A stretch of DNA of 64,000 nt, taken from Conyzicola lurida (GTDB taxonomy: Bacteria; Actinomycetota; Actinomycetes; Actinomycetales; Microbacteriaceae). The stretch is from assembly GCF_014204935.1 (NCBI RefSeq), contig NZ_JACHMJ010000001.1, forward strand, positions 1,302,001 to 1,366,000, read 5' to 3'. The translations under genes and the position numbers were made by a program. How positions within the stretch are numbered: the stretch's first letter is position 1; every line of letters begins with the position of its first letter. The notes under the pieces were generated by a model, which was not told the origin of the DNA, did no database searches, and worked only from the letters and a program-made list of their open reading frames with translations. Below are positions 1 to 64,000 of the stretch, in pieces.

Positions 1-402
1 CAACGAGGGGGCGCAGTCGATCAGTACGAGGTCGTAGTCGTTCTCGACGTTGGCGAGGGCCTCTTCGAGCTTCCAGATCTCGCGGATGCTCGGGTGCGGG
101 CCGTCGAAGTTGATGGCGGAGGGCGAGCCGATGAGCACGTCGATCTTGCCGGGACGGCCGCGGGTCCAGCCGCTGGGGGCGATGGCCGCCCGGACGACCT
201 TCTCCTTCGGCGACGCGAGGACGTCGGCGATGTTCAGGTGGCCGGTGACATCGATGTCCATGCCGGTCGAGACGTCGGCTTGTGGATCGAGGTCCACCAC
301 CAGCGTTCTCAGGCCTTTTGCGAAGGCGGCAGAGGCGAGCCCAAGAGTGACCGTGGTCTTGCCCACACCCCCCTTGAGGGAACTGACGCTGAGTACATGC
401 AC
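1..402 (-). CDS. ParA-family ATPase (partial, N-terminal part)
   Basis: Deviant Walker A ParA/MinD-type ATPase, probably acting in chromosome or protein positioning. The 134 visible residues begin MHVLSVSSLKGGVGKTT, with the P-loop KGGVGKTT at residues 10-17, a VVDLDPQADVSTGMDID strand and a Walker B-like VLIDCAPSL at the window edge. The gene runs off the left end. GTG at 402 is chosen because family members start MHVLS; an in-frame GTG at 423 would add seven residues. It is divergent from pyruvate carboxylase, and a TAGGTT hexamer (435-440, minus strand) may be its -10. Its exact role (Soj-type or other) cannot be told from this fragment. Confidence 0.85.
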   Translation of the reverse strand, partial: MHVLSVSSLKGGVGKTTVTLGLASAAFAKGLRTLVVDLDPQADVSTGMDIDVTGHLNIADVLASPKEKVVRAAIAPSGWTRGRPGKIDVLIGSPSAINFDGPHPSIREIWKLEEALANVENDYDLVLIDCAPSL

Positions 403-423
403 GAACAACGACAATACCTTCAC

Positions 424-440
424 TAGTCTGGATGAACCTA
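424..440. promoter_or_regulatory. Divergent -10 hexamers between parA-like gene and pyc
   Basis: TAGTCT at 424-429 on the plus strand fits a -10 box for pyc, giving a leader of about 33 nt that carries the GAGAGG ribosome site. TAGGTT on the minus strand (435-440) fits a -10 for the parA-like gene. No clear -35 is seen for either, so this rests on hexamer match and position only. Confidence 0.4.
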
Positions 441-469
441 AACGTCGACGGTGTGCCGAGAGGGCTCAA

Positions 470-3400
470 TTGTTCACAAAGATCCTGGTTGCCAATCGCG
501 GCGAGATCGCGATCCGCGCTTTCCGCGCCGCCTACGAACTCGGAGCCAAGACCGTGGCGGTCTTCCCGTTCGAGGACCGCAACTCGATGCACCGGCTGAA
601 GGCCGACGAGGCGTACCAGATCGGCGAGCCCGGCCACCCCGTGCGCGCCTACCTCGATGTCGACGAGATCATCCGCGTCGCGAAGGAGAGCGGCGCCGAC
701 GCGATCTACCCCGGATACGGCTTCCTGTCCGAGAATCCCGACCTCGCCCAGGCCGCGGCGGCCGCCGGAATCACCTTCATCGGCCCGCCGACGCGGGTGC
801 TCGAGATGGCCGGCAACAAGGTCACCGCGAAGGAACACGCGATCGCCGCCGGCGTGCCCGTCCTCAAGTCGACCGCCGCGTCGAAGGACATCGAAGTGCT
901 GCTCTCGCAGGCCGGGGAGATCGGCTTCCCGATCTTCGCGAAGGCCGTCGCGGGCGGCGGCGGCCGCGGAATGCGCCGCGTGAACACACAGCAAGAACTC
1001 AGGGGCGCGCTCGAGGAAGCGATGCGCGAGGCCGACAGCGCGTTCGGCGACGCGACGATGTTCCTCGAGCAGGCCGTCGTGCGCCCGCGGCACATCGAGG
1101 TGCAGATCCTCGCCGACGCCCACGGCGGCACCGTGCACCTCTTCGAGCGCGACTGCTCCGTGCAGCGCCGCCACCAGAAGGTCATCGAGGTGGCGCCCGC
1201 GCCCAACCTCGACGAGGCCATCCGCCAGGCCATGTACCGCGACGCCATCGCGTTCGCCAAGTCGATCGACTACGTCAACGCCGGCACCGTCGAGTTCCTG
1301 CTCGACACCGCGGGGGAGCGCGAGGGCCAGCACTTCTTCATCGAGATGAACCCGCGCATCCAGGTCGAGCACACCGTGACCGAGGAGGTCACCGACGTCG
1401 ACCTCGTCTCGTCGCAGATGCGTATCGCCTACGGACAGTCGCTCGCCGAGCTCGGCCTCGAGCAGCAGGACATCCACCTGCGCGGCGCCGCGCTGCAGTG
1501 CCGCATCACCACGGAAGACCCGGCCGCCGGCTTCCGTCCCGACACCGGCAAGATCACCACCTACCGTTCGCCCGGCGGTGCCGGCATCCGCCTCGACGGC
1601 GGGACCGTGAGCGCCGGCGCGCAGATCTCGCCCCACTTCGACTCCATGCTGGTGAAGATGACCTGTCGCGGCCGCGACTTCGCCGCCGCAGTCACCCGGG
1701 CCCGCCGCGGTCTCGCCGAGTTCCGACTCCGCGGCGTCTCCACGAACATCCCGTTCCTGCAGGCCGTGCTCGACGACCCCGACTTCATCGCCGGCGACCT
1801 GAGCACCTCGTTCATCGAGGAACGCCCCCAGCTGCTCAATTCCCACCAGTCCAAGGACCGTGGCACGAAGATCCTCAACTGGCTCGCCGAGGTCACCGTC
1901 AACCAGCCCAACGGCGACGGTGGCGGCGTGATCAGCCCGCAACTCAAGCTGCCGGTCGTCGACCTCGACGCCCCCGCTCCGGACGGCTCCCGCCAGAAGC
2001 TCCGAGAGCTCGGCCCGGTCGGATTCGCGAGCGCCCTGCGCGCGCAGACCGCCCTCGCCGTCACCGACACCACTTTCCGCGACGCCCACCAGTCGCTGCT
2101 CGCCACCCGCGTGCGCACCCGCGACCTCGTCGCCGTGCTGCCGCACGTTGCCCTGATGACGCCCGAGCTGCTCTCGGTCGAAGCCTGGGGTGGCGCCACC
2201 TACGACGTCGCGCTGCGCTTCCTCGGCGAGGACCCCTGGGAACGCCTCGCCTCGATGCGCGACGCCCTGCCGAACGTCAACATCCAGATGCTGCTGCGGG
2301 GCCGCAATACGGTCGGCTACACGCCCTACCCGACGCAGGTGACCGACGCCTTCGTGCGCGAGGCCGCGGCCACCGGAGTCGACATCTTCCGCATCTTCGA
2401 CGCTCTCAACGACGTCTCGCAGATGAAGCCGGCGATCGACTCGGTGCTCGAGACGGGTACCTCGCTCGCCGAGGTCGCCGTCTGCTACACGGGCGACCTG
2501 CTCGACCCCGCCGAGAAGCTCTACACGCTCGACTACTACCTGCGCCTGGCCGAGCAGATCGTCGACGCCGGCGCCCACGTGCTGGCGATCAAGGACATGG
2601 CGGGCGTGATGCGCGCGAGCGCCGCGGAGAAGCTCGTCACGGCCCTGCGTGAGCGGTTCGACCTGCCGGTGCACGTGCACACGCACGACACCGCGGGCGG
2701 GCAGCTGGCGACCCTCCTGGCCGCGGCCCGCGCGGGCGCCGACGCGGTCGACGTGGCCAGTGCCCCGATGGCCGGTACCACCAGCCAGCCCTCGGCCTCC
2801 GCCCTCGTCGCCGCGCTCGCCCACACCGACCGCGACACCGGACTCTCGCTGCGCGCCGTGAGCGACCTCGAGCCGTACTGGGAGGCCGTGCGCCACGTGT
2901 ACAAGCCGTTCGAGTCGGGTCTCGCCGGCCCCACCGGACGCGTCTACAAGCACGAGATCCCCGGCGGCCAACTGTCGAACCTGCGCCAGCAGGCCATCGC
3001 CCTCGGCCTCGGCGACCACTTCGAAAAGATCGAAGACCTCTACGCCGCCGCCAACGAGATGCTCGGCCGCCCGCCCAAGGTCACCCCGTCGTCGAAGGTC
3101 GTCGGCGACCTGGCGCTGGCCCTCGCCGCGGCGGACGCCGACCCGGCCGACTTCGAGCAGAACCCCTCCAGATACGACATCCCCGACTCGGTCATCGGCT
3201 TTATGGCCGGCGAACTCGGCGAGCTGCCGGGCGGCTGGCCCGAACCGTTCCGCAGCAAGGTGCTCGCCGGGCGCACGGTGAAGATCGGCGTCGAAGACGT
3301 CGGCGCCGAGGACCGGGCCGCGCTCGAGGGGACCCCGGCCGAGCGCCGTACGGCACTCAACCGCCTGCTCTTCGCCGGTCCGGCGAAGACCTTCCAGTCG

Positions 3401-3877
3401 GTGCGCGACAACTACGGCGACCTCTCCGTGCTCGACACCACCGACTACCTCTACGGCCTGCACCAGGGCGCGGAACACGTGGTCGAGATCGACAAGGGCG
3501 TCAGCCTCTACGTCGGCCTCGAGGCCATCGGCGACGCCGACGAGAAGGGCATCCGCACCGTGATGGCCACGCTCAACGGACAACTGCGCCCGGTTTTCGT
3601 CCGCGACACCAGCATCACGGTCGTGTCCGCGACGGCCGAGAAGGCGGATGCCGCACTCCCGGGCCACATCGCCGCGCCCTTCTCGGGCGTGGTGACCGTG
3701 CAGGTCGAGGTGGGCGACACGGTCGCCGCCGGCCAGAGCGTGGCGTCCATCGAGGCCATGAAGATGGAGGCCGCGATCACGACATCGGTCGCCGGAACGG
3801 TGTCCCGTCTCGCCATCCCGAAGACCCAACAGGTCGACGCCGGGGACCTCCTCGTGGAGATCACCCCCGCCAAATAG
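470..3877 (+). CDS. pyc: Pyruvate carboxylase
   Basis: Single-chain biotin enzyme converting pyruvate plus bicarbonate and ATP to oxaloacetate (anaplerosis). The 1135-aa length is normal for the family. The N-terminal biotin carboxylase starts FTKILVANRGEIAIRAF; the ATP-grasp region contains HIEVQILADAHGG. The carboxyltransferase begins near DTTFRDAHQS (D533 metal site) and has VHTHDTAGG near 736-744. The biotinyl domain carries EAMKMEA with K1098 as the biotin lysine. TTG at 470 is chosen because it puts FTKILVANRGE at the N-terminus and follows GAGAGG at good spacing; upstream in-frame codons are antisense to the parA-like gene. No defect is seen. Confidence 0.97.
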   Translation: MFTKILVANRGEIAIRAFRAAYELGAKTVAVFPFEDRNSMHRLKADEAYQIGEPGHPVRAYLDVDEIIRVAKESGADAIYPGYGFLSENPDLAQAAAAAGITFIGPPTRVLEMAGNKVTAKEHAIAAGVPVLKSTAASKDIEVLLSQAGEIGFPIFAKAVAGGGGRGMRRVNTQQELRGALEEAMREADSAFGDATMFLEQAVVRPRHIEVQILADAHGGTVHLFERDCSVQRRHQKVIEVAPAPNLDEAIRQAMYRDAIAFAKSIDYVNAGTVEFLLDTAGEREGQHFFIEMNPRIQVEHTVTEEVTDVDLVSSQMRIAYGQSLAELGLEQQDIHLRGAALQCRITTEDPAAGFRPDTGKITTYRSPGGAGIRLDGGTVSAGAQISPHFDSMLVKMTCRGRDFAAAVTRARRGLAEFRLRGVSTNIPFLQAVLDDPDFIAGDLSTSFIEERPQLLNSHQSKDRGTKILNWLAEVTVNQPNGDGGGVISPQLKLPVVDLDAPAPDGSRQKLRELGPVGFASALRAQTALAVTDTTFRDAHQSLLATRVRTRDLVAVLPHVALMTPELLSVEAWGGATYDVALRFLGEDPWERLASMRDALPNVNIQMLLRGRNTVGYTPYPTQVTDAFVREAAATGVDIFRIFDALNDVSQMKPAIDSVLETGTSLAEVAVCYTGDLLDPAEKLYTLDYYLRLAEQIVDAGAHVLAIKDMAGVMRASAAEKLVTALRERFDLPVHVHTHDTAGGQLATLLAAARAGADAVDVASAPMAGTTSQPSASALVAALAHTDRDTGLSLRAVSDLEPYWEAVRHVYKPFESGLAGPTGRVYKHEIPGGQLSNLRQQAIALGLGDHFEKIEDLYAAANEMLGRPPKVTPSSKVVGDLALALAAADADPADFEQNPSRYDIPDSVIGFMAGELGELPGGWPEPFRSKVLAGRTVKIGVEDVGAEDRAALEGTPAERRTALNRLLFAGPAKTFQSVRDNYGDLSVLDTTDYLYGLHQGAEHVVEIDKGVSLYVGLEAIGDADEKGIRTVMATLNGQLRPVFVRDTSITVVSATAEKADAALPGHIAAPFSGVVTVQVEVGDTVAAGQSVASIEAMKMEAAITTSVAGTVSRLAIPKTQQVDAGDLLVEITPAK

Positions 3878-3910
3878 GGGCACGGGGGAGGGCCGGGGCG
3901 GCTCTGGCAG

Positions 3911-3916
3911 TAAACT
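3911..3916 (+). promoter_or_regulatory. Putative -10 (TAAACT) for the MinD-like gene
   Basis: TAAACT lies 33 nt before the GTG start at 3950, followed by a GAAAGGG ribosome site at 3934-3940. No convincing -35 is visible. Confidence 0.35.
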
Positions 3917-3949
3917 GAGGGTTGTACTGCACCGAAAGGGAATGCCGCC

Positions 3950-5347
3950 GTGGCTATTAGACGCAAGAGGGAAGACGGGTCGATCCAGGTTCTCGACGAC
4001 GAGACCGCCGACTCACCCCTGACTGACCCGACCCACGGGACCGAGAATACCGAGACGGATGCCGCCGCCGACGACGGCGGCGATTACCACGGGGAGCTCG
4101 CACACGACCCCGGCGCCGACCTGGCCACGGCCCTCCCCGAGAGCCTGACGATCAACGTCGACCTGCCCGCGACGGTGCACTCCGTGCCCGAGCACGAGGT
4201 CGCCGTCGCCATCGACGAGAACACCGTCAACCCCGGTGAGGTCGTGCTCAGTGCCGACCCGTCGACCACGACGATCTCCGTGATCGCCGACGACGTGGCC
4301 ATCCATCCGGAGGAGCCCGTCGTCGAGGAGAAGGTCATCCCCGAACTCCCCGAGCGCGCGTTCAGCCGCCGCGACCGCCTGCGCGGCGCGGTCTCCGACC
4401 AGCCGGAGACCGCCGCCATGCTGACGGCCGACCGGCTGATGGAGACCAAGGGCAAGCGCCGTCACGCGCCCGAGGGCGGCTGGCCGTCGTTCGTCTACGC
4501 GATCACGCTCCACATGGTCAACCTCGGCGACTCCCAGAAGGTGCGCGACCGCAAGGCCGTCGACGCCCGCATCGACCGTCAGTTCGAGGGCTCCGCCCGC
4601 TTCGTCCCCGTGCTCACACGCAAGGGCGGCGTCGGCAAGACCACGATCACCACGATCATGGGCATGGCCTTCGCCGACGTGCGCGAGGACCGCATCGTCG
4701 CCATCGACGCGAACCCCGACCGCGGCACCCTCGCCGAACGCATCAACAAGCAGACGCGCGCCACGGTGCGCGACGTCGTCACCAGGGCGCCATCCATCAA
4801 CGGCTTCACCGACTTCTCGACCCTGGTGTCGCGCGACGAGACCCGTCTCGACGTCCTCGCCTCGGACACCGACCCGCTGCTCTCCGAGGCCTTCGACGAG
4901 AACGACTACAACGTCGTCGCCGATCTCACCGAGCGCTACTACTCGCTCGTGCTCACCGACTGCGGCACGGGAATCGTGCACTCGGTCATGCGGGCGACTC
5001 TGCAGCGCGCCGACTCGATCGTCATCGTCTCCGGCGGAAGCGTCGACGAGGCGCGACTCGCCTCCGAGACCCTGACCTGGCTCGAGGCCAACGGCTACGG
5101 CGACCTCGTGCGCAACGCCGTCGTCGCCCTGAACACGGCGACGCAGGGCACGAACCTGATCAAGCTCGAGGAGATCGAGGCGCACTTCCGGTCGCGCGTG
5201 CGCGAGATCGTGCGGATCCCGTACGACCCGCAGCTCGCCGCCGGCTCGGTCGTGAACTACCGCGAACTGCGTCCGATCACGCGCGACGCCGCCCGCGAAC
5301 TCGCCGCCCTCGTCGCCGACGGCCTGCCCGTCCGCCGGGTCGTCTGA
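3950..5347 (+). CDS. MinD/ParA-like ATPase with long disordered N-terminus
   Basis: P-loop ATPase of the MinD/ParA group, 465 aa. The first ~200 residues are acidic and low complexity; the ATPase domain then starts with VPVLTRKGGVGKTTITT (Walker A at 225-232). A VAIDANPDRGTLAERI segment and VLTDCGTGIVHS (Walker B-like) follow. The family positions proteins or drives surface processes in actinobacteria, but nothing here fixes the cargo. GTG 3950 follows a GAAAGGG ribosome site. It lies 72 nt after pyc and 5 nt before def, so it is likely co-transcribed with def. Together with the parA-like gene it makes two ParA-type genes flanking pyc. Confidence 0.85.
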   Translation: MAIRRKREDGSIQVLDDETADSPLTDPTHGTENTETDAAADDGGDYHGELAHDPGADLATALPESLTINVDLPATVHSVPEHEVAVAIDENTVNPGEVVLSADPSTTTISVIADDVAIHPEEPVVEEKVIPELPERAFSRRDRLRGAVSDQPETAAMLTADRLMETKGKRRHAPEGGWPSFVYAITLHMVNLGDSQKVRDRKAVDARIDRQFEGSARFVPVLTRKGGVGKTTITTIMGMAFADVREDRIVAIDANPDRGTLAERINKQTRATVRDVVTRAPSINGFTDFSTLVSRDETRLDVLASDTDPLLSEAFDENDYNVVADLTERYYSLVLTDCGTGIVHSVMRATLQRADSIVIVSGGSVDEARLASETLTWLEANGYGDLVRNAVVALNTATQGTNLIKLEEIEAHFRSRVREIVRIPYDPQLAAGSVVNYRELRPITRDAARELAALVADGLPVRRVV

Positions 5348-5352
5348 CCGCT

Positions 5353-5847
5353 GTGAGTGTCCGACAGATCCGCCTCTTCGGCGACCCCGTTCTGCGCTCG
5401 AAATGCGACCCGATCGTGCCGGGCGACCCGAAAGCCGCGGCCCTCATCGCCGACCTCATCGAGACGGTCGAGGTGCCCGGCCGGGCCGGCGTCGCCGCCA
5501 ACCAGATCGGTGTGGGCCAGCGCGCCTTCAGCTACAACGTCGACGGCGTCGTGGGCTACATCATCAACCCGGTGCTCGCCGAGGTCTCGGGCGAGCCCGA
5601 GCTCGTCGACGAGGGATGCCTCTCCGTGCCGGGCTTCTACTTCCCGCGTATGCGCTACCCGTACGCCCGCGTCACCGGCATCGACCTCGACGGCAACCCC
5701 GTCGAGCTCGCCGGCGACGGGCTGATGGCGCAGGCGCTGCAGCACGAGACCGACCACCTCGACGGCCACCTCTTCATCGAGGGGCTCGAGCCGACGGCGA
5801 AGCGGGACGCGATGCGTCTGATCCGCCAGTCGGAGTGGTGGGCGTAG
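5353..5847 (+). CDS. def: Peptide deformylase
   Basis: Metalloprotease removing the N-formyl group from nascent proteins; 164 aa, normal length. All three family motifs are present: GVAANQIGVG (motif 1, with A where many have L), EGCLSVPG at residues 87-94 (metal ligand C89) and QHETDHLDG with H131-E132-T133-D134-H135 (two metal ligands and the catalytic Glu). GTG 5353 starts 5 nt after the MinD-like stop codon, suggesting coupling. Confidence 0.97.
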   Translation: MSVRQIRLFGDPVLRSKCDPIVPGDPKAAALIADLIETVEVPGRAGVAANQIGVGQRAFSYNVDGVVGYIINPVLAEVSGEPELVDEGCLSVPGFYFPRMRYPYARVTGIDLDGNPVELAGDGLMAQALQHETDHLDGHLFIEGLEPTAKRDAMRLIRQSEWWA

Positions 5848-5855
5848 GTCCCGCA

Positions 5856-5904
5856 GCGGGTTGAGCCTGTCGAAACCCTAGGGATGTCGACAGGCTCGAC
5901 CCGC
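5856..5904. repeat. Inverted repeat GAGCCTGTCGA / TCGACAGGCTC
   Basis: Two 18-nt arms (5856-5873 and 5887-5904) are reverse complements with one mismatch around a 13-nt loop. It lies between convergent def and acyl-CoA synthetase genes and could end transcription from both sides. There is no T-tract. The core word resembles dispersed intergenic palindromes I recall from related actinobacterial genomes. Confidence 0.6.
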
Positions 5905-5913
5905 CCGCGTGGG

Positions 5914-7737
5914 CTACTTGAGGCTCACACCCATTGTCGACGGTGCGTCGTTGTAGATGCCCTCGACCTCTCGGGCGAAGTCCTCCATGATCAGCGCGCG
6001 CTTGATGCTGAGCTTCGGCGTGAGGTGTCCACTGGCCTCGGTGAGCTCCTGCTCCAGGATCTGGAACTTGCGGATCGACTCGGCCCGCGACACCAGCGCG
6101 TTCGCCGCGTCGATGGCCCGCTGCACCTCGGCGACGACCGCCGGGTTCGTCGAGGCCTGCGCGAGTGTCAGCGTCGCGTCCTGTCCGTTGTTCTTCAGCC
6201 AGGTCGGCAGCATCTCCGCGTCCAGCGTGATCAGGGCCGCGATGAACGGCTTCTTGTCGCCGACGACGATGACCTGGCCGACGAGCGGGTTGGCGCGGAT
6301 CGGGTCTTCGAGAGCGGCCGGCGCGACGTTCTTGCCGCCGGCGGTCACGATGATCTCTTTCTTCCGGCCGGTGATCGTCAGGTAGCCGTCGCTGTCGAGC
6401 GCGCCGATGTCGCCGGTTTTGAACCACTCGCCGTCCATGACCTCGGCGGTCGCCTCGGGGTTGTTCCAGTAGCCGCCGAAGACGTTGACGCCCTTGATCG
6501 AGATCTCGCCGTCGTCGCCGATGCGCAGGCCGACGCCCGGCAGCGCCGGTCCGGTCGTGCCGATCTTGAACTTGTCGGGCAGGTTCACCGTGGCGGGGGC
6601 GGTCGACTCGGTCAGGCCGTAGCCCTCGAGGATGCGCAGGTCGAGGCTGCGGAAGAAGTGTCCGAGCCGCGGGCCGAGCGGCGCAGAACCGGAGACCGCG
6701 AACTTGACCCGGCCGCCGAGTGCCGCGCGGATCTTGCTGAGCACCAGCCGGTCGTAGAGGGCGAACTGCAGGCGCAGCCCGAGCGGCACGACGCCCTCGT
6801 CCAGGGCCTTGGAGTGCGCGATCGCGACATCCGCCGCCTTGCGGAAGATCTTTCCCTTTCCGCCGCCCTCGGCCTTCTGCTCGGAGGAGTTGTAGACCTT
6901 CTCGAACACGCGCGGCACCGCGAGTAAGAAGGTGGGACGGAACGACGCCATCGACGGCAGAAGGAGCTTGGTGTCGGGCTGGTGGCCCACCTTGACGCCG
7001 GCGTGGATCGACAGCACGGAGATGAAGCGGGCGAAGATGTGCGCCGTGGTGATGAACAGCAGGGTCGACGAGCCCGGAGCCAGCACCTCGTGCATCACGA
7101 CCGCGGCGTTGCGGGTGAGTTCGACGAAGTTCGAGTGCGTGAGGATGACGCCCTTCGGACGCCCGGTCGAGCCGGAGGTGTAGATCAGGGTCGCGACATC
7201 CGACCCGACGGCGATCGAGCGACGACGCTCGATCTCGGCGTCCGAGACTCCGGTGCCGGCCGCTGCGAGCTTGTCGAGGTCGCCGAGGTTGACCTGCCAG
7301 ACCTTCTCGACCGCGGGGGTGTCGCCGCGGATCTCGTCGAACTTCGCGAAGTGGTCGGCCGACTCGACGATGATCGACGTCGCGCCCGAGTCGGTGAGGT
7401 TCCACTGCAGCTGCGTGGGGGAGGAGGTCTCGTAGATCGGCACCATGATCGCGCCGGCGAACCAGAGGCCGAAGTCGACGAGCGTCCACTCGTAGCGGGT
7501 CTTGCACATGAACCCGACCTTGTCTCCGGGCTCGATGCCGTTCGCGACGAATCCCTTGGCTAGCGCTACCACCTGAGCGAGGAACTCGGCGGACGTGACG
7601 TCGGACCAGCCGCCGTCGGCGGTGGGCAGGGCGAAGAGCGGATCGTTCGGCGTGGCCTTGACCCGCGCGACGAGCAGGTCGGTCGCGTTGGCGTCGGGGT
7701 CCGGCTCCACAACGGGAGGGACGAAGTATTCGGTCAC
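5914..7737 (-). CDS. Long-chain fatty acid-CoA ligase (AMP-forming)
   Basis: Activates fatty acids to acyl-CoA through an acyl-AMP intermediate; 607 aa. The P-loop-like AMP motif YTSGSTGRPKG is at residues 186-196, EGYGLTEST gives the core YGxTE motif, and FKTGDIGALDSDGYLTITGRKKEIIVTAGGKNV gives the hinge and C-terminal lysine region. It belongs to the FadD15-like branch by overall pattern. GTG 7737 is preceded by AAAGGAGT, an excellent ribosome site. The gene is monocistronic, convergent with def and divergent from the ROK gene. Confidence 0.93.
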   Translation of the reverse strand: MTEYFVPPVVEPDPDANATDLLVARVKATPNDPLFALPTADGGWSDVTSAEFLAQVVALAKGFVANGIEPGDKVGFMCKTRYEWTLVDFGLWFAGAIMVPIYETSSPTQLQWNLTDSGATSIIVESADHFAKFDEIRGDTPAVEKVWQVNLGDLDKLAAAGTGVSDAEIERRRSIAVGSDVATLIYTSGSTGRPKGVILTHSNFVELTRNAAVVMHEVLAPGSSTLLFITTAHIFARFISVLSIHAGVKVGHQPDTKLLLPSMASFRPTFLLAVPRVFEKVYNSSEQKAEGGGKGKIFRKAADVAIAHSKALDEGVVPLGLRLQFALYDRLVLSKIRAALGGRVKFAVSGSAPLGPRLGHFFRSLDLRILEGYGLTESTAPATVNLPDKFKIGTTGPALPGVGLRIGDDGEISIKGVNVFGGYWNNPEATAEVMDGEWFKTGDIGALDSDGYLTITGRKKEIIVTAGGKNVAPAALEDPIRANPLVGQVIVVGDKKPFIAALITLDAEMLPTWLKNNGQDATLTLAQASTNPAVVAEVQRAIDAANALVSRAESIRKFQILEQELTEASGHLTPKLSIKRALIMEDFAREVEGIYNDAPSTMGVSLK

Positions 7738-7850
7738 GGTAACTCCTTTGGCACCGGGGCGGTCAATTCACCTCACTCTAACCGGGATTTCCGGGTATCG
7801 CCCCGGACACCCCCGCAGTGGGGTGGCTCGCACGCCCTCGTGGCCCTAAC

Positions 7851-7856
7851 TAGACT
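7851..7856 (+). promoter_or_regulatory. -10 hexamer TAGACT, leaderless ROK gene
   Basis: TAGACT ends 8 nt before the GTG start at 7865, leaving no room for a ribosome site; transcription would begin at or beside the start codon. Confidence 0.6.
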
Positions 7857-7864
7857 CATCCCTT

Positions 7865-8812
7865 GTGCATGCCATCGGAATAGACATCGGCGGAACCAAG
7901 ATCGCGGGAGCGCTCGTCAGCGAATCGGGCGAGATCCTCGCCGAGGACCGCGAACCCACCCCCGCCGGTTCGCCCACGGACATCGTCGAGCTCGTCGTCG
8001 GAATGATCGACCGCCTGTCGGCCGGACAGCAGGTCGTCGCCGCCGGAGTCGCCGCCGCGGGCTTCGTCGACGCGGCCCAGTCCACCGTCTACTACGCCCC
8101 GAACATCAACTGGCGCAACGAGCAGCTGCAGCGTCACATCTCCGACCGCGTCAGCCTGCCGATCACGATCGACAACGACGCCAACGCCGCGGGCTGGGCG
8201 GAATACCGCTTCGGAGCCGGCCGCGACCTCACCGACATGACGATGCTCACCATCGGCACGGGAGTCGGCGGCGCGATCGTCACCGGCGGCGCACTCTTCC
8301 GCGGCGGCTTCGGCGCCGGGGCCGAGCTCGGCCACCTCCGCGTCGTGCCCGACGGCCTGCCCTGCGGGTGCGGCGCGCGCGGCTGCATCGAGCAGTACGG
8401 CTCGGGACGTGCCCTGCTGCGCATGGCCAATGAGATCGCGGATGTCGGCGGCATCGGCCTCGCCCTCGCCGAGGCCCGCGCGGCCAACGGCGTGCTCACC
8501 GGACCCATCGTCGCGGCCCACATCGCCTCCGGCGACGCCGGCGCCGTGCACGCGCTGCAGGAGCTCGGCCGCTGGCTCGGGCAGGCCTGCGCTTCCCTCA
8601 GCGCCGTGCTCGATCCCCAGGCCTTCGTCTTCGGCGGCGGTGTCGCCATCGCCGGCGATCTGCTCCTCGATCCGATCCGCGAGGCCTACCTCACGCACCT
8701 CCCGGCGCGGGGATACCACCCCGAGCCGGCCTTCCTCGTCGCCGAGCTGCAGAACGACGCGGGGGTGGTCGGTGCCGCCGACCTCGCGCGCATCCACGCG
8801 GCCGGGCGTTAG
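7865..8812 (+). CDS. ROK-family glucokinase
   Basis: Sugar kinase phosphorylating glucose or a related hexose with ATP; 315 aa. It begins MHAIGIDIGGTKIAG (phosphate loop at residues 7-12), has DNDANAAGWAE and the ROK zinc motif CGCGARGCIEQYGSG. No N-terminal winged helix is present, so it is a kinase and not a ROK repressor. Leaderless by position of its -10. Stop codon overlaps a -10-like TAGAGT for the next gene. Confidence 0.9.
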   Translation: MHAIGIDIGGTKIAGALVSESGEILAEDREPTPAGSPTDIVELVVGMIDRLSAGQQVVAAGVAAAGFVDAAQSTVYYAPNINWRNEQLQRHISDRVSLPITIDNDANAAGWAEYRFGAGRDLTDMTMLTIGTGVGGAIVTGGALFRGGFGAGAELGHLRVVPDGLPCGCGARGCIEQYGSGRALLRMANEIADVGGIGLALAEARAANGVLTGPIVAAHIASGDAGAVHALQELGRWLGQACASLSAVLDPQAFVFGGGVAIAGDLLLDPIREAYLTHLPARGYHPEPAFLVAELQNDAGVVGAADLARIHAAGR

Positions 8813-8815
8813 AGT
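8810..8815 (+). promoter_or_regulatory. Putative -10 (TAGAGT) for plsC-like gene
   Basis: TAGAGT overlaps the ROK stop codon and lies about 27 nt before the ATG at 8842, with a GGAGG ribosome site between them. Confidence 0.4.
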
Positions 8816-8841
8816 GACTGTCTAAGCGGAGGCAGATACCG

Positions 8842-9540
8842 ATGTTCTACTGGTTCATGAAGAACCTCGTTGCGGGCCCGATCCTCAAGACGGTCTTCCG
8901 TCCCTGGGTGACAGGACTCGACAATATCCCCAAGACCGGCGGCGTCATCCTGGCGAGCAACCACCTCTCGTTCATCGACTCGGTGTTCCTGCCGCTCGTG
9001 ATCGACCGCCGAATCTTCTTCCTCGCGAAGAGCGACTACTTCCGCGGCAAGGGCCTCAAGGGCTGGGCCACCAAGGCGTTTATGAACGGCACCGGCATGC
9101 TGCCGATCGACCGTTCCGGCGGCAAGGCGTCCGAGGCCAGCCTCAACACCGGCCTGCGCGTCCTGCACGAGGGCGAGGTGCTCGGCATCTACCCCGAGGG
9201 AACCCGCAGCCCCGACGGCAAGATGTACCGCGGCCGCACCGGTGTCGCCCGCATGATCCTCGAGGGCAACGTGCCCGTCGTGCCCGTCGCCATGATCGAC
9301 ACCGAGAAGGTCATGCCGATCGGCACCCGCATCCCCAAGGTGCAGCGCCTCGGCGTCGTCATCGGCGAGCCGCTCGACTTCAGCCGCTTCAAGGGCCTCG
9401 AGAGCGACCGGTTCATCCTGCGCTCGATCACCGACGAGATCATGTACGAGCTGAACCGCCTCAGCGGCCAGGAGTACGTCGACGTCTATGCCACCAGCGT
9501 CAAGGACAAGATCGCCGCCAAGGCCGTCAAAGCCCGCTGA
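8842..9540 (+). CDS. plsC: 1-acyl-sn-glycerol-3-phosphate acyltransferase (PlsC-type)
   Basis: Membrane-associated acyltransferase making phosphatidic acid from lysophosphatidic acid; 232 aa. Catalytic HX4D motif is NHLSFIDS (H41, D46), with YPEGTRSPDG as the phosphate-binding motif. Follows GCGGAGG ribosome site. Actinobacteria carry several paralogues, so the exact acyl acceptor is inferred. Confidence 0.9.
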   Translation: MFYWFMKNLVAGPILKTVFRPWVTGLDNIPKTGGVILASNHLSFIDSVFLPLVIDRRIFFLAKSDYFRGKGLKGWATKAFMNGTGMLPIDRSGGKASEASLNTGLRVLHEGEVLGIYPEGTRSPDGKMYRGRTGVARMILEGNVPVVPVAMIDTEKVMPIGTRIPKVQRLGVVIGEPLDFSRFKGLESDRFILRSITDEIMYELNRLSGQEYVDVYATSVKDKIAAKAVKAR

Positions 9541-9633
9541 CCGGCCCTCGCCGTCACAATCCGTCGCGAGCCGATAAGCTCGTACGTCGGGCCAGTGCGC
9601 CCGTTCCGACCGACCAAAACCAAAGGAAGTACC

Positions 9634-11007
9634 GTGGTAGACCCGTCAGAGCAAGTCGTTCTCGCCGATCCAGCAGTGATCGCCGGGCTCGACTATTGGC
9701 GTGAACTGCCGATCAAGCAGCAGCCAGCATGGCCGGATGCCGCGGCCGTCGCCGAGGCGTCGAAGCAGATCGCGAGCTTCCCGCCCCTCGTCTTCGCGGG
9801 CGAGGTCGACGACCTGCGCGACAAGCTCGCGCGTGCCGCCGCCGGCCAGGCGTTCCTGCTGCAGGGCGGCGACTGCGCCGAGACCTTCGCCGGAGCCACC
9901 GCCGAGCAGATCAAGAACCGCGTCAAGACGATCCTGCAGATGGCCGTCGTGCTGACCTACGGTGCCTCCATGCCCATCGTCAAGATGGGCCGCATGGCCG
10001 GACAGTTCGCGAAGCCCCGCTCCAACGACTTCGAGACGCGCGGCGACGTGACCCTGCCCGCCTACCGCGGCGACATCGTCAACGGGTACGACTTCACCCC
10101 CGAGTCGCGCCAGCCCGACCCCCAGCGCCTCGTGCAGGGGTACCACACGGCCGTCTCCACCCTCAACCTCGTGCGCGCCTTCACGCAGGGCGGCTTCGCC
10201 GACCTCCGCGAGGTGCACAGCTGGAACAAGGGCTTCGCCCGCAATCCCGCGAACAAGCGCTACGAACTGCTCGCCCGCGACATCGACCGCGCCATCAAGT
10301 TCATGGAGGCGGCGGGAGCCGACTTCGACGAGCTGAAGCGCGTCGACTTCTACGCGAGCCACGAGGGCCTGCTCATGGACTACGAGCGCCCGATGACCCG
10401 CATCGACTCTCGCACCGGCACGCCGTACAACACGAGCGCGCACTTCCTCTGGGTGGGCGAGCGCACGCGCGACCTCGACGGAGCACACATCGACTACATG
10501 TCGCGGGTGCGCAACCCGATCGGCGTCAAGCTCGGCCCGTCGACGACCGCCGACGACATGCTGCGCCTCATCGACAAGCTCGACCCCGAACGCGAGCCCG
10601 GACGACTGACGTTCATCACCCGCATGGGCGCCGGCAAGATCCGCGACGCCCTGCCGCCCCTGCTCGAGGCGATCAAGGGCCACGACGCCACGCCGCTCTG
10701 GGTCTCCGACCCGATGCACGGCAACGGTCTCACCACGTCGACCGGCTACAAGACCCGTCGCTTCGACGACGTGGTCGACGAGGTCAAGGGCTTCTTCGAG
10801 GCGCACCGCGCGGTCGGAACCCATCCGGGCGGAATCCACATCGAGCTCACCGGCGACGACGTCACCGAGTGCCTCGGCGGATCGGAGCACATCGACGAGG
10901 CCGACCTCGCGACGCGCTACGAGTCGCTGTGCGACCCGCGCCTCAACCACATGCAGTCGCTCGAGCTGGCGTTCCTGGTGGCGGAGGAACTCGCCTCGGT
11001 GAACTAG
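9634..11007 (+). CDS. aroG: 3-deoxy-7-phosphoheptulonate synthase, class II
   Basis: First step of the shikimate pathway: condenses phosphoenolpyruvate and erythrose 4-phosphate. The 457-aa protein has class II hallmarks: FLLQGGDCAETF, SHEGLLMDYE, RIGVKLGPSTT-like region and DPMHGNG. GTG 9634 is chosen over an in-frame codon at 9595 because AAAGGAAG precedes it and homologues begin near VDPS. In mycobacteria the same gene sits beside pknL, matching the order here. Confidence 0.95.
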   Translation: MVDPSEQVVLADPAVIAGLDYWRELPIKQQPAWPDAAAVAEASKQIASFPPLVFAGEVDDLRDKLARAAAGQAFLLQGGDCAETFAGATAEQIKNRVKTILQMAVVLTYGASMPIVKMGRMAGQFAKPRSNDFETRGDVTLPAYRGDIVNGYDFTPESRQPDPQRLVQGYHTAVSTLNLVRAFTQGGFADLREVHSWNKGFARNPANKRYELLARDIDRAIKFMEAAGADFDELKRVDFYASHEGLLMDYERPMTRIDSRTGTPYNTSAHFLWVGERTRDLDGAHIDYMSRVRNPIGVKLGPSTTADDMLRLIDKLDPEREPGRLTFITRMGAGKIRDALPPLLEAIKGHDATPLWVSDPMHGNGLTTSTGYKTRRFDDVVDEVKGFFEAHRAVGTHPGGIHIELTGDDVTECLGGSEHIDEADLATRYESLCDPRLNHMQSLELAFLVAEELASVN

Positions 11008-11020
11008 CAGCAGCTCGAAC

Positions 11021-11058
11021 GACGAAGGGCGGTCCGCATCGGCGGGCCGCCCTTCGTC
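11021..11058. terminator. Bidirectional hairpin terminator, aroG / pknL-like
   Basis: A 17-bp stem (11021-11037 with 11042-11058, one G.U mismatch) closes on a 4-nt loop between two convergent genes. There is no strong T-tract. Confidence 0.8.
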
Positions 11059-11069
11059 ATCTCTAACTG

Positions 11070-13025
<1,956 letters not shown>

Positions 13026-13114
13026 CGGGCTATTCTAAAGTTCGCGGGGCGCTGGGCCCGGTTGAACACGGCTCGCTCGGCCAAAACTCTGGCCCGGTCG
13101 CGCGCACGTGGCTC

Positions 13115-14512
13115 TTAGCCGAGGTCGGAGAGCCAGAAGCGGGCCGACTTCTCCCACTTGGCGTAGGCGTCGGGGTAGGCGGAGATCTGCACGCGCTGCG
13201 CGGCCTGCGTCACGGTCAGCGACTCCCAGCCCGAGATGTCGAGCAGGCCGGCGGTGATGCCCTTGTTCGGGTTGCTCGCGCCGCCGAAGAACAGGCGTGC
13301 GGAGTAGGTGGGATCCGTCAGCTGCGCGACGGTGCCCCAGCCCTGGCTCGGGCGTTGCTGGAACAGGCCGACCGAGTCGCGGTCGCCGTAGTCGATGTTG
13401 CGCAGGCTGGATTCCTGCATTGCGGCGGCGAGGGCGACGACGAGGCCGTAATCGCTCACACCGAGCTGGCGGCCGACGGAGACGATGGTGCGCGCGTTGG
13501 CTTCCATCTCGTCGGTGAGCAGGGTGATCGCCTCGCCGCTCGAGCTCGTCGCCACGGTGGTGCCCTTGATGGTGAGGGTGGCGCCGGCGTAGATGGTGGT
13601 CGACAGCGAGATCGAGTTGGCGCTGAGGATCGAGTCGACGGTCACGCCGTACTTCGACGCGATGCCCGAGAGGGTGTCGCCGGAGACGATCGTGTGCACG
13701 GTCGAGCTGCCCGGGGCGACCGGGGTGGCGGCGACGGGTGCTGCCACGACCGGCGCGCTGACGACCGGGGCGCTGACCACGGGGGCCGCGACGACGGGGG
13801 CGGCGACCGGGGCCGCTGCCGGGGCGACGGCGGTGACGCCGGGGATGGCGAGCGACTGGCCGGGGTAGATGATGCTCGACCAGCCGAGGCCGTTCGCCGT
13901 GAGGATGGCCTGGGTGGTGACGCCGTAACGGCCGGCGATGCCGCTGATGGTGTCGCCGCTGACGATCGTGTAGCGGCCGCCGGCGGCGGGAGTGGTCGAT
14001 GCGACCGGGGTGGCCGCGATGGGCGTCGCGGCGACGGCGCCGTTGACGAGCTTGAGCACCTGCCCGGGGAAGATGGTCGACTTCCAGCCGAGGCCGTTCA
14101 GCGCGAGCACCGAAGCGGTGGAGAGGCCGTAGCGGCCGGCGATGCCGCTGACCGTGTCGCCCGAGACGACCTGGTAGGTGGTGGGGGCCGCGGCGGTGGT
14201 GATCTCGCCCTCGGAGACGCTGTCGTCGGCGGACTCGACGCCGGCGTCGTTCACGGTGGTGTCTTCGACCTCGTCCGACTTGTCGCCCACGGGCGACTTG
14301 GCCTCGATGCGGTCGATCGGTGCCGTGAGATTGAGGGAGACGGCCAGCGAGCCGACCAGGATGATCGGCATCGTCGCGAACATCGTCTTGCTGAGTTTGC
14401 TCACATCGCGAGACGGTCGCTCGCCGCGGGCGAACGCGGATGGAGTCGGAACAAGGCCGGAGAGAACAGTTCCCTCGGTCGTGTGTGCGTCGTGCTCGAA
14501 TGTGAATGTCAT
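13115..14512 (-). CDS. LysM cell-wall protein with transglycosylase-like C-terminus
   Basis: Probable peptidoglycan-binding and -processing protein, 465 aa. A cytoplasmic N-terminus is followed by a transmembrane segment (TMFATMPIILVGSLAVSLNL), then three LysM repeats each starting VVSGDTVSGIAGRYG or close variants, joined by Ala/Pro/Val-rich linkers. The C-terminal ~130 residues (LVVALAAAMQESSLRNIDYG, SVGLFQQRPSQGWGT) resemble a lysozyme-like transglycosylase fold with E in MQESS as possible catalytic acid. ATG 14512 is chosen since the upstream in-frame extension is not conserved-looking; GGGGAACC just before it may be the ribosome site. Tandem VSAPV-type linker repeats lie near 13740-13800. 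Confidence 0.82.
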   Translation of the reverse strand: MTFTFEHDAHTTEGTVLSGLVPTPSAFARGERPSRDVSKLSKTMFATMPIILVGSLAVSLNLTAPIDRIEAKSPVGDKSDEVEDTTVNDAGVESADDSVSEGEITTAAAPTTYQVVSGDTVSGIAGRYGLSTASVLALNGLGWKSTIFPGQVLKLVNGAVAATPIAATPVASTTPAAGGRYTIVSGDTISGIAGRYGVTTQAILTANGLGWSSIIYPGQSLAIPGVTAVAPAAAPVAAPVVAAPVVSAPVVSAPVVAAPVAATPVAPGSSTVHTIVSGDTLSGIASKYGVTVDSILSANSISLSTTIYAGATLTIKGTTVATSSSGEAITLLTDEMEANARTIVSVGRQLGVSDYGLVVALAAAMQESSLRNIDYGDRDSVGLFQQRPSQGWGTVAQLTDPTYSARLFFGGASNPNKGITAGLLDISGWESLTVTQAAQRVQISAYPDAYAKWEKSARFWLSDLG

Positions 14513-14698
14513 AGGTTCCCCGTCTTGCTCCCGGCCAGGATTGCGCCACAGTCGTGGCGCAGACACTCAAAACTGACACAGTTGCGTATGAGAGTCAATC
14601 AATGTTGCTGATGTTGTTTCGGTTAACCTGCGCGAAACATTTCCGAATGGCGCACGTCAATGCCTGCCAATTCGGGTGTCCCGTGGCACGCTTGAGAG
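14513..14698. other. Intergenic region between LysM gene and Rv2175c-like gene
   Basis: 186 nt between divergent genes. On the LysM side a perfect hairpin (GCGCCAC at 14543-14549, GTGGCGC at 14554-14560) sits in the leader 31-48 nt before the start codon. A more AT-rich patch at 14580-14635 probably holds the promoters, but no convincing hexamer pair was found. Confidence 0.5.
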
Positions 14699-15037
14699 GT
14701 GACTGATACCCCCGATGCCACGTGGCTGACCGTTCCAGACCTGACTGAGCTCCTCTCCCTCAAGGTGAGCCAGGTGCGCCGTCTGATCGAAGACCGCGCC
14801 CTCCTCGCCCGCAAGATCGACGGCGTGTGGAAGGTGCCCGCCGCCTTCATCGTCGACGGCGAGCCGATGAGCGAGCTCCGCGGAACCCTCATCGTGCTCG
14901 GCGACAGCGGATTCACCGACGACGAGGCCATGGACTGGCTGCTGAACCCCGAAGACAGCCTCGGCACCAGCCCGATCGCCGCGCTGCAGGCCGGCCGCAA
15001 GGCCGAGGTGCGCCGCGTCGCCCAGGCTCTCGGCTAA
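14699..15037 (+). CDS. Rv2175c-family DNA-binding protein
   Basis: Small winged-helix/excisionase-like DNA-binding protein of 112 aa. Residues ~8-45 (WLTVPDLTELLSLKVSQVRR) look like a MerR/excisionase-type HTH and the remainder (DDEAMDWLLNPEDSLGTSPI) matches the C-terminal pattern of the Rv2175c family. In mycobacteria Rv2175c is a phosphorylation substrate of PknL; the kinase is encoded two genes away here. A Thr-rich N-terminus (TDTPDATWLT) could carry the phosphosite. A TGA codon at 14693 makes GTG 14699 the first possible start; the GAGAGG before it is too close to serve well, so a leaderless mRNA is possible. Confidence 0.85.
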   Translation: MTDTPDATWLTVPDLTELLSLKVSQVRRLIEDRALLARKIDGVWKVPAAFIVDGEPMSELRGTLIVLGDSGFTDDEAMDWLLNPEDSLGTSPIAALQAGRKAEVRRVAQALG

Positions 15038-15053
15038 CCGCAGACAGATTCAG

Positions 15054-15091
15054 CGAACGCCCGCGCCCTATATAAGAGGCGCGGGCGTTCG
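15054..15091. terminator. Bidirectional terminator hairpin
   Basis: A perfect 14-bp stem (15054-15067 with 15078-15091) around an AT-rich 10-nt loop lies between the convergent Rv2175c-like gene and polyprenyl synthase gene. Confidence 0.85.
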
Positions 15092-15102
15092 GCATTCACG
15101 CG

Positions 15103-16227
15103 CTACGCAGTACGCCGGATGACGGTGTCGGCGAGTTGCAGCAACTGGGTGCGGGACGACGCGCTCAGCGGCGCATCGACGATCGCAGTCTTGGCCCGGC
15201 CGACGTTGTGGGCGATGATCCGTTCCACCCGGTCGATCGCGCCGCTCTCGCGCAGCACGTTCTGCAGCACCTCGACCTGTTGCGCGTCGAGTTCCGGGTC
15301 GCCGAGCAGCTCGTCGAGCAGCGAGCGCGCGTTGCCGGGAAGCAGAGGTCGGGCGAGGGCGATGAGCACGGTGCGCTTGCCCTCGCGCAGGTCGTCGCCG
15401 GCCGGCTTGCCGGTGACGGCGGGATCGCCGAACACCCCGAGCAGGTCGTCGCGCAGTTGGTAGGCGACGCCGAGGGGCAGGCCGAACTCGCGCAGGGCGG
15501 CCGACTGCTCCGACGTACCCCCGCCCAGGGCCGCGCCGATGGCGAGGGGCGCTTCGACGCTGTACTTCGCCGACTTGTAGACGATCACGCGGTGGGCGCG
15601 GGGGAGAAGCTCGCTCTCGGGGTGAATACGCCAGGCGTTCTCCTCGACGATGTCGAGGTACTGCCCGACTGTCACCTCGGCGCGCATCCGGTTGAACTCC
15701 TTGCGTCCGGCCGCGGCCGCCGCGGGATCGGCCAGCGCCCGCAGGCCCTCGTCGAAGAGCTCGTCGCTCCAGCCCAGCAGGAGGTCTCCGAGGAGGAGGC
15801 CGGCGGATCCGCCGAACGCCGTGGCGTCGTTGGTCCAGCCGCTCTCGCGGTGCAGTGTTTCGAACCGGCGGTGCGCGGCCGGCCGGCCGCGACGGGTATC
15901 GGACTTGTCCATGATGTCGTCGTGCACGAGCGCGGCGGCGTGGAACAGTTCCAGCGCGGCGGCCGCGGAGACGACACCGGGCAGATCGAGCGCCGCGCTG
16001 TCCTCAGCGACGTCGAAGCCGACTCCCGGCGAGCTCACGGATTGCCAGCCCCAGTAGCAGAAGAGCGCCCGGAAGCGCTTCCCTCCACTCAGGACCTCAC
16101 GGGAATACCCCACGAAATCGCCGATCTCGTCGGAGATTGCCGACAGTTGCGGTGAACGTTCCTCCAGAAATTGGTCGATGCGTTCTTGAACAAGGTCAAC
16201 TAACCGCGTACTCTCAGCCACACTCAT
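15103..16227 (-). CDS. idsA: Polyprenyl (geranylgeranyl-type) diphosphate synthase
   Basis: Trans-isoprenyl diphosphate synthase joining isopentenyl diphosphate units; 374 aa. First Asp-rich motif is DDIMD at residues 103-107 preceded by LFHAAALVH; the FGGSAGLLLGDLL and QLRDDLLGVFGDP segments follow. The second motif is DDLLG (260-264), with Gly in place of the last Asp. Chain length cannot be read from sequence with confidence. The gene neighbours match the mycobacterial idsA2 region beside Rv2175c. Confidence 0.9.
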   Translation of the reverse strand: MSVAESTRLVDLVQERIDQFLEERSPQLSAISDEIGDFVGYSREVLSGGKRFRALFCYWGWQSVSSPGVGFDVAEDSAALDLPGVVSAAAALELFHAAALVHDDIMDKSDTRRGRPAAHRRFETLHRESGWTNDATAFGGSAGLLLGDLLLGWSDELFDEGLRALADPAAAAAGRKEFNRMRAEVTVGQYLDIVEENAWRIHPESELLPRAHRVIVYKSAKYSVEAPLAIGAALGGGTSEQSAALREFGLPLGVAYQLRDDLLGVFGDPAVTGKPAGDDLREGKRTVLIALARPLLPGNARSLLDELLGDPELDAQQVEVLQNVLRESGAIDRVERIIAHNVGRAKTAIVDAPLSASSRTQLLQLADTVIRRTA

Positions 16228-16300
16228 AGCCTAGCGAGCCGCGCGAGGCGTATTATCGACAGCATCGCGTCGAACATAATCCGAGCCGGAGGGGATCAGG

Positions 16301-16678
16301 ATGCCACTTTCCGAGCAGGAGCAACGTCTCCTGGAAGAGATGGAGCGGGGTCTGTATCAAAACGACGCCGATTTCGTCGCCACCGTCGGCCAGCGCCGCG
16401 GTAAGCCGAACTACACGATCGTCGTGGTCGGCGTCCTTCTGGGAATCCTGGGTATCGCCACTCTGCTCGTCGGCGTCGTGATCCAACAGCCGCTCGTCGG
16501 CATCCTCGGCTTCGTCATCATGTTCGGCGGCGTTCTGCTCGCCATCGCGCCGCCCCGTCGGGCCGAGGCGCCGATCGACCCGACCCGCTCGAACAAGCCG
16601 GGCAAGGCGAAGTCCGGCGGATTTATGGACGGACTCAACGACCGCTGGGACAAGCGCCAAGACGAGCGCGGACGCTAG
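16301..16678 (+). CDS. DUF3040 membrane protein
   Basis: Actinobacterial protein of unknown function, 125 aa. It starts MPLSEQEQRLLEEMERGLYQND, the DUF3040 signature, followed by two transmembrane segments (~38-60 and 65-83) and a Gly/Lys/Arg-rich cytoplasmic tail. GGAGGGG precedes the ATG. It commonly sits just upstream of mraZ in related genomes, as here. Confidence 0.88.
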   Translation: MPLSEQEQRLLEEMERGLYQNDADFVATVGQRRGKPNYTIVVVGVLLGILGIATLLVGVVIQQPLVGILGFVIMFGGVLLAIAPPRRAEAPIDPTRSNKPGKAKSGGFMDGLNDRWDKRQDERGR

Positions 16679-16715
16679 GCCCACTCCCGCGTTCTTCCCG
16701 CTTTAGCCTCAAATC

Positions 16716-16746
16716 AGGACCGACCTTCGGGTCGGTCCTTTTTTTG
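16716..16746 (+). terminator. Intrinsic terminator after DUF3040 gene
   Basis: A perfect 10-bp stem AGGACCGACC / GGTCGGTCCT with TTCG loop is followed by an eight-T run. This is the clearest rho-independent terminator in the window and separates DUF3040 from the dcw operon. Confidence 0.95.
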
Positions 16747-16926
16747 TGCCCTTTTTCGGCCGGGAAACGGCATTTCTGCTCCATTTCCCTCCACCGCGGC
16801 ATCCCGCATAAATACTGGAAAGTTTTGAGATTGGTGCCGCAATTGCCATCGATTTCGTAGGTTTGTGGAGCGTTGTGGAGTAAAGTGGAGGTAATCCACC
16901 GGCCGGGGGAGTGAGAGGAGTGTTCC
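16747..16926 (+). other. dcw operon leader and promoter region
   Basis: 180 nt between the terminator and mraZ. It is AT-richer than its surroundings at 16747-16860, where the dcw promoter should lie, and contains the MraZ boxes near its 3' end. TAAAGT at 16881-16886 is a -10-like hexamer within the boxes; no matching -35 was found. Confidence 0.6.
16865..16890 (+). promoter_or_regulatory. MraZ operator: three GTGGAG repeats
   Basis: GTGGAG occurs at 16865-16870, 16875-16880 and 16885-16890, each start exactly 10 bp from the next. MraZ is known to bind short direct repeats at one helical turn spacing upstream of its own gene, so this is a probable autorepression site for the dcw operon. Confidence 0.85.
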
Positions 16927-17358
16927 GTGTTTCTTGGCACGCACGCTCCCAAGCTCGACGACAAGGGCCGGGTGATTCTTCCCGCGAAGTTCCGGGACGA
17001 GCTTTCGGGCGGTCTGGTGATCACCCGCGGGCAGGAACGCTGCCTCTACGTGTTCACCGAGCGCGAGTTCGAGAACCTGCACGAGAAGATCCGGCAGGCC
17101 CCGGTCACGAGCAAGCAAGCGCGTGACTTCCTGCGAGTGTTTCTCTCCGGTGCGAGCCAGGAGCGGCCCGACAGCCAGCACCGCGTCACCATCCCGGCGT
17201 CGCTGCGTGAATACGCCAACCTCGGCCGCGACCTCACGGTCATCGGAGTCGGCTCACGTGCCGAGATCTGGGACACCGAGGCCTGGAACGACAACTACGA
17301 AAAGACCGAAGCAGAGTTCTCCAACACCGACGAGGAGGTGATCCCCGGACTCTTCTAG
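16927..17358 (+). CDS. mraZ: Transcriptional regulator MraZ
   Basis: AbrB-like ring-forming DNA-binding repressor of the dcw operon; 143 aa, normal length. Two SpoVT/AbrB repeats are visible, each with a DxxGR-type core: [17 protein letters not shown] (residues ~9-25) and [15 protein letters not shown] (~82-96). GTG 16927 follows GAGAGGAG. The operator boxes directly upstream agree with autoregulation. Confidence 0.96.
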
Positions 17359-17461
17359 CTCCCTGGCGCTGACTCCCAGCCGATCAAGCCCTGACTTTCT
17401 TCCCCGATGTCAGGTCGGACCGGATGGGGATCACCGCCAGCGATCTCGATTCCGATTTCCT

Positions 17462-18415
17462 ATGAACGACAACGACATCCACATCCCGGTGAACCTCGAA
17501 CGCTCGATCGAGCTTCTCGGCCCCGCGCTCCAGCGCGACGGCGCCGTGCTCGTCGACGGCACTCTGGGGATGGGCGGGCACGCCGAAGCGTTCCTCACCC
17601 GGTTCCCGGACATCACCTTCGTCGGCATCGACCGCGACACCGACGCCCTCGCCATCGCGGGCAAGCGGCTCGCCCCGTTCGGCGACCGGGTGCACCTCGT
17701 GCACTCCGTCTACGACGAGATCCCGGCCGCGCTGAAAACCCTCGGCATCGACGAGGTATCTGCCTACCTGTTCGACCTCGGCGTCTCGTCGCTGCAGCTC
17801 GACGAGGTTGACCGCGGTTTCTCCTACTCCAAGGACGCGCCGCTCGACATGCGCATGGACGCGACCTCACCGCTCACCGCGGAGAAGATCCTCGCCGAAT
17901 ACAGCGAATTCGAACTGCGCCGCATCTTCTACGACTACGGCGAAGAGAAGCTCGCACCGCGCTACGCCAGCAAGATCGTGCAGCGCCGCGAGATCGAGCC
18001 CTTCGTCCGCTCGTCGCAGCTCGTCGAGGTCATCATCGCGGCCACTCCCGCGGCTGTGCAGCGCGCCGGCCACCCGGCCAAGCGCGTGTTCCAGGCCCTG
18101 CGCATCGAGGTCAACCAGGAACTGTCCGTGCTCGAACGCGCGATCCCCGCCGCGATCGACACGCTCGAGGTCGGCGGCCGCATCGTCGTCCTCTCCTACC
18201 AGTCGCTCGAAGACCGCATCGTCAAGCGCGTGCTCGCCGCCCGTTCCGCCTCGACCGCCCCGGCCGGGCTCCCGGTGGAACTCCCGGAGCACCGCCCCGA
18301 ACTGAAGCTCCTCGTGCGTGGCGCAGAACTCGCCTCCGACGCCGAGAAGGCCGTCAACCCCCGTGCAACCCCCGTGCGTCTTCGTGCCGCTGAACGACTG
18401 AGGAGAACCAAGTGA
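17462..18415 (+). CDS. rsmH: 16S rRNA (cytosine-1402-N4) methyltransferase
   Basis: SAM-dependent methyltransferase acting on C1402 of 16S rRNA; 317 aa. It has [13 protein letters not shown] at the N-terminus, the SAM motif [25 protein letters not shown] and [12 protein letters not shown], all RsmH signatures. It follows mraZ by 103 nt and overlaps ftsL by 4 nt. Confidence 0.96.
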
Positions 18416-19014
18416 GCACCAACCTCGCCTTCGCCACGCCACTGACCGCCCCGCGCGAGGAGCAGCACCCGCGCCACATCGAGATCGTGTCGAGCCGTGA
18501 GCAGCGCAAGGCGCGTCCCCGCGTCGTCTACGCGGTGGTCACCATCTCGGCCATGTTCGCCATCTTCATCGCCCAGCTGCTGCTGAGCATCGTCGTCTCC
18601 GACGGCGCGTACAGCATCGCCGCCCTGCAGACGAGCCAGCGCGACCTCACCCGCGAGGAAGCCGCCCTCAACGAGCAGATCGACCTGCTGGCGTCGCCGC
18701 AGAACCTCGCCACCCAGGCCGAGTCGCTCGGCATGACGCTCGGCGACACGGCTCCCGTCTACCTACGTCTCTCGGACGGCGCCATCGTCGGCACCGAGAC
18801 GGCGGCCGGAACCGGCGCGACCGTGGTCGGCGGCGGCAGCCTCGTCCCGAACTCCCTGCTCGGCTCCGTCCCGCTCGTCACGGCGGCTACCCCCGCGGAT
18901 GCTTCCGGCGACACCGCCGCGACTACCGCGACCACTGGCGCGCCTTCGACCGTCGCGGCCGAGGGATCGGTAGCGTCGACTCCCGTGGCGTTGCCCTCAC
19001 CGGTCACCCGCTAA
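18412..19014 (+). CDS. ftsL: Cell division protein FtsL-like
   Basis: Bitopic divisome protein; 200 aa. A basic cytoplasmic N-terminus is followed by one transmembrane helix (~38-62) and a short coiled-coil ([19 protein letters not shown]), then a VYLRLSDG-type segment and a long Ala/Thr/Val-rich tail. Sequence match to FtsL is weak as usual; the call rests on topology and position between rsmH and ftsI. GTG overlaps the rsmH stop as GTGA. Confidence 0.82.
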
Positions 19015-19080
19015 GAACCCGGCCACCCGCCCCGGAACGCTCCAGATCCGTCGCGGGAGTCAACGGTAAGGAACCCAGTA

Positions 19081-20844
19081 GTGAATGATGCGCGCAAGTC
19101 CAAACGTCGAGTCGGAATCGCGATCATCGTCATCTTCGCGGTCGTCGCCGTGTTCGTGGTGCGGCTCGTTGACATCCAGGTCGTGCGCGCCGCCGATCTG
19201 AACGCCCAGTCGCTCGAGAAGCGGTCCGTGCAACAGACCACGTACGGCTCGCGCGGCAATATCGTCGACACCAACGGCGCCGTGCTCGCCGACAGCGTCG
19301 ACCGTTTCGACATCACCGCGTCGCCCCTGCTCGTCAACCCGTTCACCCGGCTGGCCGACGACGGCGAGACCCGCGTCGAGGTGACCGTGCAGGAGGCGAT
19401 CGCCGAACTCGCCGAGGTGACCGCCGTGCCCGTCGCCGACATCACCACCGCCCTCACCAGCGACCCCGAGTCCAACTTCACCTACGTGGCCAAGGAGATG
19501 ACCCTCGAGGTGCTCACCAAGGTGCGCGAACTCGACATCCCCTGGATCTACGACGTGCTCCACCCCGCGCGCACCTACCCGAACGGCGCGGTCGCCGGCA
19601 ACCTCGTCGGCTTCGTCGGCACCGACGGCCCGCAGAACGGCCTCGAGACCACCGCCGACTCCTGCGTCGGCAGCACGAACGGCACCAGCACCTACGAGCG
19701 CGGCGCCGACGGCATCCGCATCCCCGGCAGCACGGTCACCACCGAGGAAGCCAAAGACGGCGGAACCCTGCACACCACGATCGACAAGGACCTGCAGTGG
19801 TACGCCCAGCAGATCCTCGCCGAGCGGTCCGTCGAACTCGGCGCCGACTGGGGAACCATCGTCGTCGTCCGCGTGAGCGACGGCCACCTGATGACGGTCG
19901 CCGACTACCCCTCGGTCGACCCGAACAACGTCGACGGCGTGACGAGCTCCGATCTGGGTTCCCGCGCCTTCACCTCCCCGTTCGAGCCCGGCTCGACAAT
20001 GAAGGCGCTCACCGTAGCGTCGCTGCTCGACGCCGGTGTCATCACACCGACGACCGAGGTCACCGCCCCCGGCCGTCGCGACCTCGGCAACGGCTCCTAC
20101 ATCAAGGACGCCTGGGCCCACGCCGACATCCCGTACACCGCGGCCGGCGTGCTCACCAACTCCTCGAACACCGGTACCTCGTACCTGACCGACCTGCTTC
20201 CCGACAAGGAGACGCGTCGCGACTACATGCTGAAGTTCGGCCTGAACCAGAAGACGGCCGTGGACTTCCAGGGCGAGTCCGCCGGCGACATCCTCTCTAC
20301 CGACCGCTGGGACGCCGTCACCAACTACGCGGTGCAGTTCGGACAGGGCATGTCCGCCACCTCGGCGCAGATGGCATCCGCCTACCAGGCGCTCGGCAAC
20401 GGCGGGGTGCGGATGCCCCTCACCCTCGTCGAGGGCTGCGAGTGGGCCGACGGCACCTGGACCGACCTCCCCTCCACCGAGGGCGTGCAGGTCGTCTCCG
20501 AGTCCGCCGCCGACCAGACCGTCGCCATGATGGAGAACGTCGTCACCCAGGGCGGTCTGAGCAACGAACTGAGCATCCCGGGCTACCGCGTCGCGGCCAA
20601 GACCGGTACCGCCGAGGTCGCCGACTCCACCGGTTACGGCTCCGACCGCATCATCTCCATAGCAGGCCTCGTGCCCGCCGAAGCACCGGAGTACGCGATT
20701 GTCGTGACCTTCGCCAAGCCGGATACGATAAAGACGTCGAGCGCCGTCTCGACCACTTTCAAGAAGATCACGACCCAGGTGATCAAGTCTTTCCGGATCG
20801 CACCGTCGGACGAACCCTCGCCGCTGTTGCCCCTCACGTGGTGA
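19081..20844 (+). CDS. ftsI: Penicillin-binding protein FtsI (septal transpeptidase)
   Basis: Class B PBP cross-linking septal peptidoglycan; 587 aa. One N-terminal transmembrane helix (~11-30), a dimerisation domain with GSRGNIVDTNGAVLA, and the transpeptidase domain with all three motifs: STMK (S305 nucleophile, K308), SSN (361-363) and KTG (507-509). GTG 19081 follows AAGGA. Part of the coupled dcw operon. Confidence 0.95.
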   Translation: MNDARKSKRRVGIAIIVIFAVVAVFVVRLVDIQVVRAADLNAQSLEKRSVQQTTYGSRGNIVDTNGAVLADSVDRFDITASPLLVNPFTRLADDGETRVEVTVQEAIAELAEVTAVPVADITTALTSDPESNFTYVAKEMTLEVLTKVRELDIPWIYDVLHPARTYPNGAVAGNLVGFVGTDGPQNGLETTADSCVGSTNGTSTYERGADGIRIPGSTVTTEEAKDGGTLHTTIDKDLQWYAQQILAERSVELGADWGTIVVVRVSDGHLMTVADYPSVDPNNVDGVTSSDLGSRAFTSPFEPGSTMKALTVASLLDAGVITPTTEVTAPGRRDLGNGSYIKDAWAHADIPYTAAGVLTNSSNTGTSYLTDLLPDKETRRDYMLKFGLNQKTAVDFQGESAGDILSTDRWDAVTNYAVQFGQGMSATSAQMASAYQALGNGGVRMPLTLVEGCEWADGTWTDLPSTEGVQVVSESAADQTVAMMENVVTQGGLSNELSIPGYRVAAKTGTAEVADSTGYGSDRIISIAGLVPAEAPEYAIVVTFAKPDTIKTSSAVSTTFKKITTQVIKSFRIAPSDEPSPLLPLTW

Positions 20845-20890
20845 GACCCACTACAAACGTGAAACGAGAACCCGCAGAAATGAGCATCGC

Positions 20891-22435
20891 GTGACCGCCA
20901 GGATTCCCCCGGTACTTCGACCGGAGCATCCGTCGGCCAAACCCCTCACGGCGCTGGCGACCGAGTTCGCGCTCGAATCGCGCGGCTCTCTCGACGGTAT
21001 CGAGATCACCGGCATCACCCTCAGCACGGGTGACCTGCACGCGGGGGACCTGTACGTCGGGATGCCGGGAGCGAACAGCCATGGCGCGAAGTACGCGGCT
21101 CAGGCCAAGGCGGGCGGCGCCGTGGCCGTGCTGACCGACGCCGCCGGTGCCGAACTCGCGGCAGACACCGGTCTGCCCATCCTCGTCGTCGACTCGCCCC
21201 GCGCCGCGCTCGGTGCCATCGCCGCCTGGGTCTACGACACGAACGTCAACCCGCCGCTGCGATTCGGCACCACCGGGACCAACGGCAAGACCAGCGTCTC
21301 CTACCTGCTCGACGGCATCCTCAAGCAGCTCGGCCGCACCACCGGTCTCAGCTCGACCGCGGAGCGACACATCGGCGACCTCGTCGTCGTCAGCCGCCTG
21401 ACCACCCCCGAGGCGAGCGAGATGCACGCCCTGCTCGCCCGCATGCGCGAGAGCGCCGTCGACGCCGTCGTTATCGAGGTCAGCGCGCAGGCGCTCAGCC
21501 GCCACCGGGTCGACGGCATCGTCTTCGACGTCGTCGGGTTCACCAACCTGAGCCACGACCACCTCGACGACTACGCCGACATGGAGGAGTATTTCCAGGC
21601 GAAGCTGCCGCTCTTCCAGCCCGACCGCGGCACGCGCGGCGTGATCTCGCTCGATTCCCCGTACGGCGCGCGCGTCGTGGAGGAAGCCGGCATCCCGGTC
21701 ACCACCATCTCGTCGACGCCCGGCGTCGTGGGGGACTGGAACGTCGACATCACGGCCGAGGAGGCCGCGTTCACGGCGTTCACCCTCACCGCGCCCGACG
21801 GACGCGAACTGTCGAGCCGCGTGCCGATCATCGGCCGCCACATGGCCGCCAACGGAGCGCTCGCCATCGTCATGCTGGTCGAGGCCGGCTTCGAGCTCGA
21901 CGAGATCGCCGCCGCACTGGAGAAGTCCGGGGGCATCGAGGCGTACCTGCCCGGCCGCACCGAGCGCGTCTCGGGCGACCGCGGCCCCGCCGTGTTCGTC
22001 GACTTCGGTCACAGCCCCGACGCCTTCCTCAACACGCTCGCCGCCGTGCGCACGTTCACCCGCGGCAAGGTCGTCATGGTGTTCGGCGCCGACGGCGACC
22101 GCGACGCCACCAAGCGGCACGAGATGGCCCGCGTCGCCTCCGAGGGGTCCGACATCCTCGTCATCACCGACCACCACCCGCGCTTCGAGAACGCCGCCTC
22201 CATCCGCGCGACACTCGTCGAGGGCGCGCACCTGGCCGAGCACGAGGCGGAGCTGCACGAGGTGAGCCCTCCCGAGAGCGCCATCCGCACCGCCGTCGGC
22301 CTCGCCGGCGAGGGCGACTCGATCCTCTGGGCCGGCCCCGGCCACCAGGACTACCGCGACATCGAGGGTGTCCGCACGCCGTACTCCGCGCGAGAAGAAG
22401 CGCGCGCCGCCCTGCGCGAAGCCGGTTGGGCGTGA
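20891..22435 (+). CDS. murE: UDP-MurNAc-dipeptide ligase MurE, unusual specificity loop
   Basis: Adds the third residue (a diamino acid in most bacteria) to UDP-MurNAc-dipeptide using ATP; 514 aa. The P-loop GTTGTNGKTS (K133) is intact, as are NLSHDHLDDYADMEEYFQAK (carbamoylated-Lys region) and GRHMAANGALA. Two usually conserved places differ: the expected VDYAHTPDAL reads VDFGHSPDAF (D371 to F379), and the DNPR-type amino-acid specificity loop reads DHHPRFE (D427-E433). The family uses that loop to read the incoming diamino acid, so the substrate here is uncertain. GTG 20891; overlaps the next gene by 4 nt. Confidence 0.9.
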   Translation: MTARIPPVLRPEHPSAKPLTALATEFALESRGSLDGIEITGITLSTGDLHAGDLYVGMPGANSHGAKYAAQAKAGGAVAVLTDAAGAELAADTGLPILVVDSPRAALGAIAAWVYDTNVNPPLRFGTTGTNGKTSVSYLLDGILKQLGRTTGLSSTAERHIGDLVVVSRLTTPEASEMHALLARMRESAVDAVVIEVSAQALSRHRVDGIVFDVVGFTNLSHDHLDDYADMEEYFQAKLPLFQPDRGTRGVISLDSPYGARVVEEAGIPVTTISSTPGVVGDWNVDITAEEAAFTAFTLTAPDGRELSSRVPIIGRHMAANGALAIVMLVEAGFELDEIAAALEKSGGIEAYLPGRTERVSGDRGPAVFVDFGHSPDAFLNTLAAVRTFTRGKVVMVFGADGDRDATKRHEMARVASEGSDILVITDHHPRFENAASIRATLVEGAHLAEHEAELHEVSPPESAIRTAVGLAGEGDSILWAGPGHQDYRDIEGVRTPYSAREEARAALREAGWA

Positions 22436-23337
22436 GCCTCCAGGTAGCGCCCCACCGCGGACTCGCGACGACGACGGCCCTCGTGGGCGCGGTCGTCGCG
22501 GCCGCCGCCGGGGAGCGCGACGTGATCGTGCTTCTCGGCGACCCCGGCGAGCTCGTACCCTCCACCGACCCGGTCGTCGTGGTGCTGGCGGATGACGCGG
22601 CCCTCGTCACCGCCGGGTCCACGATCCGCGCCGACCACGCCGTCGCCACCGTGGGGTACTCCGCCGGCGCCGACACCCGCGCCACCGACATCGCGGTCGA
22701 CGTCGAGGGAACCGGTTTCGTCGCGCTGCGCCACGGCGTCGCGCTTCCCGTGCGTCTCGCCCTCGTCGGCGAGCGGCACGTGCCCGCCGCCCTCGCCGCG
22801 CTCGAGGTCGGGCTGCAGCTCGGCCTGCCGCCCGAGACCGCCGTCGCGGCCCTCGCCGCGGTCACCTCCGCCGAGAGCGGGAACCTCGAGACCGCGGCAT
22901 CCGCCCACGGCCGGCGCCTCATCGACGACGGGTACGACCTGACGCCCCTCTCCACGACGGAGGCCCTCAAGACCCTCGCCGAGATCACCCGCGACAGTGC
23001 CCGGTCGATCGCCGTGCTCGGCGAACTCGACCTGCCCGCCGGCACCGGCCCGCAGGAATCGCGCGAGGAGCACGACCGCATCGGCCGTCTCGTCGTGCGG
23101 CTCAACATCGACGCGCTCATCGTCATCGGGCAGTCGGCACGGCACATTCACAACGCGGCGGGCCTCGAAGGTTCGTGGGACGGGGAGTCGGTGCTCGTCG
23201 ACACCGCCGAGGAGGCATACGATTTGCTCACTGACCAACTGTCCGAGCGGGGTAGCGACACCGTCGTCCTCGTGAAGTCTCCGTTCTCCGACCGGCTTCG
23301 TGCTCTCGGCGCCACAATCGAAAGCGTGTCCGCATGA
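22432..23337 (+). CDS. Truncated MurF-like protein lacking ATP-binding core
   Basis: Occupies the murF slot between murE and mraY but is only 301 aa, against ~450-500 for MurF. Residues ~50-155 match the MurF stretch after the ATPase core ([28 protein letters not shown] at 110-127) and the rest matches the C-terminal ligase domain ([17 protein letters not shown] at 163-179, [28 protein letters not shown]). The N-terminal UDP-binding domain and the GxxGKT P-loop are absent, and the usual DAYNANP is DGYDLTP. It is translationally coupled to both neighbours (GTGA and ATGA overlaps) with no stop or frameshift, so it is probably expressed. It cannot be an ordinary MurF; scaffold, regulatory subunit or decaying gene are all possible. 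Confidence 0.8.
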
Positions 23338-24467
23338 TCGCACTCCTGACCGGAGCGGCCTTCTCGCTGGTCTTCACTCTGCTCACCACGCCCCTGTTCA
23401 TCAAACTGTTCAACCGCATCGGCTGGGGACAGTTCATCCGCGACGACGGTCCGCAGTCGCACCACGCCAAGCGCGGCACGCCGACCATGGGCGGCATCGT
23501 GTTCATCATCGGCGCGGTGCTCGGCTACTTCGTCGGGCACCTCATCGCGCGGGAGCCGTTCACCCTCGTCGCCTTCCTGGTCATGTTCCTCATGGTGGGC
23601 CTCGGCGCGGTCGGTTTCCTCGACGACTTCCTGAAGACCCGTAACCAGCGCAGCCTCGGACTCGGCGGCTGGTCGAAGATCCTCGGCCAGGTCATCGTCG
23701 CCGCCATCTTCGCGGTGATCGCGCTCAACTTCCCCGACGAGAACGACCTGACGCCGGTGTCGAAGATCCTCGACGGCGTGCAGCACACCTACATCTCGTT
23801 CGTCCGTGACATCGAGTGGCTCGACTTCGCCACGTTCGGGCTCATCGGCGGCGGCATCCTGTTCGCCATCTGGTCGATCGTGATCGTGGTCAGCGCCTCG
23901 AACGGCGTCAACGTGGCCGACGGTCTCGACGGTCTCGCGACCGGCGCGTCGATCCTCGCCTTCACGTCGTACATCTTCATCGGCTTCTGGCAGAACAACC
24001 AGTCCTGCTACAACGTGAACGTGCAGGAGAGCGTCGAGAACTCGTTCCGCTGCTACCAGGTGCGCGACCCGCTCGACCTCGCGGTCATCGCGGCCTGCAT
24101 CGTGGGAAGCCTCATCGGCTTCCTCTGGTGGAACACCAGCCCGGCGCAGATCTTCATGGGCGACACCGGCTCGCTGGGCCTCGGCGGCGCACTCGCCGCC
24201 CTCGCCATCCTCAGCCGCACCGACCTGCTGCTCGTCTTCATCGGCGGACTGTTCCTCATCGTCACCGGTTCGGTGATCCTGCAGCGCATCTACTTCAAGC
24301 TCACCAAGGGCAAGCGCATCTTCCTGATGAGCCCGCTGCACCACCACTTCGAACTCAAGGGCTGGGCCGAGATCACCGTCGTGGTGAGGTTCTGGATCAT
24401 CGCCGGCCTGTTCGTCGCCGCGGGCATCGGAATCTTCTACGTCGAATGGGCGTTGGCCCGACCGTGA
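23334..24467 (+). CDS. mraY: Phospho-MurNAc-pentapeptide transferase MraY
   Basis: Integral membrane enzyme making lipid I from UDP-MurNAc-pentapeptide and undecaprenyl phosphate; 377 aa with about ten membrane helices. Motifs: [28 protein letters not shown] (DDxxK), [25 protein letters not shown] and [13 protein letters not shown]. An extracytoplasmic loop near residues 220-245 carries two Cys ([16 protein letters not shown]), possibly a disulfide. Confidence 0.96.
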
Positions 24468-26038
24468 CCGATCTGACAACTCTCACCAGCTGGCACGCCG
24501 ACTGGAAGGGCCTGCGCGTCGCGGTGCTCGGACTCGGCATGACCGGATTCGCCGCGGCCGACACACTCGTCGAACTCGGGGCCACCGTCCTCGTCGTCGC
24601 CGCGAAGGCACCCGAGGAGCACGCCGACCTGCTCGGCGTCATCGGTGCCGAACTGCTCGAGGTCCCGGGGCTCGACGCGGTACCCCCGCGGCTCGCCGAG
24701 TTCGACCCGGAACTGGTGATCGTCTCGCCCGGCTTCCACCCCGACCACGCCGTGCTGCTCTGGGCCGCCGCGACGGGCATCCCCGTCTGGGGCGACATCG
24801 AGCTGGCCTGGCGGGTGCGCGACAAGGTGCGCGCCGCCGAGTGGATCACGGTCACCGGAACCAACGGCAAGACCACGACCGTGCAGCTCGCCACCCATCT
24901 TCTGGCCGCCGCCGGACACCGCGTGGCCGCGGTCGGCAACATCGGCGTGCCGGTGCTCGACGCCGTGCGCGACCCGATCGGCTTCGACGTGCTCGTCGTC
25001 GAGCTGTCCAGCTACCAGCTGCACTGGATCAACCAGACGCCCGAGGGCTCGCTCTCGCCGCTCGCGAGCGTCTGCCTGAACCTCGCCGACGACCACCTCG
25101 ACTGGCACGGCTCTGCCGACGCCTACGCGGCGGCCAAGGGCAAGGTCTACGACAACACCCGCATCGCGGCCGTCTACAACCTCGCCGACGAGGCGACCAT
25201 GCACATGGTCGAAGAGGCCGACGTGGTCGAGGGATGCCGCGCCATCGGTTTCGGAACGGGTGCACCGGGTCCGAGCGACCTCGGAGTCGTCGACGGCATC
25301 ATCGTCGACCGCGCGTTCCACGACGACCGCCGCAACTCGGCGTTCGAACTGACCACCCACGGCGAGCTCGCGGCCGCGGGTCTCGCGGCGCCGCACTCCG
25401 TCTCGAACGTGCTCGCCGCATCCGCCCTGGTGCGTGCCTACGGGGTCGCACCCGCCGTCATCCGGGACGCCCTCGCGACCTTCCGCATCGACCACCACCG
25501 CACCGAGACGGTCCTCGAAGCCGACGGCGTGCTCTGGGTCGACGACTCGAAGGCCACCAACCCGCACGCCGCCGAGGCGTCGTTGCGCGCCTTCGAGCGC
25601 GTCGTCTGGGTCGTCGGCGGCCTGCTCAAGGGCGTCGACGTCAGCCGGCTGGTCGAGCGGCAGGCCGCCCGGCTCGCCGCGGCGGTCATCATCGGTGTCG
25701 ACCGCACGGAGCTTCGCGAGGCATTCGAGCGACACGCGCCGGGGCTCCCGGTCTTTGAGGTGGCCGCGACGGACACTGATGACGTAATGCCAGAGGTCGT
25801 GCGCTTGTCGGCGGCTGCTGCGCGACCGGGGGACACCGTGCTCCTGGCTCCGGCAGCGGCATCCATGGATCAGTTCACCGACTACGGAGACCGCGGGCGT
25901 CGCTTCGCAGCGGCGGTCCTCGATCAGTTGCGTAGCCCATCAGACAGTTCAGCAGACGACAGTGCAGGAGGTGCAGCGGATGACGACCACTCGGAATCCG
26001 GGCACGGGGCAGGCGAACCAGGGGCCCCAACCGCCTAA
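24464..26038 (+). CDS. murD: UDP-MurNAc-alanine(or glycine)-D-glutamate ligase MurD
   Basis: Adds D-Glu to the UDP-MurNAc-aminoacyl precursor; 524 aa. N-terminal Rossmann motif [16 protein letters not shown]-loop TGTNGKTTT (K136), [29 protein letters not shown] and [11 protein letters not shown] are all intact. A ~35-residue Ser/Asp/Gly-rich tail extends past LDQL and is encoded in DNA overlapping ftsW. GTG 24464 overlaps the mraY stop. Confidence 0.95.
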
Positions 26039-27377
26039 GCGGCCGACTCGACCGGCGGGCAACCCGCCCGCGGCACGTCGTACCCCGCCCGCGGCGGGTG
26101 CCGACCAGCCCGCGGCATCCCGTCCCTCCACCATCACGGTGGGCGTGCGCAAGATCTTCGCCGCGGAAACCGGCAACTTCTTCCTCCTGCTCGGCACGAC
26201 GCTGTTCCTCGTCGTGTTCGGTCTCGTCATGGTGCTGTCGTCCTCGTCGGTCGAGTCGCACCTCGAGAGCAACGACTTCTTCGCCTCGTTCTCCCGCCAG
26301 GGACTGTTCGCCCTCATCGGCGTGCCCGTGATGCTGTTCGCCTCCCGGATGCCGATCTCGTTCTGGAAGCGTTGGGCCTGGCCGGCCATCGCGCTGGGCG
26401 TCGGCCTGCAGCTGCTCGTCTTCACCCCGCTCGGCTGGGGCTACGGCGGAAACCAGAACTGGATCAAGATCGCCGGCTTCACCGCGCAGCCATCCGAGCT
26501 CCTCAAGCTCGCGCTCATCGTCTGGGTCGCATCCGTGCTCGTGTCGAAGCAGCACCTGTTGGCCGACTGGAAGCACGTCCTGCTGCCTATCGGCCCGGTC
26601 GCCGGCCTCGCCATCGGACTGGTCCTCGTCGGTAACGACCTCGGAACCGCGGTCATCATGCTGTCGATTGTGCTCGGCGCGCTCTTCTTCGCCGGTATCA
26701 AGCTGCGCTTCCTCGCCCTCGCGGTCGGGGTGCTCTCGTTCTTCGGCCTCGTCATCGCGTTCGCGAGCTCGTCGCGGACGGAGCGCATCGGCGCCTGGAT
26801 CAACGGCTGCACCCCCGAGCAGTACGAGAACTTCTGCTGGCAGCCCACGCACGGGCTCTGGGCGCTCGCGTCCGGCGGCATCTTCGGCGTCGGTCTCGGC
26901 AATTCCAAGGCCAAGTGGTCGTGGCTGCCCGAAGCCGACAACGACTACATCTTCGCGATCATCGGCGAGGAACTCGGCCTGATCGGCGCGATCGTCGTGC
27001 TGGCCCTGTTCATCGTGCTCGCCCTGTCGTTCGTGCGCATCCTCCGCGCCAACTCCGACCCGTTCGCCCGCATCGTCACCGCCGGCGTCGGCATCTGGGT
27101 GATCGGCCAGGCCCTGGTCAACATCGCGGTGGTGCTCGGTGTGCTCCCGGTGCTCGGTGTGCCGCTCCCGCTGACCTCCGCGGGAGGCACGGCCCTCATC
27201 TCGACCCTGCTCGCCATCGGCGTGGTGCTCTCCTTCGCGAGGGAACACCCGGCCCCGGCCGACGGACCCGATCCCTCCACCCGTTCCGACCGTCCCGTCG
27301 AGCAGACCCCGGCCGAGCGTTCGCGCCTCGCGGCCGCCCAGCGTGCACGTCCGGTGCGAGAGAGGCGCACCTCGTGA
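25980..27377 (+). CDS. ftsW: Lipid II polymerase / cell division protein FtsW
   Basis: SEDS-family glycosyltransferase polymerising lipid II at the septum; 465 aa. A Pro/Ala-rich N-terminus (~1-50) leads into about ten membrane helices; SEDS features include NQNWIKIAGFTAQPSELLKLAL, VGNDLGTAVIM, FGVGLGNSKAKWSWLPEADNDYIFA and LPLTSAGGTALIS. ATG 25980 is favoured over GTG 25962 because AGGAGG at 25965-25970 lies 9 nt before it. The gene begins 59 nt inside murD. A Cys pair in the NGCTPEQYENFCW loop is typical of actinobacterial FtsW. Confidence 0.94.
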   Translation: MTTTRNPGTGQANQGPQPPKRPTRPAGNPPAARRTPPAAGADQPAASRPSTITVGVRKIFAAETGNFFLLLGTTLFLVVFGLVMVLSSSSVESHLESNDFFASFSRQGLFALIGVPVMLFASRMPISFWKRWAWPAIALGVGLQLLVFTPLGWGYGGNQNWIKIAGFTAQPSELLKLALIVWVASVLVSKQHLLADWKHVLLPIGPVAGLAIGLVLVGNDLGTAVIMLSIVLGALFFAGIKLRFLALAVGVLSFFGLVIAFASSSRTERIGAWINGCTPEQYENFCWQPTHGLWALASGGIFGVGLGNSKAKWSWLPEADNDYIFAIIGEELGLIGAIVVLALFIVLALSFVRILRANSDPFARIVTAGVGIWVIGQALVNIAVVLGVLPVLGVPLPLTSAGGTALISTLLAIGVVLSFAREHPAPADGPDPSTRSDRPVEQTPAERSRLAAAQRARPVRERRTS

Positions 27378-28528
27378 CCACCTATCTTCTGGCGGGCGGC
27401 GGCACCGCCGGCCACGTCAACCCGCTGCTGGCGACCGCCGACCGCATTTCCGACAGACACGAGGATGCCGCGGTCGTCGTCCTCGGAACCCGCGAGGGGC
27501 TCGAGGCACGCCTCGTGCCCGAACGCGGCTACGAACTGGTCACCATCGCGCGCCTCCCGTTCCCGCGTCGCCCGAGTGCCGCGGCGCTGAAGTTCCCGGC
27601 GGCGTTCCGTGCCGCGGTCGACGAGACCCGCGCCCTGATCCGCGACCGTGGAGTCGACGTCGTCGTCGGGTTCGGCGGCTACGCCTCGGCCCCCGCCTAC
27701 ATCGCCGCCTGGCGGGAGAAGGTGCCGCTGGTCGTGCACGAGGCCAACGCCAAGCCGGGCATCGCCAACCGCCTCGGCAGCTGGGTCACCCGCTACGTCG
27801 GGGTCGCCTTCCAGAGCACCCGCCTCCGCGGCAAGACCCTCGTCGGTATGCCCCTGCGCGTCGAGGTCGAACGTCTCGACCGTCGCGCCGAGCGGGCGAC
27901 GGCGCTGAAGTACTTCGGCCTCGACGAGGGAAAGCCCACCCTGCTCGTCACCGGCGGCTCCAGCGGAGCGCGTCACATCAACACCACGGTGTCCGAGGCG
28001 ATCACCTTCATCCTCGGCGCCGGCTGGCAGGTGGTACACATCGCCGGCGAAAAGTCGGAGATCGTCGACCCGAAACTCGCCGGCTACCGCCTGCTGCCCT
28101 ACTGCAACCGCATGGAACTGGCGATCGCCGTCGCCGACCTCGCCGTCTCCCGCGCCGGATCCGCGACGGTGAGCGAATTCTCCGCGGTCGGTGTGCCGGC
28201 CGTCTACATCCCGTACCCCGTCGGCAACGGCGAACAGCGGTTCAACGCCAAGGACGCGGTCGAGGCCGGGGGAGCGGTGCTCGTCGCCGACGCCGATTTC
28301 ACCCCGGAGTGGGTGCTCTCCACGCTCGTCCCGCTCCTGCTCGATCGGGCGCTCATCGCCGAGATGACCGCGGTCGCCGGCGTGACCGGTGTGCTCGACG
28401 GCGCCGACCGCATGGTCGACCTGATCGACCGCGCGGTGGCCGAGCACCCCGTGCAGCCCGAGCCCGCTGCGGCATCCAGCTCTGACGACGACGCGAACGG
28501 TAAAATCGACACCGATGATCTATCCTGA
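27374..28528 (+). CDS. murG: UDP-GlcNAc:lipid I GlcNAc transferase MurG
   Basis: Peripheral membrane GT-B enzyme converting lipid I to lipid II; 384 aa. It starts [19 protein letters not shown], has [66 protein letters not shown] and [15 protein letters not shown], all MurG signatures. GTG overlaps ftsW stop by 4 nt. A short acidic tail ([15 protein letters not shown]) follows the fold. Confidence 0.96.
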
Positions 28529-29915
28529 CTTTTTTCAAGCCCTGCCCGGCGAGCTCGGACCCGTCCACTTCGTCGGAATCGGCGGCTCGGGCATGAGCGG
28601 TATCGCCCGCCTCTTCCTCGCCGCCGGGCACACCGTCACCGGCTCGGACCGCAGCGAGAACCACAACACGGAGGCCCTGCGCGAGCTCGGCGCGACCGTC
28701 CACATCGGCCACGCGGCATCCAATCTCGGCGACGCCGACGCTCTGGTCTTCACCGGCGCCCTCTGGCCGGACAATCCCGAGTACCTGCTCGCGGTCGAGC
28801 GCGGTATCCCGGTGCTGCACCGTTCGCAGGCGCTCGCCTGGCTCATCAACGGCCAGCGCCTCATCGCGGTCGCCGGAGCGCACGGCAAGACCACGTCGAC
28901 CGGCATGATCATCACGGCGCTGCTCGAGCTCGGCGCCGACCCCAGTTTCGTCAACGGCGGCGTCATCCAGTCGATCGGCACGAGTGCCGCGGCCGGATCG
29001 GGCGAACTGTTCGTCATCGAAGCCGACGAGTCCGACCGGTCGTTCCTGCTCTACGACAAGGCCGTCGCCCTCGTCACCAACGTCGACGCCGACCACCTCG
29101 ACCTCTACGGCAGCCACGAGGCGTTCGACGAGGCGTTCGTCGAATTCACGTCGACGGCGCGCGAACTCGTCGTGATTTCGAGCGACGACGCCGGCGCCGT
29201 GCGCGTCACCGGTGCCCTGCGCGAGGTCGCCGATGCGCCGCGCATCGTCACCTTCGGCGAGGATGCCGCGGCCGACGTGCGCATCCACTCGATCGTGGCC
29301 GACGGGCCCGTCGCGTTCACCGTGACCTGGCAGGGCGTCGACTACGCCGCCCGCCTCCGCGTCCCCGGCGTGCACAACGCGCTGAACGCCGCGGGCGCCT
29401 TCGCCGTGCTCGTCGGACTCGGCTTCGACCCGTCCGACGTGCTCGCCGGAATCGAACTCTTCGGTGGCACCGAGCGTCGCTTCGAACTGCACGGGGTCGT
29501 GCGCGGTGTCAGCGTCTACGACGACTACGCGCACCACCCGACCGAGGTCGCCGCTGCCCTGTCCGCGGCGCGCAGCGTCGTCGGCAGCGGACGCCTGATC
29601 GCTATTCACCAGCCGCACCTCTACAGCCGCACGCAGCTCATGGCCGGCGACTTCGCCAAGGTCTACGAGGAGCTCGCCGACGCGACGATCGTGCTCGACG
29701 TGTACGGAGCCCGCGAGGACCCCGTGCCCGGCGTCACCGGGGCGCTCGTCTCCGAGCGTTTCGTCGACCCGTCGCGCGTGAGCTACCTGCCCGACTGGCA
29801 GGCCGCCGCCGACCACGCCGCCGAGATCGCACGCGAGGGCGACATCATCATGACGCTGAGCTGTGGTGACGTGTACCGCATCGTGCCGCAGGTCCTCGAC
29901 GCCCTCTCCGAGTAA
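28515..29915 (+). CDS. murC: UDP-MurNAc-amino acid ligase MurC
   Basis: Adds the first stem residue to UDP-MurNAc; 466 aa. N-terminal [20 protein letters not shown]-loop [12 protein letters not shown] (K125), [23 protein letters not shown] and [16 protein letters not shown] are all present. The added residue is L-Ala in most bacteria and Gly in group B peptidoglycans of Microbacteriaceae; sequence alone does not decide. Overlaps murG by 14 nt. Confidence 0.95.
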
Positions 29916-29923
29916 CCCGTCCG

Positions 29924-31417
29924 ATGAAGCGTCCCGAGGGTTTCGACCCACCCGCACCCGGCAGCGACGACACCCCCACGGGCCGGCGTCGCCGCGGCGA
30001 CAAGCCGGCCACGCAGCCGGCACAGCCCGTGCCGCCTGTGCAGCCCACGCGGCCGGTGCGCCCGCCGACCCGTCCGGTCGCGCCCGGGGGTGCCGCCGGG
30101 CGTCCGGAACCGGCGCCGGAGTCGACGCGTCCCGCGACGCCGTCCAGCCCTGCCGTACCGTCCTCGCCGCCGCGCCGGCCGGCGTCGCCGAACGCCGGCG
30201 GTCCGTCGGCGCCGCGCCGCCCCGTTCTGCCGTCGTCCGCCGGCCCGCGCACTGCTGTCGCGCCCGCCTCTGCCGCGACGCCGTCCCCGTCACCTTCGGC
30301 ACCGTCGTCTCCGTCGTCTCCGTCGGCGAGCCCGCCCACCGCGAACGCCCCGTCCGTAGCGCAGTCAGCGCGCCCGGCCTCCGCGTCGTCGATGAAACGC
30401 CCCGGATCGCCCGTGACCACGCCGGAACCGGAACCGGAAACGACAGAGAAGCGCCGCCTCTTCGGGCGTCGATCCACGGACGCTCCCGGCGCGACCCGTA
30501 CCACGGCGCCGTCCGGGCCCGTCGTTCCGCCGACCGCGACGCCGGCACAGGGCACGCCCGCACAGGGCACGCCCGCACAGGGCAGACCTGCGCAGGGCAC
30601 GCCCGCGCCGGGCCGCCGGGTCCCCGCCGCCGCCCAGACCGAGCGATCCGCACGTCGTGAGCTCGCCCGCGCCGCCCGCGCGCGCAAACGCTTCGAAAAA
30701 GACGAGGTCAAACGCTTCACCCGGCGATCGCGCTCGCGCCGGACGGTCTGGCTCTCGGTCGGCGGCGTGTTCGTCGTGCTCGGTGCCCTCCTCGCGGTCG
30801 CCGTGTTCTCGCCGCTGCTGGCACTCCGTACCGTGCAGGTCGACGGTGCCTCCCGGGTGAGCGCCGCCGAGGTGCAGGAAGCGGTCGAATCCCAGCTCGG
30901 CACCTCGCTCGCCCTCATCGACTACGGCACGATCACCGATCAGCTCGCGAAGTTCCCGCTCATCCGCAGCTACGTCACCGAGCTGGTGCCGCCGAACACG
31001 CTCGTCATCCATCTGGTCGAGCGTGCGCCGGTCGGTGCCGTCGTCAACGGTGCCGAGTTCGAGCTGCTCGATCCGGCCGGGATCGTGGTGCAGACGAGCG
31101 AGACGCGTCCGGAGGGTGTGCCGCTCATCGACGTCGGCACGGAGGACGCGGACAGCGTCGCCTACCGTTCGGTCGTCGAAGTGCTGCTGAGCCTGCCTGC
31201 CGAGCTGCTCGCCCAGGTCGACACCATCTCGGCGACGACGAAGGACAACGTGACGTTTTCGCTGCGCGGCGTCGGACAGACGGTGGTGTGGGGCAGTTCC
31301 GACCGCTCCGACTACAAGGCGAGCGTCCTCGCCGGCATCGTCGCGCAGCAGGAGCCCGACGCCCTCGTCGAGTTCGACGTCTCCGCGCCCGGCAGCGTCG
31401 TCGTCACACCCCGCTGA
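29924..31417 (+). CDS. ftsQ: Cell division protein FtsQ with long Pro/Ala-rich cytoplasmic region
   Basis: Bitopic divisome protein, 497 aa. Residues 1-273 are cytoplasmic, highly Pro/Ala/Arg/Thr-rich and probably disordered; they include a 15-bp tandem repeat giving AQGTP units. A transmembrane helix (~275-300) is followed by a POTRA domain (LRTVQVDGASRVSAAEVQ) and the FtsQ C-terminal domain. The cytoplasmic part is several times longer than in E. coli FtsQ. It lies 8 nt after murC. Confidence 0.88.
   Translation: MKRPEGFDPPAPGSDDTPTGRRRRGDKPATQPAQPVPPVQPTRPVRPPTRPVAPGGAAGRPEPAPESTRPATPSSPAVPSSPPRRPASPNAGGPSAPRRPVLPSSAGPRTAVAPASAATPSPSPSAPSSPSSPSASPPTANAPSVAQSARPASASSMKRPGSPVTTPEPEPETTEKRRLFGRRSTDAPGATRTTAPSGPVVPPTATPAQGTPAQGTPAQGRPAQGTPAPGRRVPAAAQTERSARRELARAARARKRFEKDEVKRFTRRSRSRRTVWLSVGGVFVVLGALLAVAVFSPLLALRTVQVDGASRVSAAEVQEAVESQLGTSLALIDYGTITDQLAKFPLIRSYVTELVPPNTLVIHLVERAPVGAVVNGAEFELLDPAGIVVQTSETRPEGVPLIDVGTEDADSVAYRSVVEVLLSLPAELLAQVDTISATTKDNVTFSLRGVGQTVVWGSSDRSDYKASVLAGIVAQQEPDALVEFDVSAPGSVVVTPR
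30545..30604 (+). repeat. 15-bp tandem repeat, four copies, within ftsQ
   Basis: Units at 30545, 30560, 30575 and 30590. The first two are identical (GCACAGGGCACGCCC); the third (GCACAGGGCAGACCT) and fourth (GCGCAGGGCACGCCC) are diverged. In frame, encoding A-Q-G-T/R-P. Confidence 0.9.
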
Positions 31418-31623
31418 TCCACGGCCGTCGGGTCGCGGTGGGTGCGTGGAGACGAGGCAACTGACACTCTTTCGCCGCCGACTTTCCGACACGCTGGAAA
31501 ACCTGCCCGACGCGGGGGAGGGCCCGACCTACCCTCAGAGCAGTAAATATAAACTGAGTATAACTTTAGACCTCAAGTAGAGGTTGAGAGTTTCAGCCCC
31601 ACATTCTCCAGCGGAGGCCGGAC
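31418..31623 (+). other. ftsQ-ftsZ intergenic region with AT-rich promoter island
   Basis: 206 nt. The island at 31541-31570 has overlapping -10-like hexamers (TAAACT at 31550-31555, TATAAC at 31559-31564) in otherwise GC-rich DNA, suggesting that ftsZ has its own promoter besides read-through from the dcw operon. No clear -35 seen. A GGAGG ribosome site precedes the ftsZ GTG. Confidence 0.55.
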
Positions 31624-32781
31624 GTGACTTCAAACCAAAACTACCTAGCCGTCATCAAAGTCGTCGGCATAGGCGGCGGCGGCGTCAACGCCGTCAACCG
31701 CATGATCGAACTCGGTCTGCGCGGCGTCGAATTCATCGCCATCAACACCGACGCCCAGGCGCTGCTCATGAGCGACGCCGACGTCAAGCTCGACGTCGGA
31801 CGCGAGCTCACCCGCGGTCTCGGCGCCGGTGCGGACCCCGAGGTCGGCCGTCGCGCCGCCGAGGACCACGCCGAAGAGATCGAGGAAGCCCTCGCGGGCG
31901 CCGACATGGTCTTCGTCACCGCGGGCGAGGGCGGCGGTACCGGTACCGGTGGCGCTCCCGTGGTCGCCCGCATCGCCAAGTCGATCGGCGCGCTCACCAT
32001 CGGTGTCGTCACGAAGCCCTTCGGCTTCGAGGGCAAGCGCCGCTCGTCGCAGGCCGAGATCGGTGTCTCCAGCCTCAAGAACGAGGTCGACACCCTCATC
32101 GTCGTCCCGAACGACCGCCTGCTCGAGATCAGCGACCGCGGCATCAGCATGCTCGAGGCCTTCGCGACCGCCGACCAGGTGCTCCTCGCCGGCGTCCAGG
32201 GCATCACCGACCTCATCACGACCCCGGGTCTGATCAACCTCGACTTCGCCGACGTCAAGTCGGTCATGCAGGGTGCGGGTTCCGCGCTCATGGGCATCGG
32301 TTCCGCCCGCGGCGCCGACCGCTCGATCAAGGCAGCCGAACTCGCCGTCGCGAGCCCGCTGCTGGAGGCGAGCATCGACGGTGCGCACGGTGTGCTCATC
32401 TCGATCCAGGGTGGGTCCAACCTCGGTATCTTCGAGATCAACGACGCCGCACGCCTGATCCAGGAGGCCGTGCACCCCGAGGCCAACATCATCTTCGGTG
32501 CGGTGATCGACGACACCCTCGGCGACGAGGTGCGCGTCACGGTCATCGCGGCCGGATTCGACGGGGGAGAGCCGGTGCCGAAGGCACTCGACGCCAAGCG
32601 CACCAACTTCGTCGCCGCGGAGGCCGGCACCTCGGCCGCTCCGGCCGAGCGCCCCGCCGAGCCCAAGGCCGAGCCGGCCGCGTGGACGCCGGAACCCGAG
32701 AGCATCCCCTCGGCTCCCGTCGACCGCACGTTCGACGACGACGAGAACAACGACCTCGACATCCCCGACTTCCTGAAGTAG
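31624..32781 (+). CDS. ftsZ: Cell division GTPase FtsZ
   Basis: Tubulin-like GTPase forming the Z ring; 385 aa. [18 protein letters not shown] begins the Rossmann fold; the tubulin signature GGGTGTG is at residues 103-109; the T7-loop region [11 protein letters not shown] follows. The C-terminal peptide DLDIPDFLK, which binds FtsZ partners such as SepF, is intact after a ~60-residue linker. Confidence 0.98.
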
Positions 32782-33483
32782 GTGGAACCCCTCGCCGACC
32801 GCCTCGCGCTCGTCCGGTCCTCCGTGGCCGACGCGGTGCGCGAGGCGGGTCGCGCCGACGGCGACGTCACGACCATCGTCGTGACCAAATTCCATCCGGC
32901 GAGCCTCGTCCGCGAACTCGCCGCCCTGGGTGTCGTGGACGTCGGCGAGAACCGCCAGCAGGAAGCGGTGGAGAAGGCGGCCGAGCTCGCCGACCTGGGT
33001 CTGCGCTGGCACTTCATCGGGCAGCTGCAGAGCAAAAAGACCCGCAGCGTGCTCCGTTTCGCCACCGCCATCCACTCTCTCGACCGGCCGTCGCTCGTGA
33101 CGGCGCTCGGCTCGGCCCTGCAGAGCCCCGTGGATGCCGCGTCCGGCGTCACCACGATCGACGCGTTCATCCAGCTCAACCTGACCGACGATCCCGCACG
33201 CGGCGGCGTGAACCCGGCCGACCTCGAGACGTTCGCGGAATCGGTGCTGGCCACCGACCGCATCCGGCTTCGCGGCCTGATGGCGGTCGCGCCGATCGAC
33301 GCCGACCCGCGTCGGGCCTTCGCGGGGGTGCGCGCCCTCGGCGAGCGGCTCACGGCTCTCGCGCCGGGTGCCACGGGCCTGTCGATGGGCATGTCCGGCG
33401 ACTACCGCGAGGCGGTCCTGGAAGGCGCGACACACCTGCGAATAGGCACGGCAATCACGGGAAACCGCCCGGTCGCCGGTTAA
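32782..33483 (+). CDS. YggS-family PLP homeostasis protein
   Basis: Pyridoxal-phosphate-binding alanine-racemase-fold protein without known catalytic activity, 233 aa. VTKFHP carries the PLP lysine (K36); [20 protein letters not shown] and [26 protein letters not shown] are family signatures. GTG directly abuts the ftsZ stop. The pgeF/YfiH gene that often separates ftsZ and yggS elsewhere is absent. Confidence 0.93.
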
Positions 33484-33486
33484 TCT
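33481..33486 (+). promoter_or_regulatory. Putative -10 (TAATCT) before sepF
   Basis: TAATCT overlaps the yggS stop codon, with CGGAGG at about 33506-33511 before the sepF ATG. It may be an internal promoter. Confidence 0.35.
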
Positions 33487-33517
33487 TGCAGCACGAGCTA
33501 TACACCGGAGGATCACA

Positions 33518-34006
33518 ATGGCCAACCCACTGCGCAAGACCATGGTTTACCTTGGCCTCGCTGACGAAGAATACGACTACGAAGCAGCGCAGCCGAGTGC
33601 CCCGGTGGCGCCCGTCGCCACCACGCCCCAGAACGCCACCAACACCGCGCCTGCCGCGACGCGCGCCCCGGTAACCCCGCTGCGCCGTCCCACGGCAGCA
33701 CGCCAGGCAGGACCAGCTGAAATGAACGAAATTCTCACGGTGCACCCGCAGCACTACAAGGACGCGCAGGTCATCGCCGAGAACTTCCGCGAGGGCATCC
33801 CCGTCATCATCAACCTCTCGCAGATGAGCGAACCCGATGCCCGTCGTCTGGTCGACTTCGCGAGCGGCCTGTCGCAGGGCCTCTACGGCAAGATCGAGCG
33901 CGTGACCGGCAAGGTCTTCCTGCTCTCGCCCGCGCACGTCATCGTGAGCGGCGACCACGCCGAAGCCGAGACGGACGTCGAAGCATCCTTCTTCTCGCAG
34001 CAGTGA
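33518..34006 (+). CDS. sepF: Cell division protein SepF
   Basis: FtsZ membrane anchor in actinobacteria, 162 aa. N-terminal amphipathic membrane-binding helix ([16 protein letters not shown]), a Pro/Thr/Ala-rich linker, then the SepF core ([51 protein letters not shown]). Strong GGAGG ribosome site. Confidence 0.95.
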
Positions 34007-34040
34007 TCCCCGCTCCAGCCGCGACAGCGGTGTTCCACGC

Positions 34041-34340
34041 ATGAATACCGGTGTCTCGATCGTCGCCACGATCCTAGCGATCGCCCTGAACCTGTTCGTC
34101 CTCATCATGTGGGCGCGGTTCGTGCTCGACCTGGTGGCGATGCTCGCCCGTGAATGGCGGCCCCGTGGCCCGCTGCTGATCGTCGCGGAACTCGTCTACA
34201 CGATCACCGATCCTCCGGTGAAGGCTGTACGCCGGGTAGTCCCGCCCCTGCGCGCGGGAGGGATCGTCATCGATTTTTCCTGGAGCATCGTACTCATCGC
34301 GGCGATTATTCTCGGCGCGATCGTCTCGGGATTCAGGTAA
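34041..34340 (+). CDS. YggT-family membrane protein
   Basis: Small integral membrane protein, 99 aa, with helices at ~7-28 and ~75-98 and the YggT pattern YTITDPPVKAVRRVVPPLRAGGIVIDFS between them. Encoded between sepF and wag31 in most actinobacteria; function in division or growth is not established. Confidence 0.9.
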   Translation: MNTGVSIVATILAIALNLFVLIMWARFVLDLVAMLAREWRPRGPLLIVAELVYTITDPPVKAVRRVVPPLRAGGIVIDFSWSIVLIAAIILGAIVSGFR

Positions 34341-34354
34341 CGGCTTCACCGTTG

Positions 34355-34360
34355 TACTCT
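34355..34360 (+). promoter_or_regulatory. Putative -10 (TACTCT) for wag31
   Basis: TACTCT lies ~100 nt before the wag31 ATG, giving a long leader (34368-34461). Weak evidence. Confidence 0.3.
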
Positions 34361-34461
34361 GGACTGATTGATCCGGAGCGATCCACAGTTCCATCGACGC
34401 AGTATCAGTGGCGTTAACTCAGCGCTACATCCAGTTCAAGAAAGTGTTAGAGGTGACGGAT

Positions 34462-35337
34462 ATGGCTTTGACTCCTGAAGACGTAGTCAACAAGCGGTTC
34501 CAACCGACCAAATTTCGCGAAGGCTACGACCAGGACGAAGTCGACGACTTCCTCGACGAAGTTGTCGTCGAGCTGCGTCGCCTGAACCAGGAGAACGAAG
34601 AGCTCCGCCAGCGTCTGATCGCGAGCGACTCGCGCATCAACGAGCTGCAGCGCAGCGCCGGCCAGAACGGCTCCGCGCCGAGCTTCTCTGCCCCGGCCGA
34701 ATCCGCGCAGGAGCAGGCCGAGCCCGTCCAGGAGCAGGCAGCGCCCGAGCCCGTCGCAGCGCCCGAGCCGTTCGTCGCTCCGGCACCGCAGTACGCGGCG
34801 CCCACGGCCTATGCGGCTCCCGCGCCGGTCACCGACCCCGCCGTCGACCCCAACAACACGAACAACCTCCTGCAGCTGGCCCGCCGCCTGCACGAGGAGC
34901 ACGTCCGTGAGGGTGTCGAGAAGCGTGACGCTCTGATCGCCGAAGGCCAGGAGCAGGCGACCCGCCTCGTGCAGGAAGCCACCGCCGCCCAGCAGGCCGC
35001 CGCTCAGGAAGCAGCAGCGGCCCAGCAGGCAGCAGCTCAGGAGGCGGAGGCCGCCCAGCGCGCCAAGCTCTCCACCATCGAGGCGGAGCGCCAGCAGCTC
35101 GAGGCCGAGCGCCAGCAGCTCGAGAACCGCGTCGAAGAGCTCCGCAACTTCGAGCGCGAGTACCGCCTCAAGCTGAAGAGCTACATCGAGGGCCAGTTGC
35201 GCGAGCTCGACTCGAACAACGTCATCGGTTCCACCGAGGCTCCCACGTCGACGCCCCCAGCGTCGCCGTACGCCGCCCAGTCCGCCGCGCAGCCCGCAGC
35301 GGGCGCCAACTACACGGGCTTTGGCGGAAACAACTAG
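34462..35337 (+). CDS. wag31: Polar growth protein DivIVA/Wag31
   Basis: Coiled-coil protein marking cell poles and directing apical growth; 291 aa. The DivIVA N-terminal domain (TPEDVVNKRFQPTKFREGYDQDEVDDFLDEVV) is followed by a coiled coil, a Pro/Ala/Gln-rich linker and a second long coiled coil rich in Ala/Gln/Glu repeats (QQAAAQEA; IEAERQQLEAERQQLE). ATG 34462 preferred over GTG 34408 because AGAGGTG precedes it and MALTPEDV is the family start. Confidence 0.95.
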   Translation: MALTPEDVVNKRFQPTKFREGYDQDEVDDFLDEVVVELRRLNQENEELRQRLIASDSRINELQRSAGQNGSAPSFSAPAESAQEQAEPVQEQAAPEPVAAPEPFVAPAPQYAAPTAYAAPAPVTDPAVDPNNTNNLLQLARRLHEEHVREGVEKRDALIAEGQEQATRLVQEATAAQQAAAQEAAAAQQAAAQEAEAAQRAKLSTIEAERQQLEAERQQLENRVEELRNFEREYRLKLKSYIEGQLRELDSNNVIGSTEAPTSTPPASPYAAQSAAQPAAGANYTGFGGNN

Positions 35338-35890
35338 CACTGCCGCGACGGCCAGTGCGCCGAAGGTCAGGATTCTGGCCCTCGTCGTACTGGCCGTCGT
35401 TGCCGTGTGCGTGTTCGCGATCGACCAGGTGGCGAAGTATCTCGTCGTCGAGAACCTGACCGAACGCCAGCCGGTCGCCGTCATCGGCGAGCTGCTGCAG
35501 TTCACCTTCGTGCGCAACCCGGGTGCGGCGTTCTCGCTGTTCAGCGGCACCACGTGGATCTTCGCGATCATCGCCACCGCCGTCGCCGTCTTCATCGTCG
35601 TCTTCGCCCGACGCATCCGCTCCATCGCCTGGGCCGTGCTGTTCGGCCTGCTGCTCGGGGGTAACCTGGGCAACCTGTTCGACCGTCTCTTCCGCGAACC
35701 GGGCTTCGGCGTCGGCCACGTCATCGACTTCATCCAGATCTATTGGTTTCCGGCGATCTTCAACGTCGCCGACATGGCCATCGTCGTCAGTATGGGAATT
35801 TTCATCGTGTTGACCATCAAGGGCGTCGGCCTCGCCGGCAGTCGAGAAACCAGCAGAACCGCGGATGCCGCGGCTCAGGACATCTCCTGA
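35321..35890 (+). CDS. lspA: Lipoprotein signal peptidase (signal peptidase II)
   Basis: Aspartyl membrane protease cleaving prolipoprotein signal peptides; 189 aa with four helices. The catalytic pair is in GNLFDRL (D121) and FNVADMAI (D151). [10 protein letters not shown] is also conserved. TTG 35321 overlaps wag31 by 17 nt; no later start would keep helix 1 intact. Confidence 0.94.
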
Positions 35891-36810
35891 TGGAGAACCG
35901 CAGCCTGCCCGTCCCCGACGGTCTCGAAGGCGTCCGGGTCGACTCGGCCCTCGCCAAGCTCCTCGGCTTCTCCCGCACGTTCGCGGCCGAGGTCGCCGAG
36001 GCCGGGGGAGTGACCGCCGACGGCGTCGTCCTCGGCAAGTCCGACCGCCTGACCGCCGACTCCTGGCTCGAGGTCTCGTGGGAGAACAAGCACGCCCCTG
36101 TGGTCGTGCCCGTCGTGGTGAGCGACCTCGGGATCGTCTACGACGACGACGACTTCGTGGTCGTCGACAAGCCCGTCGGCGTCGCCGCGCACCCCTCCGT
36201 GGGGTGGACAGGACCCACCGTGCTCGGCGCCCTCGCGGGCGGCGGCATCCGGGTGTCGACCTCCGGGGCCGCCGAACGCGCCGGAATCGTGCACCGCCTC
36301 GACGCCGGCACGAGCGGCCTGATGGTCGTCGCCAAGTCGGAGCGCGCCTACACCGAGCTCAAGCGCCAGTTCCACGACCGCGAGGTCTCGAAGATCTACC
36401 ACGCCGTCGTGCAGGGCCACCCCGACCCTCTCGCGGGAACCATCGACGCCCCCATCGGCCGCCACCCCGGCAGCTCGTGGAAGTTCGCGGTCACCGCCGA
36501 CGGCAAACCCTCGGTCACGCACTACGAGACGCTCGAGGCGTTCCCCAGCGCGTCCCTGCTCGAGATCAACCTCGAAACGGGCCGCACGCACCAGATCCGG
36601 GTGCACATGGCTGCGCAGCGGCATCCCTGTGTCGGCGACGCCATGTACGGGGCCGACCCGTCCATCTCTGCCCGCCTGGGACTCGCCCGGCAGTGGCTGC
36701 ACGCCATGAAGCTCGAATTCACGCACCCCGGCACGGGTGACCGCGTGCGGTTCGAGAGCCGGTATCCGGATGACCTGCAGCACGCCCTCAATGTCCTCCG
36801 TGAGGCTTAG
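35890..36810 (+). CDS. rluD: 23S rRNA pseudouridine synthase, RluD-type
   Basis: Pseudouridylates large-subunit rRNA; 306 aa. N-terminal S4-like domain ([16 protein letters not shown]), catalytic [11 protein letters not shown] (D138), and [24 protein letters not shown] shares one base with the lspA stop (TGATG), implying coupling. Confidence 0.92.
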
Positions 36811-36855
36811 TCTTAACTTCTTCCGGTCGTTCGTTCTTTCTTAGTCGGAGTTGTT

Positions 36856-39800
36856 TTGCCCAGTAACGATTCATTCGTTCACCTGCACGTCCACAGCGAG
36901 TACTCGATGCTCGACGGAGCGGCGCGCGTCGGTCCGCTGATGAAAGCGGCGGCGGCCGAGGGTATGCCCGCGATCGCCATGACCGACCACGGCAACATGT
37001 TCGGCGCCTACGACTTCTGGAAGCAGGCGACCGCCAACGGCGTGAAGCCGATCATCGGCACCGAGGCGTACATCACCCCGGGCACGGCCCGCGGCGACCG
37101 CACTCGTGTGCGCTGGGGCGGTCAGCACCAGAACCAGGACGACGTCGGTGGTTCCGGTTCGTACACCCACATGACGCTGCTCTCCGAGAACAACGAGGGC
37201 ATGCACAACCTGTTCCGGCTGTCGTCGCTCGCCTCGATCGAGGGCTTCTACTTCAAGCCCCGCATGGACCGCGAGCTGCTCAGCCAGTACGGCAAGGGCA
37301 TCATCGCGACCACCGGCTGCGTCGGTGGCGAAGTGCAGACCCGGCTGCGGCTCGGGCAGTACGAGGAGGCCCGGCAGGCGGCATCCGATTTTCAGGACAT
37401 CTTCGGCAAGGGCAACTTCTTCGCCGAGGTCATGGACCACGGCATCGACATCGAACGCCGCACCATGGAAGACCTCTTCCGCCTCGCGAAAGAACTCGAC
37501 CTGCCGCTCGTCGCCACCAACGACCTGCACTACACGCACGCGCACGACTCGACCGCGCACGCGGCTCTGCTCTGCGTGCAGTCGGCGTCGACGCTCGACG
37601 ACCCCAACCGCTTCAAGTTCGACTCCGACGAGTTCTACCTCAAGTCGGCCGCGCAGATGCGCCACCTGTTCCGCGACCACCCCGAGGCCTGCGACAACAC
37701 GCTGTTGATCGCCGAGCGCTGCGAGGTCAACTTCGAGCACCGCGACCTCATGCCGCGCTTCCCGGTGCCGGAGGGCGAGACCGAGGCCAGCTGGTTCGAG
37801 AAGGAGGTGGCGGCGGGCATGATGCGCCGCTTCCACAACGCGCCGAGCGAGGCGCACCTCGCGCAAGCCAAGTACGAGGTCGACGTCATCAAGCAGATGG
37901 GCTTCCCCGGCTACTTCCTCGTGGTCGCCGACTTCATCACCTGGGCGAAGCAGCAAGGAATCCGCGTCGGCCCCGGCCGTGGTTCCGCCGCCGGTTCCAT
38001 GGCGTCGTACGCGATGGGCATCACCGAGCTCGACCCGCTGGCCCACGGCCTCATCTTCGAGCGCTTCCTCAACCCCGACCGCGTCTCCATGCCCGACGTC
38101 GACGTCGACTTCGACGACCGGCGACGCGGCGAAGTGATCCGCTACGTCACCGACAAGTACGGCGACGACCGCGTCGCGCAGATCGTCACCTACGGGACGA
38201 TCAAGGCCAAGCAGGCGCTCAAGGACTCCTCGCGCGTGCTCGGTATGCCCTACTCGGTCGGCGAGAAGCTGACCAAGGCGATGCCGCCCGCCATCATGGG
38301 CAAGGACATCGCCCTCGGCGACATCATGAACAAGGATGCGCCGCGCTGGAAAGAGGCGAGCGACATCCGCGCGGTCATCGAGACCGACATGGAGGCCGCC
38401 AAGGTCTTCGAGACGGCGCTCGGCATCGAGAACCTGAAGCGCCAGTGGGGTGTGCACGCCGCCGGCGTCATCCTCTCGGCCGAACCGCTGCTCGACGTGC
38501 TTCCGATCATGAAGCGCGAAGACGACGGCGCCATCATCACCCAGTTCGACCAGCCGCCGCTGGAAGACCTCGGGCTGATCAAAATGGACTTCCTCGGTCT
38601 GCGCAACCTGACCATCATCGAAGACGCGCTCAAGATGATCGAGAAGAACACGGGCTCCAAGCTCGTGATCGAAGACCTCGACCTCGACGCCGACCAGAAG
38701 ACCTACGACCTGCTGGCCCGCGGTGACACGCTGGGTGTGTTCCAGCTCGACGGCGGGCCCATGCGCGCCCTGCTCAAGCAGCTCAAGCCGACCAGCTTCG
38801 AAGACATCTCGGCCGTCATCGCGCTCTACCGCCCCGGCCCCATGGGCATGAACTCGCACACCAACTACGCGCTGCGTAAGAACGGTCTGCAGGCGATCGA
38901 GGCGATCCACCCGGAGCTCGAAGAGCCGCTGCGCGAGAGCCTCGGCATCACGTACGGCCTCATCGTCTACCAAGAGCAAGTGATGTTCGTGGCGCAGAAG
39001 GTCGCCGGGTTCTCGCTCGGTCAAGCCGACGTGCTGCGCCGCGCCATGGGTAAGAAGAAGAAGAGCGAGCTGGACAAGCAGTTCGCCGACTTCGAGGCCG
39101 GCATGATCGGCAACGGCTACAGCGCCGCCGCGGTGAAGGTGCTCTGGGACACCCTGATGCCCTTCGCCGACTACGCCTTCAACAAGGCGCACTCGGCCGG
39201 CTACGGCGTGCTCAGCTACTGGACCGCCTACCTCAAGGCCAACTTCCCCGCGGAGTACATGGCCGCGCTGCTCACCAGCGTCGGCGATTCCAAAGACAAG
39301 CTCGGCATGTACCTCAACGAGTGCCGCCGCATGGGCATCAAGGTGCTCGCGCCCGACGTGAACGAGTCGTTCGTCGACTTCACCGCCGTTCCGAGCGCCG
39401 ACGGCACCGTCGGCGACATCCGCTTCGGACTCGGCGCGGTGCGCAACGTCGGAGCCAACGTGGTCGAGGGAATCCGCTCGTCGCGCGAGGCCAAGGGGCG
39501 TTTCGAGTCGTTCCACGACTTCCTCGCCAAGGTGCCGCTGCAGGTCACCAACAAGCGCACGGTCGAATCGCTCATCAAGGCCGGCGCGTTCGACTCGCTC
39601 GGTTCGACCCGGCGCGCGCTGCTCGAGATCCACGAGGACGCCGTCGACGGCTCGGTCAACGTCAAGCGCACGGAGGCCACCGGGCAGGCCGGCTTCGACT
39701 TCGACAGCCTGTTCGACGAACCGCAGGAGACCAGCAAGGTCCCCGACCGGCCCGAGTGGGCCAAGCGCGACAAGCTCGCGTTCGAACGCGAGATGCTCGG

Positions 39801-40392
39801 CCTCTACGTCTCCGACCACCCGCTCGCCGGGCTCGAGGTCGCGCTCGCCAAACACGCGAGCGCGACGATCACCGACCTGCTCGCGGGCGAAGTGGCAGGC
39901 GACGGAGAACACGTCACCGTGGCCGGCCTCATCACGAGCGTGCAGCACCGCGTCGCCAAGAACTCGGGCAACCAGTACGGCATCATCTCGGTGGAGGACT
40001 TCGGCGCGCAGATCGACGTGATGTTCCTCGGCAAGGCGTACCAGGAGTTCGCGCCCGAGCTGGTCAACGACTCCGTCGTGGTTATCCGCGGCCGGGTGAG
40101 CATGCGCGACGACGGCATGAACCTGCACGGCTCGAGCCTGATGGTGCCCGAACTCGGCCAGGGCGGCACCGCGGGATCGATCATGATCTCGCTCGCCGAC
40201 ACCCGGGCCACGCCGCCCACGATCCGCGCGCTCAAAGAGATGCTCGTGCGACACAAAGGCGAGGGCGAGGTGCGCCTTCGACTCACCAAGGGCGACGTCG
40301 GGCGCATCTACGAGCTCCCGTACTCGGTCCAGACCACCGGCGACTTCTTCGGCGAGCTGAAGAGCCTGCTCGGGCCCGGCTGCCTGGTCTGA
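36856..40392 (+). CDS. dnaE: DNA polymerase III alpha subunit
   Basis: Replicative polymerase catalytic subunit; 1178 aa. PHP domain first (FVHLHVHSEYSMLDGAA), then the polymerase core with GPGRGSAAGSMASYAMGIT and MPDVDVDFDD (D416/D418 region as catalytic acids), followed by the helix-hairpin-helix (ALGIENLKRQWGVHAAGVI is upstream), and an OB fold near residue 1000 (HVTVAGLITSVQHR). DnaE1 type by length and PHP placement. TTG start 36856 with weak ribosome site. Confidence 0.97.
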   Translation: MPSNDSFVHLHVHSEYSMLDGAARVGPLMKAAAAEGMPAIAMTDHGNMFGAYDFWKQATANGVKPIIGTEAYITPGTARGDRTRVRWGGQHQNQDDVGGSGSYTHMTLLSENNEGMHNLFRLSSLASIEGFYFKPRMDRELLSQYGKGIIATTGCVGGEVQTRLRLGQYEEARQAASDFQDIFGKGNFFAEVMDHGIDIERRTMEDLFRLAKELDLPLVATNDLHYTHAHDSTAHAALLCVQSASTLDDPNRFKFDSDEFYLKSAAQMRHLFRDHPEACDNTLLIAERCEVNFEHRDLMPRFPVPEGETEASWFEKEVAAGMMRRFHNAPSEAHLAQAKYEVDVIKQMGFPGYFLVVADFITWAKQQGIRVGPGRGSAAGSMASYAMGITELDPLAHGLIFERFLNPDRVSMPDVDVDFDDRRRGEVIRYVTDKYGDDRVAQIVTYGTIKAKQALKDSSRVLGMPYSVGEKLTKAMPPAIMGKDIALGDIMNKDAPRWKEASDIRAVIETDMEAAKVFETALGIENLKRQWGVHAAGVILSAEPLLDVLPIMKREDDGAIITQFDQPPLEDLGLIKMDFLGLRNLTIIEDALKMIEKNTGSKLVIEDLDLDADQKTYDLLARGDTLGVFQLDGGPMRALLKQLKPTSFEDISAVIALYRPGPMGMNSHTNYALRKNGLQAIEAIHPELEEPLRESLGITYGLIVYQEQVMFVAQKVAGFSLGQADVLRRAMGKKKKSELDKQFADFEAGMIGNGYSAAAVKVLWDTLMPFADYAFNKAHSAGYGVLSYWTAYLKANFPAEYMAALLTSVGDSKDKLGMYLNECRRMGIKVLAPDVNESFVDFTAVPSADGTVGDIRFGLGAVRNVGANVVEGIRSSREAKGRFESFHDFLAKVPLQVTNKRTVESLIKAGAFDSLGSTRRALLEIHEDAVDGSVNVKRTEATGQAGFDFDSLFDEPQETSKVPDRPEWAKRDKLAFEREMLGLYVSDHPLAGLEVALAKHASATITDLLAGEVAGDGEHVTVAGLITSVQHRVAKNSGNQYGIISVEDFGAQIDVMFLGKAYQEFAPELVNDSVVVIRGRVSMRDDGMNLHGSSLMVPELGQGGTAGSIMISLADTRATPPTIRALKEMLVRHKGEGEVRLRLTKGDVGRIYELPYSVQTTGDFFGELKSLLGPGCLV

Positions 40393-40397
40393 ATAGT

Positions 40398-40430
40398 CGC
40401 GGCTGGGAAGATTCTCATCTCCCAGCCGCG
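40398..40430. terminator. Bidirectional terminator hairpin, dnaE / flavin reductase
   Basis: Perfect 11-bp stem CGCGGCTGGGA / TCCCAGCCGCG with an 11-nt loop between convergent genes. Confidence 0.85.
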
Positions 40431-40446
40431 GCCCGGCTCTGGATTT

Positions 40447-40947
40447 CTACAGCGCCCGCGGCGTCATGTAGGTGCGCTCGTGGTACAGCAGCGCCTCGTC
40501 TTCGTCGCCGAGCGCGCCGTCCTCGATCTGCACGATGACGACCGCGTTGTTGTGCACGGGGTGCACCTCGATGATGCGGCCGACCATCCACGCGGTGACG
40601 TCGTTGAGCACGGGCACGCCGTGCGGACCCTCGTGCCAGTGGTCGCCGACGAAGCGCACGGCGTTGTCGGCGGCGAGCTTCTCGGCGAGGTGACGCGAGC
40701 GCGGACCGAGCGTGTGGATCGCGACGTAGTTGCCCACCGTCATCGCCGGCCACGCGCTCGCGATGCGGGCCATGTTGAACGTGACGAGCGGCGGCACGGC
40801 CGCGAGGCTCGCCAGCGACGTGGCGGTGAATCCGACGGGGGAGCCGTCGGGGGCGACCGAGGTGATCGCGGCGACGCCGGCGGCGTGCCGGCGGAACGTC
40901 TGCTTGAAGGCCTCGAGGTCGCTGGGGGAGGTGGATGCGTCGGTCAT
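40447..40947 (-). CDS. Flavin reductase domain protein
   Basis: FMN-binding split-barrel reductase of the HpaC/FRP-like family, 166 aa. It has FRRHAAGVAAITSVAPDGSPVGFTATSLASL, PPLVTFNMA and a C-terminal HERTYMTPRAL. Partner monooxygenase unknown; no oxygenase gene is adjacent. ATG 40947 chosen; ATG 40980 would add MSIPLQRLNPL. Neither has a strong ribosome site. Confidence 0.88.
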   Translation of the reverse strand: MTDASTSPSDLEAFKQTFRRHAAGVAAITSVAPDGSPVGFTATSLASLAAVPPLVTFNMARIASAWPAMTVGNYVAIHTLGPRSRHLAEKLAADNAVRFVGDHWHEGPHGVPVLNDVTAWMVGRIIEVHPVHNNAVVIVQIEDGALGDEDEALLYHERTYMTPRAL

Positions 40948-41028
40948 TAACGGGTTCAATCTCTGAAGAGGGATGCTCATTCCCGACGGCCGGGTATCGG
41001 GCGGTCTATCCGCACGCTGGCGCGCAAC

Positions 41029-41034
41029 TACGAT
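41029..41034 (+). promoter_or_regulatory. -10 hexamer TACGAT, leaderless hisD
   Basis: Ends 9 nt before the hisD ATG at 41044; no ribosome site between. Confidence 0.55.
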
Positions 41035-41043
41035 GGTGAAGCC

Positions 41044-42351
41044 ATGATTCAAATCATTGACCTCCGGGACATCCAGCCTAACCGTGTCGACCTCGCCGAC
41101 CTCATTCCCCGGTCGAAGACCGACTTCTCGGTCGCGACCGACATCGCGAGAGGGCTCATCGACGCCGTCCGCGAACGCGGGGAAGAGGCTCTGCTCGAGC
41201 AGGCGGAGCGCCTCGACGGCGTCCGCCCCGCCCAGGTGCGCATCCACGCCGAGGAGATCGGCGCCGCGGTGCGCGACCTCGACCCCGCCGTGCGTTCCTC
41301 GCTCGAAGAGGCGATCAGCCGCGTCACGACCGCGTCCGAGGCGCAGCTTCCGCTCGCCAAGGTCACGCAGCTCGGCGACGGCGCCGAGGTCATCCAGCGC
41401 TGGCAGCCGGTGAAGCGCGTCGGCCTCTACGTGCCCGGCGGCAAGGCCGTCTACCCCTCCAGCGTCGTTATGAACGTCGTTCCCGCGCAGGTCGCCGGCG
41501 TCTCGTCCATCGCTCTCGCCTCGCCGGCCCAGAAGCAGTTCGACGGCTCCGTGCACCCCACGATCCTCGCCGCGGCCGGCCTGCTCGGCGTCGACGAGGT
41601 CTACGCCATGGGCGGTGCCGGCGCGGTCGGCGCGTTCGCCTACGGCGTGCCGTCGCTCGGCCTCGACCCGGTGCAGGTCATCACCGGCCCGGGCAACATC
41701 TACGTGGCCGCGGCCAAGCGTCTCGTCCGTGGCGTCGCCGGCATCGACTCCGAAGCCGGTCCGACCGAAATCCTCGTGATCGCGGATGCCACGGCCGACG
41801 CACGCCTCGTGGCAGCCGACCTCGTCAGCCAGGCCGAGCACGACGAGATGGCGGCGGCCCTGCTCGTCACCGATTCCGCCGAGTTCGGCGACCGGGTGCG
41901 CGCCGAGCTCGAGATCATCGCCGCCAGCACGCACCACTCCGCGCGCGTCATCGAGGCGCTCGACGGCCAGCAGTCCGCGATCGTGCTGGTCGCCGACATG
42001 GGGGCCGCCGCGGCGTTCAGCAATGCCTACGGTCCCGAACACCTCGAGATCCAGACCGAGCAACCGGGCGCCGTGCTCGACCTCATCGACAGCGCGGGAG
42101 CGATCTTCCTCGGCGAGAACTCGCCGGTCAGCCTCGGCGACTACCTCGCCGGCTCCAACCACGTGCTGCCCACCGGCGGCCAGTCGCACTTCTCGTCCGG
42201 CCTCGGCGCGTACACGTTCCTGCGCCCGCAGCAGATCGTCAAGTACTCGAGAAGCGCCCTGCAGGAGGTGGAGGCCCGCATCGTGGCCCTCAGTTCGGCG
42301 GAGGACCTCCCGGCCCACGGCGACGCGATCACGGCGCGGTTCACCCGGTAG
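41044..42351 (+). CDS. hisD: Histidinol dehydrogenase
   Basis: Last two steps of histidine synthesis, oxidising L-histidinol to L-histidine with NAD and Zn; 435 aa. Conserved VGLYVPGGKAVYPSSVVMN, ITGPGNIYVAAAKR, GIDSEAGPTEIL, SQAEHDEMAAALLVT and GPEHLEIQT are present. Other his genes are not in the window. Confidence 0.96.
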   Translation: MIQIIDLRDIQPNRVDLADLIPRSKTDFSVATDIARGLIDAVRERGEEALLEQAERLDGVRPAQVRIHAEEIGAAVRDLDPAVRSSLEEAISRVTTASEAQLPLAKVTQLGDGAEVIQRWQPVKRVGLYVPGGKAVYPSSVVMNVVPAQVAGVSSIALASPAQKQFDGSVHPTILAAAGLLGVDEVYAMGGAGAVGAFAYGVPSLGLDPVQVITGPGNIYVAAAKRLVRGVAGIDSEAGPTEILVIADATADARLVAADLVSQAEHDEMAAALLVTDSAEFGDRVRAELEIIAASTHHSARVIEALDGQQSAIVLVADMGAAAAFSNAYGPEHLEIQTEQPGAVLDLIDSAGAIFLGENSPVSLGDYLAGSNHVLPTGGQSHFSSGLGAYTFLRPQQIVKYSRSALQEVEARIVALSSAEDLPAHGDAITARFTR

Positions 42352-42384
42352 CCGCAACATCCCACCCTTTCGGGGTACGGGGTT

Positions 42385-42390
42385 TAAGAT
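42385..42390 (+). promoter_or_regulatory. -10 hexamer TAAGAT, leaderless nrdR
   Basis: Ends 9 nt before ATG 42400 without a ribosome site; preceded by TTT. Confidence 0.6.
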
Positions 42391-42399
42391 CGAAGAACT

Positions 42400-42876
42400 A
42401 TGTTCTGCCCCTTCTGCCGCCATCCCGACAGCCGCGTTGTCGACTCCCGCACGAGCGACGACGGAATGTCGATCCGTCGACGCCGCCAATGCCCCGAATG
42501 CGGGCGCCGCTTCAGCACCACAGAGACCGCGAGCCTGATGGTCATCAAGCGCAACGGGGTCGTCGAGCCGTTCAGCCGCGAGAAGATCGTGAGCGGCGTG
42601 CGCAAGGCGTGCCAGGGCCGACCGGTCACCGACACCGACCTCGCCGTCCTCGCGCAGAAGGTCGAGGAGGCCATCCGCGCCACCGGCGCGGCGCAGATCG
42701 AAGCCAACGACATCGGGCTCGCCATCCTGCCGCCCCTCCGTGATCTCGACGAGGTCGCCTATCTGCGCTTCGCCAGCGTCTACCAGGGCTTCGACTCGCT
42801 CGAGGACTTTGAAAGCGCCATCACGCTGTTGCGCGTGAGCCACGAGTCGAAGCCGGCACCGCTCGTCGCGGAATAA
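42400..42876 (+). CDS. nrdR: Transcriptional repressor NrdR
   Basis: Repressor of ribonucleotide reductase genes; 158 aa. Zinc ribbon [16 protein letters not shown] and [15 protein letters not shown], then an ATP-cone ([24 protein letters not shown]) binding ATP/dATP. Standard length. Confidence 0.97.
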
Positions 42877-42911
42877 CACCCGCGGGGACAGGTGCGTATG
42901 GGCACGCGCTG

Positions 42912-42917
42912 TAGCGT
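42912..42917 (+). promoter_or_regulatory. -10 hexamer TAGCGT, leaderless pyrD
   Basis: Ends 10 nt before ATG 42928; no ribosome site in the gap. Confidence 0.5.
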
Positions 42918-42927
42918 TGACCCCAGC

Positions 42928-43956
42928 ATGTACAAACTCCTCTTCTCCACGGTCCTCACCCGCATCGACCCGGAACGCGCGCACCACCTCGCGTTCGTCG
43001 TGATCCAGCGGTTGCCGCTGCTCGGCATCGGTGCGCTCGTGCGCCGCTTCACCCGACCCGACCCGAGCCTCGCCGTCAGCGCCCTCGGTCTCGAGTTCGA
43101 CTCGCCGTTCGGTGTGGCCGCGGGCTTCGACAAGGACGGCAACGCCATCCGCGGTCTCGGCCAGCTCGGGTTCGGCCACGTCGAGGTCGGCACGATCACC
43201 GCGCGCCCGCAGCCGGGCAACCCGCGGCCGCGACTGTTCCGCCTCGTGCCGGACCGCGCCGTCGTCAACCGCATGGGGTTCAACAACCACGGAGCCGCCG
43301 CCGCCCGCGACCGGCTAGCCCGCGAGGCCCGTCGCCCGTCCCGGCCCGTCATCGGCGTCAACATCGGCAAGTCCCGTGTGGTCGAGGTGGATGACGCGAT
43401 CTCCGACTACCTCGAGAGCGCGCGACTGCTCGCACCCGCCGCCGACTACCTCGTGGTCAACGTCAGCTCGCCGAACACGCCGGGCCTGCGCGGCCTGCAG
43501 GAGCTCGACAAGCTCGCCCCGCTGCTGACCGCCGTGCAGGGCGGAGCCGGCGACACGCCCGTGCTCGTCAAGATCGCCCCCGATCTCAGCAACGAGGAGG
43601 TCGCCCGCATCACCGAGCTCGCCCTGCGCCTCGGCCTCGCCGGCATCATCGCCAACAACACGACGCTTTCGCGCGAGGGGCTCGCAACCGACGCCGCGGT
43701 CGTCGAGGCGGCCGGCGCCGGGGGACTCTCCGGAGCGCCCCTCGCCGCCCGCTCGCTCGAGCTGCTCGTGCTCATCCGCTCGCTCGTGCCGGCCGACTTC
43801 TGCGTGATCTCCGTCGGCGGGGTCGAGACGGCGGCGGATGTCGCGGCCCGGCTCGACGCCGGTGCGACCCTCGTGCAGGGCTACACGGGGTTCCTCTACC
43901 TCGGTCCGCTCTGGGCCCGCCGGATCAACCGCGGCCTGGTCGCACTGCGCGGCTAG
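42928..43956 (+). CDS. pyrD: Dihydroorotate dehydrogenase (quinone), class 2
   Basis: Membrane-linked flavoenzyme of pyrimidine synthesis passing electrons to quinone; 342 aa. N-terminal helix PERAHHLAFVVIQRLP, FGVAAGFDKDGNAI, GTITARPQPGNPRPRLFRL, NRMGFNNHG and NVSSPNTPGLRGLQ (catalytic Ser of class 2) are clear. ATG 42928 chosen over in-frame 42892 from homologue starts and its -10. Confidence 0.96.
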   Translation: MYKLLFSTVLTRIDPERAHHLAFVVIQRLPLLGIGALVRRFTRPDPSLAVSALGLEFDSPFGVAAGFDKDGNAIRGLGQLGFGHVEVGTITARPQPGNPRPRLFRLVPDRAVVNRMGFNNHGAAAARDRLAREARRPSRPVIGVNIGKSRVVEVDDAISDYLESARLLAPAADYLVVNVSSPNTPGLRGLQELDKLAPLLTAVQGGAGDTPVLVKIAPDLSNEEVARITELALRLGLAGIIANNTTLSREGLATDAAVVEAAGAGGLSGAPLAARSLELLVLIRSLVPADFCVISVGGVETAADVAARLDAGATLVQGYTGFLYLGPLWARRINRGLVALRG

Positions 43957-43968
43957 CGAGCCGACGCA

Positions 43969-44001
43969 AAAGGGGATCGAGCCGTCGGCTCGATCCCCTT
44001 T
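43969..44001. terminator. Bidirectional terminator, pyrD / DUF3043
   Basis: Perfect 15-bp stem AAAGGGGATCGAGCC / GGCTCGATCCCCTTT with a 3-nt loop between convergent genes. Confidence 0.92.
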
Positions 44002-44014
44002 GTCGTTGTCCCGA

Positions 44015-44599
44015 CTAGCTCGGGTACTGGCGGCGCTTGACCTGCGGCTTCGGCAGACGCATCAGGCGCAGCTGCAGGGCGCGCATGGCGGCGTACCAGC
44101 GAAGGCCGGTCTCGACGTTGTCCTCGCCGTACTTCGCCTTGAGCTTCTTGCGGATGATGAATCCGACGATCACCGTGTCGATTACCGCGGCGATGAAGAA
44201 GAGCCAGAGCAGGGCGAACGCGCCGACCTGCACCTCGGGCTGGGGGAAGACCGTCAGGATCAGCACGACGACCATGATCGGGATCAGGAACTCGCCGATG
44301 CTGGTGCGCGCGTCGATGTAGTCGCGCACGTAGCGGCGCTGCACGCCACGGTCACGCACGGGCATGTACTTCTCGACGCCGTTCGCCATACCGATGCGCT
44401 GCTTCTCACGCTCGGTGGCGAGGGCGGCCTTCGACTGGCGACGCGCCTCCGCGCGGTCGTTGGAAACGAGGGGACGCTTGCGCGCCTCCTCCTTCTCGCG
44501 GCGGGTGGGCGTGGGACGGCCCTTGCCGGTGGAGATGCTGTCTTGGTTCAGTTCGTAACCGACTTCGTTATCGGTCGAGCTGTTGGAGTTCCTGGCCAC
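44015..44599 (-). CDS. DUF3043 membrane protein
   Basis: Actinobacterial membrane protein of unknown function, 194 aa. Basic N-terminus with GKGRPTPTRREKEEARKRPL, then two transmembrane segments (~107-127 and 132-152), then a basic C-terminus ending RRQYPS. GTG 44599 is preceded by AAGGACT; its start region is back to back with the M20 gene. Confidence 0.87.
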   Translation of the reverse strand: MARNSNSSTDNEVGYELNQDSISTGKGRPTPTRREKEEARKRPLVSNDRAEARRQSKAALATEREKQRIGMANGVEKYMPVRDRGVQRRYVRDYIDARTSIGEFLIPIMVVVLILTVFPQPEVQVGAFALLWLFFIAAVIDTVIVGFIIRKKLKAKYGEDNVETGLRWYAAMRALQLRLMRLPKPQVKRRQYPS

Positions 44600-44626
44600 G
44601 ATGAGTCCTTGCGCTTGGGGTCGCCT

Positions 44627-44632
44627 TAAGAT
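44627..44632 (+). promoter_or_regulatory. -10 hexamer TAAGAT, leaderless M20 gene
   Basis: Ends 7 nt before ATG 44640; no ribosome site. Confidence 0.6.
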
Positions 44633-44639
44633 TACCTGC

Positions 44640-46055
44640 ATGACAGATTTCGAGCAGACAAACCCCGCCAACTCCCACCCTTCGCTCGACGCTCTGCGCG
44701 AAACCGTGCAGCTGGGACTGCCGGCGGCGATCGCCGATCTCTCCAGCCTGGTGCGCATCCCGTCCGTCTCGTGGGACGGCTTCGACCCCGCCCACGTGGC
44801 CGCCAGCGCCGACGCCGTGAAGGCCCTGTTCGACGGCGTCGGCGTCTTCGAGTCGGTCGAGATCGCGCGTGCCCCCATCGGATCGACCGAGACCCTCGGC
44901 CAGCCCGCCGTGCTCGCGACCCGCGCGGCCCGCAACGGCCGCCCGACGGTCCTCCTCTACGCGCACCACGACGTGCAGCCCCAGGGCGACGAGGCCTCCT
45001 GGGACTCCGCGCCCTTCGAGCCCACCGTGCGCGGCGACCGCCTGTACGGGCGCGGCGCCTCCGACGACAAGGCCGGCGTCATGTCCCACGTCGCCGCCAT
45101 CCGCGCCTTCGCCGCGACCGTCGGCACCGACTTCGACCTCGGACTCGCCGTCTTCATCGAGGGGGAGGAGGAATTCGGATCACGCTCGTTCTCCAACTTC
45201 CTCACCCAGAACCAGGCGGCCCTCGCCGCCGACGTCATCATCGTTGCCGACTCGGACAACTGGAACGTCACCACCCCGTCGCTCACGGTCGCCCTGCGCG
45301 GCAACGTGGCGTTCAAGCTCACGGTTTCCACCCTCGAGCACGCCTCGCACTCGGGCATGTTCGGGGGAGCGGCGCCCGACGCCATGCTCGCCACGATCGC
45401 CCTGCTCGCCACCCTGCACGACGAGAACGGGTCCGTCGCGGTCGACGGCCTCACCTCGTGGGAGACGGAGACTCCCGACTACCCCGAGGAGCAGCTGCGC
45501 GAGGAAGCGGCGCTGCTGCCCGGCGTCCTCCCGATCGGCACCGGCACGGTGCTGAGCCGGCTCTGGGCGCAGCCGGCCATCACCATCACCGGAATCGACG
45601 CGCCCACCGTGGTCAACGCGTCGAATACGCTCATCCCGACGGTCACCGTCAAGCTCAGCGCGCGCATCGCGCCCGGCCAGAACGCGGCGGACGCCTACGC
45701 GGCGCTCGAGGCGCACCTGCGCGCCCACGCCCCGTTCGGCGCGCACATCGCGATCGACAACGTCGACCTCGGCAGTCCGTTCCTCGTCGACACCGACGGG
45801 TGGGCCGCCACGGAGGCGAAGGCGGCGATGCACGAGGCGTGGGGGACCCCGGCCGTCGAGACCGGCATCGGCGGATCGATCCCGTTCATCGCCGACCTCG
45901 TCACCGTGTTCCCCGAGGCGCAGATCCTCGTGACCGGCGTCGAAGACCCCGACACCCGCGCGCACAGCCCGAACGAGTCGCAACACCTGGGAGTCTTCCA
46001 GCGGGCGATCCTCACCGAGGCCGTTTTGTTCGCAAAACTCAACGACCGCGCGTAG
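44640..46055 (+). CDS. M20-family dipeptidase
   Basis: Zinc metallopeptidase (PepV/CNDP-like), 471 aa. Metal and catalytic motifs: LLYAHHDVQPQGD, GRGASDDKAG, EGEEEFGSRSF and DTRAHSPNES; a dimerisation domain lies between ~190 and 390 with HASHSGMFGGAAPDAM. Substrate not predictable beyond small peptides. Confidence 0.92.
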   Translation: MTDFEQTNPANSHPSLDALRETVQLGLPAAIADLSSLVRIPSVSWDGFDPAHVAASADAVKALFDGVGVFESVEIARAPIGSTETLGQPAVLATRAARNGRPTVLLYAHHDVQPQGDEASWDSAPFEPTVRGDRLYGRGASDDKAGVMSHVAAIRAFAATVGTDFDLGLAVFIEGEEEFGSRSFSNFLTQNQAALAADVIIVADSDNWNVTTPSLTVALRGNVAFKLTVSTLEHASHSGMFGGAAPDAMLATIALLATLHDENGSVAVDGLTSWETETPDYPEEQLREEAALLPGVLPIGTGTVLSRLWAQPAITITGIDAPTVVNASNTLIPTVTVKLSARIAPGQNAADAYAALEAHLRAHAPFGAHIAIDNVDLGSPFLVDTDGWAATEAKAAMHEAWGTPAVETGIGGSIPFIADLVTVFPEAQILVTGVEDPDTRAHSPNESQHLGVFQRAILTEAVLFAKLNDRA

Positions 46056-46058
46056 AAT
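46053..46058 (+). promoter_or_regulatory. -10 hexamer TAGAAT, leaderless erpA-like gene
   Basis: Overlaps the M20 stop codon and ends 7 nt before ATG 46066. Confidence 0.6.
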
Positions 46059-46065
46059 CGCGACC

Positions 46066-46434
46066 ATGACTGACACCACCCTGACTCCCGCTGCGCCCGC
46101 AGCCGCTCACGGCGTCGGACTTTCGGATGCGGCAGCGCAGAAAGTCCGCAGCCTCATGACGCAGGAGGGTCGCGACGACCTCCGCCTGCGCGTCGCCGTC
46201 CAGCCGGGCGGTTGCTCCGGCCTCATCTACCAGCTCTACTTCGACGAGCGTTTCCTCGACGGTGACGCCTCCGTCGACTTCGGCGAGGGTGTCGAGGTCG
46301 TCGTCGACAAGATGAGCGTGCCCTATCTCGACGGCGCGTCGATCGATTTCGAAGACACGATTCAAAAGCAGGGATTCACGATCGACAACCCGAATGCCGC
46401 GGGAAGCTGCGCCTGCGGAGACTCTTTCCACTAA
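46066..46434 (+). CDS. erpA: IscA/ErpA-type iron-sulfur carrier (HesB family)
   Basis: Iron-sulfur cluster carrier, 122 aa. The three ligand cysteines are present: QPGGCSGLIYQ and GSCACGDSFH. LSDAAAQKVRSLM and FLDGASIDFEDTIQKQGFTIDNPNA are family signatures. It precedes the oxidase genes as HesB does in mycobacteria. Confidence 0.93.
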   Translation: MTDTTLTPAAPAAAHGVGLSDAAAQKVRSLMTQEGRDDLRLRVAVQPGGCSGLIYQLYFDERFLDGDASVDFGEGVEVVVDKMSVPYLDGASIDFEDTIQKQGFTIDNPNAAGSCACGDSFH

Positions 46435-46457
46435 AAAAGGACCGAGACACGACGCGC

Positions 46458-46489
46458 AAGAGGCACTGACCGGAAGGTCGGTGCCTCTT
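46458..46489 (+). terminator. Hairpin terminator after erpA
   Basis: 14-bp stem (46458-46471 with 46476-46489, one mismatch), loop GGAA; the ctaC -10 follows 8 nt later. Confidence 0.85.
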
Positions 46490-46497
46490 CGTCGTTA

Positions 46498-46503
46498 TAG
46501 ACT
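46498..46503 (+). promoter_or_regulatory. Putative -10 (TAGACT) for ctaC operon
   Basis: TAGACT precedes ctaC with an expected leader of about 31 nt carrying CGAGAGG. An in-frame GTG at 46508 lies too close to the -10 for a leaderless start. Confidence 0.5.
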
Positions 46504-46540
46504 CGATGTGTTCCAGTCCGTGTCATCCGAGAGGTTCCAG

Positions 46541-47410
46541 GTGCGCTCCAAACGCCTAAGTCGATGGGCCATTATCCCCATTGCGGTCGCAGTCTCGGTG
46601 GTTCTCGCCGGCTGCACGCAGGCCCAGTTGCAGGGCTGGTTGCCCGGCGATCCCGATACGACCAACCACACCAGCCGCATCATGGGCCTGTGGGTCACCT
46701 CCTGGATCGTGCTGCTCGCGGTCGGTGTCATCACGTGGGGCCTCGTCATCTGGGCCGCGGTCGTCTACCGTCGCCGCAAGGGCCAGACCGGACTTCCCGT
46801 GCAGATGCGCTACAACCTGCCGGTCGAGATTTTCTACACGATCGTCCCCCTCATCCTCGTGCTGGGCTTCTTCGCCTTCACCGCACGTGACCAGGCCGCC
46901 ATCGAGGCCGACCCGGGCGACCCCGACGTCACCATCGAGGTCTTCGGCAAGCGCTGGGCGTGGGACTTCAACTACATCGACGAGAACGTCTACAGCGCCG
47001 GTGTCCAGGCCACCGAGCTCGACGACTCCGACAGCGTCGACGTCGACGCCCTGCCCGTCCTCTACCTGCCGGTCGACCAGAAGGTCCAGATCGACATCGA
47101 GTCGCGCGACGTCATCCACTCGTTCTGGATCATCGACTTCCTCTACAAGAAGGACATGATCCCCGGCAAGTCGAACCACATGTACTTCACGCCGACCAAA
47201 ATCGGCACCTACCAGGGCAAGTGCGCCGAGCTCTGCGGCGAGTACCACTCGCTCATGCTCTTCCAGGTGAAGGTCGTGTCGCAGGAAGACTACGACGCCT
47301 ACATCGAGGGCCAGCGCGCAGCCGGCTTCGAAGGCCGTCTCGGCGAGGAATACAACACCAACACCAACCTGCCCGGCACCGGCGCGGTTGACCACAGCGA
47401 AGAAGGCTGA
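46541..47410 (+). CDS. ctaC: Cytochrome c oxidase subunit II
   Basis: CuA-bearing subunit of the aa3 oxidase; 289 aa. Lipobox-like VLAGC near residue 21, two transmembrane helices (~50-72, 95-115), then the CuA domain with HSFWIIDF and the ligand loop [15 protein letters not shown] 46541 is favoured by GAGAGG upstream and by the lipoprotein signal. Start of ctaC-ctaD-ctaF operon. Confidence 0.95.
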
Positions 47411-47415
47411 TCGCG

Positions 47416-49134
47416 ATGAGCACAGCAACTGCAACCAGGCCCGGCCTCAGCACACCCGCAGTGGTGCGCCGCGGCAACGTGCTCGTCAGCTGGATCACCT
47501 CCACTGACCACAAGACGATCGGGTACATGTACCTGATCAGCTCGTTCATCTACTTCTGCATCGGCGGGGTGATGGCGCTCATCATCCGCGCCCAGCTCTT
47601 CGCTCCCGGTCTGAACATCGTCGACACCAAAGAGCAGTACAACCAGCTCTTCACGATGCACGGCACGATCATGCTGCTCATGTTCGCGACGCCGCTGTTC
47701 GCCGGGTTTGCCAACGTGCTGATGCCGCTGCAGATCGGTGCGCCCGACGTGGCGTTCCCGCGACTCAACGCCTTCGCCTACTGGCTGTACAGCTTCGGAT
47801 CGCTGATGGCCGTCGCCGGCTTCCTCACCCCCCAGGGTGCGGCATCCTTCGGCTGGTTCGCCTACGCGCCCCTGTCGAGTACCACGTTCTCGCCCGGTAT
47901 CGGCGGTAATCTGTGGGTCTTCGGCCTCGCACTGAGCGGTTTCGGCACGATCCTCGGCGGTGTGAACTTCATCACCACGATCATCACGATGCGTGCCCCC
48001 GGTATGACGATGTTCCGCATGCCGATCTTCACGTGGAACATCCTCGTGACCTCGATCCTCGTGCTGATGGCCTTCCCGGTTCTCGCGGCCGCCATGTTCG
48101 GCCTCGCCGCCGACCGGGTGTTCGACGCGCACATCTACGACGCGGCCAACGGCGGCGTGATCCTCTGGCAGCACCTCTTCTGGTTCTTCGGCCACCCCGA
48201 GGTGTACATCATCGCCCTGCCGTTCTTCGGAATCATCTCCGAAGTGCTGCCGGTCTTCAGCCGCAAGCCGATCTTCGGCTACAAGACGCTGATCTACGCG
48301 ACGATCGCTATCGCCGCTCTGTCCGTCACCGTGTGGGCCCACCACATGTACGTGACCGGCTCGGTGCTGCTGCCGTTCTTCTCGTTGATGACGATGCTCA
48401 TCGCTGTTCCGACCGGTGTGAAGATCTTCAACTGGATCGGCACCATGTGGCGCGGATCCGTGACGTTCGAGACCCCGATGCTCTGGGCGATCGGCTTCCT
48501 CATCACGTTCACCTTCGGTGGACTCACCGGCGTCATCCTGGCGTCGCCGCCGCTCGACTTCCACGTCTCGGACTCGTACTTCGTCGTGGCCCACTTCCAC
48601 TACGTGGTCTTCGGTACCGTCGTGTTCGCCATGTTCAGCGGCTTCTACTTCTGGTGGCCCAAGTGGACCGGCAAGATGCTCAACGAGCGTCTCGGCAAGA
48701 TCCACTTCTGGCTGCTCTTCATCGGCTTCCACACGACGTTCCTGATCCAGCACTGGATCGGTGTGCTCGGCATGCCGCGTCGGTACGCGACCTACCTGCC
48801 CGAAGACGGCGTGACCTGGATGAACCAGCTCTCCACCATCGGAGCCGCGATCCTCGCGACATCCATGCTGCCGTTCTTCTACAACGTCTACCTGACCGCG
48901 CGTACCGCGCCGAAGGTCACCGTGAACGACCCGTGGGGCTTCTCGCGGTCGCTCGAGTGGGCCACCTCGTGCCCGCCGCCCCGTCACAACTTCACCTCGA
49001 TCCCGCGCATCCGTTCGGAGGCCCCCGCCTTCGACCTGAACCACCCCGAGGCAGAAGTGCCGATCGGTATCGGTCCGGGCAAGGACGCGCCTGACGCTCC
49101 CGTTTACGATCTGTCAGACGAGAAGGTGAAGTAG
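47416..49134 (+). CDS. ctaD: Cytochrome c oxidase subunit I
   Basis: Catalytic heme-copper subunit; 572 aa with ~12 helices. Heme a ligand region [15 protein letters not shown], CuB ligands in [15 protein letters not shown] and WAHHMYVTG, and heme a3 and a ligand helix [15 protein letters not shown] are clear. Starts 5 nt after ctaC. Confidence 0.98.
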
Positions 49135-49136
49135 CC

Positions 49137-49562
49137 ATGAAGGCCAATATCAATCTGTTCTGGATCCTCGCGGCCTACTGCCTCGTCGCAGACATCGCCT
49201 ACATCATCTGGTCGCTCGTCGACCAGACGCACGGCGGAACCATCGAGTGGGTCGGCACGATCGGCATCGGTCTGGCCGGCATACTCGCCGCGTTCATCGC
49301 GTTCTACGTCAGCAAGGTGCACTCGGCGCAGGGCGCAGAGCTCCCCGAGGACCGCCTCGACGCGAACATCGACGACGGCGACGCCGAGCAGGGATTCTTC
49401 AGCCCGTGGAGCTGGTGGCCGGTCATGCTGTCCGCAGCCCTCGCCCTCATGTTCCTCGGCCTCGCGGTCGGCGTCTGGATTTCGTTCGTCGGAGCGGCTC
49501 TCGTTCTGATCGGCCTGGTGGGATGGGTATATGAGTACTACCGAGGCAACTTCGCCCACTAG
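49137..49562 (+). CDS. ctaF: Cytochrome c oxidase subunit IV
   Basis: Small actinobacterial oxidase subunit, 141 aa, four membrane helices; starts MKANINLFWILAAYCLVADIAYIIWS and has PEDRLDANIDDGDAEQGFFSPWSWWP, the family signature. Starts 2 nt after ctaD. Confidence 0.94.
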   Translation: MKANINLFWILAAYCLVADIAYIIWSLVDQTHGGTIEWVGTIGIGLAGILAAFIAFYVSKVHSAQGAELPEDRLDANIDDGDAEQGFFSPWSWWPVMLSAALALMFLGLAVGVWISFVGAALVLIGLVGWVYEYYRGNFAH

Positions 49563-49989
49563 TCAGGCAATCATCCGCCCCGCGCGGGCGGATGATGCCG
49601 ACGCGGTGTTCGGCCTGCTCAACGAGCTCGCCGAGAGCTACCTGCCCGACCGCGAGGCGTTCGACCTCACGTTCGACGCCTTCGCCTCCGGAGACGCCAA
49701 CGCGCTGATCCTGGTCGCGGAACTCGGGGGAGTGGTGCGCGGCTACGTGCTCACCACCATCACCCGTCTGCTCTACACGAACGGCAGTTCCGCGCACCTG
49801 CAGGAACTCGTCGTCGAGAGTTCGGCCCAGGGCGTCGGCATCGGCTCGCAGCTGGTCGAGTCCATCGAGCGCGAGTGCCGCGCGCGCGGCGTGCGCCAGC
49901 TCACCGTGGCCAGCCGCCGCTCCGCCGGCTTCTATGAGCGCCTCGGCTACCTGTCGACAGCGGACTTCCTCAAGCGCACCTTCGACTGA
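49531..49989 (+). CDS. GNAT-family N-acetyltransferase
   Basis: Acetyl-CoA-dependent transferase, 152 aa. GNAT motifs: IIRPARADDADAVFGLLNEL, LQELVVESSAQGVGIGSQLVESIE (Q/RxxGxG/A site) and SRRSAGFYERLGY. Overlaps ctaF by 32 nt, so it may be co-expressed; substrate unknown. Confidence 0.88.
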   Translation: MSTTEATSPTSQAIIRPARADDADAVFGLLNELAESYLPDREAFDLTFDAFASGDANALILVAELGGVVRGYVLTTITRLLYTNGSSAHLQELVVESSAQGVGIGSQLVESIERECRARGVRQLTVASRRSAGFYERLGYLSTADFLKRTFD

Positions 49990-50019
49990 CGCGCGCCGTT
50001 CGGCTCGGACTCAGGTCTC

Positions 50020-50814
50020 TCAGCCCGGGCTGTAGACGGACACGTCGACCGCGACCGTGACGGTCGCCGACTCCGGGTGCTCGAGGTCGTTCAGCGCCGC
50101 GTGGTGCCCGCTGGGACCCATGCCGGCAAGATTCCGGATGTCGCTCTCACCGAGCTCCACGTCGTAGCCGAGCGATCGCCGCTCCACTAGCGCAAACCGT
50201 TCCGAGAGCGACGCGTCGAGATGGGCGAGCTTGTCCGGCTGTATGCCGATCAGACGTCCGCTGGCCCGCAGCTGCGCGAGGTGGTCGGCGGCGGGGGTGA
50301 CGACCACGAGCCGCCCGTCGGTGCGGAGCACGCGCGCGAACTCGTCGGGGTTGCGTGGCGCGAAGACGCAGAGCACGACGTCGGCACGCGCGTCGCGCAC
50401 CGGGAGCGGCCGCCAGACGTCGCTGACGACCCCGGCGGACCCCGTCGACCGTACGGTCATCGCGACGGCGTCTGCCGAGACGTCGAGGGCGAGCGGCTGC
50501 CAGTCCGGCCGTGCCTCTAGGACGCGCGCCAGGTAGTACCCCGTGCCGCAGCCGGAATCGAGGATCGACCGGCCCGCGTCATCCGGAAGCATGTCGGTTA
50601 TCAGCCCGGCGACGGGGGAGTAGTGGCCGGCGCGCAGGAAGGCGTCGCGGGCCTCGAGAATCTCCCTCGTGTCACCGGTGATGCCCCGGGTGCGGTCGAC
50701 CAGATTCAGGTAGCCGCGCTTGTTCGCGTCGAAGGAGTGGCCGGAGGAACACAAAAGCGACCAGGATGCGGACCCGGTTTCCGCGAGATCTCTCTCGCAG
50801 AGCGGGCACCGCAA
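50020..50814 (-). CDS. rlmA: 23S rRNA guanine-N1 methyltransferase, RlmA-type
   Basis: SAM-dependent methyltransferase, ~264 aa. N-terminal zinc site CPLCERDL plus LLCSSGHSFD (Cx2C, Cx3H), then FDANKRGYLNLVD, SAM motif ILDSGCGTGYYLARVL and VVVTPAADHLAQL, matching RlmA and the TlrB-like actinobacterial branch. The start is unclear: no ATG or GTG exists in frame between the qcrB stop and the Cys motif, so TTG 50814, directly before CPLC, is listed. Lies 33 nt after qcrB. Confidence 0.85.
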   Translation of the reverse strand: MRCPLCERDLAETGSASWSLLCSSGHSFDANKRGYLNLVDRTRGITGDTREILEARDAFLRAGHYSPVAGLITDMLPDDAGRSILDSGCGTGYYLARVLEARPDWQPLALDVSADAVAMTVRSTGSAGVVSDVWRPLPVRDARADVVLCVFAPRNPDEFARVLRTDGRLVVVTPAADHLAQLRASGRLIGIQPDKLAHLDASLSERFALVERRSLGYDVELGESDIRNLAGMGPSGHHAALNDLEHPESATVTVAVDVSVYSPG

Positions 50815-50846
50815 CCAGGTCGCCAGTGCGTGTGGTGAGACGGTGA

Positions 50847-52511
50847 TTAGTGGTCGTCTCCGTGGTGCGACGCCTCGATCTCGGCCTTCGAGACAGGGAT
50901 GATGCGGTCCTCGAAGAACCAGCGCGAGAAGCCCGCACGCAGACGCTGGGCCACCGTGATCTTGCCGTCGCTGTTCGGGCGGACCATGAGCGGCTCGTAG
51001 TCGGTGTAGCTGGTCAGTCTCCATCGCTCGGCGTCGCTGAGCGGCTGGTGGACCTCGATGTACTCGCCACCGGGGAGGCGCACGATACGGCCGGACTCGA
51101 AGCCGTGGAGTGCGATCTCGCGGTCCTTCTTCTGCAGGCCGAAGCAGATGCGCTTGGTGACGATGTACGCGATGATCGGGCCGAGGAAGAACAGCGCCTG
51201 GAGGGCGTGGATGACGCCCTCGATGCTGAGCATGAAGTGCGTGGCGATGAGGTCGGAGCTCGCCGCCGCCCACAGCACCGCGTAGAACGTGACGCCGGCG
51301 GCGCCGATCGCGGTGCGGGTGGGGGTGTTGCGCGGGCGGTCGAGGATGTGGTGCTCGCGCTTGTCGCCGGTGATCCACGCCTCGATGAACGGGTAGAAGG
51401 CCACGAGAGCGAGGAAGATCGGCAGCACGAGCAGCGGGAGCATGATGTTCATCGACAGCGTGTAGCCGAAGATGACGTACTCGAGTCCCGGGGGCACAAG
51501 TCGCAGGGCGCCGTCGGCGAAGCCGATGTACCAGTCGGGCTGGGTACCGGCGGACACCGGCGACGGGTCGTAGGGGCCGTAGTTCCAGATCGGGTTGATC
51601 GTGAACGTCGCCGCGATCAGCATGATCACACCGAAGACGATGAAGAAGAATCCACCGGCCTTCGCCGCGAAGACGGGCATCACGGGAACGCCGACGACAT
51701 TGCCCTCGGTCTTGCCGGGACCCGCGAACTGGGTGTGCTTGTTGATGACCAGCAGCAGGAGGTGGACACCGAGAGCCGCGACGAGGATCGCCGGGAGCAG
51801 GAGGATGTGCAGCGTGTAGAAGCGGCTGACCACGTCGGTTCCGGGGAACTCGCCGCCGAACAGCAGGTAGGAGATCCAGACGCCGATGACGGGGACGGCC
51901 TTGACCATTCCGTCGATGATGCGCAGACCGTTGCCGGAGAGCAGGTCGTCGGGGAGCGAGTAGCCGGTGAAGCCCTCGGCCATCGCGAGAATGAAGAGCA
52001 CAAAGCCGATCATCCAGTTGATCTCACGCGGCTTGCGGTATGCCCCGGTGAAGTAGATACGGAGCATGTGCAGACCGATGGACGCCACGAACAGCAGCGC
52101 TGCCCAGTGGTGCACCTGGCGCATGAGCAGGCCGCCGCGGATGTCGAACGAGATGTCGAGGCTCGAGGCGTAGGCAGCGGACATCTCGATGCCCTTGAGG
52201 GGCACGTAGGAGCCGTCGTAGTGGACCTCGACCATGGAGGGCTGGAAGAAGAACGTCAGGAACGTTCCCGAGAGCAGGATCGCGACGAAGCTGTAGAGCG
52301 CGACCTCGCCGAGCATAAACGACCAGTGGTCGGGGAAGATCTTGCGACCGACCTCTTTGACGAGGCCGGAGATGCTGGTGCGCTCGTCGATGTAGTTCGC
52401 GGCCGCACCCGTGAAGCGGGCACCTCGCGTGGGGGAAGCGAACGGGCCGTAGCTGGTCGACGTGGGCGCCGGCGCTGTGGTGGTGGTCGGGGTTTCGGTT
52501 GCTGTACTCAC
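50847..52511 (-). CDS. qcrB: Cytochrome bc1 complex cytochrome b subunit
   Basis: Quinol-oxidising cytochrome b of the bcc complex; 554 aa with eight core helices and a long C-terminal extension. Heme ligand regions: RQVHHWAALLFVASIGLHMLR and FYTLHILLLPAILVAALGVHLLLL; PPGLEY is the PEWY-like Qo motif region. GTG overlaps qcrA stop as GTGA. Confidence 0.96.
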   Translation of the reverse strand: MSTATETPTTTTAPAPTSTSYGPFASPTRGARFTGAAANYIDERTSISGLVKEVGRKIFPDHWSFMLGEVALYSFVAILLSGTFLTFFFQPSMVEVHYDGSYVPLKGIEMSAAYASSLDISFDIRGGLLMRQVHHWAALLFVASIGLHMLRIYFTGAYRKPREINWMIGFVLFILAMAEGFTGYSLPDDLLSGNGLRIIDGMVKAVPVIGVWISYLLFGGEFPGTDVVSRFYTLHILLLPAILVAALGVHLLLLVINKHTQFAGPGKTEGNVVGVPVMPVFAAKAGGFFFIVFGVIMLIAATFTINPIWNYGPYDPSPVSAGTQPDWYIGFADGALRLVPPGLEYVIFGYTLSMNIMLPLLVLPIFLALVAFYPFIEAWITGDKREHHILDRPRNTPTRTAIGAAGVTFYAVLWAAASSDLIATHFMLSIEGVIHALQALFFLGPIIAYIVTKRICFGLQKKDREIALHGFESGRIVRLPGGEYIEVHQPLSDAERWRLTSYTDYEPLMVRPNSDGKITVAQRLRAGFSRWFFEDRIIPVSKAEIEASHHGDDH

Positions 52512-53584
52512 AGCTCACGCTCCCAGAAGCTCGGGCCGACGGGTTCGAGGAAGTCGCTCTGAGCGATCAGGTATCCCTCGTCGTCGATGGCGATAGGTAG
52601 TTGCGGAAGTGCACGCTTGGCCGGTCCGAAGATGACCTCCGCGTGGTTGGCCACGTCGAACTGCGACTGGTGGCAGGGGCACAGCAGGTTGTGCGTCTGC
52701 TGTTCGTAGAGCGCGACCGGGCACCCGACGTGGGTGCAGATCTTGGAGTAGGCGACGATGCCCTGGTAGGACCAGGTCTTGCGGTCTTCGACCTCGTTGA
52801 GGTCTTCGGGGCGGAGGCGCATGACCAGCACGGATGCCTTGGCCTTCTCCTCGAGGCGGTGCTCGGAGTCGTTGAGTCCCTCGGGGATCACGTGGAACGC
52901 GGATCCGTAGGTGACATCCGACGCCTTGATGGGCGTGCCGGAGGGGTCGCGCGTCAGGCGCTTGCCCTTCTCCCACATGGTGTGGCGCAGCAGCTCGCCC
53001 GGCTCTTCGGCCGGGGCGAGGTCGCGGAACAGCACGACGGCGGGCAGCGGGGAGACGACCAGGGCGCCGATGAGCGTGTTGCGCAGCATCGTGCGGCGGC
53101 CGAAGCCGGACTCCTTGTTGCCGAGGGTGAACACGTCGACGGCCTTGGCGCGCGTGGTGTCGGTGCCGCGGGTGTCGTGGCGGAGCTCGGTGATCTCGAC
53201 GTCGGACATGAGCGCCTTGGCCCAGTGCACGGCGCCGATACCGATACCCAGCAGTCCGAGTGCGATCGCGACGCCGAGGCTCAGCGTGTTGAGACGCACC
53301 GAGGCCAGGTCGCCGGGGACGATCGGGAACAGGAAGTAGAAAACGATCGCCAGCACGCTGCCGATGAGCGACAGGAAGAAGAGGCCGGAAACGCGGCGCT
53401 CGGCCTGGGCGTCCTTCTTCGGGTCGAGGTCGGTGACGCGAAGGCGGTGCGGCTGGTGTCCGGGGTTCGGAATGTCGTCTGTCGGGACGACAGCCGTACC
53501 CGGCGAGACCGTTCGAGGCGTGGTTGCCTCGACCGCGGTGCCGGCATCTGTGCTGCCGGACTGGCCACCGTGATGGTCTGCCAT
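52508..53584 (-). CDS. qcrA: Cytochrome bc1 complex Rieske subunit
   Basis: Actinobacterial three-helix Rieske protein; 358 aa. Transmembrane segments at ~66-85, 97-118 and ~170-190, then the cluster motifs CTHVGCPVALYE and CPCHQSQFD, which bind 2Fe-2S. N-terminus is Thr/Pro-rich and probably disordered. Confidence 0.95.
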   Translation of the reverse strand: MADHHGGQSGSTDAGTAVEATTPRTVSPGTAVVPTDDIPNPGHQPHRLRVTDLDPKKDAQAERRVSGLFFLSLIGSVLAIVFYFLFPIVPGDLASVRLNTLSLGVAIALGLLGIGIGAVHWAKALMSDVEITELRHDTRGTDTTRAKAVDVFTLGNKESGFGRRTMLRNTLIGALVVSPLPAVVLFRDLAPAEEPGELLRHTMWEKGKRLTRDPSGTPIKASDVTYGSAFHVIPEGLNDSEHRLEEKAKASVLVMRLRPEDLNEVEDRKTWSYQGIVAYSKICTHVGCPVALYEQQTHNLLCPCHQSQFDVANHAEVIFGPAKRALPQLPIAIDDEGYLIAQSDFLEPVGPSFWEREL

Positions 53585-53696
53585 TGTTTTCCCTTCAACT
53601 GTTGCGGACCGCCTGTGCGCGGGACGCCGGTGTTATGTAACGAGGTGCTGCTGGTGGCGTCGGTCGCTGACCGTGCCGGGCAAAACTGTGGAGTTG

Positions 53697-54530
53697 TTAG
53701 TTGGACTTCGCCGTCAACCAGACGGTGATCGCCACGATCGAGCCGAGGCCGAAGATCCAGATGAAGAGACCCTCCGAGACCGGGCCGAGGTTGCCGAGGT
53801 CGAAACCGCCGACCGACGGGTTGTCGTCCAGGAACTGGAGGTACGTGATGATGTTGGCCTTGTCTTCGACCGTGAGGTTCTGGTTGTTGAAGACGGGCAT
53901 GTTCTGCGGGCCGGTGACCATCGCCTCGTAGACGTGGATCGACTCGACACCGGTGAGAGCGGGAGCGAACTTGCCCTGCGTCAGGGCGCCGCCGGCACCG
54001 GCGACGTTGTGGCACATGGCGCAGTTGATGCGGAAGAGTTCGGCACCGAGTGCGGCGTCGCCGTCTCCGGCGAGCGTCTCTTCCGAGGGGAGGCCGGGGC
54101 CGGGGGACTTGGATCCGACGTAGGTGTACAGCGCCTGGATCTGCTCGTCGGTGAACTGGACGGGCTTCTCTTCGGCCTGCGGTCCGCTGGCCGCGAGGGG
54201 CATACGGCCGGTGCTGACCTGGAAGTGGACGGCCGCTTCGCCGACGCCGATGAGCGTGGGGCCCTCGCTGGTGCCCTGGAGGGACATTCCGTGGCAGGTG
54301 GCGCAGTTGGCGGCGAAGAGCTTGCCGCCCTCGTCGATCAGCTGCTCCTGCGAGGCGGTGGTGTCGGCGGTCGCACTCGAGGTGAAGAGCGCGTACGCGC
54401 CACCGGTGCTGACCAGACCGATCGCGATCAGCGCGACGGCTGCAAGCGGGTGCCTGCGTCCGGTCTTACGCTTCGCGGTCGGGGTGCGGGGGGAGTTCTT
54501 CGCCATGGTGCTGGGGGATCCGATTCTCAC
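53697..54530 (-). CDS. qcrC: Cytochrome bc1 complex diheme cytochrome c subunit
   Basis: Diheme cytochrome cc of the bcc-aa3 supercomplex; 277 aa. N-terminal helix ([21 protein letters not shown]), heme motifs CATCHG and CAMCHN, heme-Met region NMPVF, and a C-terminal anchor helix ([20 protein letters not shown]). GTG 54530 overlaps the ctaE stop as GTGA; ATG 54506 is the alternative. 113 nt separate it from qcrA. Confidence 0.94.
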
Positions 54531-55156
54531 TTGAGGATGTAAATGATGCAGAAGAGGCCGACCCAGACGACATCAACGAAGTGCCAGTAGTAGGAGACGA
54601 CGATCGCGCTGGTGGCTTCCTTGTGGCCGAAGTTCTTCACCGCGTAGGCGCGGCCGATGATGAACAGGAAGGCGATGAGGCCGGCGATCACGTGGATGCC
54701 GTGGAATCCGGTGGCGAGGTAGAAGGCCGAGCCGTACGAGTCGGAGCTGAGGGTCAGACCCTCGCTCACGAGCGTGGCGTATTCGAAGACCTGGCCGACG
54801 ACGAAGATGGCGCCCATGACGTAGGTGACGAAGAACCACTCGACCATGCCCCAGTCGGTGGGCTTCCAGCTGGTGCGGCGAGGCTGGAGGCGCTCAGCGG
54901 CGAACACGCCGAACTGGCACGCGAACGACGACAGCACGAGGATCGTGGTGTTGATGCCGGAGAACCAGATGTTGTGCAGGTTCGCCTGCGATTCCCAGAG
55001 GCCGGGGCTCGTCGAGCGGAGAGTGAAGTAAATGGCGAAGAGCCCGGCGAAGAACATGACTTCGCTTCCGAGCCACACGATGGTGCCAACCGCGACGGTG
55101 TTCGGGCGGTTGACCACGGGGGCGCCGACGGAGGGGCTGATGGAGGTCGTAGTCAC
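54527..55156 (-). CDS. ctaE: Cytochrome c oxidase subunit III
   Basis: Integral oxidase subunit, 209 aa, five helices. [42 protein letters not shown] and [19 protein letters not shown] are family signatures. First gene of ctaE-qcrC-qcrA-qcrB, divergent from trpD. Confidence 0.96.
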
Positions 55157-55162
55157 TCATCC

Positions 55163-55168
55163 ATTATG
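55163..55168 (-). promoter_or_regulatory. -10 hexamer CATAAT, leaderless ctaE-qcr operon
   Basis: On the minus strand CATAAT ends 6 nt before GTG 55156; there is no ribosome site. Confidence 0.55.
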
Positions 55169-55237
55169 TCCGATAACGGGGACGTCGTTTCCCTTTCGAG
55201 CGGTCTGTCGCACGAGTGTCGCCCAGATTCCTGTCAT

Positions 55238-55243
55238 TAGTAT
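55238..55243 (+). promoter_or_regulatory. -10 hexamer TAGTAT, leaderless trpD
   Basis: Ends 7 nt before ATG 55251; no ribosome site. Confidence 0.6.
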
Positions 55244-55250
55244 TTGAGCC

Positions 55251-56306
55251 ATGTCTGCATTTACCTCGTGGCCCCGCATTCTCGGCACTCTCGTAGACGG
55301 GGAAGATCTCTCGATCGCCGAATCCACGTGGGCGATGCGCCAGGTGATGGCCGGCGAAGCGACGAACGCTCAAATCGCTGGGCTCCTCGTCGCCCTGCGG
55401 ATCAAGGGCGAAACCGTCGACGAGATCGTCGGATTCCGCGACGCCGTGCTCGAAAACGCCCTGCCGCTCGACGTGGACTCGATGGTTCTCGACATCGTCG
55501 GCACCGGGGGAGACCCGTACGGGGCCGTGCTCAACATCTCCTCTGTCGCGTCGGTGATCGCCGCGGCATCCGGCGTGCCCGTCGTCAAGCACGGCAATCG
55601 GGGGGCGAGTTCCGCGTCCGGCGCGTCGGACGTTCTCTCGACCCTCGGGCTCAACCTCGCCATCGAACCCGAGCGTGTCGCCGCGGTTCTCGACGAGGTC
55701 GGCATCACCTTCGCCTTCGCCGCCAAGTTCCACCAGGGATTCCGGCACGCGGGACCGGTGCGCACCGAGCTCGGCATCTCCACCCTGTTCAACGTGCTCG
55801 GCCCGCTCTGCAACCCGGCGCGGCCTGAGGCGTCCGCCGTGGGCGTGGCGCAGCTCGAGCGCGTGCCGCTCGTCGTCGGCGTGTTCCAGACCCGCGGTGC
55901 GACCGCGCTCGTCTACCGCGGTGACGACGGGATCGACAAGCTCACCACGACGGGCCACAGCCACATCTGGGAGGTCTCGCTCGGCGCCGTGACCGAGCAC
56001 GACCTCGACCCGCTCGACCTCGGTATCCCGCGCGCCGACATCCAGTCGCTGCTCGGCTCCGACCCGGTGAACAACGCGGGCGTCATCCGCTCGGTTCTCG
56101 CCGGCGACACCGGACCCGTGCGCGACGTCGTGTTGTTGAACGCGGCCGCCGGGCTCGTCTCCTTCGCCCTCGCGCAGGATCCCGACCAGGTGCGCGTGCC
56201 GATCGTCGACCGCCTCGCCCAGAAGCTCACCGTGGCGGCCGAAGTCGTCGACTCCGGAGCGGCCGCGGCCAAGCTCGACGCCTGGATCGCGGCGACGAAC
56301 CGCTAG
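55251..56306 (+). CDS. trpD: Anthranilate phosphoribosyltransferase
   Basis: Tryptophan synthesis: joins anthranilate and PRPP; 351 aa. IVGTGGDPYGAVLNISS is the PRPP-binding GTGGD loop, with VKHGNRGASSASGASD, FHQGFRHAGPVRTELGISTLFNVLGPLCNPA following. The last 4 nt overlap the convergent YchJ-like gene. Confidence 0.96.
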   Translation: MSAFTSWPRILGTLVDGEDLSIAESTWAMRQVMAGEATNAQIAGLLVALRIKGETVDEIVGFRDAVLENALPLDVDSMVLDIVGTGGDPYGAVLNISSVASVIAAASGVPVVKHGNRGASSASGASDVLSTLGLNLAIEPERVAAVLDEVGITFAFAAKFHQGFRHAGPVRTELGISTLFNVLGPLCNPARPEASAVGVAQLERVPLVVGVFQTRGATALVYRGDDGIDKLTTTGHSHIWEVSLGAVTEHDLDPLDLGIPRADIQSLLGSDPVNNAGVIRSVLAGDTGPVRDVVLLNAAAGLVSFALAQDPDQVRVPIVDRLAQKLTVAAEVVDSGAAAAKLDAWIAATNR

Positions 56307-56710
56307 ATCGCGTCGACGTAGTACCAGCGGCGCTTCTCGCGCGTGAACCGGCTGTTCTCGTGCTGCTCGCCCGCCGCCGTACCGTGGCGGTACTTTGCCT
56401 TGAACTCGACAGTGCCGTAGGTGTCGAGCATGCTGCCGCGCGTGGTGCGCAGGATGTCGAGGCGGTACCAGCGCTGGTCGGGGTCGAGTTGCAGGGCGCG
56501 GGGCTTGGTGTTGGGATGCCACGTGGCGAGCAGATAGCGGACGTTGCCGAGCACATACGCCGAGTACCGCGAGCGCATCAGGCTCTCGGCGGAGGGCGCG
56601 AGCGCGTCACCCCGGTGGAACGGTCCGCAGCACGAACCGTAGGTGGCGCCGCTCAGGCAGGGGCAGCGGTCGCCGTCGCCGAGCTTCGGCCAGGGCGAAT
56701 CGGTACTCAT
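56303..56710 (-). CDS. YchJ-family protein with SEC-C motif
   Basis: 135-aa protein of UPF0225/YchJ type. N-terminal SEC-C-like zinc motif CPCLSGATYGSCCGPFH and the core LMRSRYSAYVLGNVRYLLATWHP, FKAKYR and HENSRFTREKRRWYYVD. Function unknown; NTF2-like fold in homologues. Confidence 0.88.
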   Translation of the reverse strand: MSTDSPWPKLGDGDRCPCLSGATYGSCCGPFHRGDALAPSAESLMRSRYSAYVLGNVRYLLATWHPNTKPRALQLDPDQRWYRLDILRTTRGSMLDTYGTVEFKAKYRHGTAAGEQHENSRFTREKRRWYYVDAI

Positions 56711-56816
56711 GCGCCCATTATTCCGGGCAACCGGGGAAACTGCGGGTTATGGAGCGTCGCGTTCTCGGTGTGCGTCGCGCGGTGTAACGCGGCGCGTGAC
56801 CCGGAGCGCGGCACAG

Positions 56817-56822
56817 TATCGT
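56817..56822 (+). promoter_or_regulatory. -10 hexamer TATCGT, leaderless LLM gene
   Basis: Ends 6 nt before ATG 56829. Confidence 0.55.
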
Positions 56823-56828
56823 GACGTC

Positions 56829-57872
56829 ATGCCCTCGCAGCGCCTCGAACTCGGCTTCCTCTCGTTTGTGCCCAACCCCTACGGCGCCGGGGGAGAGGCC
56901 CGGGCCCTGAACGACGGGATCCGCCTGTTCGAGCACGCCGAGCAGCTCGGCTTCGACGTCGGCTGGATCCGCGTGCGCCACTTCGAGCAGTTCCCGTCGA
57001 GCCCGTTGACCCTGATCTCCGCGGTCGCCCAGCGCACCTCGCGCATCCGGCTCGGCACCGGGGTGATCCCGCTGCGCTACGAGGACCCGATCCGCCTCGC
57101 CGAGGACGCGTCGACCGTCGACCTGCTGAGCGGCGGCCGGCTCGAGCTCGGAGTCAGCTCCGGTATCGGCCAGTTCGCCGGCATCCTCGACCCCGTCTTC
57201 GGCGAGAGCGAGCGCGGCTTCTCGGGCGAGTCGCAGCACCGGCTTGTGCGGCTGCGCGCCGCCCTCGCCGGGGTGCCGGTGGCGCACAGCGGCCCCGGGT
57301 TCATGTCGATCCCCGCGGACACCGACCTCAGGGTGACGCCGGCCGCGCCGGGCCTCGCCGAGCGCGTCTGGTACGGCCCGGGCACTCTGGCGAGCGCCAT
57401 CCGTACCGGTGAGCAAGGACTGGACATCCACGTCTCGACTCTCAATGCCGAGGAGACGGGGCAGTCGTTCGCGGCGGGCCAGGCCGAGCAGATCCGGGCC
57501 TACAAGACGGCGTTCGCCGGCTCGGATGCCGCGGCGGGCCGTACACCGCGGGTGGCAGCCGGCCGCATCGTGCTGCCGTTCCTCACCGCTGCCGACGAAG
57601 AGCCGTACGCCGAGTACATCCGCGGGCACAACGACCGGATGCTGCCGGACGGGAGGCCGCACAACGCCGCGATGAAGATGCGCTTCGACCGGATCCACTC
57701 GGGCGAACCCGCGCGCATCGTCGACGGCCTGCTCGCCGACGAGGCGGTCGCGGAGATCACCGAGCTCACGATCACCCTGCCCGCGCCCGGCGGCATCGAC
57801 GCGCACCGTCGCACGCTCGACCTCGTGGCCGAGCACGTGGCGCCCGCGCTCGGGTGGACGCCCGCGGTCTAG
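56829..57872 (+). CDS. LLM-class flavin-dependent monooxygenase
   Basis: Luciferase-like oxidoreductase, 347 aa. LELGFLSFVPNPYGAG, HAEQLGFDVGWIRVRHFEQFPSSPLTLISAVAQRTSRIRLGTGVIPLRYEDPIRLAEDASTVDLLSGGRLELGVSSG show the family TIM-barrel start (broken here only by description). Substrate unknown. Confidence 0.88.
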   Translation: MPSQRLELGFLSFVPNPYGAGGEARALNDGIRLFEHAEQLGFDVGWIRVRHFEQFPSSPLTLISAVAQRTSRIRLGTGVIPLRYEDPIRLAEDASTVDLLSGGRLELGVSSGIGQFAGILDPVFGESERGFSGESQHRLVRLRAALAGVPVAHSGPGFMSIPADTDLRVTPAAPGLAERVWYGPGTLASAIRTGEQGLDIHVSTLNAEETGQSFAAGQAEQIRAYKTAFAGSDAAAGRTPRVAAGRIVLPFLTAADEEPYAEYIRGHNDRMLPDGRPHNAAMKMRFDRIHSGEPARIVDGLLADEAVAEITELTITLPAPGGIDAHRRTLDLVAEHVAPALGWTPAV

Positions 57873-57892
57873 TCGGTGTCGGCGGTGCTGGC

Positions 57893-57898
57893 TAGCAT
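57893..57898 (+). promoter_or_regulatory. -10 hexamer TAGCAT, leaderless RibD-C gene
   Basis: Ends 6 nt before ATG 57905. Confidence 0.6.
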
Positions 57899-57904
57899 CC
57901 CCCT

Positions 57905-58468
57905 ATGGGACGCATACTCTTCGACACCGCGACCACGATCAACGGGTGGATCGCCGACAGCGGCAACTCTCTGGCCTGGCTGTTCGCCGTCGACGGCGGC
58001 GAGCATCCCGACGAGGGGCTGTTCCCCACCGGCGTCGGCGCGCAGGTCGAGGGCTCGACGACGTACGAGTGGGTGCTCGCGGAGTCCGACATCCTCAACC
58101 ACCCCGAGAGGTGGAAGGAATTCCACGGCGACCGGCCGACGTTCGTGTTCACGACCCGGGACCTGCCGGTGCCCGAGGGCGCCGACATCCGGTTCGTCCG
58201 CGGCTCGGTCGCCGACGCCCTGCCCGCGATCCGCGAGGCCGCGGGCGACGGCGACATCTGGGTCGTCGGGGGTGGAGACCTGGCCGGTCAGTTCCTGGAT
58301 GCCGGTGCGCTCGACCGGCTCGCGCTGTCGGTCGCGCCCGTCGCTCTCGACGGGGGAGCGCCGCTGCTCCCGCGTCGCGTCGAGTCCGACCGGCTGACGC
58401 TGGTGTCGGCCGAGGCGAAGGGCCAGTTCGCGCGCTTGATCTACGACGTCGTGCCCGCTTCGGACTAG
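57905..58468 (+). CDS. Dihydrofolate reductase-like (RibD C-terminal domain) protein
   Basis: NADPH-dependent reductase fold, 187 aa. RILFDTATTINGWIAD at the N-terminus, GSTTYEWVL, FVFTTRDLPVP, DIWVVGGGDLAGQFLDAGALD are YwjB/YyaP-type RibD_C features. Substrate not known; not necessarily a folate enzyme. Confidence 0.88.
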   Translation: MGRILFDTATTINGWIADSGNSLAWLFAVDGGEHPDEGLFPTGVGAQVEGSTTYEWVLAESDILNHPERWKEFHGDRPTFVFTTRDLPVPEGADIRFVRGSVADALPAIREAAGDGDIWVVGGGDLAGQFLDAGALDRLALSVAPVALDGGAPLLPRRVESDRLTLVSAEAKGQFARLIYDVVPASD

Positions 58469-58482
58469 CGAGGGCGTAAAAA

Positions 58483-58503
58483 AAGGGAGCCACCGGCTCC
58501 CTT
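58483..58503. terminator. Terminator hairpin after RibD-C gene
   Basis: Perfect 9-bp stem AAGGGAGCC / GGCTCCCTT with a 3-nt loop, preceded by an A-run. Confidence 0.8.
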
Positions 58504-58526
58504 CCACTCTCAATTTATAGCGCGGT

Positions 58527-58549
58527 GGGGGCCTTGCCGCAAGACCCCC
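58527..58549. promoter_or_regulatory. Rifamycin-associated element-like inverted repeat
   Basis: Arms GGGGGCCTTGC (58527-58537) and GCAAGACCCCC (58539-58549) flank one central C, with one mismatch. On the minus strand it reads with the CTTGCGGCAAG core of the RAE described upstream of rifamycin-inactivating and helR genes in actinomycetes. It lies 23 nt before the helR GTG. Confidence 0.75.
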
Positions 58550-58559
58550 TGGATGGCCG

Positions 58560-58574
58560 ACAATCGTCGATTGT
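58560..58574. repeat. 15-nt near-palindrome overlapping helR start
   Basis: ACAATCG and CGATTGT flank a single T; the right arm runs into the GTG start codon. Could be an operator or an RNA hairpin occluding initiation. Confidence 0.5.
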
Positions 58575-60744
58575 GACAGTGACTACCAGCGTTTTCGACC
58601 TCCCCGACCGGCTCGCCGCCAAACGCGACCCCGTGCTCGTTGCCGCCGACGAGCGGCATTTCGCCGCCATCGAGGCCGCGCTCGAGCGCCAGACCTCGGA
58701 ACTCTCCGACCAGCTGGATGCGGCCCTGAGGACCGCGGGCGGTCTTGGGCAATCGGCCGTGGAACGGGACCTCGAGGTGCGGCGGCTCGGCTCACGTCTC
58801 CGCGCGCTGCGCCGGTTCGGGCTCGACCTCTGCCTCGGCCGCATCGTCGGGGAGGCCGGCGCAGATCCGGTGTATATCGGTCGTCTCAGCCTCACCGACA
58901 GCGAGGGCCGGCGGCTCCTCGTCGACTGGCGGGCGCCCGCGGCCGAGCCGTTCTTCGCGGCAACCCACGCCCGGCCGCTCGGACTCGCGAGCCGTCGTCG
59001 CTACCGCTGGAAGCGGGGGCGGATCAACGACTACTGGGACGAGGTATTTGGCCCGGACGGTGGGGAGAGCAGCGCCGCACTCGACGACCAGTCGGCGTTC
59101 ATCGCCAGTCTCGGCAGCAGCCGGTCGTCGAAAATGCGCGACGTGCTGGGCACGATCCAAGCCGATCAGGATGCCATTATCCGCGCCGGGTCGCACGGCG
59201 CGCTCGTCGTCGACGGGGGTCCCGGAACGGGGAAGACCGTCGTCGCCCTGCACCGTGCCGCGTACCTGCTCTACGCCGACGCGCGTATTGCCCGTCCCGG
59301 ACAGAACGTGCTGTTCGTCGGGCCGCACCAGCCCTACCTCGCCTACGTCGCCGACGTTCTGCCGAGCCTGGGGGAGGACGGGGTGCAGACCTGCACGGTG
59401 CGCGACCTCGTGCCCGAGGGGAGTGCGGCCGTGGTGGAGAGCGACGACGCCGTCGCCCGGATCAAGGCGTCGGCGGCGATGGTGCGCGCGGTGGAGCGGG
59501 CGGTGCGCTACTACGAGCAGCCGCCCGCCGCGGGGATGACCGTCGAGAACGACTGGGTCGACCTCTGGCTCGGACCCGAGCACTGGGCGGAGGCGTTCGA
59601 AGCGGTCGAACCCGGCGTTCCGCACAACGAGGCGCGCGACCAAGTCTGGGAGGAACTGCTGTCGATCCTGCTGCGCGACACCGCCGAGGAGGATGTGCCC
59701 GAGTCACTTCTGCGCCGGTCGATCGCGCGGAACGACGACCTCCGTGCCGCTTTCGCCCGCGCGTGGCCGCTGCTCGATCCCGCCGGCGTCGTTGCCGACC
59801 TGTGGTCCGTTCCCGCCTACCTGGCGAAGTGCGCGCCGTGGCTCGCGCCCGACGAGCTCGCGGCGCTGCACCGTTCCGACCCGCGCGCCTGGACGGACGC
59901 CGACCTGCCGCTGCTGGACGCGGCGCGGTCGCGCATCGGCGACCCGGAGGCGTCGCGGCGACGACGCCAGCGCGCGGCGGCGATCGTCGCGGAGCGCGAA
60001 CAGCGCAACCGGGTCGTCGACGAGCTGATCGCCGCCGAGGTGCACGACGACGGCGAGGGCGTGATGACGATGCTCCGTGTGGACGATCTGCAGAACACCC
60101 TCGTCGACGAGGACGCGCTCCCGGCCGCCGACACCGACCTGCTGGCGGGACCCTTCGCGCACGTCGTGGTCGACGAGGCGCAGGAACTGACCGACGCGGA
60201 ATGGCAGATGCTGCTGGCGCGCTGCCCGTCCCGCAGCTTCACGATCGTCGGCGACAGGGCCCAGGCCCGCCGCGGGGTCGCCGAGTCCTGGCGGGAACGC
60301 CTGGAACGGGTCGGACTCGGCAGCGTCACGGAGGCGTCGCTGACCGTCAACTACCGCACGCCGGCCGAGGTGATGGCCGAGGCGGAGCCGGTGATCAGGC
60401 GCGCGCTGCCCGATGCCAACGTGCCCGCTGCCATCCGGCGGAGCGGTGTGCCCGTCATCCACGATTCTGTCTCGCGGCTGACGGCGATCGTCGACGACTG
60501 GCTCGCCACCAACGCCGACGGAGTGGCCTGCGTTATCGGCGACCCGTCGTTCCCGGGCACGGCGAGGGTGCGGTCGCTGGCGCCGGAGCTGACGAAGGGC
60601 CTCGAGTTCGACCTCGTGGTGCTCGTCGCCCCCGAGTCGTTCGGCGACGGCGACACGGACGGCGACGGCATCGGGGGAGCGGTGGACCGGTACGTCGCCA
60701 TGACGCGGGCGACGCGGCAACTGGTGATCCTGACGGGCCCGTGA
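58573..60744 (+). CDS. helR: RNA polymerase recycling motor ATPase, HelR-type
   Basis: SF1-like ATPase of the HelD/HelR family that removes stalled RNA polymerase and, as HelR, displaces rifamycin-bound enzyme; 723 aa. N-terminus TTSVFDLPDRLAAK and the coiled-coil segment LRALRRFGLDLCLGRIV are as in HelR; VDWRAPAAEPFF follows. Walker A GGPGTGKT at 215-222; Walker B-like VVVDEAQELTD; motif III/IV IVGDRAQARRG; LTVNYRTPAEV; and GLEFDLVVLVAPE. GTG 58573 is taken; GTG 58579 is equally possible. The upstream RAE-like element supports rifamycin-responsive control. Confidence 0.87.
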   Translation: MTVTTSVFDLPDRLAAKRDPVLVAADERHFAAIEAALERQTSELSDQLDAALRTAGGLGQSAVERDLEVRRLGSRLRALRRFGLDLCLGRIVGEAGADPVYIGRLSLTDSEGRRLLVDWRAPAAEPFFAATHARPLGLASRRRYRWKRGRINDYWDEVFGPDGGESSAALDDQSAFIASLGSSRSSKMRDVLGTIQADQDAIIRAGSHGALVVDGGPGTGKTVVALHRAAYLLYADARIARPGQNVLFVGPHQPYLAYVADVLPSLGEDGVQTCTVRDLVPEGSAAVVESDDAVARIKASAAMVRAVERAVRYYEQPPAAGMTVENDWVDLWLGPEHWAEAFEAVEPGVPHNEARDQVWEELLSILLRDTAEEDVPESLLRRSIARNDDLRAAFARAWPLLDPAGVVADLWSVPAYLAKCAPWLAPDELAALHRSDPRAWTDADLPLLDAARSRIGDPEASRRRRQRAAAIVAEREQRNRVVDELIAAEVHDDGEGVMTMLRVDDLQNTLVDEDALPAADTDLLAGPFAHVVVDEAQELTDAEWQMLLARCPSRSFTIVGDRAQARRGVAESWRERLERVGLGSVTEASLTVNYRTPAEVMAEAEPVIRRALPDANVPAAIRRSGVPVIHDSVSRLTAIVDDWLATNADGVACVIGDPSFPGTARVRSLAPELTKGLEFDLVVLVAPESFGDGDTDGDGIGGAVDRYVAMTRATRQLVILTGP

Positions 60745-60763
60745 CCCCGCGAGTTGCGGAAGG

Positions 60764-61696
60764 TCAGCCCGCGGCGGCCGCCAGCGCCTTCCGGGCGCGG
60801 GTCAGCGACGAGCCGAGGCCCCAGGTCTCCGCGAGTTCGTCGAGGGCGGCCGCGTCGTCGTCGGGGATCGCCGTGATGCGGCCGTCGTAGTCGCCGACGT
60901 CCAGGTCGCGCGCGACCTCGACGACCCGCGTCGCCACACCGAGGTAGTCGCTGGCGGCGGTCAGCTTGGAGCGGACGGCGGCGCCCATGGCGACCTCCGG
61001 GTCCGCCGCGGCGGCGACGATGCCGTCGAGCGAGCCGAAGTCCCTCAGCAGGCCCACCGCGGTCTTCTCGCCGACTCCCGCGACTCCGGGGAGGCCGTCG
61101 GAGGGGTCGCCGCGCATCACGGCGAAGTCGACGTACTGGGCGGGGGAGACCCCGTACTTCTCCTCGACCGCGGCATCGGTGAGCAGCTCCAGGTTCGACA
61201 TGCCCCGACCCGTGTAGATCACCCGCACGGAGCGGGAGTCGTCGACGAGCTGGAAGAGATCCCGGTCGCCGGTGACGATGTCCACCGGCATCCTCGATCG
61301 GGTCGCCAGGGTGCCGATCACATCGTCGGCCTCGTAGCCGGGCACCCCGACAACCGGGATACCGAGCCGGGTCAGCACCTCGCGGATGACCGGCACCTGC
61401 TGCTGCAGCTGGTCGGGAACGGCCTCGACAGAACCGGCGTCGGTCTCGTGGTCGACGCGGTGGGCCTTGTACGACGGGATCAGGTCGACGCGCCACTGCG
61501 GACGCCAGTCGTCGTCCCAGCAGGCCACGAGATCGGACGGCGCGAACTCGCCGACGAGTTTCGCGATCATGTCGAGGAGTCCTCGAATAGCATTCACCGG
61601 CTCGCCGTCGGGGGAGCGCACGGTATCCGGCACGCCGTGGAAGGCGCGGAAGTAGAGCGAGGCGGTGTCGAGCAGCATTCTGCGGTGTTCGGTCAC
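60764..61696 (-). CDS. 5'-3' exonuclease (PolA-like N-terminal nuclease)
   Basis: Flap/5'-nuclease, 310 aa, without a polymerase domain. LLDTASLYFRAFHG, WDDDWRPQWRVDLIPSYKAHR, PGYEADDVIGTLA, DIVTGDRDLFQLVDD, and RGDPSDGLPGVAGVGEKTA give the metal-binding Asp residues and helix-hairpin-helix. Homologous to actinobacterial stand-alone exonuclease genes. Convergent with helR. Confidence 0.92.
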   Translation of the reverse strand: MTEHRRMLLDTASLYFRAFHGVPDTVRSPDGEPVNAIRGLLDMIAKLVGEFAPSDLVACWDDDWRPQWRVDLIPSYKAHRVDHETDAGSVEAVPDQLQQQVPVIREVLTRLGIPVVGVPGYEADDVIGTLATRSRMPVDIVTGDRDLFQLVDDSRSVRVIYTGRGMSNLELLTDAAVEEKYGVSPAQYVDFAVMRGDPSDGLPGVAGVGEKTAVGLLRDFGSLDGIVAAAADPEVAMGAAVRSKLTAASDYLGVATRVVEVARDLDVGDYDGRITAIPDDDAAALDELAETWGLGSSLTRARKALAAAAG

Positions 61697-61703
61697 GGGG
61701 GAA

Positions 61704-61709
61704 TCGTAG
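61704..61709 (-). promoter_or_regulatory. -10 hexamer TACGAT, leaderless exonuclease gene
   Basis: On the minus strand TACGAT ends 7 nt before GTG 61696. Confidence 0.55.
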
Positions 61710-61741
61710 CCCCGATGTCGTACGCCCGGGCGGCGCGGCGG

Positions 61742-61918
61742 CTATGGGGCGTCGGGATGCTCGCTGTGGTCGGCGACGTCGGGCTCGGCGCGCAACGCGT
61801 CGGCGATTTCTTCCTCGGGGCGCGGTGCGACCGTCTGGTCGTCTTCGAGCTCCGGCACGGTCGGCTCGTCGGGTGCGGGGATGTGCTCGTGGTGGGCGTG
61901 GTCGGTCTGGTCGGGCAC
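61742..61918 (-). CDS. Small acidic His-rich hypothetical protein
   Basis: 58 aa starting VPDQTDHAHHEHIPAPDEP; no recognised family. About a third of residues are Asp/Glu and His is enriched, which could suit metal binding. GTG 61918 follows GAAGGAACC at good spacing; an upstream ATG at 61981 is possible. It might be a conserved small protein or chance ORF. Confidence 0.5.
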   Translation of the reverse strand: MPDQTDHAHHEHIPAPDEPTVPELEDDQTVAPRPEEEIADALRAEPDVADHSEHPDAP

Positions 61919-62143
61919 GGCGGTTCCTTCGGTCGGTGGACACTGCCAGCGTAGGCCGCCGGGGAGCGTCATCCACATCACTTGACATAATGTGCATTAT
62001 CAGCGCTCATGGGAGATCCCGAGAGGGGCCGCCAGCTGGCGAGATTGTGCGGTTGTCGAAGCAGGTTGAGCGCACGAACTGACCGGCTGGCGCGAATCCG
62101 AATCATGATGTCGCATCAGCCGGCCAGTCAGAAACGGCGGGTG
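61919..62143. other. Gene-poor stretch between small ORF and ptsH
   Basis: 225 nt with no supported gene. It contains the palindrome ATAATG-TG-CATTAT (61987-62000) in an AT-rich patch, and a weak 12-bp hairpin (62078-62089 with 62117-62128) that could end ptsH transcription. Confidence 0.45.
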
Positions 62144-62413
62144 TTACTCGGCGTCGAGATCCGTCTCGAGCAGCGTCACGAGCTGTTCCAGCGCGTCGTC
62201 GGCACCGTCGCCCTCGGCGGCCAGCGTCACGACGTCGCCGTGCGACGCGCCCAGCGCCAACAGCGACAGGATGCTGCCGGCGTTCAGCGGCGTGCCGCCG
62301 GCCTTGCGGATCGTGACGGTCACCGGCAGCTTGCTGGCGGCCTCGACGAAGATCGACGCGGGCCGGGCGTGCAGGCCGACCCGGCTGGCGATCGTTGCTT
62401 CGCGTTCTGGCAT
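62144..62413 (-). CDS. ptsH: Phosphocarrier protein HPr
   Basis: PTS phosphocarrier passing phosphate from Enzyme I to sugar-specific IIA; 89 aa. H15 in RVGLHARPA is the phosphorylated His; SILSLLALGA has the regulatory-serine region. ATG 62413 follows AAGGAGAAC. It is 31 nt downstream of fruA in the same direction. Confidence 0.95.
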   Translation of the reverse strand: MPEREATIASRVGLHARPASIFVEAASKLPVTVTIRKAGGTPLNAGSILSLLALGASHGDVVTLAAEGDGADDALEQLVTLLETDLDAE

Positions 62414-62444
62414 AACTGTTCTCCTTCGAATCGGTTGGTGCGGA

Positions 62445-64000
62445 CTACGCGGCGACCGCGACGGCCTCGAGCTCGGCCTCGCGCTCCTCGAGCGGCTTGC
62501 GGGCCACCCAGCGCTTGAGTGCCACGACGATGAGCGCCGAGACGACGGTACCGGCCGCGATAGCGGCGATGAACATGCCCAGGTTGCCGATCGCGAAGAA
62601 AACGAAGATTCCTCCGTGCGGGGCCTGCGAGGTGACGCCGGCACCCATCGAGATGGCACCGGTGAGCGCTCCCCCGACGATTCCGGCCGGGATGACGCGC
62701 AGCGGGTCGGCGGCGGCGAACGGGATCGCTCCCTCGGAGATGAACGCGGCACCGAGCAGCCAGGCCGCCTTGCCGTTCTCCTGCTCGGCCGGGCTGAACA
62801 GCCGGCGCGCGAGCACCGTGCTGGCGAGTGCCATCGCGAGCGGCGGCACCATTCCGGCGGCCATCACGGCGGCCATGATCTGCCACGGCGCCTGGTTGTC
62901 GATGCTGCCGGCGCCGAGCCCGGCGACCGCGAAGGCGTAGGCGACCTTGTTGACCGGTCCGCCGAGGTCGATGGCCATCATGGTGCCGAGGATGATGCCG
63001 AGGATCACGGCCGAGACACCGGTGAGCGACGACAGCCAGTCGTTGAGGCTGGTCTGCAGCCAGGCGATCGGGCCGCCGAGCACGAGGATCATCAGACCGG
63101 ACGCCACGATCGAGGCGCCGAGCGGGATGATCACCACGGGCATCAGGCCGCGCAGCCAGCGCGGCACGTCGAGACGCCCGATCGCGTAGGCAACACCGCC
63201 GGCGAGCAGGCCGCCGACCAGACCGCCGATGAACCCGGCGCCCATCAGTAGCGCGACGGCACCCGCGGTGAATCCGGGCGCGATACCCGGCCGGTCGGCG
63301 ATCGCGTAGGCGATGTAGCCGGCGAGGGCGGGAACAAGGAAGCCCATCGACGCGCCGCCGATCATAAACGCGACGGCGCCGAGGTAGGTGCCCAGTCCCC
63401 CGTCGGGCAGGTTCCACAGGCTGTTCTCGAGGATGATGCTGCCCGCGTCGTCGGTGATCTTGTACCCGCCGAGCAGGAACCCGAGGGCGATCAGCAGACC
63501 GCCGCCCGCGACGAACGGGATCATGTAGCTCACACCGGTGAGCAGCCAGCGCTTGAGTTTGAGGCCGAAGTTCTCGTTGTCGGTGCCGGTCGCGGCCGCG
63601 GCCGCCGCTCCCCCGCCCTGCACGCGCGTCGCGTTCGGGTTCGTCGAGGCGGCGACCGCCTCCGCGATCATGCGGTCGGGCTCGTCGATGCCGCGCTTGA
63701 CCGGCGACTGCACGACGGGCTTGCCGGCGAACCGGCCCTTGTCGCGCACGTCGACGTCGACCGCGAAGATGACCGCGGACGCCTGGGCGATGATCGCCGG
63801 GTCGAGCGGCTTCGCGCCCGAGGAACCCTGCGTCTCGACGTGCAGCGTGACGCCGGCGCGCTTCGCGGCCGCGGCCAGCGAGTCGGCCGCCATGTAGGTG
63901 TGCGCGATGCCCGTGGGGCACGCCGTGACGGCGACCAGAACGGGGGCGTCGGATGGCGCGGCCGGGGCGGCGGCCGGCGCGGGTGAGGCTTTCGGAAACT
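62445..64000 (-). CDS. fruA: PTS fructose transporter subunit IIBC (partial, probably IIABC)
   Basis: Membrane permease phosphorylating fructose on uptake; the N-terminal part lies beyond the window edge at 64000. Visible: an Ala/Pro linker, the IIB domain with ACPTGIAHTYMAA (phospho-Cys) and PVKRGIDEPDRMI, then the IIC domain with ~8-9 helices (LKRWLLTGVSYMIPFVAGGG, GGPVNKVAYAFAV, APHGGIFVFF). Stop at 62445. A IIA domain upstream is likely but unseen. Confidence 0.93.
   Translation of the reverse strand, partial: FPKASPAPAAAPAAPSDAPVLVAVTACPTGIAHTYMAADSLAAAAKRAGVTLHVETQGSSGAKPLDPAIIAQASAVIFAVDVDVRDKGRFAGKPVVQSPVKRGIDEPDRMIAEAVAASTNPNATRVQGGGAAAAAATGTDNENFGLKLKRWLLTGVSYMIPFVAGGGLLIALGFLLGGYKITDDAGSIILENSLWNLPDGGLGTYLGAVAFMIGGASMGFLVPALAGYIAYAIADRPGIAPGFTAGAVALLMGAGFIGGLVGGLLAGGVAYAIGRLDVPRWLRGLMPVVIIPLGASIVASGLMILVLGGPIAWLQTSLNDWLSSLTGVSAVILGIILGTMMAIDLGGPVNKVAYAFAVAGLGAGSIDNQAPWQIMAAVMAAGMVPPLAMALASTVLARRLFSPAEQENGKAAWLLGAAFISEGAIPFAAADPLRVIPAGIVGGALTGAISMGAGVTSQAPHGGIFVFFAIGNLGMFIAAIAAGTVVSALIVVALKRWVARKPLEEREAELEAVAVAA

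Follow-up and report, generated by a model that had tools for sequence, protein, structure and literature searches.

A predicted membrane Mur ligase with its own Ddl has likely displaced MurF in a Microbacteriaceae genome that keeps a MurF core between murE and mraY

In the Microbacteriaceae genome analysed here, a Mur ligase with predicted membrane helices (TM-MurF) and the divergent Ddl encoded beside it have likely displaced canonical MurF and Ddl, and the core of the former MurF likely persists in the murF slot as a non-catalytic accessory. Displacement is read from sequence: neither a MurF nor a canonical Ddl exceeds its family cut-off, the motifs of TM-MurF are intact, TM-MurF co-occurs with MurF loss, its cassette has a conserved order, and the core of the remaining murF fragment is under selection.

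Results

The murF slot holds a truncated MurF

The window, that is, the whole 64,000-nucleotide stretch analysed (G000:C1:1302001-1366000), belongs to a source genome, G000, that consists of a single 3.64-Mb contig. Open reading frame (ORF) calls, NCBIfam and Pfam identified murE (20891..22435, plus strand; 514 aa) with all three Mur ligase domains, and mraY (23334..24467, plus strand) was identified by ORF call and Pfam. The murF slot between them is occupied by an ORF of 301 aa (22432..23337, plus strand), hereafter the remnant, which was characterised by ORF call, NCBIfam, Pfam, alignment and a predicted model. Its assumed start codon is the GTG at 22432, and the longest ORF call opens at TTG 22426. 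The remnant overlaps the end of murE at 22435 and the ATG of mraY at 23334 by 4 nt each, in agreement with the overlaps with both neighbours that an earlier note had read from the letters alone.

The NCBIfam MurF profile TIGR01143 matched the remnant with 80.5 bits (cut-off 288.6) and only over profile positions 186-406 of 418, which bears out the description of this ORF as MurF-like in its middle and C-terminal part. No Pfam domain was found in it at E<=1. Since the match is limited to positions 186-406, the ORF lacks the UDP-binding domain and the P-loop, together with most of the ATP-binding half. We aligned 11 remnants (from nine TM-MurF genomes, G029 and G044) with 26 canonical copies. 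No P-loop GxxGK[ST] was present in the remnant, either in its sequence or in the alignment with full-length relatives; residues 1-25 align to the surroundings of the P-loop without GxxGKT, and the NDAYNASP of full-length relatives reads DDGYDLTP. The profile match and the realignment thus support the earlier claims that the ORF has no UDP-binding N-terminal domain and no GxxGKT, and that its DAYNANP motif is degraded. The predicted model had a mean pLDDT of 91.3, and its best PDB matches were MurF structures.

The note had itself named a normal P-loop or an assembly error as grounds for doubt. Realignment revealed no such P-loop, and a sequencing or assembly error is unlikely, because G000 is one contig and equivalent remnants occupy this slot in relatives whose genomes were assembled independently.

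A Mur ligase with predicted membrane helices lies outside the window

The earlier note had left two readings. In one, a complete murF lies at another place and this copy has become an accessory or scaffold; in the other, D-Ala-D-Ala is added by other means. The genome-wide profile search for a full-length canonical MurF that the note proposed found none over the TIGR01143 cut-off in G000, so this part of the first reading fell; the accessory copy and a ligase of different architecture, one part of each reading, stood. The genome contained two PF01225 places and six PF08245 places. The best TIGR01143 match was TM-MurF, a protein of 515 aa (G000:C1:2323925-2325469, minus strand) whose residues 164-505 align with profile positions 65-402 (E 3.7e-55). 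With 187.6 bits it lies under the MurF cut-off of 288.6, and MurF is still its best family. Pfam detected Mur_ligase_M and Mur_ligase_C in TM-MurF and no UDP-binding N domain (PF01225). Among the 50 Foldseek matches listed for it, MurF came first, and the 361-442 aligned columns fit the Mur domains.

The catalytic motifs of TM-MurF are kept. The P-loop G180-T185, S207, N209, N210, E232, H262 and K276 were each conserved in at least 97% of 86 sequences, a set that skipped L117 and L125, and D399, D400, N403, N405 and P406 reached the same level. In the predicted model (mean pLDDT 95.0), helices 2-29, 36-47, 49-67, 69-83, 102-126, 129-136 and 138-171 precede the P-loop. A hydropathy scan before residue 200 gave four hydrophobic segments in the G000 protein; 85 relatives had between one and five. 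From the scan and the model together, these helices are predicted to be membrane helices standing in place of the UDP-binding domain. The helical part also contains residues conserved in at least 97% of the 86 sequences (R25, Q28, R29, H31, Y32, W44, T101 and R103), which suggests a binding role for this part beyond anchoring. TM-MurF probably performs the essential MurF step in G000.

A split enzyme formed by the remnant and TM-MurF is not favoured, because TM-MurF has its own C domain. TM-MurF had no match in the plasmid collection searched.

TM-MurF is encoded beside a divergent Ddl

The gene order in G000 is murA, acyltransferase, gpsA, alpha/beta-hydrolase, TM-MurF, Ddl and thiL, with the hydrolase ahead of TM-MurF at L210 7467-8252 (minus strand). 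The Ddl scored 154.4 bits with TIGR01205, under the cut-off of 245.65, and its Pfam Ddl N-terminal (57.2 bits) and C-terminal (70.2 bits) domains were both above their cut-offs. A scan of named genomes yielded at least 530 TM-MurF relatives among 592 stretches; Marisediminicola senii and Microcella pacifica are examples of cultured environmental species that carry the cassette. In the best 80 loci of these, a Ddl adjoined TM-MurF in 72 of the 76 loci with room for it, and an alpha/beta-hydrolase did so in 76 of 78. All eight family TM-MurF relatives fetched have gpsA upstream and thiL downstream of the cassette. In the canonical genome G042, a congener of G114, the order is gpsA-ddl-thiL, so the cassette occupies the place of ddl in that relative.

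A canonical Ddl over the cut-off was found in 8/8 canonical controls versus 1/9 TM-MurF genomes, the one being G111, where it lies beside an extra MurF. Each of the 19 genomes in the Ddl search has a Ddl-like gene that stays below the cut-off, with scores of 203-232 bits. In G000, a second Ddl-like ATP-grasp gene lies at 3400475-3401362 (L211; 223.6 bits, under the TIGR01205 cut-off) and could be a source of D-Ala-D-Ala. A D-Ala-D-Lac wall in G000 is not favoured: the divergent Ddl scored 76.4 bits against the 550 required of a D-Ala-D-Lac ligase, and it keeps the YSYADKY loop, which we take as a sign against that type.

TM-MurF goes with MurF loss across the phylum

We compared the locus across relatives, as the earlier note had advised. 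Among 120 genomes of the family, taken to be Microbacteriaceae from its named relatives, nine (G000 and eight others) have TM-MurF at >=50% identity, and the dcw murF is truncated in the same slot in all nine. By comparison, the 26 canonical loci examined, which were the best-matching ones, all have GSNGKT. Two further family genomes, G029 and G044, also have a truncated dcw murF. In G044 the divergent Ddl stops at a contig edge, with two residues and the stop left to compare, and TM-MurF could sit beyond that edge. G029, which has no TM-MurF, encodes a full MurF in the vicinity of a VanH-like dehydrogenase and of a ligase of the D-Ala-D-Lac type (549.9 bits, cut-off 550; L096 4281-8341), a different route to MurF replacement.

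Among 248 genomes of the phylum, 221 have a MurF over the cut-off and 23 have TM-MurF at 1e-45 or better; in eight of the 23, all of one family (f9), the match starts only at residues 104-146, leaving the N-terminal part outside it. None of the 23 has a MurF over the cut-off. Four genomes have neither, one of which (G188) has a MurF split across two contigs.

A survey of the named collection covered 49 TM-MurF genomes, with 50 of the 80 loci hand-picked for spread; the completeness of these genomes is not stated, so absence weighs less there. Some of them are the same as, or close to, genomes of the other survey (e.g. L098/G114, L103/G067, L108/G074 and L120/G104), and the counts of the two surveys are therefore not additive. 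Three of the 49, all Nocardioides, have both TM-MurF and a MurF over the cut-off, as does G111, a genus-mate of G000, which indicates that the two enzymes can coexist. In G111, besides TM-MurF and the dcw remnant, consecutive genes encode a full MurF, alanine racemase and Ddl (L079 3763-7708).

We inspected the mraY locus in 30 of the 49 genomes. A separate remnant was present in 15, a MurE-fused fragment in four and none was found in 10; one locus was not judgeable. Two of these 10 are Nocardioides with a MurF elsewhere. The fused cases, three Actinotalea and one related MAG (L190, L192, L193 and L194), have a MurF C-domain fragment joined in frame to the C-terminus of MurE. Since 10 of the 30 TM-MurF genomes yielded no remnant between murE and mraY, the dcw fragment is not always needed.

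These counts bear on the reading in which TM-MurF does other work, for example on another polymer, and a broad-specificity MurE or MurC adds D-Ala-D-Ala, perhaps with help from the remnant. A TM-MurF score under the curated MurF cut-off and the coexistence with MurF in G111 and three Nocardioides would suit it, but the best family of TM-MurF is MurF, a Ddl adjoins it in nearly all of the best 80 loci with room, and TM-MurF goes with MurF loss in 23/23 phylum genomes and with dcw truncation in 9/9 family genomes. We therefore consider this reading very improbable.

In a tree of TM-MurF (81 rows; L098, L103, L108, L120 and L126 omitted as duplicates), 29 rows from Microbacteriaceae and actinobacterial bins formed one clade (100/99) next to Actinotalea. 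A mostly acidimicrobial group lay across the root, with two Acidobacteria bins nested inside it that may be misbinned. In a quick tree of MraY, with 54 rows and 20 open forks, TM-MurF genomes were scattered among canonical ones: Marisediminicola grouped with a canonical row (99), and G000 and G037 belonged to a six-row group (92) of which three rows were canonical. The canonical rows of this tree were the best-matching 26, not a random draw, and G029, which has no TM-MurF, and Nocardioides luteus were labelled as TM. The scatter suggests that MurF was swapped for TM-MurF several separate times; a possible alternative is that canonical murF returned in some lineages. Alignment A2 did without 12 of the 26 canonical copies, the four copies fused to MurE and L187, which has unknown bases. 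From alignment A3, rows that were nearly identical were dropped, and L121, L131, L143 and L171 were taken out manually.

The remnant core is under purifying selection

A test of the dN/dS type, also proposed in the earlier note, was run on the remnant as pN/pS and separated a constrained core from near-neutral flanks. For G000/G037, pN was 0.147 and pS 0.284 in the core (residues 174-266; 22951..23229, plus strand), whose borders were chosen post hoc from the alignment, versus 0.514 and 0.505 in the flanks. Nonsynonymous change differed between core and flanks with Fisher p of 7.6e-20 (G000/G037), 2.5e-12 (G000/G111) and 1.5e-14 (G037/G111), the three pairs being mutually non-independent. Synonymous change in the core was also below that of the flanks, clearly so for two of the three pairs (p=0.002, 0.12 and 0.013, in the same order), and for G000/G037 the core pS was near that of murE (0.365) and mraY (0.294). 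Over 55 remnant pairs, mean identity was 0.498 in the core, 0.295 in the tail and 0.225 in the N part. Canonical copies show no such drop, with mean identities of 0.753 in the tail and 0.756 in the core. The remnant core is under purifying selection at the protein level and its flanks are near neutral, a pattern that fits an accessory role for the remnant.

The flanks would suit a decaying pseudogene that stays open only since translational coupling of murE and mraY punishes frameshifts, with the core as a case of slow decay. The most eroded remnants (G030 and G104), which keep little beyond EGSWDGES and AYD, and the third of inspected TM-MurF genomes in which no remnant was found point the same way. 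Against slow decay, pN in the core is far below that of the flanks while its pS is near that of murE and mraY, the same core recurs in genomes scattered among canonical ones in the MraY tree, and four Actinotalea-type genomes have the fragment joined to MurE in one reading frame. We regard simple decay as unlikely.

A codon-bias patch lies near the 3' end of the remnant

Across 455 codon columns of 26 full-length family murF genes, the strongest synonymous biases clustered at codons 420-440. Among columns with at least five observations, five of the 10 top-biased ones fell there (p=2.8e-5, for a window picked after seeing the list). In the remnant, the cluster covers codons 251-271 (23182..23244, plus strand) and includes TACGAT at 23218-23223, of which TAC is kept in 11/11 and GAT in 10/11 remnants. 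This patch is a possible internal promoter or other embedded DNA element ahead of mraY. No sigma-70-like promoter was found in 22300-23500.

The bias patch means that part of the retention of the remnant may act at the DNA level, and it may be an extra reason to keep the 3' end. A stronger version, in which the 3' end is kept mainly for an inner DNA or RNA element, such as a promoter for mraY and downstream genes, and not for its protein, draws on the clustered bias and the conserved TAC and GAT. It is set against silent sites that vary over most of the core while residues hold, a bias confined to the last part of the core, the negative promoter search and MurE fusions that retain the protein part. 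We find this version unlikely, though slightly less so than simple decay.

Discussion

We infer the reactions, the topology, and the expression and docking role of the remnant as follows. A linked pair far from the dcw cluster, TM-MurF and the divergent Ddl with a hydrolase in front, would replace canonical MurF and Ddl. The divergent Ddl would make D-Ala-D-Ala; TM-MurF, working with ATP on the cytoplasmic side of the membrane, would join it to the muramoyl tripeptide. The dcw murF, freed from catalysis, would lose its UDP-binding domain and ATP site. In the leftover ORF selection would act only on the C-domain core of ~93 aa, whose most likely role is to provide docking for MurE or for a complex on the MraY side.

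The Actinotalea fusion points to MurE as the partner of the fragment. In Bordetella pertussis, a MurE-MurF fusion is reported to bind MurG, the proposed scaffold of a Mur enzyme complex (PMC6420597); by analogy, a MurF part could plausibly act in docking. As in Actinotalea, MurF sequence there follows MurE; unlike in Actinotalea, where the fused part is a MurF C-domain fragment only, the Bordetella fusion is bifunctional.

TM-MurF resembles MurF (TIGR01143) in its middle and C domains and catalytic motifs, and the remnant does so in its slot and its partial profile match. TM-MurF differs in that predicted membrane helices replace the UDP-binding domain; the remnant differs by the loss of the ATP site. 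A parallel for the missing domain is MurT of MurT-GatD, a Mur ligase homologue without the UDP-binding domain; PMC6113224 argues that the domain is unneeded because the substrate is lipid-linked, and that it would clash with the membrane. However, MurT amidates together with GatD, whereas the partner of TM-MurF is a Ddl, its best-scoring family is MurF and membrane helices are predicted in it. The analogy with MurT raises the possibility that lipid I or II is the TM-MurF substrate; the TM-MurF sequence is equally compatible with UDP-MurNAc-tripeptide being used at the membrane. A fuller form of the lipid-linked reading takes the lipid-linked tripeptide (lipid I/II) as the TM-MurF substrate, with MraY working before the last ligation and the remnant linking MurE with MraY or TM-MurF as a dedicated non-catalytic subunit. 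We put this forward tentatively and consider it rather doubtful.

Actinobacterial vanHAX clusters with a co-localised murF (PMC8698665) likewise place a second murF beside a Ddl-type ligase outside the dcw cluster, and G029 is comparable. Unlike in those clusters, the neighbouring ligase of TM-MurF does not score as a D-Ala-D-Lac ligase (76.4 versus 550 bits), and the N-terminal part of TM-MurF is different. A literature search judged by titles and the starts of abstracts, with most subscription papers and preprints outside its scope, brought up no paper that describes a membrane MurF or remnants of MurF. We read the system as the Mur ligase pathway with its last ligase likely displaced and a MurF fragment retained.

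Wall synthesis is regarded as universally dependent on MurF, which is also treated as a drug target. In the phylum sampled here, 23 of 248 genomes appear to depend on a membrane-embedded replacement for MurF with its own Ddl. Such a replacement could alter where the MurF step happens and what inhibits it. Because catalysis and the MurF core are separated in these bacteria, they offer a direct way to ask whether Mur ligases also serve a structural purpose apart from catalysis.
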